From: Candidatus Coprenecus merdigallinarum
GTDB lineage: Bacteria; Bacteroidota; Bacteroidia; Bacteroidales; UBA932
Direction: 5' to 3'
NCBI GenBank assembly: GCA_018712545.1
Contig: DVGV01000079.1
Coordinates: 1 to 35,019, forward strand
DNA length: 35,019 nucleotides
Shown here: in pieces, positions 1 to 35,019 of the stretch
Position numbering within the stretch: position 1 is the stretch's first letter
Layout of the letters: each line of letters begins with the position of its first letter
Notes under the pieces: model-generated
The model's database searches: none
Told to the model about the DNA's origin: nothing
Seen by the model: the letters and a program-made list of their open reading frames with translations, nothing else
Made by a program: the position numbers and the translations under genes

Positions 1-131
1 AAGCCGGAAAATACGGCATCCACATCCCCGCCGGCCAGTGGCATTCGGTGGAGGTCATCGATCCGTCTGTCATCCTGGAGGTGAAGGACGGCCCCTACAT
101 GCCTCTTCAGCCTGAGGATACCCTTGACTGA
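1..131 (+). CDS. WbuC-like cupin-fold metalloprotein, C-terminal end only
   Basis: This is the last 42 codons of a gene that starts outside the window; the reading frame begins at base 3 and ends with TGA at 129-131. The visible protein contains GIHIPAGQWHSVEV and VKDGPY. These resemble the C-terminal strand and metal-site histidine region of the WbuC family of small cupins, which are often encoded in O-antigen and other surface-polysaccharide loci. The biochemical role of that family is not settled. The location just ahead of UDP-sugar genes fits that context. A hairpin with a T-run at 243-295 probably ends its transcript. With only the tail visible, another cupin family cannot be excluded. 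Confidence 0.55.
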   Translation, partial: AGKYGIHIPAGQWHSVEVIDPSVILEVKDGPYMPLQPEDTLD

Positions 132-176
132 CCGCTCATTATCAGTTTATTCATCCGGCCACTCTTTCATCAAAGA

Positions 177-205
177 CCTTAAAATCATCTTCATGACTTT
201 TAAGG
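177..205. repeat. Small palindrome between cupin gene and integrase
   Basis: CCTTAAAA at 177-184 is matched by TTTTAAGG at 198-205, with a partly self-complementary 13-nt centre. It lies in the 200-bp gap next to the integrase stop codon. It could be a secondary structure or a recombinase-related site. Nothing in the sequence decides which. Confidence 0.3.
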
Positions 206-242
206 CCGTTGTGACAGAATAGCCTGGAGATATTGCACGAGT

Positions 243-295
243 CCCTCAATGAGTGATGTTTTTCGAAAAAAACGTCACTCATTGAGGGATTTTTA
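243..295 (+). terminator. Long hairpin terminator after the cupin gene
   Basis: A perfect 14-bp inverted repeat, CCCTCAATGAGTGA at 243-256 and its complement at 275-288, is extended inward by T-rich/A-rich pairing to a CGAA tetraloop at 264-267. ATTTTTATTTT follows on the plus strand. This is a Rho-independent terminator for rightward transcription. Reading leftward there is no T-run, so it is less likely to end the integrase transcript. Confidence 0.7.
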
Positions 296-331
296 TTTTC
301 CGCAGGGATGATTACTTTGCTTGATAAATCA

Positions 332-1546
332 TCAGGACCGCTCCAGCGGCGCAAGTATGCTCCTGTTGGCGCTGTCGATGAGCGACTCGTCGAGGGCGGC
401 CAGGTAGATGCGCGTGGTACGCTCGGAGGTATGGCCCATGCCGGAGCTGATGACGGCGATGGGGGTGTTGCGGTTGCGGGCGGCAGTGGCCCAGGAGTGA
501 CGGGCCACATGGGAGGACAGGGGGGGGTCGAGGTTCAGAAGGCAGCTCAGACGCTTGAGCTTTCGGTTGTAGTATCCGAGTGCTGTCTGATACTCTGAGT
601 AGGCTGTCCGGACGTCCTGGGAGCGGATGACGGGGAATACATACGGGGAGTCCTGCCGGTTCCGGCCGTATTTCTTAAGGATGTTCCCGATGCAGGTCTC
701 GATGCGGATACGGAGCTTCTGCCCGGTCTTCCGGCGGCGGTATACTATGCTTCCGCCGCGTATATCCTCACGGCGCAGGAACACCATGTCGATGAAAGCC
801 ATTCCCCTGGTGCAGTAACTGAACAGGAACATGTCGCGGGCCAGGTCCAGTGCCGGGGCGCAGCTGAGGTCAAGCTCCTTCAGCCTCAGCATTACTGACT
901 CGTCTACGGCCCTCTTGCTGGTGCGGTCAGTTCCTGTGTATACGTTGCTGAACGGATTGCCCTGGGGCACCAGCCCGTCCTTGACGGCCTTGTTGTAGAC
1001 CGACCTGAGATTGCGCATGTAGAATGAGACGGTGTTGCGTGTGAGCGATTTGCCGTAAAGCCATTCTGCGTAGCCGCGCAACAGGCCGCAGGTCCACTCC
1101 GACAGAGGTATGTCCTTCCCTTGCAGATACTTTGCAAAGCTGGTCAGGCTCCTGCGGCGATTACGGGCAGTCCCGTATTTTCCCCTGCTGACCAGCTCCT
1201 GGATGTCTTCTTCTATGTATTTCAGCGAATTTACGCGTGAGCATCCGCTGCGGAACCGCTCTACTACATCGCCGAGGCTGTAGTCCTTGCCTGATGTCTC
1301 GAGGCTCTCAGTGATGCTGTGCAGGAGCTGTATGTTGCGCTCGATGGTTTCCTGATACCCGTCGACTGTCCCTGCGGTGTCGCCGGAGCGTACGGGACGC
1401 CCCTCGGTTCCAGTCCATTGTCCGGGGTAGATGTGGATGCCTGCGGAGACGGATCTGGATCTTCCTTTGTGGCAGAGTTGATAGTAAAGTGTTCCAGGTC
1501 TGCCTTCTACGGTGGAGGCTCTGAATTTTAATCTGATGGTGGTCAT
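332..1546 (-). CDS. Tyrosine recombinase / integrase, Bacteroidota type
   Basis: This 404-residue protein belongs to the tyrosine site-specific recombinase family, which cuts and rejoins DNA through a covalent 3'-phosphotyrosine. Residues 1-85 look like the arm-binding N-terminal domain, about 90-205 the SAM-like core-binding domain, and 215-395 the catalytic domain. The whole catalytic set is visible: Arg247 (CTRGM), Lys273 (RRKTG), His346 and Arg349 (HVAR), His372 (GMGHTS) and Tyr381 (TRIYLAAL), so it is likely active. It is a lone recombinase facing against the surface-sugar genes, with no transposition, conjugation or phage genes beside it. In Bacteroidota such solitary enzymes can be DNA invertases or remnants of integrated elements; this sequence does not decide. 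The ATG at 1546 is a normal start. Confidence 0.9.
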   Translation of the reverse strand: MTTIRLKFRASTVEGRPGTLYYQLCHKGRSRSVSAGIHIYPGQWTGTEGRPVRSGDTAGTVDGYQETIERNIQLLHSITESLETSGKDYSLGDVVERFRSGCSRVNSLKYIEEDIQELVSRGKYGTARNRRRSLTSFAKYLQGKDIPLSEWTCGLLRGYAEWLYGKSLTRNTVSFYMRNLRSVYNKAVKDGLVPQGNPFSNVYTGTDRTSKRAVDESVMLRLKELDLSCAPALDLARDMFLFSYCTRGMAFIDMVFLRREDIRGGSIVYRRRKTGQKLRIRIETCIGNILKKYGRNRQDSPYVFPVIRSQDVRTAYSEYQTALGYYNRKLKRLSCLLNLDPPLSSHVARHSWATAARNRNTPIAVISSGMGHTSERTTRIYLAALDESLIDSANRSILAPLERS

Positions 1547-1599
1547 AGTAATTTGTAATTAAATTATCACGAATTTTATCAATGTTTAACAAAACGTAT

Positions 1600-1607
1600 T
1601 ATCTTTG
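1600..1607 (+). promoter_or_regulatory. Putative -7 promoter box of the UDP-sugar operon
   Basis: TATCTTTG matches the Bacteroidota -7 consensus TAnnTTTG and lies 30 bases ahead of the ATG at 1637, in a short AT-rich divergent gap. No clear -33 TTTG is seen at the usual distance. Its position argues against the possible GTG start at 1607, which would put the promoter inside the gene. Confidence 0.55.
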
Positions 1608-1636
1608 TGTGGTTGTATAAGCAAAACACAGAGAGA

Positions 1637-2608
1637 ATGCCTACAAAGAATTTTGCTCTTATAGGTGTCGGAGGCTATATCGCCCCGCGGCATCTCAGAG
1701 CGATAAAGGATACAGGAAATACCTTACAGGCGGCTTACGACCGCTTCGACAGTGTCGGGATCATGGACAGTTTCTTCCCCGACGCTGCTTTTTTTACTGA
1801 ACAGGAGCTCTTCGACCGTCACTGCACCAAGCTCAAGGGCACTGACCGTCAGATCGAGATACTGTCGGTCTGCACCCCCAACTATCTGCACGACGCCCAC
1901 ATGCGCTACGGCCTCAGGCTCGGCGCCGACGTCATCTGCGAGAAGCCGGCGGTGCTCAATCCCCACAACATCGACGCTATCATGAAGATAGAGCAGGAGA
2001 CCGGCCACAAGGCCTACAACATCCTCCAGCTCCGTCTCCACGACTCGATCGTGGCCCTGAAGAAGAAGATAGACGAGGGTCCCGCGGACAAGATCTACGA
2101 TGTGGACCTGACCTACATCACCTCCCGCGGCAACTGGTACTACGCCTCCTGGAAGGGCGACGAGCACAAGAGCGGGGGAGTGGCTACGAACATCGGCGTG
2201 CATTTCTACGACATGCTCCAGTGGATATTCGGTCCGGTGAGCGAGAATATCGTGCACGTCAAGAGCCACGACCGGGTGGCCGGCTACCTCGGCCTGAAGA
2301 AGGCCCGTGTGCGCTACTTCCTGAGCATCAACGCGGACAATCTGCCGGAGAATGCAGTCCAGGGCGAGAAGCGCACCTACCGCACGATCATGATCGACGG
2401 GGAGGAGTTCGAGTTCAGCGCCGGCTTCACCGAGCTCCACACCCGCAGCTACGAGAAGATACTCGCTGGCGAGGGCTTCCGCATCAGCGAGGCCCGTCCA
2501 TGCATCGAGATAGTCAGTCAGATACGCACGGCCGTGCCCGTCGGTCTCAAGGGCGATTACCATCCCCTTGCGAAGCTGCCCCTGGCACCTCATCCCTTCG
2601 GCTGGTAA
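1637..2608 (+). CDS. wlbA: UDP-N-acetylglucosaminuronate 3-dehydrogenase (WlbA/WbpB-like, Gfo/Idh/MocA family)
   Basis: This 323-residue cytosolic enzyme would oxidise C3 of UDP-GlcNAc-uronic acid with NAD, the first step toward UDP-2,3-diamino-glucuronate sugars for LPS or capsule. The N-terminus FALIGVGGYIAPRHLRAIKD closely matches WlbA/WbpB enzymes, including the Rossmann glycine run. The catalytic lysine motif EKP is at 102-104 (Lys103), and the conserved histidine is His189 in NIGVHFYDM. The length fits the family. The ATG at 1637 is preferred over an upstream GTG because a -7 promoter box lies at 1600-1607. An aminotransferase and an acetyltransferase follow directly, which is the pathway order. 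The 6-dehydrogenase that makes the substrate is not in the window. Confidence 0.88.
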   Translation: MPTKNFALIGVGGYIAPRHLRAIKDTGNTLQAAYDRFDSVGIMDSFFPDAAFFTEQELFDRHCTKLKGTDRQIEILSVCTPNYLHDAHMRYGLRLGADVICEKPAVLNPHNIDAIMKIEQETGHKAYNILQLRLHDSIVALKKKIDEGPADKIYDVDLTYITSRGNWYYASWKGDEHKSGGVATNIGVHFYDMLQWIFGPVSENIVHVKSHDRVAGYLGLKKARVRYFLSINADNLPENAVQGEKRTYRTIMIDGEEFEFSAGFTELHTRSYEKILAGEGFRISEARPCIEIVSQIRTAVPVGLKGDYHPLAKLPLAPHPFGW

Positions 2609-2609
2609 A

Positions 2610-3755
2610 ATGATGGAGGACGCAATGCAGGAACAGCAGAAGATACAGATGGTCGACCTTCACGGTCAGTACATGAGGATCAAGGCTGAGGTCGACGCAG
2701 CTATAGCGGAGGTCATCGACAGCTCGGCGTTCATCAACGGTCCGGCGGTAGGCCGTTTCGCCTCGGCCCTGGCGCAATATACCGGAGCCGCCCACGTCAT
2801 CCCCTGCGGCAACGGCACGGATGCCCTCCAGATAGCCCTCATGGCCCTCGGCCTGAAATCGGGCGACGAGGTCATCGTTCCGGCATTTACTTACGTGGCG
2901 TCGGCGGAGGTCATTGCCCTTTTAGGGCTCAGGCCGGTATTAGTGGATGTGGACAGGGAGACCTTCAATACGGATATCCGCTTCATAGAGAGGGCTCTGA
3001 CTTCCCGGACGCGGGCCGTCATCCCCGTCCATCTCTTCGGGCAGAGCTGCGACATGGCCCCGATACTGGAATTTGCCGCCGCCCACGGCCTGTATGTCGT
3101 CGAGGACAATGCCCAGTCCCTCGGAGCCGTCTACACCTTCCCTGACGGCCGCCGCAGGCATACCGGCACCCTCGGGCACATCGGCTGCACCTCATTTTTC
3201 CCTTCTAAGAACCTCGGCTGCTACGGAGACGGCGGCGCCCTTTTCACGGACGACCCTGAGCTGGCGGAGCGCATCCGCATGACCGCCAATCACGGGCAGC
3301 GGGTCAAGTACCATCACGACGTGGTGGGCTGCAACTCCCGCCTCGACACCATGCAGGCCGCTGTCCTGGAGGTCAAGCTGCGGCATCTCGATGAGTATTG
3401 TGCCGCGCGTGGGGAGGCTGCCGACCGCTACCGGGCATTGCTCCGGGATGTGGAGGGCATAGAGCTGCCTGCCGAGGCGTCTTACAGCACCCATGTCTAC
3501 CACCAGTTTACCCTGAAGGTCGCCGGCGGGGGGAGGGATGCACTGAAGGAGCACCTGGCCTCCCGCGGGATACCGTCGATGATATATTATCCGCTGCCGC
3601 TGCATCATCAGCTGGCCTACCGTCAGGAGGGGCTGTCCCTTCCCGCTGCGGAGGATTTGGCGCAGAGCGTATTGTCCCTGCCGATGCATACGGAGCTGAC
3701 GGCCGGGGTGCAGGAGAGGATAGCGGAGGCAGTGAAGGATTTTTTCAGGAAATAG
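2610..3755 (+). CDS. wbpE: UDP-3-keto-GlcNAcA aminotransferase (WbpE/WlbC-like, DegT/DnrJ/EryC1 family)
   Basis: A PLP-dependent aminotransferase of about 381 residues, expected to convert the 3-keto sugar made by the preceding dehydrogenase to the 3-amino sugar with glutamate as donor. Recognisable family segments are MVDLHGQY near the N-terminus, CGNGTDALQIALMALGL, VEDNAQSLGA, and the PLP-lysine motif FFPSKNLGCYGDGGA (Lys200 from this start). The ATG at 2610 lies one base after the previous stop codon. A second ATG at 2625, preceded by GGAGGA at 2615-2620, is equally possible and fits the homologous N-terminus slightly better. It is translationally close to both neighbours, so the three genes are almost certainly one operon. 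Confidence 0.87.
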   Translation: MMEDAMQEQQKIQMVDLHGQYMRIKAEVDAAIAEVIDSSAFINGPAVGRFASALAQYTGAAHVIPCGNGTDALQIALMALGLKSGDEVIVPAFTYVASAEVIALLGLRPVLVDVDRETFNTDIRFIERALTSRTRAVIPVHLFGQSCDMAPILEFAAAHGLYVVEDNAQSLGAVYTFPDGRRRHTGTLGHIGCTSFFPSKNLGCYGDGGALFTDDPELAERIRMTANHGQRVKYHHDVVGCNSRLDTMQAAVLEVKLRHLDEYCAARGEAADRYRALLRDVEGIELPAEASYSTHVYHQFTLKVAGGGRDALKEHLASRGIPSMIYYPLPLHHQLAYRQEGLSLPAAEDLAQSVLSLPMHTELTAGVQERIAEAVKDFFRK

Positions 3756-3759
3756 GACA

Positions 3760-4341
3760 ATGGAAGAGAAAGGATATTTCGCACATGAGACGGCGGTCAT
3801 CGACCCCGGATGCACGATAGGAGAGGGGTGCCGTATATGGCATTTTTCCCATATCATGACGGGGGCGGTGCTCGGGCCGGGCTGCAATATAGGGCAGAAC
3901 GTGGTCATCTCCCCGGAGGTGGTCCTCGGCCGCAATGTCAAGGTGCAGAACAATGTATCGGTCTATACCGGAGTGACCTGCGGGGACGATGTGTTCCTCG
4001 GGCCCTCCTGCGTCTTCACCAATGTGGTCAATCCCCGCAGCGCGGTCAACCGCCGGGGGGAGTATCTCCGCACGCATGTGGGGCAGGGGGCTACGATAGG
4101 GGCCAATGCCACGGTGGTCTGCGGCCACGACATCGGCGAGTGGGCCTTCATAGGCGCGGGGGCGGTGGTGACGAAGGACGTGCCTCCGTACGCTCTGGTG
4201 GTGGGCAATCCCTCGCGGCAGGTGGGATGGATGAGCCGGGCCGGCTATCGCCTGGAGTTCGGGCCTGACGGGACGGCTGTGTGCCCGGGAACCGGTGAAA
4301 AGTACAGGCTTCAGGACGGCCGCGTGAGTGTGGTGGAATAG
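3760..4341 (+). CDS. wbpD: UDP-2-acetamido-3-amino-glucuronate N-acetyltransferase (WbpD/WlbB-like)
   Basis: A 193-residue left-handed beta-helix acetyltransferase that would add acetyl from acetyl-CoA to the 3-amino group of the sugar nucleotide, giving UDP-GlcNAc3NAcA. Hexapeptide repeats run from about residue 10 to 150 (VIDPGCTIGEGC, VLGPGCNIGQNV and similar). FTNVVNPRSAVNR and the end motif PPYALVVGNPSRQVGWM are typical of the WbpD/WlbB group. It starts four bases after the aminotransferase stop. With the two upstream genes it makes a complete three-step module. The later C2 epimerase and the glycosyltransferases are not in the window, so whether the final sugar goes to O-antigen, capsule or glycoprotein is unknown. 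Confidence 0.88.
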   Translation: MEEKGYFAHETAVIDPGCTIGEGCRIWHFSHIMTGAVLGPGCNIGQNVVISPEVVLGRNVKVQNNVSVYTGVTCGDDVFLGPSCVFTNVVNPRSAVNRRGEYLRTHVGQGATIGANATVVCGHDIGEWAFIGAGAVVTKDVPPYALVVGNPSRQVGWMSRAGYRLEFGPDGTAVCPGTGEKYRLQDGRVSVVE

Positions 4342-4395
4342 AAATTGAACGATAACCTTTATAAACAGATAATTAATCTCAACCAACAAAAAAGT

Positions 4396-5712
4396 ATGAA
4401 GAAAACCATTTTAACCCTGATTCTGACGGCAGCACTCCTGCCTTTCGCCGCTTCGGCGCAGAATGTCAAGTTCGAGGAGTACGACCTCGACAACGGTCTG
4501 CATGTGATTCTCTCGCAGAACCACAAGACCCCCAATGTCGTAATCTCCGTGATGTATCACGTGGGCTCGAAGAACGAGGAGCCCCATCTGACCGGCTTCG
4601 CCCATTTCTTCGAGCACCTTATGTTCGAGGGCACCGAGAATATCGGCCGCGGCGAGTATGCCACCTACGTATCCGAGGCCGGTGGCTCTCTGAACGCCAA
4701 CACCTCCAATGACCGTACCTACTATTTCGAGCTGCTGCCCTCCAACCAGCTGGAGCTCGGAATGTGGCTGGAGTCCGAGAGGATGCTGCATCCCAAGATC
4801 GAGGAGATCGGCGTGAATACCCAGAAGGATGTGGTGTGCCAGGAGATGGGCCAGACCCGCGACAACCAGCCCTACGGCACCGCATTTACCAAGATCCTGA
4901 CCAACTCGTTCAAGGTTCATCCCTACAACCACGACGTACTCGGTTCCGAGGAGCACATCCGCAATGCCTCCATCCAGGATTTCCAGGACTTCCACGATAT
5001 GTTCTACAAACCCAACAACGCCGTGTTGGTGATCTGCGGTGACTTCGATACCAAGCAGACCAAGGAATGGATCGAGGAGTACTTCGGTGACATTCCCGCC
5101 GGTACAGTGGAGCCCCGCCGTCCGGATCCCAATATGGAGCCTAAGCGTACAGAACCCATCAAGGATACAGTCTATGACAACATCCAGATGCCCATGCTGA
5201 TAGAGGTCTATCCCGCTCCTGCATACGGTACTGAGGACTATTTTGCAATGAACGTATTCAACTCCATACTCTCCGCAGGCAACTCAGCCCGTCTGCAGAA
5301 GCAGATCGTGGACACCAAGAAGACCGGTCTGATGGCTGGTGGCGGCGTGATGCCTTTCGAGCATCCGGGTGTGTTCATGATCCAGGGTATCCCCAACGGT
5401 GTGGATCTTTCCGTCCTTGAGGCAGATATAGACGCTGAGGTCTATGGCCTGCTGGAGAACGGCATGTCCGATGAGGAATTCCAGAAGGTGATGAATATGG
5501 TGGAGATGAGCGAGGCGACTTCCAACACCACTATCGAAGGTGTCGCCGAGAGCCTTGCAACAGCCTATACTTACCTCAAGAACACCAATTTCGTCAATGA
5601 GACCATGGAGCAGTACTCCAAGCTGACCAAGGAGAAAGTCCTCGAGGTCGCCAGGAAATATATCGACCCCGCTCAGAAGATCTCCATCTACTATCTTCCC
5701 AAACAGAACTAA
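4396..5712 (+). CDS. M16 family zinc peptidase, catalytic subunit, secreted
   Basis: A 438-residue M16B peptidase with an N-terminal signal peptide ending near FAASAQ (about residue 22), so it is probably periplasmic. The inverted zinc motif HFFEH is at 70-74 and the third ligand is Glu150 in VVCQEM, so the zinc site is intact. It lacks the C-terminal Arg/Tyr substrate motif seen in the next gene: the equivalent segment reads LQKQIVDTKKTGLMAG. This is the pattern of heterodimeric M16B proteases, in which one subunit carries zinc and the other carries R/Y. The ATG at 4396 is chosen because it begins the signal peptide; an in-frame ATG at 4345 would only add a polar leader. The substrate is unknown. 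Confidence 0.92.
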   Translation: MKKTILTLILTAALLPFAASAQNVKFEEYDLDNGLHVILSQNHKTPNVVISVMYHVGSKNEEPHLTGFAHFFEHLMFEGTENIGRGEYATYVSEAGGSLNANTSNDRTYYFELLPSNQLELGMWLESERMLHPKIEEIGVNTQKDVVCQEMGQTRDNQPYGTAFTKILTNSFKVHPYNHDVLGSEEHIRNASIQDFQDFHDMFYKPNNAVLVICGDFDTKQTKEWIEEYFGDIPAGTVEPRRPDPNMEPKRTEPIKDTVYDNIQMPMLIEVYPAPAYGTEDYFAMNVFNSILSAGNSARLQKQIVDTKKTGLMAGGGVMPFEHPGVFMIQGIPNGVDLSVLEADIDAEVYGLLENGMSDEEFQKVMNMVEMSEATSNTTIEGVAESLATAYTYLKNTNFVNETMEQYSKLTKEKVLEVARKYIDPAQKISIYYLPKQN

Positions 5713-5733
5713 CTTTAAGACATGTACAACGAT

Positions 5734-7794
5734 ATGAAAAAGATACTTACACTTACAATGGCGGCCGCCCTGCTGTCCCTTTTCCAGCTGAGCGCGCAGA
5801 TAGACAGAAGCAAGGCTCCCGAGGCAGGTCCCGCTCCCGTGGTGGAGTTCGGTGACTTCGAGAAATTCACCCTCGACAACGGTCTCCGCGTCATCCTCGT
5901 GGAGGACCATGACCGTCCTGTCGTCAACTTCAATATCAATTTTATCGTGGATCCCTTCGTGGAGGGTGAGAAGGCAGGCGAGTCCTCTTTCTTCGGCGAT
6001 CTCTGGGGCAGGGGAACTGTAAACCGTACTGCAGACCAGCTCAACAATGAGGTCGATTTCCTCGGCGCCACATTCCGTACCGGCTCCCGTTCCCTGGGTT
6101 TTATGACCCTTACCAAGTACACCGACAAGATGATGGATGTCCTCACCGATGTGCTGTACAACCCCACCTTCCCTCAGGAAGAGCTGGACAAGATCAAGGA
6201 CCAGGCTCTGGGCGTGCTTCAGATGTCCCGTACTTCTCCAGGTGCCATTATGGACAATATCATGACCGCTACGGTATATCCTGAGGGACATGCCTACAGC
6301 GATATCATGACCGAGGCTACGGTAGAGGCCATCACTGTAGATGACTGCCGTGAGTACTACGAGAACTACATCATTCCAAACAGCGCGGTTGTCATCATTG
6401 TAGGTGATATGAACCTTAAGGAAGCCAAGAATCTCTGCGAGAAATATCTCGGCAAATGGGAGAAGGGCGAGATCATCACCCATGAGGACCCCGCGGTCAA
6501 CTATCCCGAGGGCATCCAGGTGGTATTCTCTCCCAAGGACGGTGCGGTACAGTCTACTATAGAGATGATGTCTCCCATCACCCTTACCCCTGACTCCGAG
6601 GACCGTATGGCCCTGAGCATTGCCAATGCCATCTATGGCGGCGGTGGATTTGACGCCAAGCTGTTCCGCAACCTCCGCGAGACTCACGGATATACCTACG
6701 GAGTCTACTCCAGCGTCAGCTCGGATGAGATCTCCGGTAAGTTCAGCGCCGGCGGCGATGTCAACGGCAACGCTACCGACAGCTCCTTCGTGCAGATGCG
6801 CTTCGAGCTGCAGAACATGATGGACGGCGACTATACCGAGCAGGATCTGGAGAAGTTCAAGACCATGTATGCCGGTGATTTCTCCCGCTCGCTGGAATCT
6901 TCAAGCACCATTGCCAGCTTCGCTTACACTATCGAGCGTTACGGTCTGCCCGATGACTACTACGCCACCTATCTCCAGAGACTGGATGCCCTGACTCTCG
7001 ATGATATCCGCGCCGTAGTGGCCAAGTACTTCGACCCCGACAACATGTACTGGTTCTGCGTGGGTGATCCTTCCGTACTGCCCGCTCTGGCGGCTTACGA
7101 CTCTGACGGAGTGGTAGTAGAGCTCGACTTCGAGGGCAAGCCCATCGAACGCAAGGAGGTATCTGCAGACGTGACTGTCGAGTCCGTTCTCGAGAACTAT
7201 CTCAATGCCATCGGCGGCCGTGCTCTAGTGGAGGGCATCACCGATATGACCGAAGTGGTGGAAATGAGCATGATGGGCATGAGTATCTCGACTGAGACCA
7301 AGCGTATCCCCGCACAGAAAGCATTCTCCATGACTCAGTCAATGGGCGGTACTCCCGTATCTACGATAGTACTCCGTGACGGCAAGATCAAGGTGTCTGC
7401 CGGCGGTATGGAGCAGGAGATTACCGATCCCGCACAGGTTGAGGCCATGAGCGACATCTATCCCATCCCTGAGGTTCTCGGTCCTGAGCAGGGCTATGTA
7501 TTTACCCTCGAGGGCATCGAGAGCGTGGAGGGCCGCGACGCCTACAAGGTAAGGCAGGAGAAGAGCGGTATTGCTGCCTACCACTACTATGATGTGGCTA
7601 CAGGCCTCAAGGTCAAGAGTGTCGTTTCGGCGCAGGGTCAGACTACAGAAGCAGTCCTGGCTGATTATCAGAAGACAGCCTACGGTATCCTGTATCCTAT
7701 GACCCAGAAAGTCACTATGCCCCAGGTTGGTCTTGTGGAGGCCAAGGTTACCAAGGTTGAGTTCAACACCGGTATCACCCCTGACCAGCTGTAG
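5734..7794 (+). CDS. M16 family non-catalytic partner with extra C-terminal domain, secreted
   Basis: A 686-residue M16-fold protein with a signal peptide (cleavage near QLSAQ, about residue 22). At the position of the zinc motif it reads SFFGD (85-89), so all three zinc-motif residues are lost and it cannot bind zinc there. It keeps the R/Y element (LRETHGYTYG, Arg315 and Tyr322) that the upstream partner lacks, so the two proteins complement each other as an obligate pair. Residues from about 465 onward form an additional C-terminal domain (VLENYLNAIGG, then beta-rich sequence) resembling periplasmic lipoprotein-carrier-like folds. That resemblance is inference. The start at 5734 fits the signal peptide; an ATG at 5722 is also in frame. 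The gap from the catalytic gene is 21 bp. Confidence 0.9.
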   Translation: MKKILTLTMAAALLSLFQLSAQIDRSKAPEAGPAPVVEFGDFEKFTLDNGLRVILVEDHDRPVVNFNINFIVDPFVEGEKAGESSFFGDLWGRGTVNRTADQLNNEVDFLGATFRTGSRSLGFMTLTKYTDKMMDVLTDVLYNPTFPQEELDKIKDQALGVLQMSRTSPGAIMDNIMTATVYPEGHAYSDIMTEATVEAITVDDCREYYENYIIPNSAVVIIVGDMNLKEAKNLCEKYLGKWEKGEIITHEDPAVNYPEGIQVVFSPKDGAVQSTIEMMSPITLTPDSEDRMALSIANAIYGGGGFDAKLFRNLRETHGYTYGVYSSVSSDEISGKFSAGGDVNGNATDSSFVQMRFELQNMMDGDYTEQDLEKFKTMYAGDFSRSLESSSTIASFAYTIERYGLPDDYYATYLQRLDALTLDDIRAVVAKYFDPDNMYWFCVGDPSVLPALAAYDSDGVVVELDFEGKPIERKEVSADVTVESVLENYLNAIGGRALVEGITDMTEVVEMSMMGMSISTETKRIPAQKAFSMTQSMGGTPVSTIVLRDGKIKVSAGGMEQEITDPAQVEAMSDIYPIPEVLGPEQGYVFTLEGIESVEGRDAYKVRQEKSGIAAYHYYDVATGLKVKSVVSAQGQTTEAVLADYQKTAYGILYPMTQKVTMPQVGLVEAKVTKVEFNTGITPDQL

Positions 7795-7909
7795 TGCTGT
7801 GCGGCATCCTGGTCCGGCCGGCTGCAATTTGTCCGACCGTGAGGCAGATGCCATGACGATACCGCAGCTGTATCGGCATTCAGGCTACGCAGTTGCGGCT
7901 CCTTAACGC

Positions 7910-7946
7910 GAGGGCGACAGAATCCGTTCTGCCGCCCTCCTTTTTT
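7910..7946 (+). terminator. Terminator of the M16 peptidase operon
   Basis: GAGGGCG-A-CAGAA at 7910-7922 pairs with TTCTG-C-CGCCCTC at 7927-7939 around a TCCG loop, followed by TTTTTT at 7941-7946. It is a strong intrinsic terminator about 115 bases after the M16 stop codon. The stretch 7795-7909 before it holds nothing recognisable. Confidence 0.88.
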
Positions 7947-7965
7947 GCTGTCCCGGCCGCCCATC

Positions 7966-8653
7966 TCGGATTTCCCTCCTGGAAGGTGCCGACAAAAGTA
8001 GCATTTGCCCGGCACCTTCTCGCCATGCCTTCTGCTGCAGCCCCTTTATGGCCCCTTCCCGCCGGTATTCCTGTTTCCGGTTGACTGGAAGGTGCCGGAG
8101 AAATCGCCTTTTCTCCACCACCTTCTCGATTTCGTTATATGCCAACCCACCCCAGAAACCTCTCTCGCCAGTTCTGCCCCGGATTTCCCTCCGGAAGGTG
8201 CCGGGGAAAGTAGCATTTGCCCGGCACCTTCTCGCCATGCCTTCTGCTGCAGCCCATTTATGGCCCCTTCCCGCCGGTATTCCTGTTTCCGGTTGACTGG
8301 AAGGTGCCGGAGAAATCGCCTTTTCTCCACCACCTTCTCGATTTCGTTATAAACCGACCGGCCTCAGAGGCCTCTCTCGCAGGCCCTGATCCGGATCCCT
8401 GTCCGGAAGGTGTCGACAAAAGTAGCATTTGCCCGTCACCTGCTCGCCATGCCTTCTGCTGCCGCCTCTTTACGGCCCCTTCCCGCCGGTATTCCTGTTT
8501 CCGGTTGGCTGGAAGGTGACGGAGAAAGCGCCTTTTCTACACCACCTTCTCGATTTCGTTATAAATCGACCGGCCTCAGAGGCCTCTCTCGCAGGCCCTG
8601 ATCCGGATCCCTGTCCGGAAGGTGCCGACAAAAGTGTTATTTCCCCGGCACCT
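7966..8653 (+). repeat. Left array of 106-bp phased REP-like palindromes (A/B alternating)
   Basis: Seven palindromic units begin with GGAAGGTG at 7981, 8087, 8193, 8299, 8405, 8511 and 8617, exactly 106 bases apart each time. Each opens with a hairpin of about 40 bases with outer arms AAGGTG and CACCT(T/G), followed by a spacer of about 66 bases. Two types alternate A-B-A-B-A-B-A. Type A has ACAAAAG...CCCGGCACCT inside the hairpin and a GCCATGCCTTCTGC spacer. Type B has GGAGAAA...TTTTCTCC inside and an ATTTCGTTATA spacer. The array starts with the tail of a B spacer (from about 7966), and its last A hairpin ends one base before the stop codon of the minus-strand MBL gene. The layout resembles BIME/REP clusters. 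It explains most of the gene-free stretch 7795-8654. Confidence 0.93.
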
Positions 8654-8654
8654 G

Positions 8655-9449
8655 CTATTCGGCGGCGGGGGTACGGAAGTCGAGGAAGCCCTCGGGGAGA
8701 TGCATGCCGGCTACGAGCAGGTGCTGTTCGCGGGCGATGCGGAGCATGTGCTTGCGGGCGGCGACGGCGGCCTCCTGGTCCATGTCATAGGTGGCGCAGA
8801 TCTCGGGATGGTCGAGCTGGAGGGCAAGACCGTGGATGATGTCGCCCCAGATGAGGATGTCATCGACGCGGAATACCGTATGGCCGGGAGTGTGCCCGAC
8901 GGCGTAGAGAGCCTCCACACCGCACGGCAGGATGTCTCCGAACTCGAAGAGATGCAGGCGGTCACTGTAGGCGTTCATGGTCTGCACTGCCTGGGCGTTC
9001 CGGTCGGCGGGCATATTCATCCATGCGTCGTACTCGGGCTGGGAGGCGTAGACCTGGGCGTCGGTGTACACGGGAGCACCTTCGGCATCCAGCATCCCGC
9101 CGATATGGTCTCCGTGAAAATGGGTGAGAAACAGGTAATCCACATCCGCAGGAGTCAGCCCCAGCGAATCAAGACCGCGGCGTATACCTCCGTCTGGCAG
9201 TCCGAGGCCGGTATCGAAGAGCAGAACCTTGCCGTCCTTGCGCACTAAGAAGGCGCTCATCGAAGAAGGTACAGCATCCTCAATCCCGAGGGATGCCACT
9301 AATTCGGGAGAAGCATCGGGGAAGATGGAGAGTGACTGACCGGTGTCCCTGTCGCACAGCCAGATGATCTCAGTTTCAGATTTGCCGGAAGAGCATCCGC
9401 CTGCAAACAGCATCGCAGCGGCGGCGGTGATCAAGATAATTCGTTTCAT
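8655..9449 (-). CDS. MBL-fold metallohydrolase, predicted lipoprotein
   Basis: A 264-residue metallo-beta-lactamase-fold hydrolase. The N-terminus MKRIILITAAAAMLFAGGC with Cys19 is a lipoprotein-type signal, placing it in the periplasm or on a membrane face. The metal-binding motif THFHGDH (His110, His112, Asp114, His115) is intact, with a second histidine region VGHTPGHT (about 185-191) and Asp203 in IWGDIIH. The family includes lactonases and other hydrolases; the substrate cannot be read from the sequence. The stop codon abuts the last hairpin of the left repeat array. The start is 28 bases after the MATE stop, and a -7-like box overlaps that stop codon, so it may be transcribed both with the MATE gene and alone. 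Confidence 0.88.
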   Translation of the reverse strand: MKRIILITAAAAMLFAGGCSSGKSETEIIWLCDRDTGQSLSIFPDASPELVASLGIEDAVPSSMSAFLVRKDGKVLLFDTGLGLPDGGIRRGLDSLGLTPADVDYLFLTHFHGDHIGGMLDAEGAPVYTDAQVYASQPEYDAWMNMPADRNAQAVQTMNAYSDRLHLFEFGDILPCGVEALYAVGHTPGHTVFRVDDILIWGDIIHGLALQLDHPEICATYDMDQEAAVAARKHMLRIAREQHLLVAGMHLPEGFLDFRTPAAE

Positions 9450-9472
9450 GGCAGATAGTGTTGATGTTTCTG

Positions 9473-9480
9473 CAAATTTA
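9473..9480 (-). promoter_or_regulatory. Putative -7 box for the MBL gene, overlapping the MATE stop codon
   Basis: On the minus strand TAAATTTG matches TAnnTTTG; its TAA is also the MATE stop codon (9478-9480). It lies 23 bases ahead of the MBL ATG. No convincing -33 element is seen, so this is tentative. Confidence 0.35.
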
Positions 9481-10815
9481 CATTTTCCGCCGTAAATAGA
9501 AATAGTACGCTATGCCGACTCCGTCAGCCAGGGCCCATCCGATGGGTATGGACCACCAGATACCGAGAACGCCGACAGAAGGAATGGCCGCGAGGATGTA
9601 GGCCAGCGCGACGCGGGTGCCGAGCGAGAGGACGGTCAGCACCACGGACATGGCCGGCATGCGGATGGCGCGGTAGTAGCCGTACAGCAGGAAGAGGATG
9701 CCGATGCCGAAGTAGAAGGAACCCTCCACCCGCAGGTACTGCACTCCGAGATGGATGATTTCCGCCTCTTCCGCCCGCACGAAGATGAGCATCAGCGGCC
9801 GTGCCAGCAGAAAGACCAGGAGCGAGACAGCCAGAGAGAAAAGCACCGATATCAGGAATGCGCTCCGGACTCCCTTCCGTATCCGCCCCGACTTGCCAGC
9901 GCCGTAGTTTTGCGCAGTAAACGTGGAGAACGCATTGCCGAACTCCTGCACCGGCATATAGGCGAACGAGTCGATCTTCACCGCCGCCGCAAAAGCCGCC
10001 ATCACCGCCGTTCCGAAGGTATTGACCAGCCCCTGCACCATCAGTATGCCGAAATTCATCACCGACTGCTGCACACAGGTCAGCGTCGAGAAGGAAGCTA
10101 TTTCCCTCACTGAGGCACCGTCCAGCCGCATATCCTCCCTCCGTAACCGCAGTTCCGGCCGCCTGCACAGCACATAGACCATCAGCCCGAGCGCCGATAC
10201 CCCCTGAGCCGCCACCGTCGCCAGAGCCGCACCGCCTACCCCCATGCCGAAGCCGAGTATGAACAGCAGGTCCAGAGCGATATTGAGCACCACAGAGACT
10301 CCGAGGAACCACAGCGGAGTGACCGAGTCCCCGACCGCCCGAAGCAGGGCCGCATAGAAATTGTAGAGGAAAGTGAAAGGGATGCCGCCGAAGATAATGA
10401 GCAGGTACAGCCGCAGCATATCGTATATCTCCGCCGGCACCTGGAGCAGCCTCAGAATCGGGTCAATGAGGGCAAACGACGCCACAGTGAGGGCAGCCGT
10501 CACACCCCCGATCAGCACCAGCGACACGTAGATACTGCGCCGCAAGCCGGACATGTTCCCCGCTCCGAACTGCAGCGAGAACACCGTCCCGCTGCCCATC
10601 GCCAGGCCCAGCAGCACCGATATCAGAAACGTCATCAGGCTGTAGGCCGACCCGACAGCTGCCAGCGCATCGGAGCCTATACACCGTCCTACTATCAGGG
10701 TATCAGCGATATTATAGCACTGCTGCATCAGCGAGCCGAGCATCATCGGCAGGGTGAATCGCAGCAGCGTGGAAGTGATGCCGCCAACAGTGAGGTCTCC
10801 GGTACGGGTCGTCAT
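9478..10815 (-). CDS. MATE family multidrug/metabolite exporter
   Basis: A 445-residue inner-membrane protein with about twelve hydrophobic helices and the MATE layout. It begins GDLTVGGITSTLLRFTLPMM and contains LMQQCYNIADTLIVGR and FQFGAGNMSGLRR-type loop sequence, as in bacterial DinF/NorM-like antiporters that export cationic drugs or metabolites using Na+ or H+. The length is typical. It begins with ATG at 10815, facing away from the RAYT gene across a 115-bp AT-rich gap, and is followed by the MBL gene on the same strand. Substrate and coupling ion cannot be determined here. Both genes lie inside the pair of inverted repeat arrays. Confidence 0.93.
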   Translation of the reverse strand: MTTRTGDLTVGGITSTLLRFTLPMMLGSLMQQCYNIADTLIVGRCIGSDALAAVGSAYSLMTFLISVLLGLAMGSGTVFSLQFGAGNMSGLRRSIYVSLVLIGGVTAALTVASFALIDPILRLLQVPAEIYDMLRLYLLIIFGGIPFTFLYNFYAALLRAVGDSVTPLWFLGVSVVLNIALDLLFILGFGMGVGGAALATVAAQGVSALGLMVYVLCRRPELRLRREDMRLDGASVREIASFSTLTCVQQSVMNFGILMVQGLVNTFGTAVMAAFAAAVKIDSFAYMPVQEFGNAFSTFTAQNYGAGKSGRIRKGVRSAFLISVLFSLAVSLLVFLLARPLMLIFVRAEEAEIIHLGVQYLRVEGSFYFGIGILFLLYGYYRAIRMPAMSVVLTVLSLGTRVALAYILAAIPSVGVLGIWWSIPIGWALADGVGIAYYFYLRRKM

Positions 10816-10833
10816 CTACGGAAAATTTGCGGT

Positions 10834-10841
10834 CAAATATA
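10834..10841 (-). promoter_or_regulatory. Putative -7 promoter box of the MATE-MBL pair
   Basis: Minus-strand TATATTTG fits TAnnTTTG, with a TTTTG about 16 bases further upstream as a possible -33 element. It lies about 20 bases before the MATE start codon, in the AT-rich divergent gap. For the RAYT on the other strand, TAGCTTTA at 10904-10911 is a weaker match. Confidence 0.5.
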
Positions 10842-10930
10842 CTGAAAATTTTACCTTCAAAATATTTTTACGTTTTCGACACCTTTATTCCGATAATCAT
10901 GCGTAGCTTTACGGGAAAATACATAAAGCC

Positions 10931-11890
10931 ATGAGGGGAAGAAATCAACATCTATGTTTTACTTCACACAAGGAAGTACTCTGCAGAGACTACTCTGACT
11001 ACGCAACACTGTTCAACTGCATCGCGCAGGGCATCATTAACACCAACAGCAAGCTCCTGTCCTACAGCATTATGTCCAACCATGTGCATTTGGGAGCAAT
11101 TACAGACAAGTCATCCGGCCTGATTCAACGCATCCGCTCCTCCTACACCCAGATGTTCAATCACAAATACGGACGGAAAGGACAGCTCGGCGACCCGTCG
11201 TATTTCCAGCTGAACCTCGAAGGACGCATCCACATCGCCGCCTGTCTGAGCTACATCTCGCGCAATGCCTGGCATCACGGGGTATGCGCCAATCCTTTCG
11301 ATTACCCCTTTTCATCTGCCAATCTGTACTTCAAGAAGAGTACCTCCATCCTGCCATGTACGGAACTTACGCAGGACGCCGCCCGAAGAGCCAGACTGGT
11401 AAGAGAGAACAATGTCATCCCGAAAAGCTTGTCATTCGACCGGTTCGGCCAGATATCTCCCGCCGACATCGTGGAGACTGACATCGTTGAGGGATACTTC
11501 GGATCATACAGGGCGTTTGACTTCAATCTTCATAGAGTCAACTACGATAAGTGGAAAGAAGAGCAGCTTTCTGAAAATCCCGACGTTCCGCACATTGACC
11601 TACAGACTGTCGAGCCGCTTATGTCACCGGACCAGATAGCGGCCGTGCTGAAAAAAAGCCCGGGATGGGTTTCCGATGTACCTGTTTCCGATCTCGAGCT
11701 TTGCCGGATTATCGACAACGAACTTATAAGGCAGTTCCACGTAAGCAGTTATGCTCATCTGACCCGGGAGCAGAAACTCGAAATCTGTGACATACTCAGA
11801 GACGACCTGCATTATCTTCTTCCGGACAAACAGATTGCCAGGTGCCTGGCAATAGATGCGGAAAGCGTGCGGAAGAGAATGTGGCGGTAA
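10931..11890 (+). CDS. REP-associated tyrosine transposase (RAYT, Y1/IS200-like fold) with C-terminal extension
   Basis: This 319-residue protein belongs to the Y1 HUH single-strand nuclease superfamily, as in IS200/IS605 TnpA and TnpA-REP. The HUH motif is His51-Val-His53 (SIMSNHVHLGAI). The candidate nucleophile is Tyr108 in CLSYISRNAWHHG, followed by the RAYT-like NPFDYPFSSANLYF. Residues from about 205 to 319 form an extra C-terminal region with helix-turn-helix-like segments (MSPDQIAAVLKKSPGWV; LPDKQIARCLAIDAESVRKR), possibly for binding palindromes. The gene stops at 11888-11890 and the right palindrome array begins at the next base, so its natural substrate is probably these palindromes. 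There is no second ORF such as TnpB, so this is not an ordinary IS605-type element. Its DNA looks more AT-rich than its neighbours (not calculated). Confidence 0.87.
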   Translation: MRGRNQHLCFTSHKEVLCRDYSDYATLFNCIAQGIINTNSKLLSYSIMSNHVHLGAITDKSSGLIQRIRSSYTQMFNHKYGRKGQLGDPSYFQLNLEGRIHIAACLSYISRNAWHHGVCANPFDYPFSSANLYFKKSTSILPCTELTQDAARRARLVRENNVIPKSLSFDRFGQISPADIVETDIVEGYFGSYRAFDFNLHRVNYDKWKEEQLSENPDVPHIDLQTVEPLMSPDQIAAVLKKSPGWVSDVPVSDLELCRIIDNELIRQFHVSSYAHLTREQKLEICDILRDDLHYLLPDKQIARCLAIDAESVRKRMWR

Positions 11891-12300
11891 ATGGCATGGC
11901 AAGCAGGTGCCGGAGAAATGCCGCTTTTGTCGGCACCTTCCGGACAGGGATCCGGATCAGGGCCGGCGAGAGAGGTTTCTTGGGTGGGTCGGCTTATAAC
12001 GGAATCGAGAAGGTGGTGGAGAAAAGGCGCTTTCTCCGTCACCTTCCAGTCAACCGGAAACAGGAATACCGGCGAGAGGGGGCTGTAAAGGTGCTGCAGC
12101 AGAAGGCATGGCGAGAAGGTGCAGGACAAATGCCGCTTTTGTCGGCACCTTCCGGAGTGGGATCCGGGGCAGGGCCGGCGAGAGAGGTCTCTGAGGCAGG
12201 TCGGGTTATAACGAAAAAGAGAAGGTGGTGGAGAAATGCCATTTTCACCGTCACCTTCCAGTCAACTAAAATCAGGAATACCTGCGGGAAGAGCATAGGA
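11891..12300 (-). repeat. Right array of 106-bp phased REP-like palindromes, inverted relative to the left array
   Basis: On the minus strand the same A/B units recur: the plus-strand ends ACCTTCC fall at 11941, 12047, 12153 and 12259, again exactly 106 bases apart, with types A, B, A, B. Spacer homology begins immediately after the RAYT stop codon (ATGGCATGGCAA at 11891-11902 matches the start of the A spacer). Beyond 12259 an A spacer is still recognisable (AGTCAACT, CAGGAATACC) but fades by about 12300, so that side is a decayed or truncated edge. Loops and spacers differ from the left array by point changes, while spacing has not changed. From about 12300 to 12364 nothing further is recognisable. 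Confidence 0.92.
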
Positions 12301-12364
12301 AGGTCAGGAATTGAAGGTATGACTGGAAGCAACTGGGATACCGGCAGGATACTAATCAGCGGTA

Positions 12365-12471
12365 GACACAAAGATAACCTCCGAAAGGACTAGCCGCCCT
12401 CGGCTCTAGAGGGAGGGGCCCGCCGCGAAGCGGTGGGAGGGCCTGGTCCTTTCGGAGGTTATCTTTGTGTC
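12365..12471. repeat. Compact inverted-repeat element with perfect 26-bp arms (MITE-like)
   Basis: Bases 12365-12390 and 12446-12471 are perfect reverse complements (26 bp), enclosing a 55-base GC-rich centre. The centre has its own palindrome CCGCCGCGAAGCGGTGG and the strings GCCGCCCTCGG and GGGAGGGGCCC. Each arm contains TATCTTTG pointing outward (12460-12467 on plus; 12376-12369 on minus), which matches the Bacteroidota -7 box. It lies between the right array and the 3' end of the ATPase operon. No target duplication is obvious. It may be a non-autonomous mobile element or a large hairpin. There is no T-run, so a classical terminator is unlikely. Confidence 0.75.
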
Positions 12472-12488
12472 GTCCTAAGCGGAAACGT

Positions 12489-12950
12489 CTACGGCAGAGC
12501 GAGGAACGCGCAGGCAAATGCCAGGATGGCGTAGAGCTCGGGGAACACGGCGAGAATCATGGTGCGGGAGAAGACGTCGTGTCCGTTGGACATCTCGTTG
12601 ATACCGTTGCTGACGAGGCTGGCCTGCTTGATGGCGGACCACAGACCTACGAAACCGAGGGCGAGACCGGCTGCGCACATAGCCAGTCCCTGGTTCATGG
12701 TGAGGACGGTCGAAGCTTCTTCCATCGAGCCGAGGCTGCTCAGCATCAGGAAGAATCCTGCGAATCCGTACAGACCCTGGGTCGAAGGAAGCACGCCGAG
12801 GAGCATTGCCTTACCGAACATATCGGGTTTCTTCTTGAGGCCCGCTACAGTGGTGTTGCCGGCCATTGTCACGCCGATGGCGCTGCCGATGCAGGAAAGT
12901 GTCAGCATTATGGCCATGCCGGCGTAAGCTAAAATCAAAGGTGTTGACAT
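12489..12950 (-). CDS. atpK: A/V-type ATP synthase subunit K (rotor proteolipid), probable Na+ type
   Basis: A 153-residue membrane protein with four helices made of two fused hairpins, the proteolipid that forms the ion-carrying ring. The ion-site carboxylate is present only in the second hairpin (Glu138 in VFPELYAIL). The first hairpin has LPSTQGLYGF with Leu54, Thr57 and Gln58, and Gln109 lies in SAIKQA. This is the ligand pattern reported for the Na+-binding ring of the Enterococcus hirae V-ATPase (Leu61, Thr64, Gln65, Gln110, Glu139), with the same 29-residue Q-to-E spacing. Sodium coupling is therefore likely, by inference from residues. It is the last gene of the ATPase operon, 15 bases after subunit I. 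Confidence 0.93.
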   Translation of the reverse strand: MSTPLILAYAGMAIMLTLSCIGSAIGVTMAGNTTVAGLKKKPDMFGKAMLLGVLPSTQGLYGFAGFFLMLSSLGSMEEASTVLTMNQGLAMCAAGLALGFVGLWSAIKQASLVSNGINEMSNGHDVFSRTMILAVFPELYAILAFACAFLALP

Positions 12951-12965
12951 AAGATTGAAGTGTTA

Positions 12966-14816
12966 TTATTTGTTATTACTATATGATTTCAATGGTCTGT
13001 AGGCCCTTCCGCCTCCCTCGAAGCCCACATTCTTGTAGAACTCCACGAAGGTCAGACGGACCGGGTGTACGAATGCTCCGAGGCACGACAGGCCCATGAC
13101 GGCCAGATGCCCGAAGATGAGGAATATGACAGTAACCGGCCAGCCCACATAGGGGATGCCCGAGAGAGTCATGGCGATGGAATTGATCACCAGGGCGAGT
13201 ATACCTCCCGTCGTACCCAGTCCGAACAGACGGATGTACGAGAGCATGTCGCCGAAGATGCTGGTGATGTCGTAGAGGGAGACGATGCCCTTGAGCGGAC
13301 GCATCAGGAAGAACTTGGCCGGCTTGCTGCAGAACAGCACCAGTACCAGTCCTCCGAAGACCAGTACCTGCGCCACCACGTGGGGCAGCAGTTTGGACCC
13401 CATCTGCGAGCCGGCGTATGCGCACGCGGCCCACACGATGAGCATGCTCCAGCCCACCTCGGTCAGCGCCTCGTCCCACCGCCGCTTGGAGAAGGCGAAT
13501 ATGGCCTTGAGCATCCTCGCGAACACTATCTGGAACAGTCCGAAGATGATGGCGAACCAGAACATCTTCAGGTCCGAGAAGAACAGGGCCTTGATATTGT
13601 CCGGCATGGGCAGGATATCGGCCAGCTTCATGCCGAAGAACGTTCCGGAGAACAGCGGCAGGATGATCGAGCCGACCCCGAGCCAGGCTATCAGCTTGCC
13701 GTAGCCGCTGAACTTGGGCAGGGCCAGGGCCACGGCGATGCCGGTGATGAGCAGTATCAGTCCGTAGCCCATGTCTCCGAGGCAGAAGCCGAAGAAGAGC
13801 ATGTAGAACGGGGCGAAATACGGAGTCAGGTCCAGCTCGTCGTAGTTGGGCAGTTCGTAGAGGCCTCCGACGGGCTCGAAGAGACGGGCAAACCAGTTGT
13901 TGCGCAGTTTGATGGGCGGATTGTCCGTGCCCTTAGCCGCCTCGGCCTGCCAGTAGACGGTGCAGGGCCCGTGCTCCAGGTACTCCTGCACTGCGGCATC
14001 GTCAGCAGTGGGAGCGAAGCCCTCCACCACGCTGATCGTTCCATCGCCCTCTAGGAGGGAAGAGGTTCCGGCCAGATGCAGGTCCAGCGAGGCAAATGTC
14101 CTGTCGGCCAGTTCCGTAAGTTCAGATGAACGGGATGCGTATCCCAGGGCCTCTGCCACCAGCCGATCATTCTCGGAGCGGAGAGCCTGTATCCCGGCCT
14201 GCACCTGTGAGGCAGGGCGGGGGGGCAGCTGGGTCTCTTCGGCTGCGGGGAGTCCGGCTGCGTCCATATCATCACCGGCGGAGTCCGTCCGGGTCAGTAC
14301 GACGAAACAGGTGTTCCCGTTGCCGCGGGCCAGCACCTGCATGGGATACTGCTCTTCCCATGAGGGTGAGAACCGCTTGTCACTGACACAGTAGAAATGC
14401 GGAGTGAGTCCGGCAGCCCGCAGTCTGTCCACATCCGAGGGAGAGAATTCTCCCCAGGGCAGGGCCTTCAGGTATTCTTTCTCCAGGGCATCCAGCTCCG
14501 AGGCGATCTCTTCCCTGCGGGCCGCATTGCCCTCGAAGGCATTGAGAAGTTCCTCGGCGGACAGATCCCCAGCAGGAGGAACTGTGCTGTCCCCGGCGGA
14601 TGCGGACGCCTCTGGGCGCTCCTTTGCCAGATCATGCAGGGACGCTGCGGCAGCCCGGCACCTTCCGATAAGGGAGGTCATCTCCCTGGAGGCATCGTCA
14701 GTGCCGGTGACGGAGCGGGTGATGTCCACCATCCCGAGCTCCTGCACACCTGACAGAAACCGTTCCAGGTCCCCCGACAGGAGGATCATGGAGTATTTGG
14801 TCATTTTCGTTATCAT
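12966..14816 (-). CDS. atpI: A/V-type ATP synthase subunit I (stator/a-subunit)
   Basis: A 616-residue protein with a soluble N-terminal half (about 1-320, coiled-coil-rich peripheral-stalk part) and a C-terminal half of about seven to eight membrane helices starting near LDLTPYFAPFYMLFFGFCLGDMGYGLIL. It forms the stator half-channels that pass ions to and from the K ring. Segments such as SYIRLFGLGTTGGILALVIN and LGAFVHPVRLTFVEFYKN are characteristic and include the conserved arginines of this subunit. The start ATG at 14816 overlaps the subunit D stop codon in the form ATGA, which indicates translational coupling. The length is somewhat under the roughly 650 residues common in other bacteria, with a shortened and variable N-terminal half. 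Confidence 0.94.
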   Translation of the reverse strand: MITKMTKYSMILLSGDLERFLSGVQELGMVDITRSVTGTDDASREMTSLIGRCRAAAASLHDLAKERPEASASAGDSTVPPAGDLSAEELLNAFEGNAARREEIASELDALEKEYLKALPWGEFSPSDVDRLRAAGLTPHFYCVSDKRFSPSWEEQYPMQVLARGNGNTCFVVLTRTDSAGDDMDAAGLPAAEETQLPPRPASQVQAGIQALRSENDRLVAEALGYASRSSELTELADRTFASLDLHLAGTSSLLEGDGTISVVEGFAPTADDAAVQEYLEHGPCTVYWQAEAAKGTDNPPIKLRNNWFARLFEPVGGLYELPNYDELDLTPYFAPFYMLFFGFCLGDMGYGLILLITGIAVALALPKFSGYGKLIAWLGVGSIILPLFSGTFFGMKLADILPMPDNIKALFFSDLKMFWFAIIFGLFQIVFARMLKAIFAFSKRRWDEALTEVGWSMLIVWAACAYAGSQMGSKLLPHVVAQVLVFGGLVLVLFCSKPAKFFLMRPLKGIVSLYDITSIFGDMLSYIRLFGLGTTGGILALVINSIAMTLSGIPYVGWPVTVIFLIFGHLAVMGLSCLGAFVHPVRLTFVEFYKNVGFEGGGRAYRPLKSYSNNK

Positions 14817-15418
14817 AGTGCTTCCTCCTCTGCTTCTAAGTCGTGACGGTTCTTGACTATCTTCTGGGAGGCCTTGGAGAGGTTCTCCTCATCTTCCAGA
14901 TAGCGCTTGATCTTGAGGATAGCCTCATTGTACCCTGGTATCTGCACCTTCTCGTACAGATTGACCTTCTGGGTGGTCTTCTTGCGGGAGAAGTCCAGGA
15001 TGCGGCTCTTCTCGGAGCAGATCTCGGACTCTATCCCGAGGCGGGCGAGGTCCTTGAGTATCTGCACTCCGTCGCTGTACCACAGGGGCTTCTGGAAGAG
15101 GTTGAACTCCCGGACATCGTAGATGACATCCTTGAGCTCAGGTATCCTCACCCCCGCGAACTTGGCCGTGACCAGCTCCACGTCCCGCACCGAGATGAGC
15201 CCCGGCTCGAACTCATTCCAGAGTCCGGACAGGTAGCTGTACCTCTCCAGCGCGGCCGAGAGCTCCTCCAGCAGCTCGTCCGAGCGCCTTTTGGCCTTCT
15301 TGACCTCCAGACGCAGGGCCGCCTCCTTGTTCTTCAGGGTAGGCAGGGCCCGGGTGCGGATCTTCAGCTGCTTGCCCAGCTCGCCGAGCGACGTCTTGTT
15401 ATATTGGAATTTAATCAT
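14813..15418 (-). CDS. atpD: A/V-type ATP synthase subunit D (central stalk)
   Basis: A 201-residue, highly charged helical protein, the central rotor shaft that links the A3B3 head to the membrane ring (the counterpart of gamma in F-type enzymes). The N-terminus FQYNKTSLGELGKQLKIR and the long coiled-coil helices at both ends (ALPTLKNKEAALRLEVKKAK; YNEAILKIKRYLEDEEN) match the family. It overlaps subunit B by 8 bases upstream and subunit I by 4 bases downstream, so the genes are tightly coupled. The usual small subunits F, C and G/H are not found as separate genes in this operon. Confidence 0.92.
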   Translation of the reverse strand: MIKFQYNKTSLGELGKQLKIRTRALPTLKNKEAALRLEVKKAKRRSDELLEELSAALERYSYLSGLWNEFEPGLISVRDVELVTAKFAGVRIPELKDVIYDVREFNLFQKPLWYSDGVQILKDLARLGIESEICSEKSRILDFSRKKTTQKVNLYEKVQIPGYNEAILKIKRYLEDEENLSKASQKIVKNRHDLEAEEEAL

Positions 15419-16736
15419 TTTCTTTCCAGTATTTCACTATGAGTGCTTCCTTGATACCTGTCTCTGCCTTGGTGAAATACTTGCCGAAGAGCTCCCAGGC
15501 GGTGTCGAGCATCTCGTTGATGGGGATGTTGACGTCGATGGCCAGGAGCCGGGTGGAGTAGTCCTTGGCGAAGGCGAGGCAGCGGTTGTCGTAGTCGCTG
15601 AGGTCGAAGCCGTTCTCGAGCTTGGTCTTGGCGTTGGCGGCGTCGGCGTAGAGGCGGACGGCGGTGTTCATCACCTGGTTGTGGTCCTCGCGGGTCTTCT
15701 TGCCGATAACCAGCTGTTTCAGACGGGACAGGGAACGGAACGGGTCCACGATGACCTTGCCTGTGTCGCTGTCCTGACGCAGGAAGAGCTGACCCTCGGT
15801 GATGTATCCGGTGTTGTCGGGTATGGCGTGGGTTATGTCCCCGTCGTTGAGGGTGGTCACGGCGATGATGGTGATGGAGCCTCCGGCGGGCAGCTGCACG
15901 GCCTTCTCGTATATCTTGGCTAAGTCAGAGTACAATGAACCGGGCATCGAGTCCTTCGACGGTATCTGGTCCATACGGTTGGATACAATAGACAGGGCAT
16001 CGGCATACAGGGTCATGTCGGTCAGCAGCACGAGGACCTTCTCATTCTTGTCCACGGCAAAATACTCGGCGGCCGTCAGGGCCATGTCCGGTATCAGCAG
16101 GCGCTCCACGGGGGGCTGCTCGGTGGTATTGACGAAGCTGATAATCTTGTTCAGGGCACCGGCATTCTCGAACATGTTCTTGAAATACAGGTAGTCATCG
16201 TTCGAGAGACCCATGCCGCCGAGGATGATCTTGTCCACATCGGCGCGGAGGGCCACCATGGCCATGACCTGGTTGTAGGGCTGGTCCGGGTCGGCGAAGA
16301 AGGGTATTTTCTGTCCCGATACGAGGGTATTGTTCAGGTCAATGCCGGCGATACCGGTGGGAATCAGCTGAGAGGGCTGCTTCCTCTTGTAGGGGTTGAC
16401 CGACGGGCCTCCGATGTAGCGGCGCTCTCCCTCGACCTCCGGGCCTCCGTCGATGGGGTGGCCGTAGGCATCGAAAAAGCGTCCTGCCAGCTCGTCGCTG
16501 ACGTTGAGGGCGGGCGGCTCGCCGAAGAATGTCACCTCGGCGTCGGTCGGGATGCCCTCGGTGCCCTCATAGACCTGGAGGGTGACTAAGTCGTCCTTGA
16601 TCTTCACCACCTGGGCCAGACGTCCGGCTACTGTGGCTAACTCGTCGTTGGAGACTCCCTGTGCCCTGAGCGACACGGTAGCTTTGGTGATGGCCTCGAG
16701 CTGAGTGTATATCCTTTGAAATGCTTTATTTGTCAT
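15411..16736 (-). CDS. atpB: A/V-type ATP synthase subunit B (non-catalytic head subunit)
   Basis: A 441-residue regulatory head subunit that alternates with catalytic subunit A in the A3B3 ring. The P-loop is degenerate: the segment is SGQKIPFFADPDQPYNQ instead of GxxxxGKT, as expected for B. YGHPIDGGPEVEGERRYIGG, SQLIPTGIAGID and LLTDMTLYADALSIVSNRM are typical. An ATG at 16736 is preferred because it begins MTNKAFQRIYTQLEAI, which fits the family N-terminus; an in-frame start at 16784 would add 16 low-complexity residues and extend far into subunit A. With the chosen start the overlap with A is 11 bases. Confidence 0.94.
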   Translation of the reverse strand: MTNKAFQRIYTQLEAITKATVSLRAQGVSNDELATVAGRLAQVVKIKDDLVTLQVYEGTEGIPTDAEVTFFGEPPALNVSDELAGRFFDAYGHPIDGGPEVEGERRYIGGPSVNPYKRKQPSQLIPTGIAGIDLNNTLVSGQKIPFFADPDQPYNQVMAMVALRADVDKIILGGMGLSNDDYLYFKNMFENAGALNKIISFVNTTEQPPVERLLIPDMALTAAEYFAVDKNEKVLVLLTDMTLYADALSIVSNRMDQIPSKDSMPGSLYSDLAKIYEKAVQLPAGGSITIIAVTTLNDGDITHAIPDNTGYITEGQLFLRQDSDTGKVIVDPFRSLSRLKQLVIGKKTREDHNQVMNTAVRLYADAANAKTKLENGFDLSDYDNRCLAFAKDYSTRLLAIDVNIPINEMLDTAWELFGKYFTKAETGIKEALIVKYWKEND

Positions 16737-18489
16737 GGCTGATGTATTTGTTGATCTGTTCGAGGTATCTGTTGAAATCGTCACTGCGGAACTCCGAGTA
16801 GTTCATCTGGCGGAAGAGGTTGATCACCTCCTTGTACCAGGTGGAGCATTCTTCGAAGGTCTCGAAGTCATGCTCTGCGTGGCATACGTCTAAGACCTTC
16901 TCTAACATGAACTCCTGCCTCTCGAGGGGAGTGGAGGCGTCTATGCGGTCAAATGCATCCTGCTGCAGGATGATGTAGTCGATCAGCTCCGACTTCCAGT
17001 AGCGCTCGTGGTAGCTGACGGGCACTCCGTCGTCTCCGAGGATGTTGATCTGCTCGAAGGCTTCCTTTCCTCTGAGCACTAAGTTCTTGGCCTCGAGGAC
17101 CATGTCTACCCATCTGGGGGAGATCTTCTCCTTGAGGAAGGTGACGATTTCGGGATATTCGAGGTATTTCGAATAGGAGTCTATGGGGTCTACGGCGGGG
17201 TAGCGCTTCTTGTCGGCGCGGTTCTGCGAGAGGGCGTAGAAGCAGCGGGCAGCCTTCTTGGTGGACTCGGTCACGGGCTCCTTGAGGTTACCTCCGGCGG
17301 GGGACACGGTGCCGATGAATGTTACGGAGCCGGTCTGTCCGTTGTTGAGCACCACAGCTCCGGCACGGGCGTAGAAGTTGGATATGATGGACGAGAGGTC
17401 CACGGGGAAGGCGTCGGCTCCGGGCAGCTCCTCCATACGGTTGCTCATCTCCCTGAGGGCCTGTGCCCAGCGGGAGGTGGAGTCGGCCAGCAGAAGGACC
17501 TTGAGGCCCATGGCCCTGTAGTACTCGCAGATGGTCATGGCGGTGTAGACGGATGCCTCTCGGGCGGCTACGGGCATGTTGGAGGTGTTGCAGACGATGG
17601 TGGTCCTCTCCATCAGGGAGCGTCCGGTGCGGGGGTCGACTAACTCGGGGAACTCGGTGAAGATCTCCACCACCTCGTTGGCCCTCTCTCCGCAGGCCGC
17701 CATCACTATCACATCGGCCTCGCCCTGCTTGGCTATGGCGTGCTGGAGCACTGTCTTTCCGCATCCGAAAGGCCCGGGGATGAATCCGGTACCGCCCTCC
17801 GCGATGGGATTGAAGGTGTCAATGCACCTCACTCCGGTCTCCATGATGCGCCAGGGACGGGGTTTTTCCCTATAGGCGGTGATGGCCACCTTGACCGGCC
17901 ATTTCTGGATCATGGTTACGGGATGCTCGTCTCCGGCGGCGTCGGTCAGTACGGCGATGGTGTCGCTGGCCTTGTATGAGCCGGCGGGGACGATGGATTT
18001 TACTTTATAGGTGTCCTTGAATGAGAACGGCACCATGATCTTGTGGGGCAGCCAGCCTTCCTTGACCTCTCCTAACCAGTCGGCTGCCCGTACTTCGTCT
18101 CCGGGTGCCGCTATCGGGGTGAAGTCCCACTCACGGTTCACGTCGATAGGGGCGGTGTACTCTCCGCGTTTGAGGAAGACTCCCTCCATGGTGGCGAGGT
18201 TGTTCTGCAGGCCGTCGAAGTTGCTCGACAGCAGGCCGGGACCAAGAGTAGCCTCAAGCATGTGCCCCTGGAACTCGGCCTTGTCCCCGCACCTTAGTCC
18301 GCGGGTGCTCTCGTAGACCTGCACCGATGCCCTGCGTCCGGTCACCTTGATGACCTCGGCCATGAGCCTCGCATCTCCGAGCGAGATGTAGCAGATCTCG
18401 TTCTGCGAGACAGGTCCGTCGACTTCCACGGTAACTAAGTTGGAGATGATGCCCGTTACTTTACCTGTTGTGTGTCTGATAGGATCCAT
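16726..18489 (-). CDS. atpA: A/V-type ATP synthase subunit A (catalytic)
   Basis: A 587-residue catalytic head subunit that hydrolyses or makes ATP. Residues 1-70 form the N-terminal beta-barrel, about 110-190 the non-homologous insertion specific to V/A-type A subunits, and the nucleotide-binding domain follows. The Walker A motif GPFGCGKT is at 239-246 with Lys245. The catalytic glutamate motif GERANE starts at 267, and LLADSTSRWAQALREMSNRM and SPAGGNLKEPVTEST are highly conserved. The length matches the family. It begins 20 bases after the DUF2764 gene. The bacterial A/V type can work as a synthase or as an ion pump. Confidence 0.96.
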   Translation of the reverse strand: MDPIRHTTGKVTGIISNLVTVEVDGPVSQNEICYISLGDARLMAEVIKVTGRRASVQVYESTRGLRCGDKAEFQGHMLEATLGPGLLSSNFDGLQNNLATMEGVFLKRGEYTAPIDVNREWDFTPIAAPGDEVRAADWLGEVKEGWLPHKIMVPFSFKDTYKVKSIVPAGSYKASDTIAVLTDAAGDEHPVTMIQKWPVKVAITAYREKPRPWRIMETGVRCIDTFNPIAEGGTGFIPGPFGCGKTVLQHAIAKQGEADVIVMAACGERANEVVEIFTEFPELVDPRTGRSLMERTTIVCNTSNMPVAAREASVYTAMTICEYYRAMGLKVLLLADSTSRWAQALREMSNRMEELPGADAFPVDLSSIISNFYARAGAVVLNNGQTGSVTFIGTVSPAGGNLKEPVTESTKKAARCFYALSQNRADKKRYPAVDPIDSYSKYLEYPEIVTFLKEKISPRWVDMVLEAKNLVLRGKEAFEQINILGDDGVPVSYHERYWKSELIDYIILQQDAFDRIDASTPLERQEFMLEKVLDVCHAEHDFETFEECSTWYKEVINLFRQMNYSEFRSDDFNRYLEQINKYISHDK

Positions 18490-18509
18490 ATATTTTGATA
18501 TTTATTGTC

Positions 18510-19100
18510 TTAGTTGAAATCAATGCCTTTGAATGTGCCCCTGACCTCGTCCACGTAGCGGCGGAAGAGCTCCGCGCCTTTCTCCCGGTCGAGCGAGCTC
18601 CAGCGGCCCACGATCATCCCCTTGGCTAAAAAGCCTAAGATGACGTCCATGTCGAAGTAATGGAATGTGGTCATCTCCGTGATGCGGTCCCAGCGATACC
18701 GGTCCAGCATGTGCTCTCTCTCGAAGAGATCCGGATGCTGGAATATCTGCAGCAGGGCAGGGTAGTCCTCCCCGGCGCTTTCGGTCTCTCCTACGGAGTA
18801 TTTTTCGGGGTCAATGCCCTCCTTCCCGGCCAGATACCTGGTCTGCGAGTTGCGGATCTTGCGGTCCAGTTCGTACCAGGAGCGGATGAATGTGTTTTTC
18901 TGCCGGGCGGCGGCCCTGTAGAGATGCCTGCTCAGGTGCGAGGTGTCGGCTCCGAACTCGAGCCAGTCCACTGCGCGGCGGTCCTTTGCGCAGAGCTGCT
19001 CCTTTATGGAATCTGCCAGCTCCCGGTATGAGAACTGACCGGAGGTGAAGTCAGGCAGCAGGTCGGGCAGGCCGGCTATGATATAATGGTAGTTGTTCAT
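18510..19100 (-). CDS. DUF2764 family protein, ATPase-operon associated
   Basis: A 196-residue soluble protein beginning MNNYHYIIAGLPDLLPDF, typical of DUF2764. Genes of this family sit between subunits E and A in the ATPase operons of Bacteroidota, Chlamydiae and spirochetes, which otherwise lack a recognisable subunit C. It is helical and charged, rich in Trp, Tyr and Arg, with motifs such as FTSGQFSYRELADSIKEQL and TTFHYFDMDVILGFLAKGMIVGRW. The likely role, inferred from position, is a structural replacement for subunit C connecting the central stalk to the membrane ring. No enzymatic motif is visible. The gaps are 18 bases to subunit E and 20 to subunit A. Confidence 0.85.
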   Translation of the reverse strand: MNNYHYIIAGLPDLLPDFTSGQFSYRELADSIKEQLCAKDRRAVDWLEFGADTSHLSRHLYRAAARQKNTFIRSWYELDRKIRNSQTRYLAGKEGIDPEKYSVGETESAGEDYPALLQIFQHPDLFEREHMLDRYRWDRITEMTTFHYFDMDVILGFLAKGMIVGRWSSLDREKGAELFRRYVDEVRGTFKGIDFN

Positions 19101-19118
19101 CTTTCACCGGTCTACGGG

Positions 19119-19730
19119 TTAGCCGAACAGGAGCTTGCGGGTGGCCGGACGGAGGTATTCGGTGAGAATGCTCTCGAAGTCTCCCTCTGCGAAGCTGATC
19201 ATGTAGCCTCCGTCGCGGGGGCCAATCCTGAAGCCTCCGGCTATCTGGCGGGAGAAGCTGACGCTCACTCCCTCTCCCATTACAGCTGCGGCTTTCTTCT
19301 CGAACCATGCTCCGAGCTCTTTCTGCTGTGAGGCGGGGAGCACGACGTCCAGTCCTGCGGGTACGGGATCCGCGGCGTTGAATGCCTTGGCTATGGTGAC
19401 GAGAAGGGTCTTGATGAGCTCGGGATCCTCCAGGTTCTGCTTGACGCCGGCTGATACGGCCTTGGTGATGATGATGTTCTCGATCTGCTGGCGGATGGCG
19501 GAGATGGTCTGGGACGAGGCCATCCGGATATCGCCCTCCACCCGGGTGCGCAGTTCCTCGGCCTCCTTGCGGGCGGCTTCGAGTATTCTGTCGGCTTCCT
19601 TGCGGGCTTCTGAGATTATCTGTTCTGATTCTTTTGCTGCGGCGGCCTTGAGAGCCTCGGCCTCCTGTTTTCCTTTTGAAAGTCCCTCGTTGTAGAGCTT
19701 GTCGGTGAGTTCTTGCAGCTTGTTGTCCAT
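19119..19730 (-). CDS. atpE: A/V-type ATP synthase subunit E (peripheral stalk)
   Basis: A 203-residue peripheral-stalk protein that holds the head static against rotation. Residues 1-110 are an uninterrupted, Ala/Glu/Lys-rich coiled coil (KLYNEGLSKGKQEAEALKAA, EARKEADRILEAARKEAEEL). Residues from about 115 to 203 form the globular head-binding domain, ending YLRPATRKLLFG. It is the first gene of the ATPase operon. On the minus strand a TAATTTTG box lies about 28 bases ahead of the start codon. A separate subunit G/H partner gene is not evident. Confidence 0.9.
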   Translation of the reverse strand: MDNKLQELTDKLYNEGLSKGKQEAEALKAAAAKESEQIISEARKEADRILEAARKEAEELRTRVEGDIRMASSQTISAIRQQIENIIITKAVSAGVKQNLEDPELIKTLLVTIAKAFNAADPVPAGLDVVLPASQQKELGAWFEKKAAAVMGEGVSVSFSRQIAGGFRIGPRDGGYMISFAEGDFESILTEYLRPATRKLLFG

Positions 19731-19757
19731 ATCGGGTGCTTTGTTTTAAAATTCTTT

Positions 19758-19765
19758 CAAAATTA
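19758..19765 (-). promoter_or_regulatory. Putative -7 promoter box of the ATPase operon
   Basis: Minus-strand TAATTTTG fits TAnnTTTG. A TTTTTTG lies about 23 bases further upstream as a possible -33 element. The box lies between the terminator of the decarboxylase operon and the subunit E start, exactly where a promoter is required. Confidence 0.5.
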
Positions 19766-19801
19766 GTAAATCTTTCGGATATTCTGTACAAAAAACAACA
19801 C

Positions 19802-19831
19802 AAAAAAAGTGCCGCTCATCTGGCGGCACTT
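19802..19831 (-). terminator. Intrinsic terminator of the decarboxylase operon
   Basis: AAGTGCCGC at 19807-19815 pairs with GCGGCACTT at 19823-19831 around a 7-base loop. On the minus strand the stem is followed directly by a T-run (A-run at 19802-19808). It lies about 33 bases after the stop codon of the beta subunit and separates the decarboxylase operon from the ATPase operon. Confidence 0.9.
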
Positions 19832-19863
19832 CAGTAAATCTGTTAAAATCCTGTCAGTCCTTC

Positions 19864-21000
19864 CTAACCTAGGAATCCGAGCAGGATACCTGCGGCGACG
19901 GCTGAACCGATCACACCGGCTACGTTCGGACCCATGGCGTGCATCAGCAGGTGGTTGGTCTTGTCGTACTGCAGACCTACCAGCTGGGATACACGGGCGG
20001 AGTCCGGTACAGCGGATACTCCGGCGTTTCCGATGAGAGGGTTGATCTTATTGCCGGGTTTCAGGAAGAGGTTGAAGATCTTCACGAACATCACACCGCC
20101 GAAGGTAGCTACCATGAAGGAGAACGCTCCGAGGATGAAGATGTAAACGGACTTCATCTGCAGGAACTTGTCGGCCTGGGTGGAGCATCCTACGGTCAGA
20201 CCGATGAGGATGGTCACGATGTCGATCAGCGGTCCGCGTGCGGTCTCGGCCAGACGGCGGGTAACACCGCTCTCCTTGAGGAGGTTACCGAAGAAGAGCA
20301 TACCCAGCAGAGGGATACCCGAGGGCACGATGAATGCAGTAACGAGGAAGCCGATGATAGGGAAGAGCTTCTTCTCTGTGGGGGATACCGGACGGGGCGG
20401 CTTCATCCTGATGAGTCTCTCCTTCTTGGTGGTCAGCAGCTTCATGATAGGTGGCTGAATCACAGGAACGAGAGCCATGTAGGAGTATGCCGACACGGCG
20501 ATGGCACCCATAAGGTCGGGAGCAAGTCTCGAAGAGAGGAAGATGGCGGTAGGGCCGTCAGCGCCTCCGATGATACCGATTGCACCGGCCTCTGCAGGGG
20601 AGAATCCCAGGGCGAGGGCCACGGTGTAGGCTCCGAAGATACCCAGCTGGGCGGCGGCTCCGATGAGCAGCAGCTTAGGGTTGGAGATCAGGGCGGAGAA
20701 GTCGGTCATCGCACCGATTCCGAGGAAGATCAGAGGCGGGTAGAAGCCCTTGATCACACCATAGTAGAGTATGTTCAGCACAGAGCCTTCCTCATAGATG
20801 CCGACCGATAGGCCTGGGAAGAGGGGGATGTTGCCGATGATGATACCGAATCCTATAGGAACCAGGAGCATGGGCTCCCACTCCTTCTTGATTGCGAGGT
20901 AGATGAACATCAAGCCAATGCAGATCATCAGCAGGTATGTCCATTCAAAATTCGCAAATCCGGTATATTGCCAGAATTGTCTTAAATTTTCACCAATCAT
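19864..21000 (-). CDS. mmdB: Sodium-pumping methylmalonyl-CoA decarboxylase, beta subunit
   Basis: A 378-residue integral membrane protein of the OadB/GcdB/MmdB family, the Na+ channel part that decarboxylates carboxybiotin and exports sodium. Family hallmarks are GNIPLFPGLSVGIYEEGS, GGADGPTAIFLSSRLAP (includes the conserved aspartate), ALVPVIQPPIMKLLTTKKER, GNLLKESGVTRRLAETARGP and NAGVSAVPDSARVSQ. About nine to eleven hydrophobic helices are visible and the length fits. Family members differ in substrate, so the assignment to methylmalonyl-CoA rests on the epimerase and CoA-type carboxyltransferase in the same operon. It begins one base after the biotin carrier gene stops. Confidence 0.94.
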   Translation of the reverse strand: MIGENLRQFWQYTGFANFEWTYLLMICIGLMFIYLAIKKEWEPMLLVPIGFGIIIGNIPLFPGLSVGIYEEGSVLNILYYGVIKGFYPPLIFLGIGAMTDFSALISNPKLLLIGAAAQLGIFGAYTVALALGFSPAEAGAIGIIGGADGPTAIFLSSRLAPDLMGAIAVSAYSYMALVPVIQPPIMKLLTTKKERLIRMKPPRPVSPTEKKLFPIIGFLVTAFIVPSGIPLLGMLFFGNLLKESGVTRRLAETARGPLIDIVTILIGLTVGCSTQADKFLQMKSVYIFILGAFSFMVATFGGVMFVKIFNLFLKPGNKINPLIGNAGVSAVPDSARVSQLVGLQYDKTNHLLMHAMGPNVAGVIGSAVAAGILLGFLG

Positions 21001-21001
21001 A

Positions 21002-21442
21002 CTATCCTATAATAGCTAAGGGCGTTCCTTCCATTACGGAGTCGCCTTTGTTGACTTTAATACTCTTGATTACACCGTCAGCGGTAGCCTCCACTACGTT
21101 CTCCATCTTCATAGCCTCGAGAACCATAATCTTCTGGCCGTTCTTTACGGTGTCGCCTTCCTTCACGCACACTTCCAGGATAACACCGGGAAGGGGAGAT
21201 GATACGGTTGTACCGCCGGCTGTGGGAGCGGGAGCTGCTGCTGGTTTAGGAGCGGCAGCCGATACAGCGGGTGCGGCGGTTGCGGTTTTCACTACTTTGA
21301 TGGCGGTAGGCTTCACGATGGGTTTCTCAAACTCTACCTTGTAGTTGGAGCCGTTGACCTCTACCGATGCCACTGACTCCTGTACATCGTTGATGACCAC
21401 ATTGTAGTCATTGCCATTGATTTTGAGTTTATATTCTTTCAT
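21002..21442 (-). CDS. mmdC: Biotin carrier subunit of the decarboxylase (gamma)
   Basis: A 146-residue biotin carboxyl carrier. The biotinyl domain (about 80-146) contains VLEAMKMEN with Lys112 as the biotin attachment site. An Ala/Pro-rich flexible linker (about 62-85) joins it to an N-terminal part of about 55 residues. It moves the CO2 group from the alpha subunit to the membrane beta subunit. It is separated by 1 base from beta and 11 from the OadG-like gene, so it is firmly within the operon. Confidence 0.93.
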   Translation of the reverse strand: MKEYKLKINGNDYNVVINDVQESVASVEVNGSNYKVEFEKPIVKPTAIKVVKTATAAPAVSAAAPKPAAAPAPTAGGTTVSSPLPGVILEVCVKEGDTVKNGQKIMVLEAMKMENVVEATADGVIKSIKVNKGDSVMEGTPLAIIG

Positions 21443-21453
21443 GGTCTGTATTA

Positions 21454-22383
21454 TTATCTTTGGTTCTTTTTAACTGTGGGTACCTGACGGAGAGTGTAGA
21501 TCTTCGAGCTCCAGGGCGAGTAGCTCCTGTCGGTGTGGCTCATGGTGATGGTCAGGCTCTCGTTGTCGTGGGCCTCGCTCTCCTCGTGGAAGAGGTGGAG
21601 GGCTACGGCTATGGCTGCGTAGGTCTCGCCTGAGGTCTCCTTCACGTTGACTGCCTCCTCACCTGTTCCTGCTGCGGCTGCTGTGGACTTCCGGTTCAGC
21701 TTGTTGACAGCGATGTGTCCGGTGAACTTGAAGATGAAGCAGAGGATGATGAGGGCGCAGAACACTACGAGCATGGCTGTAAGTGTAAGAATCCATCCGC
21801 CCGGGTCCTCTCTCGCCATTATCTGGCTCTTGGTCTCCTCGTCCACGCCGGCGTTGTTGGTGCTGGGAGAGGTCCAGGGCATGATGCCCCAGCCCTCGCC
21901 GCTGCCGTCGTTGGAGCCTATGCCGTCTTCGATACGGCCGTAAGACTGGTCCACGCCGAGGTTCTTGGGCACTGCTATCTTGTCGATGACAGTACGTCCG
22001 TCGCTGGCCACGAAGTAAACAGTATCAGACTCTTCCAGGGTGAAGTTGATGTGGAAGGTTCCGTGGTAGGGGTTATTGTCTGCCCAGAAGAGGACGTGCT
22101 GGCGGGGTTTGATCTGGGTCAGCACGTCTCCCTTGGGGATGATGTATTTCCTGAGGTCGTTCGGATCGTTGGACAGGAAGCATCCGCCGATATCCACCGT
22201 ACCGTAGGAGGTGTTGAAGAGCTCGAACCAGCCGTTGTGGAAGCCGAAATCGTCCTCGAAGTTGGTCTCATTGTGGATGAGCAGCTCGTTCAGACGCATA
22301 TCGCTCTGGCTCTGGGCACTCAGGGTGAACACGGACAGAGTAACTGCGAGACCCGACACCAATATGAATCTAAGTTTGTTCAT
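21454..22383 (-). CDS. OadG-family decarboxylase subunit fused to a lamin-tail domain
   Basis: A 309-residue protein with an unusual plan. There is a signal peptide (cleavage near LSAQ, about residue 24), then a lamin-tail-type beta domain at about 30-150 (LNELLIHN, FHNGWFELFNTSYGTVDIGG, LFWADN). One membrane helix spans about 197-219 (GWILTLTAMLVVFCALIILC), followed by a cytosolic C-terminal part of about 85 residues. The helix and following segment match the small OadG/MmdD subunit that holds the decarboxylase complex together. The lamin-tail domain would face the periplasm and has no known role in this enzyme. The gene lies between alpha and the biotin carrier, the right place for the delta-type subunit. 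Confidence 0.85.
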   Translation of the reverse strand: MNKLRFILVSGLAVTLSVFTLSAQSQSDMRLNELLIHNETNFEDDFGFHNGWFELFNTSYGTVDIGGCFLSNDPNDLRKYIIPKGDVLTQIKPRQHVLFWADNNPYHGTFHINFTLEESDTVYFVASDGRTVIDKIAVPKNLGVDQSYGRIEDGIGSNDGSGEGWGIMPWTSPSTNNAGVDEETKSQIMAREDPGGWILTLTAMLVVFCALIILCFIFKFTGHIAVNKLNRKSTAAAAGTGEEAVNVKETSGETYAAIAVALHLFHEESEAHDNESLTITMSHTDRSYSPWSSKIYTLRQVPTVKKNQR

Positions 22384-22401
22384 TTCAGTCGGTTTGATGT
22401 G

Positions 22402-23964
22402 TTACAAAGGAAGATTGTCATGCTTCTTGGCAGGGTTGCTCAGCTTCTTGGTTGAGAGCTGCTCAAGGGCGCGGATTACGCGGAAGCGGGTATTTCGGGG
22501 CTCGATGACATCGTCGATGTAACCGTAGCTGGCTGCCTTGTAGGGGTTGCAGAAGAGATCGTTGTACTCTTTCTTCTTGGCAGCTGCGAGCTCGGCGCGC
22601 TTGTCGGGATCCTCGATTGCCTTGATCTCCTTGGAGTAGAGCACCTCTACGGCACCGTCGGCACCCATCACGGCGATGTTTGCAGTAGGCCATGCGTAGT
22701 TGATGTCGCCGCGGAGCTGCTTGCAGCTCATCACGATGTGCGAACCGCCGTAGGACTTGCGGAGGGTAACGGTAACTTTGGGTACTGTGGCCTCACCGTA
22801 AGCGTAGAGCAGCTTGGCTCCGTGAACGATGATTCCGCCGTACTCCTGCTGGGTTCCGGGCAGGAAGCCGGGAACGTCCACGAGGGTTACGATGGGGATG
22901 TTGAAGGCGTCGCAGAAACGTACGAAACGTGCGGCTTTTCTCGAAGAGTTGATGTCGAGCACGCCGGCCAGGTACTTGGGCTGGTTGGCCACGATACCCA
23001 CGGATGTACCGCCCATGTGAGCGAAGCCGATGATGATGTTCTTGGCGTAGTCCTTGTGAATCTCGAAGAATTCTCCGTCATCCACGATGCCGCCGATAAC
23101 ATTGTACATGTCGTATGCCTCGTTGGGGCTGTCGGGTATGATGGAGTTGAGTGAATCCTCAAGTCTCTCGATGGGGTCAGCGGTGGGCTTGTAGGGAGGT
23201 TCCTCCATATTGTTCTGAGGAATGAAGGAGAGGAGCTTGCGGATGATGGCGATGGCATCCTCCTCGGAGTCGGCGGCAAAGTGTGCTACACCGCTCTTGG
23301 AAGCGTGTACGGACGCACCGCCGAGCTGCTCCTGTGTAACGACCTCGCCGGTTACAGACTTAACCACAGCGGGACCGGTAAGGAACATATAGCTGGTACC
23401 CTTGGCCATAATGTTGAAGTCGGTCAGGGCGGGAGAGTAAACCGCACCGCCGGCGCAGGGACCGAGGATGGCGGAGATCTGAGGGATGACACCCGATGCG
23501 AGGATGTTCCTCTGGAATATCTCGGCGTATCCTGCGAGGGCGTTCACGCCTTCCTGGATACGTGCTCCGCCGGAGTCGTTCAGACCGATGACGGGAGCGC
23601 CCATCTTCATGGCCTGGTCCATGATCTTGCAGATCTTCAGAGCGAGGGTCTCGGAAAGGGATCCGCCGAATACGGTGAAGTCCTGTGCGAAGACATATAC
23701 GAGACGTCCGTCGATAGTACCGTAGCCGGTAACCACGCCGTCACCGAGGAATGTGGTCTTGTCCATTCCGAAGTTGGTGCAGCGGTGGGTGACGAACATG
23801 TCGAATTCCTCGAAGCTGCCTTCGTCGAGGAGCATGGCGATCCTTTCGCGGGCAGTGTATTTGCCCTTCTGGTGCTGAGAGTCGATTCTCTTCTGGCCAC
23901 CGCCGAGGCGGGCCTTCTCACGAAGCTCTATCAGCGCTTTTACTTGTTCAAGCTGTTGGCTCAT
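22402..23964 (-). CDS. mmdA: Methylmalonyl-CoA decarboxylase alpha subunit (carboxyltransferase)
   Basis: A 520-residue acyl-CoA carboxyltransferase that moves the carboxyl group of methylmalonyl-CoA to biotin, releasing propionyl-CoA. It has the two crotonase-like halves of the PccB/MmdA family. Clear motifs are [54 protein letters not shown] and, in the second half, [20 protein letters not shown] and [16 protein letters not shown]. The length is standard. PccB of a biotin-dependent carboxylase is very similar; the neighbours (beta, biotin carrier, OadG-like subunit, epimerase) make the decarboxylase role the better choice. It begins 34 bases after the epimerase gene. Confidence 0.94.
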
Positions 23965-23998
23965 AACTTAATCTTTCGGTTATTAATTAGTGTTTCGG

Positions 23999-24415
23999 TT
24001 ATTTGTTGTTGGGATCCTCGCACAGCTCTGTGAGCACGCCGTGGGTGGACTTGGGATGGAGGAATGCGATATTGAGGCCCTCTGCGCCTTTGCGGGGAGC
24101 CTTGTCAATGAGTCTTACGCCCTTGGACTCCATCTCGTTGAGGGCGTTCTGTACACCGTCCTTAACGCTGAATGCGAGGTGGTGGATGCCTTCGCCCCTT
24201 TTCTCGATGAAGCCGGCGATAGTTCCGTCAGGAGAGGTGCTCTCGAGCAGCTCGAGCTTGGTCTGTCCGATTTTGAAGAAAGCGGTTCTTACTTTCTGGT
24301 CGGGAACCTCTTCGATAGAGTAGCATTTGAGGCCCAACATGTTCTCGTAATAAGGAATAGCCTCGTCCAGAGACTTGACGGCGATTCCGAGGTGTTCGAT
24401 ATGTGACAGTTCCAT
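23999..24415 (-). CDS. mce: Methylmalonyl-CoA epimerase
   Basis: A 138-residue vicinal-oxygen-chelate protein that interconverts the R and S forms of methylmalonyl-CoA, so that product from methylmalonyl-CoA mutase can enter the decarboxylase. Typical segments are IEHLGIAVKSLDEAIPYYEN, LELLESTSPDGTIAGFIEKR, GEGIHHLAFSV and PRKGAEGLNIAFLHPKSTHGVLTEL. These include the metal-binding histidines at the N-terminus (EHLG) and middle (HHLAF), and a later glutamate. The length and order fit the family. It is the natural first enzyme of the decarboxylase operon. The mutase genes are not in the window. Confidence 0.94.
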   Translation of the reverse strand: MELSHIEHLGIAVKSLDEAIPYYENMLGLKCYSIEEVPDQKVRTAFFKIGQTKLELLESTSPDGTIAGFIEKRGEGIHHLAFSVKDGVQNALNEMESKGVRLIDKAPRKGAEGLNIAFLHPKSTHGVLTELCEDPNNK

Positions 24416-24437
24416 AATAAAGTATTTTTAGAGTTGT

Positions 24438-25172
24438 TTATTCTTCGTCAGCCAGTTCCATGGTGTGGTAGACGTTCTGAACGTCATCGTCGTTCTCAAG
24501 CTTATCGATGAGCTTCAGGATGCCTTCCTTCTCCTCGGGGGTGAGTTTTTTGAGCGGTACGTTAGGAATCCTCTCGAAGCCGCCGGATACGATGGTGAAG
24601 CCGTTGTCCTCGAGATATTTCTGGATAGCACCGAATGACTCGAACTCGCCATATATATAAATGGTATCCTCCTCGTCATCCTTGTACACGTCATCCACTC
24701 CGTAGTCGATGAGCTCGAGCTCCAGCTCGTCCATGTCCACAGGGGAGTCTTTCTTGACCTTGAATACGCACTTGTGGTCGAACATGAAGCTTACGCAGCC
24801 CTGTGTGCCGAGCGCTCCGCCTACCTTGGTGAAATAGCTGCGGATGTTGGCCACTGTCCTCATGTTGTTGTCGGTGGCTGTCTCGATCAGGAATGCGATG
24901 CCGTGGGGACCGAAACCTTCGTATACGATTTCCTCGTAGTCGCCGGCGTCGTGCTCTACGGCTCTTTTGATGGCTCTCTCGATATTGTCCTTGGGCATAT
25001 TCTCGCTGCGGGCGGTCTGGATCAGGGTCCTCAGACGCGGGTTGTTGTCAGGGTCGGGGCCACCGGCCTTCGCAGCTATGGTGATTTCTTTTCCGAGACG
25101 GGTGAAGACGCGGGCCATGTTGCCCCAGCGCTTGAACTTGCGTTCCTTTCTGAATTCAAATGCTCTTCCCAT
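24438..25172 (-). CDS. yebC: YebC/PmpR family DNA- or ribosome-associated regulator
   Basis: A 244-residue YebC-family protein. The N-terminus MGRAFEFRKERKFKRWGNMA and the segments FTRLGKEITIAAKAGGPDPDNNPRLR, RSENMPKDNIERAIKRA and EEIVYEGFGPHGIAFLIETATDNNMRT are diagnostic. Members were described as transcription regulators, and some as factors helping translation of proline-rich or otherwise difficult sequences. Which applies here is unknown. The C-terminus is acidic (ENDDDVQNVYHTMELADEE). It lies 5 bases after the TPR gene and 22 before the epimerase, so it may be part of the same transcript. Confidence 0.95.
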   Translation of the reverse strand: MGRAFEFRKERKFKRWGNMARVFTRLGKEITIAAKAGGPDPDNNPRLRTLIQTARSENMPKDNIERAIKRAVEHDAGDYEEIVYEGFGPHGIAFLIETATDNNMRTVANIRSYFTKVGGALGTQGCVSFMFDHKCVFKVKKDSPVDMDELELELIDYGVDDVYKDDEEDTIYIYGEFESFGAIQKYLEDNGFTIVSGGFERIPNVPLKKLTPEEKEGILKLIDKLENDDDVQNVYHTMELADEE

Positions 25173-25177
25173 ACTGT

Positions 25178-25858
25178 CTACTTCTTAACTTCTATGCGTG
25201 TGATGTATTTGTCGATCTCGTATCCCTCGAAGGTCTGGGGATATTTGTCCTTGATGACGCGGTAGTGGGCCAGGGCCTCGTCGCTGCGGCCGAGCTCCTC
25301 GCAGATGATACCGGCCTTGAGCAGGTAGGAAGCTGCGAAGATATTGTCCTCCACACCGGCAGCCTGAAGGTAGTAGCTGAGGGCGCTCTCGTAGTCCTCG
25401 CTCATCGAGTAGGCATCACCTATGCAGGAAAGTGCGCGGGCCTTGAGAACGGGATCCTTGCCGTTGTACTTGGTCAGGTAGCCGATAGCCTCTGTGGCGT
25501 TGCCGAGCTGAAGCTCGCAGATGCCGGCATAAAGGTAGACTGCCTTTCCGGCCTTAGCGCCGTACTCGTCGATAATCTGGACAAATCCCAATGAGTTGCC
25601 GTCACCGTTGAGGGCCTTGTCATAGTCCTCAGCCCTGAAGTACTGCTCGGCTGTGAAAGTCTGCTCCACTGCCTCTTCTTTCAGGGGCTTGGAATAGAAC
25701 TGGATGAAAAGGACAATAATAGCCGCAACGACAACGAGACCGGCTCCGATGTAACCGATGGTCTTGCCGTTTTTCTTAAAGAATACTTCAGTTTTGGAGA
25801 CGGCTTCGCCGACTGTTTCGAGTTTCTCCTCCTTTGGATTGTTTACGTTCTTTGCCAT
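25178..25858 (-). CDS. Membrane-anchored tetratricopeptide repeat protein
   Basis: A 226-residue protein with a charged N-terminal tail (1-32), one membrane helix at about 33-54 (IGYIGAGLVVVAAIIVLFI) and TPR-like repeats from about 70 to 215, e.g. AVYLYAGICELQLGNATEAIGYL, SCIGDAYSMSEDYESALSYYL and KAGIICEELGRSDEALAHY. The plan, with the tail in the cytosol and the TPR part outside, resembles YfgM-like proteins that work with secretion chaperones; that comparison is inference. Its own promoter is likely at 25896-25903 with a TTTG at about 25922-25925. It is the first gene of the long minus-strand run that ends at 19864. Confidence 0.87.
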   Translation of the reverse strand: MAKNVNNPKEEKLETVGEAVSKTEVFFKKNGKTIGYIGAGLVVVAAIIVLFIQFYSKPLKEEAVEQTFTAEQYFRAEDYDKALNGDGNSLGFVQIIDEYGAKAGKAVYLYAGICELQLGNATEAIGYLTKYNGKDPVLKARALSCIGDAYSMSEDYESALSYYLQAAGVEDNIFAASYLLKAGIICEELGRSDEALAHYRVIKDKYPQTFEGYEIDKYITRIEVKK

Positions 25859-25895
25859 TGTTGCAATAAATTCTTATTTTATTTTATAATGGTTG

Positions 25896-25925
25896 CAAAA
25901 ATACAACAATTTGCTTAATCGCAAA
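25896..25925 (-). promoter_or_regulatory. Promoter of the TPR-yebC-mce-mmd run
   Basis: Minus-strand TATTTTTG at 25903-25896 matches TAnnTTTG, and TTTG at 25925-25922 lies 18 bases further upstream, a good -33/-7 pair for Bacteroidota. The box is about 38 bases before the TPR start codon. The recF promoter lies close by on the other strand. Confidence 0.6.
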
Positions 25926-25947
25926 GATAAAATCACAATAAATATTC

Positions 25948-25955
25948 TATCTTTG
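25948..25955 (+). promoter_or_regulatory. Putative -7 box of recF
   Basis: TATCTTTG fits TAnnTTTG and lies 15 bases ahead of the ATG at 25971. This is a short leader but common in this phylum. A clear -33 element is not seen at the normal distance. Confidence 0.5.
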
Positions 25956-25970
25956 TTGATAAAATAGTGG

Positions 25971-27071
25971 ATGATGTTTCTAAGGAGAATAATCGTACGG
26001 GATTTCAAGATTATCAACAGCGCGGACCTGTCCTTCTCACCCAAAATCAACTGTATATGCGGTAATAACGGAGAGGGGAAGACCTGTCTCCTCGATGCGG
26101 TCTACTATCTTTCGATGACCAAGAGTTTTCTTTCCTCCAGCGACAGGTACACATACTCATACGGCAGCAGCGGGGCCATACTCCACGGCTCGTACTCCGG
26201 CGGAACACCGTCGGAAGAGGACGTAGCCGTGTCGGTAAGCTCCGACGGAACCAAGACCGTCAGGCGCAACGGCAAGACGTACAAGCGTCTCTCGGATCAC
26301 ATCGGACGTATTCCGGTGGTCGTGACCTCGCCTTCCGACACCTCCCTCATACATGACTCGGGGGAGGAGCGGCGGCGTTTCCTGAACATGATGATATCGC
26401 AGATGGATCCGGAATATCTGCGTTCCGTGGTTGCGTACAACCGCCTGCTGAAGCAGCGTAACGCGGCCCTCAGGCAGGAGGGCACTCCCGGCATGCTGCT
26501 GGATACCATATCGGAGCGGATGTGCGCTCCGGCGGAATATGTTTTCGGAAAGCGGAAGGAGGCTGTCTCCATGCTGGCGGCAAAAGCCGGGGAATTCTAC
26601 CGCCTGATATCAGGAGGAAGGGAAAATGTCGAACTGCGTTACCGCTCGGACCTGGACAGGATGCCGCCGGCGGAGCTTTTCGCCGCTTCCCGGCAGAAAG
26701 ACAAGGTCATGGGGTATACGACATCAGGGGTGCAGCGGGATGACCTCGAGCTTGTTATGGACGGACATCCCCTGCGCAAATGTGCCTCGCAGGGCCAGCA
26801 GAAATCCTTCCTCATAGCCCTCAAGATGGCTCAGTACCAGGTGATGAGCCAGAGCAGGGAGACAACACCCATCCTGCTATTCGACGACCTTTTCGACAAA
26901 CTGGACTCGCTCAGGGTGTCGTCCCTCATTCGGATGGTCGTGGAAGGCGGCTTCGGGCAGATCTTCATAACGGACACTGACAGGGAGAGGCTGCGCCGGA
27001 CAGTCGGAGGCATTACCGACCAGGGCAGCTTCTTCAATGTGGCTTCAGGAGTGATAACTGAGATAAACTGA
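25971..27071 (+). CDS. recF: RecF, DNA gap repair ATPase
   Basis: A 366-residue SMC-like ABC ATPase that helps load RecA on gapped DNA with RecO and RecR. The N-terminus FLRRIIVRDFKIINSADLSF leads to the Walker A motif GNNGEGKT (31-38). The signature-type region is QGQQKSFLIALKMAQ, and Walker B with the following glutamine-loop region is ILLFDDLFDKLD. The length is normal. Two in-frame ATGs, 25971 and 25974, are equally suitable; the second gives MFLRR. A DciA-like gene starts six bases after its stop, a common arrangement of replication and repair genes. dnaA and dnaN are not beside it here. Confidence 0.94.
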   Translation: MMFLRRIIVRDFKIINSADLSFSPKINCICGNNGEGKTCLLDAVYYLSMTKSFLSSSDRYTYSYGSSGAILHGSYSGGTPSEEDVAVSVSSDGTKTVRRNGKTYKRLSDHIGRIPVVVTSPSDTSLIHDSGEERRRFLNMMISQMDPEYLRSVVAYNRLLKQRNAALRQEGTPGMLLDTISERMCAPAEYVFGKRKEAVSMLAAKAGEFYRLISGGRENVELRYRSDLDRMPPAELFAASRQKDKVMGYTTSGVQRDDLELVMDGHPLRKCASQGQQKSFLIALKMAQYQVMSQSRETTPILLFDDLFDKLDSLRVSSLIRMVVEGGFGQIFITDTDRERLRRTVGGITDQGSFFNVASGVITEIN

Positions 27072-27076
27072 ATGCG

Positions 27077-27367
27077 ATGCAGAGGATAGGAGCTAAAATA
27101 TTGGAAGAGGTACTGCAGGACTACATCAAGGAGGTCGGCATAGGGGACAGGCTCAGGGGACTTGCGGTGTGCGGACTGTGGGAAAAGGCCGTCGGTTCCA
27201 GGATGGCAGCCGCAACGCGCGACGTACGTTTCAATGACGGGGTCCTGTACTGCAGGATGACCTCGTCTACTGCCCGCAATATGTTGTTCTACAATCTGGA
27301 AGGCGTGCGCAACGAACTCAACCGCCTGTCCGGAGAGGCGATTGTAAAGAAGATAATTCTAATTTAA
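27077..27367 (+). CDS. DciA-like (DUF721) protein
   Basis: A 96-residue protein of the DUF721/DciA family. In bacteria without DnaC or DnaI, DciA proteins help to load the replicative helicase DnaB. The visible core includes LRGLAVCGLWEKAVGSRMAAATRDV and a strand-turn GVLYCRMTSSTARNMLFYNL, followed by helix and KKIILI. This matches the short, single-domain Bacteroidota form that usually follows recF. It begins five bases after the recF stop codon and is followed 12 bases later by the DUF4301 gene. Confidence 0.85.
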   Translation: MQRIGAKILEEVLQDYIKEVGIGDRLRGLAVCGLWEKAVGSRMAAATRDVRFNDGVLYCRMTSSTARNMLFYNLEGVRNELNRLSGEAIVKKIILI

Positions 27368-27379
27368 AACTCAACTGAT

Positions 27380-28837
27380 ATGGACAGATTTATCGAAAAT
27401 TTCAAAAAGGGTTTTCCCTTTCTCAAGCTCGTTGGGGCGGCAACTCCCGCCAAGGGCATTCTCGTGATGGACGCCAGGGCTGTTCAGGACGCTGTTGCCC
27501 GTTACGACAGTTTTGACGGAGAAGTGGTGAAGTTCGTTCCTGCCTCGGGTGCGGCTTCCCGCATGTTCAAGGATCTTTTCGAGGGCAGGGACGTCCTGGC
27601 GTCCGGCAAGGAACTGGATCCGGCTTCTAAAGCCCGGAAGTTCGTGGACAATATTTCCCGGTTCGCATTTTACAAGAAAGACGATTTCGATGGTCTGACT
27701 CCGTTCGCGGTCCTGGACCATGTGATAGGACAGGGAAAGTCGGCCGCCGGAACCGGGGGGCTGGACTACGGCAACAGGCCCAAGGGACAGGTTCTTTTTC
27801 ACAGCTATGAGAACGAGGTGCGCACTGCGTTCGAAGAACATCTGGTGGAGGGCGCGCTGTATGCCCGCAGTGCCTCGGGAAAGGTAAGGATTCATTTCAC
27901 GGTGTCTCCGGCGCATCAGGCAGGTTTTGAGAAGATTCTCGACGAGACCGTCGCTAAGTATGAGGAACGCTTCGGATGCAAGTATGATATCTCTTTCAGC
28001 GTTCAGGATCCCGCGACGGACATTATCGCTGTCAACGAGGACAATACACCATTCCTCAAGGCTGACGGCAAGCCTCTTTACCGTCCGGGCGGACACGGTG
28101 CGCTGCTGGGCAATCTGGCAGCTGTAGACGGGGATGTAATATTCCTGAAGAATATAGACAATGTGGTGCATCAGAGACTGCTGGACGAGACAGTGACATG
28201 GAAGAAGGCACTTGCCGGCAAACTGCTGGAAGTAAGGGAGAAGATTTACGGATATCTTGTAGCCCTGGATGAGATGATGGCTTCCGGTACGGATAATGCC
28301 GGGCTCCTGGCGGAGATCAGGGCATTCCTGGAGAAGGAGTTCTGCGTCACATTGCCGGAAGTGCCGGCCGATATATATCCCCGTTATCTGCACGCTAAGC
28401 TGAACCGTCCCATCCGTGTCTGCGGCATGGTCAAGAACGAAGGCGAGCCGGGCGGCGGTCCATATATCGTCTATGATGCTGACGGTTCCACCTCCCTGCA
28501 GATTCTCGAGGGAGCGCAGCTGGACATGAATGATCCTGCTACCGTGGCCATGCTCAAGGGGTCTACGCACTTCAATCCCGTGGACGTGGTGTGCTGCACC
28601 GTCAATTATCTCGGAGAGAAATTCGACCTCCAGCGCTTTGTGGATCCAGAGACCGGTTTTATCAGCCACAAGAGCTATGAGGGACGTCCGCTCAAGGCCC
28701 AGGAGCTTCCCGGTCTATGGAACGGCTCCATGAGCAACTGGAACACCGTTTTCGTCGAAGTGCCCCTTATTACATTCAATCCTGTCAAGACTGTTCTGGA
28801 CCTGCTCCGTCCGGAGCACCAGCCGGCTAATGGTTGA
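27380..28837 (+). CDS. DUF4301 family protein
   Basis: A 485-residue cytosolic protein of the DUF4301 family, frequent in Bacteroidota and of unknown function. The segment KFVPASGAASRMFKDL (about 51-66) resembles the nucleotide-sugar pyrophosphorylase loop G-x-G-x-R-M/L. Other recognisable conserved parts are GNRPKGQVLFHSYENEVRTA, RPGGHGALLGNL (which also looks like a nucleotidyltransferase segment) and FLKNIDNVVHQ. The inference is a nucleotidyltransferase-like fold; the substrate is unknown. It overlaps the convergent GtrA-family gene by 11 bases at its 3' end and shows no terminator. Confidence 0.85.
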   Translation: MDRFIENFKKGFPFLKLVGAATPAKGILVMDARAVQDAVARYDSFDGEVVKFVPASGAASRMFKDLFEGRDVLASGKELDPASKARKFVDNISRFAFYKKDDFDGLTPFAVLDHVIGQGKSAAGTGGLDYGNRPKGQVLFHSYENEVRTAFEEHLVEGALYARSASGKVRIHFTVSPAHQAGFEKILDETVAKYEERFGCKYDISFSVQDPATDIIAVNEDNTPFLKADGKPLYRPGGHGALLGNLAAVDGDVIFLKNIDNVVHQRLLDETVTWKKALAGKLLEVREKIYGYLVALDEMMASGTDNAGLLAEIRAFLEKEFCVTLPEVPADIYPRYLHAKLNRPIRVCGMVKNEGEPGGGPYIVYDADGSTSLQILEGAQLDMNDPATVAMLKGSTHFNPVDVVCCTVNYLGEKFDLQRFVDPETGFISHKSYEGRPLKAQELPGLWNGSMSNWNTVFVEVPLITFNPVKTVLDLLRPEHQPANG

Positions 28838-29222
28838 AGGTGACGAGCATGTTCATGGTGAAGTTCCATACCATGACGACGGCTGTGGCACAGAGCTTAG
28901 AGAAATAAAAATTCCATTTGAGGCGGTCGGCGAGAAGATATATTGTGAGATTATTTATGCCGAGGCCGATGAGGGAAATGATGAAAAACGAGAGATATTC
29001 CACCGGAATATCCTCGTTTTTGCTATGGAACGTCCAAAGACGGTTCCAGATATAGTTGTTCGTGGCGGCGAGAACAAAACCTGCTGAATTGGAAAGGAAC
29101 TTGTTCAGCTTCGCTTTCTCCTTCAGCAGGTACGTCACGCCGAAATCCACTATCATGCCGGAGCAGCCGACCACTCCGAACTTGACGAATTTCAGAAGTA
29201 ATATTTTATCAAATACTGCCAA
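28827..29222 (-). CDS. GtrA family membrane protein
   Basis: A 131-residue membrane protein with four helices (about 10-30, 43-62, 75-98 and 104-126) and typical GtrA segments: LLKFVKFGVVGCSGMIVDFG, SNSAGFVLAATNNYIWNRLW and VMVWNFTMNMLVTF. GtrA-family proteins are thought to help move lipid-linked sugars across the inner membrane for surface glycan modification. It starts six bases after the stop of the deoxyhypusine-synthase-like gene, so they probably form one transcript. Its 3' end overlaps the convergent DUF4301 gene by 11 bases. Confidence 0.92.
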   Translation of the reverse strand: MAVFDKILLLKFVKFGVVGCSGMIVDFGVTYLLKEKAKLNKFLSNSAGFVLAATNNYIWNRLWTFHSKNEDIPVEYLSFFIISLIGLGINNLTIYLLADRLKWNFYFSKLCATAVVMVWNFTMNMLVTFNH

Positions 29223-29228
29223 GAGCCC

Positions 29229-30203
29229 TTACCACCCGAGAACGTATGCGAAAATGAGTGGAGCTACGATGGTCGCATCGGACTCGACGATGAAGCGGGG
29301 AGTGTCCTTGGAGAGCTTGCCCCAGGTGATCTTCTCGTTGGGCACGGCTCCGGAATAGGAACCGTAGGATGTGGTGGAGTCGGAGATCTGGCAGAAGTAC
29401 GACCAAAGGGGCACGTCCTTCCACTCCAGGTCCTGAGCCATCATGGGCACTACGCAGATGGGGAAGTCACCTGCTGTGCCGCCGCCGATCTGGAAGAAGC
29501 CTACGCCGGCTCCGCCCGAATTGGCCCTGTACCACTCGGTCAGGTAGATCATGGTCTCGATACCGTTCTTGATCATGTTGGTGTCGAACTCACCCCTGAT
29601 GCAGTGTGCGGTGAAGATGTTGGCAGTGGTGCAGTCCTCCCATGCGGGCACTACAATGGGGATGTTCTTCTCGCAGGCGGCGAGGACCCAGCTGTCCTTG
29701 GGGTCGATCTCGTAGTACTGCTCGAGCACTCCGCTGCGCAGCAGGCGGTAGATCACCTCCCAGGGGAAAAGTCTCTCACCCTTGGCCTTCATGTCGTTCC
29801 ACACCTCTACGAGATGGTGCTCCAGTCTCCTGAAAGCCTCCTCCTCGGGTATGCAGGTATCGGTCACGCGGTTCATGTGGTTCTCGAGAAGCTCGTGCTC
29901 CTGCTCGGGAGTCAGGTCGCGGTAGTTGGGCACCCTCTTGTAATGGGAGTGGGCTACGAGGTTCATGATGTCCTCCTCGAGGTTGTTGGCCGAGCATGAT
30001 ACGATGGAGAATTTGCCCTGACGTATCATCTCTGCCAGAGAGATACCGAGCTCGGCGGTACTCATGGCTCCCGCCATTGCCAGCATCATCTTGCCGCCCC
30101 GGCTCATCAGTTCGTCGTATGCCTTTGCGGCGTCGACGAGGGTAGCCGAGTTGAAATGACGGTAGTGATGAGTGATGAATTTTGAGATAGGTCCTCTTTC
30201 CAT
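29229..30203 (-). CDS. Deoxyhypusine synthase family protein
   Basis: A 324-residue NAD-dependent enzyme of the deoxyhypusine synthase family. Characteristic parts are AGAMSTAELGISLAEMIRQG, SANNLEEDIMNLVAHSHYKR, IVVPAWEDC, QIGGGTAGDFPI and SDSTTSYGSYSGAVPNEKIT. The catalytic lysine segment WGK is present with Lys296, matching Lys329 of the human enzyme, so it should be able to form the aminobutyl-enzyme intermediate from spermidine. Bacteria have no eIF5A, hence the acceptor is unknown; homospermidine formation or another polyamine reaction is the usual suggestion. No polyamine gene is beside it. It is divergent from ffh across an 83-bp gap with mirrored promoter boxes. Confidence 0.9.
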   Translation of the reverse strand: MERGPISKFITHHYRHFNSATLVDAAKAYDELMSRGGKMMLAMAGAMSTAELGISLAEMIRQGKFSIVSCSANNLEEDIMNLVAHSHYKRVPNYRDLTPEQEHELLENHMNRVTDTCIPEEEAFRRLEHHLVEVWNDMKAKGERLFPWEVIYRLLRSGVLEQYYEIDPKDSWVLAACEKNIPIVVPAWEDCTTANIFTAHCIRGEFDTNMIKNGIETMIYLTEWYRANSGGAGVGFFQIGGGTAGDFPICVVPMMAQDLEWKDVPLWSYFCQISDSTTSYGSYSGAVPNEKITWGKLSKDTPRFIVESDATIVAPLIFAYVLGW

Positions 30204-30228
30204 TTTTTGTGTTTTTTTAATCGTGCCG

Positions 30229-30255
30229 CAAATTTATAAAATTTTAATAAATTTG
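30229..30255. promoter_or_regulatory. Mirrored -7 boxes in the dhs-like/ffh divergent gap
   Basis: GCAAATTTAT at 30228-30237 and ATAAATTTGC at 30247-30256 form a palindrome. It places a TAAATTTG box on the minus strand (30236-30229) for the deoxyhypusine-synthase-like gene and one on the plus strand (30248-30255) for ffh. The two box edges are only 11 bases apart, so simultaneous RNA polymerase binding at both seems impossible. Confidence 0.5.
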
Positions 30256-30286
30256 CAGATTATTTATAAAAGACAAGAATCCGGAT

Positions 30287-31621
30287 ATGTTTGAGAATTT
30301 AACTGAGAAACTCGAAAGGTCATTTAAAATAATCAAGGGACAGGGCCGTATCACCGAGATCAACGTGGCGGAGACCCTGAAGGAGGTGCGCAGGGCGCTG
30401 CTCGATGCTGACGTAAGCTATCGTGTTGCCAAGGATTTCTGCAACGATGTCAAGGCCAAGGCCATGGGCCAGAACGTGCTGACAGCCGTCCGTCCCGACC
30501 AGATGATGATTAAGATAGTCCACGACGAGCTGGTGGCCCTGATGGGAAGCACGGCGGCGGATATTAATATAAAAGGTAAACCGGGAATCGTCCTGGTGGC
30601 CGGTCTGCAGGGTTCCGGTAAGACGACCTTCTGCGGCAAGCTGGCGCTCAACTGCAAGAGCAAGCGCGGTCTCAAGGTGATGCTGGTGGCCGGCGACGTG
30701 TACAGGCCTGCGGCTATCGATCAGCTGAAGGTGCTGGGAGGCCAGATAGAGGTGTTCGTCTACTCCGAGGACGGGGTGAAGGACCCTGTGAAGATTGCCA
30801 GGAATGCCATAGCGTACGCAACGAAGGAAAATTATTCTCTAGTCATCGTCGATACCGCCGGCCGTCTGGCCGTGGACGAGGAGATGATGGACGAGATTGC
30901 GGCCATCAAGGAGGCTGTTAAGCCCACTGAGACTCTCTTTGTTGTGGATGCAATGACCGGTCAGGACGCCGTGGAGACTGCCAAGGCCTTCAACGACCGT
31001 CTCGACTTCGACGGAGTGGTGCTTACCAAGATGGACGGTGATACCCGCGGCGGTGCCGCCCTCTCGGTCAAGGCCGTGGTCAACAAGCCGATCAAGTTCA
31101 TCAGTTCCGGAGAGAAGATGGAGGCCCTCGATGTCTTCCATCCCGACCGTATCGCCGACCGTATCCTCGGCATGGGCGACGTGGTCTCCCTCGTTGAGAA
31201 GGCCCAGGAACAATACGATGAGCAGGAGGCCCGCAAGCTGGCCAAGAAACTGGCCAAGAATCAGTTCAACCTCTGGGATTTCTACCAGCAGATCCAGCAG
31301 ATCAAGAAGATGGGCAACATCAAGGACCTCGCATCCATGATACCCGGCGTGGGCAAGGCCATCAAGGACGTGGATATCGACAACAACTCCTTCAAGAGCG
31401 TCGAGGCCATCATCCTCTCCATGACTCCCTACGAGAGGGAGAATCCGGCAGTGATCAACGGTTCCCGCCGCCGCAGGATAGCCGACGGCAGCGGCACCAC
31501 CATAGCCGATGTCAACCGCCTCCTCAAGCAGTTCGAGGGCACCCGCAAGATCATGAAGACAGTGGCCTCCGGAGGCGTGCGCAGTGCGGTAAAGGCTGCA
31601 AAGGGAATGAGGCGCAGATAG
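30287..31621 (+). CDS. ffh: Ffh, signal recognition particle GTPase (SRP54)
   Basis: A 444-residue SRP protein that binds signal sequences of nascent membrane proteins and directs ribosomes to FtsY. The N domain is at 1-95 and the G domain follows, with G1 GLQGSGKT (106-113), DTAGRL and [10 protein letters not shown]. The RNA- and signal-binding M domain starts at about 310 and includes [15 protein letters not shown] and [20 protein letters not shown]. The length is normal. No SRP RNA is recognised nearby. The gap to folD is 34 bases without a visible terminator, so folD may be cotranscribed. Confidence 0.97.
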
Positions 31622-31655
31622 TTCAGGATTTACAATTCAATTCAATAGTACCCAA

Positions 31656-32540
31656 ATGATTCTTTTAAAAGGTAAGGAAACGGCAGAGGCCGTAAAGAAA
31701 GAGATAGCCGTCAAGGTTGCGGAGATGGTCTCCCGCGGGGAAAGGCCTCCCCATCTGGCGGCAGTGCTGGTAGGCGATGACGGAGCCAGCAAAACCTATG
31801 TGGCGAACAAGGAGAAGGCCTGTGCCGCAGTAGGCTTCAAGTCCACTTTGCTGACATTTCCGGATACTGTGACTGAGGAGGAGCTTCTCGGACAGATAGA
31901 AAAGCTCAACAACGATGACAGTGTGGACGGATTTATCGTCCAGCTTCCTCTGCCCGGACATATAGACGAGAGCAAGGTCATCAACGCCATCTCTCCGCTC
32001 AAGGATGTGGACGGTTTCCATCCTGAGAACGTAGGGCGTATGATATTAGGGGAGGATGCATTCCTGCCCGCCACACCCTACGGTATCCTGCTCCTGCTGG
32101 AACATTACGGTATAGAGACCTCCGGCAAGCACTGCGTGATACTTGGACGCAGCAATATAGTAGGCCGTCCGATGGCCAATCTTCTCTCCCGCAAAGCGTA
32201 TCCCGGCGACTGCACTGTGACGATGTGCCACAGCCGCACGAAGGATATCGCCACGTACACGCGCAGAGCCGATATCATAGTGGCAGCCCTCGGTGTTCCG
32301 GAGTTCCTCAAGGCAGATATGGTCAAGGAGGGGGCTGTGGTCATTGACGTGGGTATCACCCGTGTGCCTGCGGACAATGACAGGGGGTACCGCATAGTAG
32401 GCGACGTGGATTTCGATTCAGTCGCCCCGAAATGCTCCTGCATCACCCCTGTGCCTGGAGGAGTAGGTCCCATGACGATTATCTCCCTGATGAAGAATAC
32501 GCTCAGAGCCAGGGAATTGAAACTGATCAACCATAAATGA
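31656..32540 (+). CDS. folD: FolD, methylenetetrahydrofolate dehydrogenase/cyclohydrolase
   Basis: A 294-residue bifunctional one-carbon enzyme that converts methylene-THF to methenyl-THF with NADP and then to 10-formyl-THF. The catalytic Tyr-Lys pair is in [56 protein letters not shown] (cofactor site) and [16 protein letters not shown] are diagnostic. The length is standard. It follows ffh by 34 bases and is followed 10 bases later by a thioredoxin-like lipoprotein gene. The grouping appears to be simple operon adjacency rather than a shared pathway. Confidence 0.97.
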
Positions 32541-32550
32541 CACTAATACT

Positions 32551-33087
32551 ATGAAGCATGTTGTTTTGACTATCGCCGCAGCTCTTTTACTGGGCCTGAC
32601 TGCATCCTGCATTTCAGACAGCGGCACTGACAAGGTGAAGGCCGGAGATACCCTGCCTGAATTCACCCTCTCATCCGAAGTTTATGGAAACCTGTCCTCA
32701 TCCGAGCTCAAGGGCAAGGTCACATATCTCTGTTTCTTCGCCACTTGGTGCCCTCCCTGCCAGCTTGAGCTGGCAGCAATTCAGGATACGCTCCTGCCGA
32801 TGTTCGGGGACAATGAGGACTTTCGCCTGGTGGTCGTGGGCCGGGAGCACACCGACGCCGAGCTGACAGAATATAACAAGACCAAGAACTTTACATTTGC
32901 CCTTTACCCTGATCCCGAAAGGAAGGTCTATTCTCTCTTCGCTGATGAGACCATCCCGAGAGCATATCTGATCGGCAGGGACGGCGTGATTGTCGATGCT
33001 GCTGTCGGCTTTGACGAAGAACATTTCGCCTCTGTGATGGATTCGGTCCGGGAGCTGCTGGGCAGCGGAACGTCTGTTGAACTTTAG
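32551..33087 (+). CDS. TlpA-like thioredoxin-fold lipoprotein
   Basis: A 178-residue thioredoxin-fold protein. The N-terminus ends with LGLTASC (Cys20), a lipoprotein signal. The AhpC/TSA-Redoxin-type fold begins at about residue 30 (AGDTLPEFTLSS). The active site is FATWCPPCQLEL with Cys67 and Cys70. The cis-proline-type motif near the end is ETIPRAYLIGRDG. It would reduce disulfides or peroxide-type substrates in the periplasm or at a membrane surface. The partner is unknown. A metallopeptidase-family lipoprotein follows 11 bases later. Confidence 0.9.
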   Translation: MKHVVLTIAAALLLGLTASCISDSGTDKVKAGDTLPEFTLSSEVYGNLSSSELKGKVTYLCFFATWCPPCQLELAAIQDTLLPMFGDNEDFRLVVVGREHTDAELTEYNKTKNFTFALYPDPERKVYSLFADETIPRAYLIGRDGVIVDAAVGFDEEHFASVMDSVRELLGSGTSVEL

Positions 33088-33098
33088 TTGATTTTCCT

Positions 33099-34634
33099 AT
33101 GAGATATTTTTCCAATTTTCTTGCAGCTGTCCTGACGGCAGCTGTAGTATGCGGATGCGCTGAGAAGAAGCCCCGCGTCGCCATAGTCGGAGTAGGTATT
33201 GAGTGCAGCACATTCTCGCCTGCCCGCACCACTCTAGATATGTTCCGTCCTCTGTACGGAGAGGACATAATCAAGTCATATCCCTTCTTCGAGGGAGAGA
33301 ACAATGAACTGCTCGCCCGTGCCGACTGGGTACCGACTATCGTTGCCTGGGCTACCCCCGGCGGAATGGTTACCCGCGAGTGCTATGACACCCTGCTCAA
33401 CCAGTCGCTCCGTCTGCTGAAGCAGAATATGCCCTACGACGGCATTTTCCTGGATATTCACGGTGCGATGAGCGTGGAGGGACTGGATGATCCTGAAGGA
33501 GATTATATCACCAGGATACGCGAGGTGGTCGGAGACGATGTCCTGATTTCCACTTCTATGGACCCTCACGGCTGCGTCTCACCCAGACTTGCCCAGAATA
33601 CGGACCTGATAACCTCTTACCGCATGGCTCCTCATACAGACCGTTATATCAGCCGTGAGCGCGCAATCGTCAACCTGCTGGACCGTCTCGAGAGCGGAAA
33701 GGGCAAGCCCGCCTACAAGGCTTGGGTCAAGGTGCCTATCCTTCTGCCCGGTGAGAAGACCTCTACCCGCGTAGAGCCCGGTAAGTCCCTCTATGCAGCT
33801 ATCGAGCCGATCGAGGCTCAGGACGGAGTAATCGATGCCGCTATCTGGATGTCCTATCCTTGGGCTGATGAGCCGCGCAACCACGGCGTGGTGGTGGTGA
33901 CCGGTGACGACAGCCTGCAGGTGACGGCGGGAGCCAAGTCCCTGGCAGAGCATTTCTGGTCGATACGCGACAAGTTTGAGTTCGTGGCACCTACAGCCTC
34001 TCTCGAAGAGGTGCTGGCCAATGCCATAAAGAGTGACAAGAAGCCTTACTTCATCAGCGACATGGGTGACAATCCCACTGCCGGCGGTGCAGGTGACGTG
34101 ACCTGGACTCTGGAGAAGCTGCTTGCCCGTCCAGAATTCAAGAAAGCTGACGGCAAGACTCTGGTGTATGCGGCTATTCCCGGTCCAGAGATGGTGGCCC
34201 AGGCCAAGGAAGTGGGTGAGGGCGGACATGTCCGCTGCAAGGTGGGCGCCGCTGTGGATGACCGCTATGCACCTCCGGTGATGCTGGACGGTACTGTCGT
34301 AAAGATTCTGGACCGCGAGCGCAACGATCAGGTGGTTGTCAAGGTCGGCTCGATGCTGGTCATCGTGGGCGAGGACCGCAGTCCCTATCATTACAAGGGA
34401 GACTTCGAGCGTCTGGGCATCGACCCCTATGACGTGGACATCATCGTGGTGAAACTCGGCTACCTGACCGAGGAGCTCTACGAGATCAGCCACGCAGGCG
34501 ACTGGATGATGGCCCATACCCGTGGCGGTGTGGACCAGGATCTCCTGCAGCTGCCCTACAAGCGTCTCGAGCGTCCGATCTATCCCCTCGATCCAGACAT
34601 GCCGGATCCTGACCTCGAAGTCGTCTTCATGTAG
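33099..34634 (+). CDS. M81 (MlrC/microcystinase C-like) family metallopeptidase, predicted lipoprotein
   Basis: A 511-residue protein with the MlrC N-terminal and C-terminal domains. The signal MRYFSNFLAAVLTAAVVCGC predicts a lipoprotein (Cys20). The likely zinc ligands are Asp155 and His157 (SMDPHGCVS) and His179 (MAPHTDRY); the 22-residue interval between the histidines agrees with that reported for MlrC. Other hallmarks are FLDIHGAMSVEGLDD, SYPWADEPRNHGVVVVT, DMGDNPTAGGAGD and KLGYLTEELYEISHAGDWMM. The normally conserved motif E-x-N-T-F-S-P is ECSTFSP here. Most members are not tested on microcystin; an amidohydrolase or peptidase role is all that can be stated. The gene is convergent with the next gene, 16 bases away. 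Confidence 0.9.
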   Translation: MRYFSNFLAAVLTAAVVCGCAEKKPRVAIVGVGIECSTFSPARTTLDMFRPLYGEDIIKSYPFFEGENNELLARADWVPTIVAWATPGGMVTRECYDTLLNQSLRLLKQNMPYDGIFLDIHGAMSVEGLDDPEGDYITRIREVVGDDVLISTSMDPHGCVSPRLAQNTDLITSYRMAPHTDRYISRERAIVNLLDRLESGKGKPAYKAWVKVPILLPGEKTSTRVEPGKSLYAAIEPIEAQDGVIDAAIWMSYPWADEPRNHGVVVVTGDDSLQVTAGAKSLAEHFWSIRDKFEFVAPTASLEEVLANAIKSDKKPYFISDMGDNPTAGGAGDVTWTLEKLLARPEFKKADGKTLVYAAIPGPEMVAQAKEVGEGGHVRCKVGAAVDDRYAPPVMLDGTVVKILDRERNDQVVVKVGSMLVIVGEDRSPYHYKGDFERLGIDPYDVDIIVVKLGYLTEELYEISHAGDWMMAHTRGGVDQDLLQLPYKRLERPIYPLDPDMPDPDLEVVFM

Positions 34635-34650
34635 GCGGCCGTACTTTGCG

Positions 34651-35019
34651 TTACCCGACTATCTCGGCATCGTGGAAGCGGAAGTGCTCATGGATGCGGC
34701 GCAGTCTGATGCTGAGGGCGATGAGCAGGACACCGAAGAAGATGAATGCGCAGCCGGTGAGGATGACTACCGAGGCTGTTCCGAGAGTCAGGGGGAAGAA
34801 TGTGATGCCGAGTGACAGGAGCAGCAGGATAACGCCTCCGGCGATTACCCATCCGCTGCCGCGGACGCGGAACGAGTCCATGTCACTGCCGAGTCCGATG
34901 ATCATGAAACTGTGGAACATCATCCAGACCCCGAGGATGACCGGCAGCACTACCAGGGTGATGCGCGGATAGCAGCACAGGAAGAGGCCTATGAGCAGGT
35001 CCAGTATGCCGCCCACGAT
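34651..35019 (-). CDS. HdeD/DUF308-like membrane protein, 5' end cut by window
   Basis: About 123 C-terminal residues are visible and the frame continues past the window end, so the start is missing; an apparent GTG at 35016 is internal. There are at least four hydrophobic helices arranged in pairs with G-I-L-D-L-L-I-G, YPRITLVVLPVILGVWMMF, GWVIAGGVILLLLSLGITFF and SVVILTGCAFIFFGVLLIAL. This repeating glycine-proline pattern is typical of the DUF308/HdeD family, connected in enterobacteria with acid resistance. The function here is unknown. The stop TAA is at 34651-34653. Confidence 0.8.
   Translation of the reverse strand: MVGGILDLLIGLFLCCYPRITLVVLPVILGVWMMFHSFMIIGLGSDMDSFRVRGSGWVIAGGVILLLLSLGITFFPLTLGTASVVILTGCAFIFFGVLLIALSIRLRRIHEHFRFHDAEIVG

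Follow-up and report, generated by a model that had tools for sequence, protein, structure and literature searches.

A RAYT-like gene between inverted, strictly phased palindrome arrays in Candidatus Coprenecus merdigallinarum: a candidate single-strand transposase system with cognate units of about 106 bp

We analysed a stretch of 35,019 nucleotides from Candidatus Coprenecus merdigallinarum (contig DVGV01000079.1), hereafter the window, in which a RAYT-like gene lies between two arrays of palindromes. The gene (10931-11890, forward strand) encodes a Y1-HUH protein of 319 residues with H51, H53 and Y108, its core spanning approximately residues 1-128 and its C-terminal helical extension residues 177-319 (11459-11887, forward strand). 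Array 1 (7979-8656, forward strand), delimited by site scan, TRF and self-comparison, consists of seven palindromes (A, B, A, B, A, B, A) at a 106-bp pitch, and array 2 (11893-12291, reverse strand), delimited by site scan and unit similarity, of four palindromes at the same pitch, inverted relative to array 1 and followed by a palindrome-less tail to about 12346, as judged from the empty site of a relative, G017. Because an MBL-fold gene (8655-9449, reverse strand), whose stop codon adjoins array 1, and a MATE-family gene (9478-10815, reverse strand) lie between array 1 and the RAYT gene, the arrays flank three genes; the MBL and MATE genes also belong to a segment that is inverted between species. 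The left outer flank is an M16 peptidase gene (5722-7794, forward strand), by which we located the orthologous loci, and the right one a gene (12489-12950, reverse strand) that we take to encode the small membrane subunit of a V-type ATPase operon, a name given from its sequence without a family scan.

Sites of the form AAGGTG-N24-CACCT start at 7983, 8089, 8195, 8301, 8407, 8513 and 8619 in array 1 and at 11904, 12010, 12116 and 12222 in array 2, and all nine site-to-site intervals are 106 bp, confirming the strict phasing proposed in a preliminary description of this DNA. TRF reported a period of 212 with 90% matches over 7981-8656, and a looser scan added six near-matches scattered through the window at irregular distances. 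The other structural claims of that description also held: the RAYT gene ends at 11890, unit similarity restarts at 11893 and the first palindrome core lies at 11904, so that the Y1-HUH gene is directly followed by an array; the arrays are inverted copies of each other (8055-8463 versus 11883-12291, 85% complementary); and the two unit types, A and B, alternate within the window, with B prevailing (75 versus 11) in a set of 86 distinct copies with either of two downstream motifs. An Rfam scan of the window gave no match at gathering score, and a CRISPR array was considered and rejected, as the spacers are not unique but recur in two types. The repeat is best explained as a cognate non-coding unit of about 106 bp, made up of a palindrome of about 40 bp and a conserved spacer.

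The AF2 model of the RAYT (pLDDT 85.6) has as its top PDB match 4er8_A, E. coli TnpA-REP with REP (E 3e-5, probability 1.00), which bears out the RAYT identity given earlier, and the protein shows the Y1-HUH fold with an HuH motif and a single Tyr by which RAYT/TnpA-REP proteins (class 2 TnpA-Y1) are recognised. H51, H53 and Y108 are invariant across 24 aligned sequences, the window protein included and loci with stops or fragments left out, and the distance from H51 to Y108 is 57 residues. Profile scores stayed below their cut-offs: Pfam Y1_Tnp reached 21.3 bits against a cut-off of 23, and NCBIfam REP_Tyr_transpos (NF047646) 31.6 bits against 80, with a match under the cut-off in all seven proteins scanned. 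The Pfam families listed across the 24 members were Y1_Tnp (24) and Peptidase_M20 (1, E 0.024). At the Y---NP position the window RAYT reads Y108-ISR-N112-A113, and relatives of other clades YVLRNP or similar. The C-terminal domain modelled alone (pLDDT 72, pTM 0.43) gave no significant match in a fold search; its best HTH-like match was 2x48_A, with a probability of 0.80 but an E of 1.8, so the domain is HTH-like at most. In an order-wide search at E <= 1e-30, RAYT relatives were found in 2 of 294 genomes, the own genome included, so the close RAYT group is narrow. By a reading of the columns aligned with 4er8, the RAYT retains none of the five residues (W94, Q95, E100, H101, R104) that contact GTAG in E. 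coli, and no conserved GTAG/GTGG foot is present in the oriented sites or their consensus; the palindromes are thus not REPs in the strict sense, which modifies the initial designation as a candidate REP/RAYT element.

Related RAYT clades (40-48% identical) have arrays of their own, in most cases on either side of the gene as mirror images, with arms that are unrelated in sequence between clades and an overall plan that is similar. Beside RAYTs from the same genus that are about 30-34% identical, phased arrays are absent, and some of these genes have long inverted repeats. A palindrome family of at least three members was detected beside 16 of 32 named RAYT loci versus 0 of 15 control stretches; the detector gave no family at 16 of the 32, including most of the distant lineage, and it also missed L135 and L137, although these contigs are identical with those named L115 and L117, on which sites of the window's palindrome family (F1) are visible. 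Array pitches cluster close to multiples of 10.5 bp. At G011:C38 the pitch is 106 bp, 124 bp being the repeat length there, and the 27 F6-F6 intervals in the stretches fetched are 104 (3), 105 (22) or 106 bp (2). Neighbouring sites that belong to different families lie at scattered distances (F1-F6: 50, 51, 84, 102, 115, 144; F2-F6: 63, 87, 107, 108, 117; families assigned by the stricter of two rules).

A genome search with the unit, as suggested in the preliminary description, revealed a dispersed family with 34 matches genome-wide, 7 on the window contig and 27 outside the locus. Across 19 congeneric genomes, which are MAGs sharing descent so that copy-number tests are not independent, those with an intact RAYT1 gene hold 29, 30, 37 and 45 F1 copies and the remaining 15 hold 0-11; four RAYT5 genomes hold 3, 4, 5 and 6 F5 copies, against 1 in one other genome and 0 in 14. 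For F1 and F5 alike, copy number sets genomes with the RAYT apart from those without it. The sister family F6 follows its RAYT poorly: the four RAYT6 genomes hold 73, 37, 26 and 13 copies, but 106 and 44 copies occur in G010 and G002, two genomes in which we found no clade-6 RAYT. Of sister family F2, G006 has 27 copies and no clade-2 RAYT, and G013, which has that RAYT, only 22. More distant RAYTs (about 30-34% identical) were checked as a source of F6, and no F6-type family lay beside those examined. Copy number, which the preliminary description proposed to compare with the RAYT, follows it for F1 but poorly for F6, which is most abundant in G010.

Presence/absence polymorphism, a test proposed in the preliminary description, was found at an orthologous site, where an exact empty state and whole-unit steps occur (0, 1, 2 and 4 units), the one-unit state of G001 being read directly in its sequence. 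Arrays belonging to different families adjoin one another or lie one inside another, as an F6 array does within an F1 array, and at one intergenic site several families have arrays together. The RAYT-MATE-MBL segment between the arrays runs the other way round in one relative. Judged from these genome comparisons, the empty site, unit-number variants, nested arrays and inversion show gain, loss and recombination, and the inversion would most simply reflect homologous recombination between the inverted arrays.

All four sites tested, out of 11 in the window, fold as single strands better than shuffled sequences (z of -4.0 to -7.9), and no covariation was found in F1 sites after orientation. An apparent excess of mismatches in the hairpins came largely from mixed site orientations, pairing in oriented F1 sites being close to the column prediction. 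The inner A/T tracts are complementary in 88-90% of cases in F1 (at offsets 3.5 and 4.5) and in 52-63% in F6, whereas in F2 they pair in 9-20% of sites and are kept nonetheless; since F1 tracts are mostly and F6 tracts partly complementary, it is in F2 alone that the tracts are clearly unpaired. Among 63 distinct B-type spacers, taken with a length filter of 40-100 nt, 57 measure 70 nt and 6 measure 69 nt at a mean pairwise identity of 0.76 (600 sampled pairs); spacing stays constant although the spacer sequences have diverged. Indels per substitution were 0.134 in spacers versus 0.452 in control intergenic DNA, with few controls and gappy alignments, and we base the spacer argument on constant length, not on this ratio. 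We lean towards recognition on duplex DNA and HUH chemistry on single strands, and infer both steps.

We regard as fairly probable a RAYT/TIRYT-like single-strand transposase system with cognate units of about 106 bp that includes steps of duplex recognition. In this mechanism, the RAYT would recognise its own arms in duplex DNA, perhaps through the C-terminal helical domain, the A/T tracts lying inside the arms by one helical turn and successive sites following some ten turns apart on one helix face. The HUH-Tyr core would cut and rejoin single strands, probably while replication unwinds the array, and copies of whole units would thereby enter existing arrays or settle next to them. The earlier proposal that the palindromes are the substrate of the RAYT is consistent with the RAYT fold, the dispersal, the F1 copy numbers and the presence/absence polymorphism; its hairpin form fares less well, because F1 sites fold but do not covary and the inner tracts of F2 are unpaired. 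A more tentative, on balance somewhat improbable extension is a RAYT-like class that reads duplex operators, with clade-specific arms and sites phased on one face at intervals of 5 to 12 turns depending on the clade, in which the nucleoprotein array would be both launching pad and preferred landing site, giving whole-unit growth and nesting of rival families. If true, inverted arrays around the gene would make the enclosed segment invertible.

Of the alternatives, a classical REP/RAYT system, its substrate being single-stranded hairpins and its arrays clusters of REP-like hairpins, is rather improbable. It would account for the folding of all four tested sites, the RAYT fold, the pairing F1 tracts and the kept stem mismatches reminiscent of REPs, but the GT[AG]G foot, the E. 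coli contact residues and covariation are absent, F2 tracts pair in just 9-20% of sites, and a single strand offers no evident reason for a constant spacer length. The near-helical pitch, the unpaired F2 tracts, the poor tracking of F6 and the intergenic site hosting several families would also suit arrays that serve a host nucleoid or regulatory protein as binding platforms and were spread through recombination and tandem duplication, RAYTs having merely landed in them. That arms differ by RAYT clade, mostly on both sides of the gene, and that F1 and F5 copy numbers split RAYT-positive from RAYT-negative genomes makes this unlikely. Array 1 adjoins the MBL stop codon, as would be expected of mRNA hairpins or transcription terminators that were amplified to control expression and have no link to the RAYT; given the strict pitch, the lack of covariation and no Rfam match in the window at gathering score, this is very improbable. 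Least likely, and disfavoured, is a composite transposon in which array, MBL, MATE, RAYT and array move as one block with MATE and MBL as cargo: two inverted arrays do enclose the three genes, but in G001, G017 and G013 MATE and MBL sit between the same neighbours with neither RAYT nor arrays.

The favoured single-strand transposase system bears on RAYT substrates outside the GTAG world, which are poorly defined. Here related clades in one genus each have recognisable multi-copy sites with differing arms on a similar plan, a series that offers natural material for residue-to-base recognition and for duplex versus single-stranded action, and the empty site with its one-unit steps makes mobility directly testable.

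The closest known systems are TIRtron/TIRYT and REPtron. With REPtrons (E. coli and pseudomonads; TnpA-REP with REP, BIME and REPIN) the locus shares the Y1-HUH fold (4ER8) and a repeat family per gene, with palindromes beside the gene and dispersed; it differs in lacking the GTAG foot and contact residues and in having arrays of a fixed long unit and a long C-terminal domain. BrickBuilt MITEs of Porphyromonas gingivalis (PMC4596501) are likewise tandem repeats within mobile elements of Bacteroidales, studied by comparing filled and empty sites, but their TIRs resemble those of ISPg elements, the main text contains no word starting with palindrom, and the passages considered show no RAYT link. 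Bacteroidetes RAYTs with atypical flanking palindromes have been described (PMC6006769): subclass 2.6 genes (RAYT group 5), mostly from Bacteroidetes, are flanked by atypical structures seen only manually, palindromes without GT[AG]G with copies genome-wide, but, according to the portions of that paper considered here, have a median HuH-Y distance of 82 and a 21-residue insertion, against 57 in the present RAYT, which places it outside that subclass. RAYT-like genes flanked by long inverted repeats are known as TIRtrons (PMC3733652). In the same portions of these two papers, TIRtrons and subclass 2.1 share with our locus a long RAYT-like protein with a C-terminal extension, gene-matched repeat families elsewhere in some genomes, some of them self-complementary or clustered, and a HuH-Y distance (usual medians 58-67) close to ours; in TIRtrons, as here, inverted repeats without a GTAG tag flank the gene. 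GGGGWSAS, found in many but not all described TIRs, is absent from the present arrays (seven matches in the window, none within 7979-12346), and where TIRYTs have C-terminal HTH types (Bac_DnaA_C, HTH_23, HTH_28), the present RAYT has a helical domain that is HTH-like at most. No REP-like sequences are reported beside subclass 2.1 genes (PMC6006769), whereas the present genes have arrays. The notion of a distinct, undescribed Bacteroidota class thus gives way in part to these atypical palindromes and TIRtrons, and keeps as its candidate new element a feature that the portions considered of PMC3733652 and PMC6006769 leave unmentioned for TIRtrons and subclass 2.1: phased multi-unit arrays whose clade-specific arms follow one plan.

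The two palindrome arrays of the window, array 1 (7979..8656, + strand) and array 2 (11893..12291, - strand), contain seven and four AAGGTG-N24-CACCT sites, respectively, with array 2 in mirror orientation relative to array 1, and enclose an MBL-fold gene, a MATE gene and the gene for a 319-aa Y1-HUH protein (the RAYT, 10931..11890, + strand). Two unit types alternate in these arrays and the pitch is 106 bp in nine of nine intervals. The window is contig C57 of its own genome (G000), a MAG of 88 contigs and 2.2 Mb that is 87% complete. Across the G000 loci, 25 of 40 neighbour distances below 260 bp were 105 or 106 bp; in the remaining 15 a unit was missing, or an F2 unit or a junction of families was involved (F1 denotes the palindrome family of the window arrays; F2, F5 and F6 those of RAYT clades 2, 5 and 6). 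All 27 F6-F6 intervals fell within 104-106 bp, and junctions between families were less regular than distances within them. The 63 distinct B-type spacers were all 69 or 70 nt long, despite an average identity of 76% (600 sampled pairs).

Five more relatives of the window RAYT (22-45% identity) are present in G000, and related RAYT clades in the 19 genomes of the genus carry palindromes of their own: CACCTTCGGAAGGTG in clade 2 (pitch 117-118 bp), ACTCCTTCCGAAGGAGT in clade 3 (G006:C10, 127-128), GCAGGTGAACC in clade 4 (G011:C12, 104), GAGAGTGTACC in clade 5 (84, 94 and 105-106) and CCRCAACGGCAG in clade 6 (105). Contig G011:C38 has ACAGGTG palindromes at a pitch of 106, and G011:C8 a single interval of 124. 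Most RAYT loci read have inverted arrays on both sides of the gene. At genus RAYTs of about 30-34% identity no phased arrays were found, and some of these have long inverted repeats instead. Among more distant Bacteroidales, palindromes occur at pitches of 85 and 106 (locus L154) and 72 (L155, L156); Y1 loci L174 and L179 have palindromes at pitches of 51 and 50, and in L167 and L181 tandem repeats of 51-52 bp adjoin the gene. With one fixed detector applied to all stretches, a palindrome family of at least three members was found in 16 of 32 named RAYT loci (L135-L166), in 5 of 33 weaker loci (L167-L199), some of them irregular, and in none of 15 controls (11 loci lacking a RAYT plus four slices of the window, of which two overlap). 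The one-sided Fisher p for named loci versus controls was 4e-4; the loci, orthologues among them, are not independent. The pitches, entered as one analyst-picked value per clade or locus even where several exist, cluster close to multiples of 10.5 bp (n 14, R 0.73; collapsing the 50-52 class leaves n 11 and a null p of 4e-4); a grid scan of an earlier pitch list gave a best period of 10.75. Phased palindrome arrays by RAYT genes did not appear in titles and abstract openings of the open-licence PMC literature, an absence that is weak evidence.

Copies of the F1 unit, counted with the G000 unit as query (E <= 1e-3), numbered 29, 37, 30 and 45 in G000, G006, G007 and G010, the four genomes with a 98-100% identical RAYT (for G010, 40 of 51 candidates were scored). 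There were 11 in G002, where the RAYT copy is broken, 11 in G001, 2, 2 and 1 in G011, G012 and G017, and none in ten genomes. As the M16 proteins of G000 and G002 are 98% identical, the contrast between these two is one between close relatives, qualified by the 81% completeness of G002. F5 had 3-6 copies in the four RAYT5 genomes, one in G017 and none in 14. Forward F2 counts were 42, 44, 46 and 22 in the four clade-2 RAYT genomes (reverse 42, 46, 51 and 17), 27 in G006 and 26 in G001 (reverse 23 and 30), and at most five elsewhere; in G001 a contig ends in a RAYT fragment that adjoins F2 units. F6 reached 73, 37, 26 and 13 copies in the four RAYT6 genomes, and also 106 in G010, 44 in G002, 37 in G001, 22 in G017 and 19 in G000, in which a clade-6 RAYT was not found; six further genomes had 3-7 copies and four had none. 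Reversed-pattern controls gave zero in the F2, F5 and F6 searches. One-sided rank tests (p 7e-4 for F1, 2e-3 for F2, 7e-5 for F5 and 0.035 for F6) serve as a guide only, the genomes being related. Arrays lie at or near the ends of G000 contigs C13, C15, C24, C49, C5 and C72, so the assembly probably breaks within arrays and true G000 copy numbers may be higher than counted.

Unit numbers also vary at orthologous sites. At a site in G000:C27, G000 has two units, G006 four (+211 bp) and G001 one (-107 bp); G010 has at least two up to the point where its contig breaks off, and G007, a genome with the RAYT, has none and continuous flanks. The filled site is bordered on each side by CCGCACT, which could be either a target duplication or excision homology. 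Only the left flank was found in G002, and this flank had no match in the other 13 genomes. A second site (G000:C77, G002:C12, G006:C34, G007:C40, G010:C39) has a common family order and differing unit numbers, with an F1 pair at the far end in G006, G007 and G010 that is absent from G000 (the G002 stretch ends before it). In the G000 stretch (L225, 649-1965) three families follow in succession, as four F2, three F1 and six F6 units. At a third site (G000:C49/C24, G001:C41, G007:C45, G010:C16), the F1 array of G010 has five F6 units inside it.

The RAYT locus itself was compared with 11 stretches around the M16 gene from other genomes. G001, G017 and G013 have the order M16-MATE-MBL-ATPase without RAYT or arrays, MATE and MBL are missing from G003, which has the M16 and ATPase genes, and the remaining seven stretches lack these neighbours. 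G010 has the order array-RAYT-MATE-MBL-array, with MATE and MBL oriented as in the RAYT-less genomes; relative to it, the entire array-flanked segment is inverted in G000 and G007. Gene order in G006 and G002 agrees with that of G000, their contigs ending before M16, and array 1 is absent from G002. The compared gene-array borders are identical in both orientations, which places the inversion breakpoints inside the arrays; single cases may be MAG misassemblies. The insertion point on the MBL side is sharp against G017 and G013, and that comparison gave no clear target duplication. Adjoining the ATPase operon, window positions 12365-12471 hold a 29-bp inverted repeat (97%) around a GC-rich hairpin, with nearly identical blocks in G017, G013, G002 and G010 and different hairpins at its position in G006, G007 and G001.

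Distinct sites of three families (91 F1, 76 F2 and 67 F6), selected by their constant outer arms, were compared by column. On each side of the centre, the share of A/T is 82-100% at offsets 3.5 and 4.5 and 69-99% at offset 5.5. Complementarity at offsets 3.5-5.5 is only 9-20% in F2 and 52-63% in F6, and in F1 is 88-90% at 3.5-4.5 and 44% at 5.5. In oriented F1 sites, pairing inside the palindrome is about as frequent as the columns predict, and at offset 21.5, outside it, is 0.72 versus 0.61 predicted. By our arithmetic, the arm centre lies about one helical turn from the centre of the A/T tract in F1 and F2. Judged from these comparisons, the feature common to the sites is A/T content and not pairing, which favours recognition of the sites as duplex, without proving it since F1 single strands fold.

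Near-identical relatives of the window RAYT (L135-L137) come from MAGs of uncultured Bacteroidales; Candidatus Coprenecus merdipullorum has a broken one (L141), and the genus is accordingly taken to be Coprenecus. Matches of the protein to Pfam Y1_Tnp and NCBIfam REP_Tyr_transpos fall short of the model cut-offs, at 21.3 and 31.6 bits, respectively. A helical extension spans residues 177-319; a fold search with it gave no significant match, and Pfam matches of 24 RAYT members included no HTH family. A RAYT relative of 22% identity (L039, 2746-4028) lies between two single, mutually inverted AAGGTGCCC palindromes. A separate RAYT lineage of about 30% identity (L038, L161, L285) has long flanking inverted repeats with CACGTTGCTTTTTAGTT, an arrangement of the TIR type. 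The AF2 model of the window RAYT (pLDDT 85.6, from 24 input sequences) has as its best structural match 4er8_A, E. coli TnpA-REP bound to REP (E 3e-5, probability 1.00), followed by the IS608 and ISDra2 transposases, and a sequence profile of RAYT relatives also retrieves 4er8 (E 0.0015). The residues that PMC6006769 gives as contacting GTAG (W94, Q95, E100, H101 and R104) are not retained in the profile alignment of RAYT relatives to 4er8, its columns read by eye.
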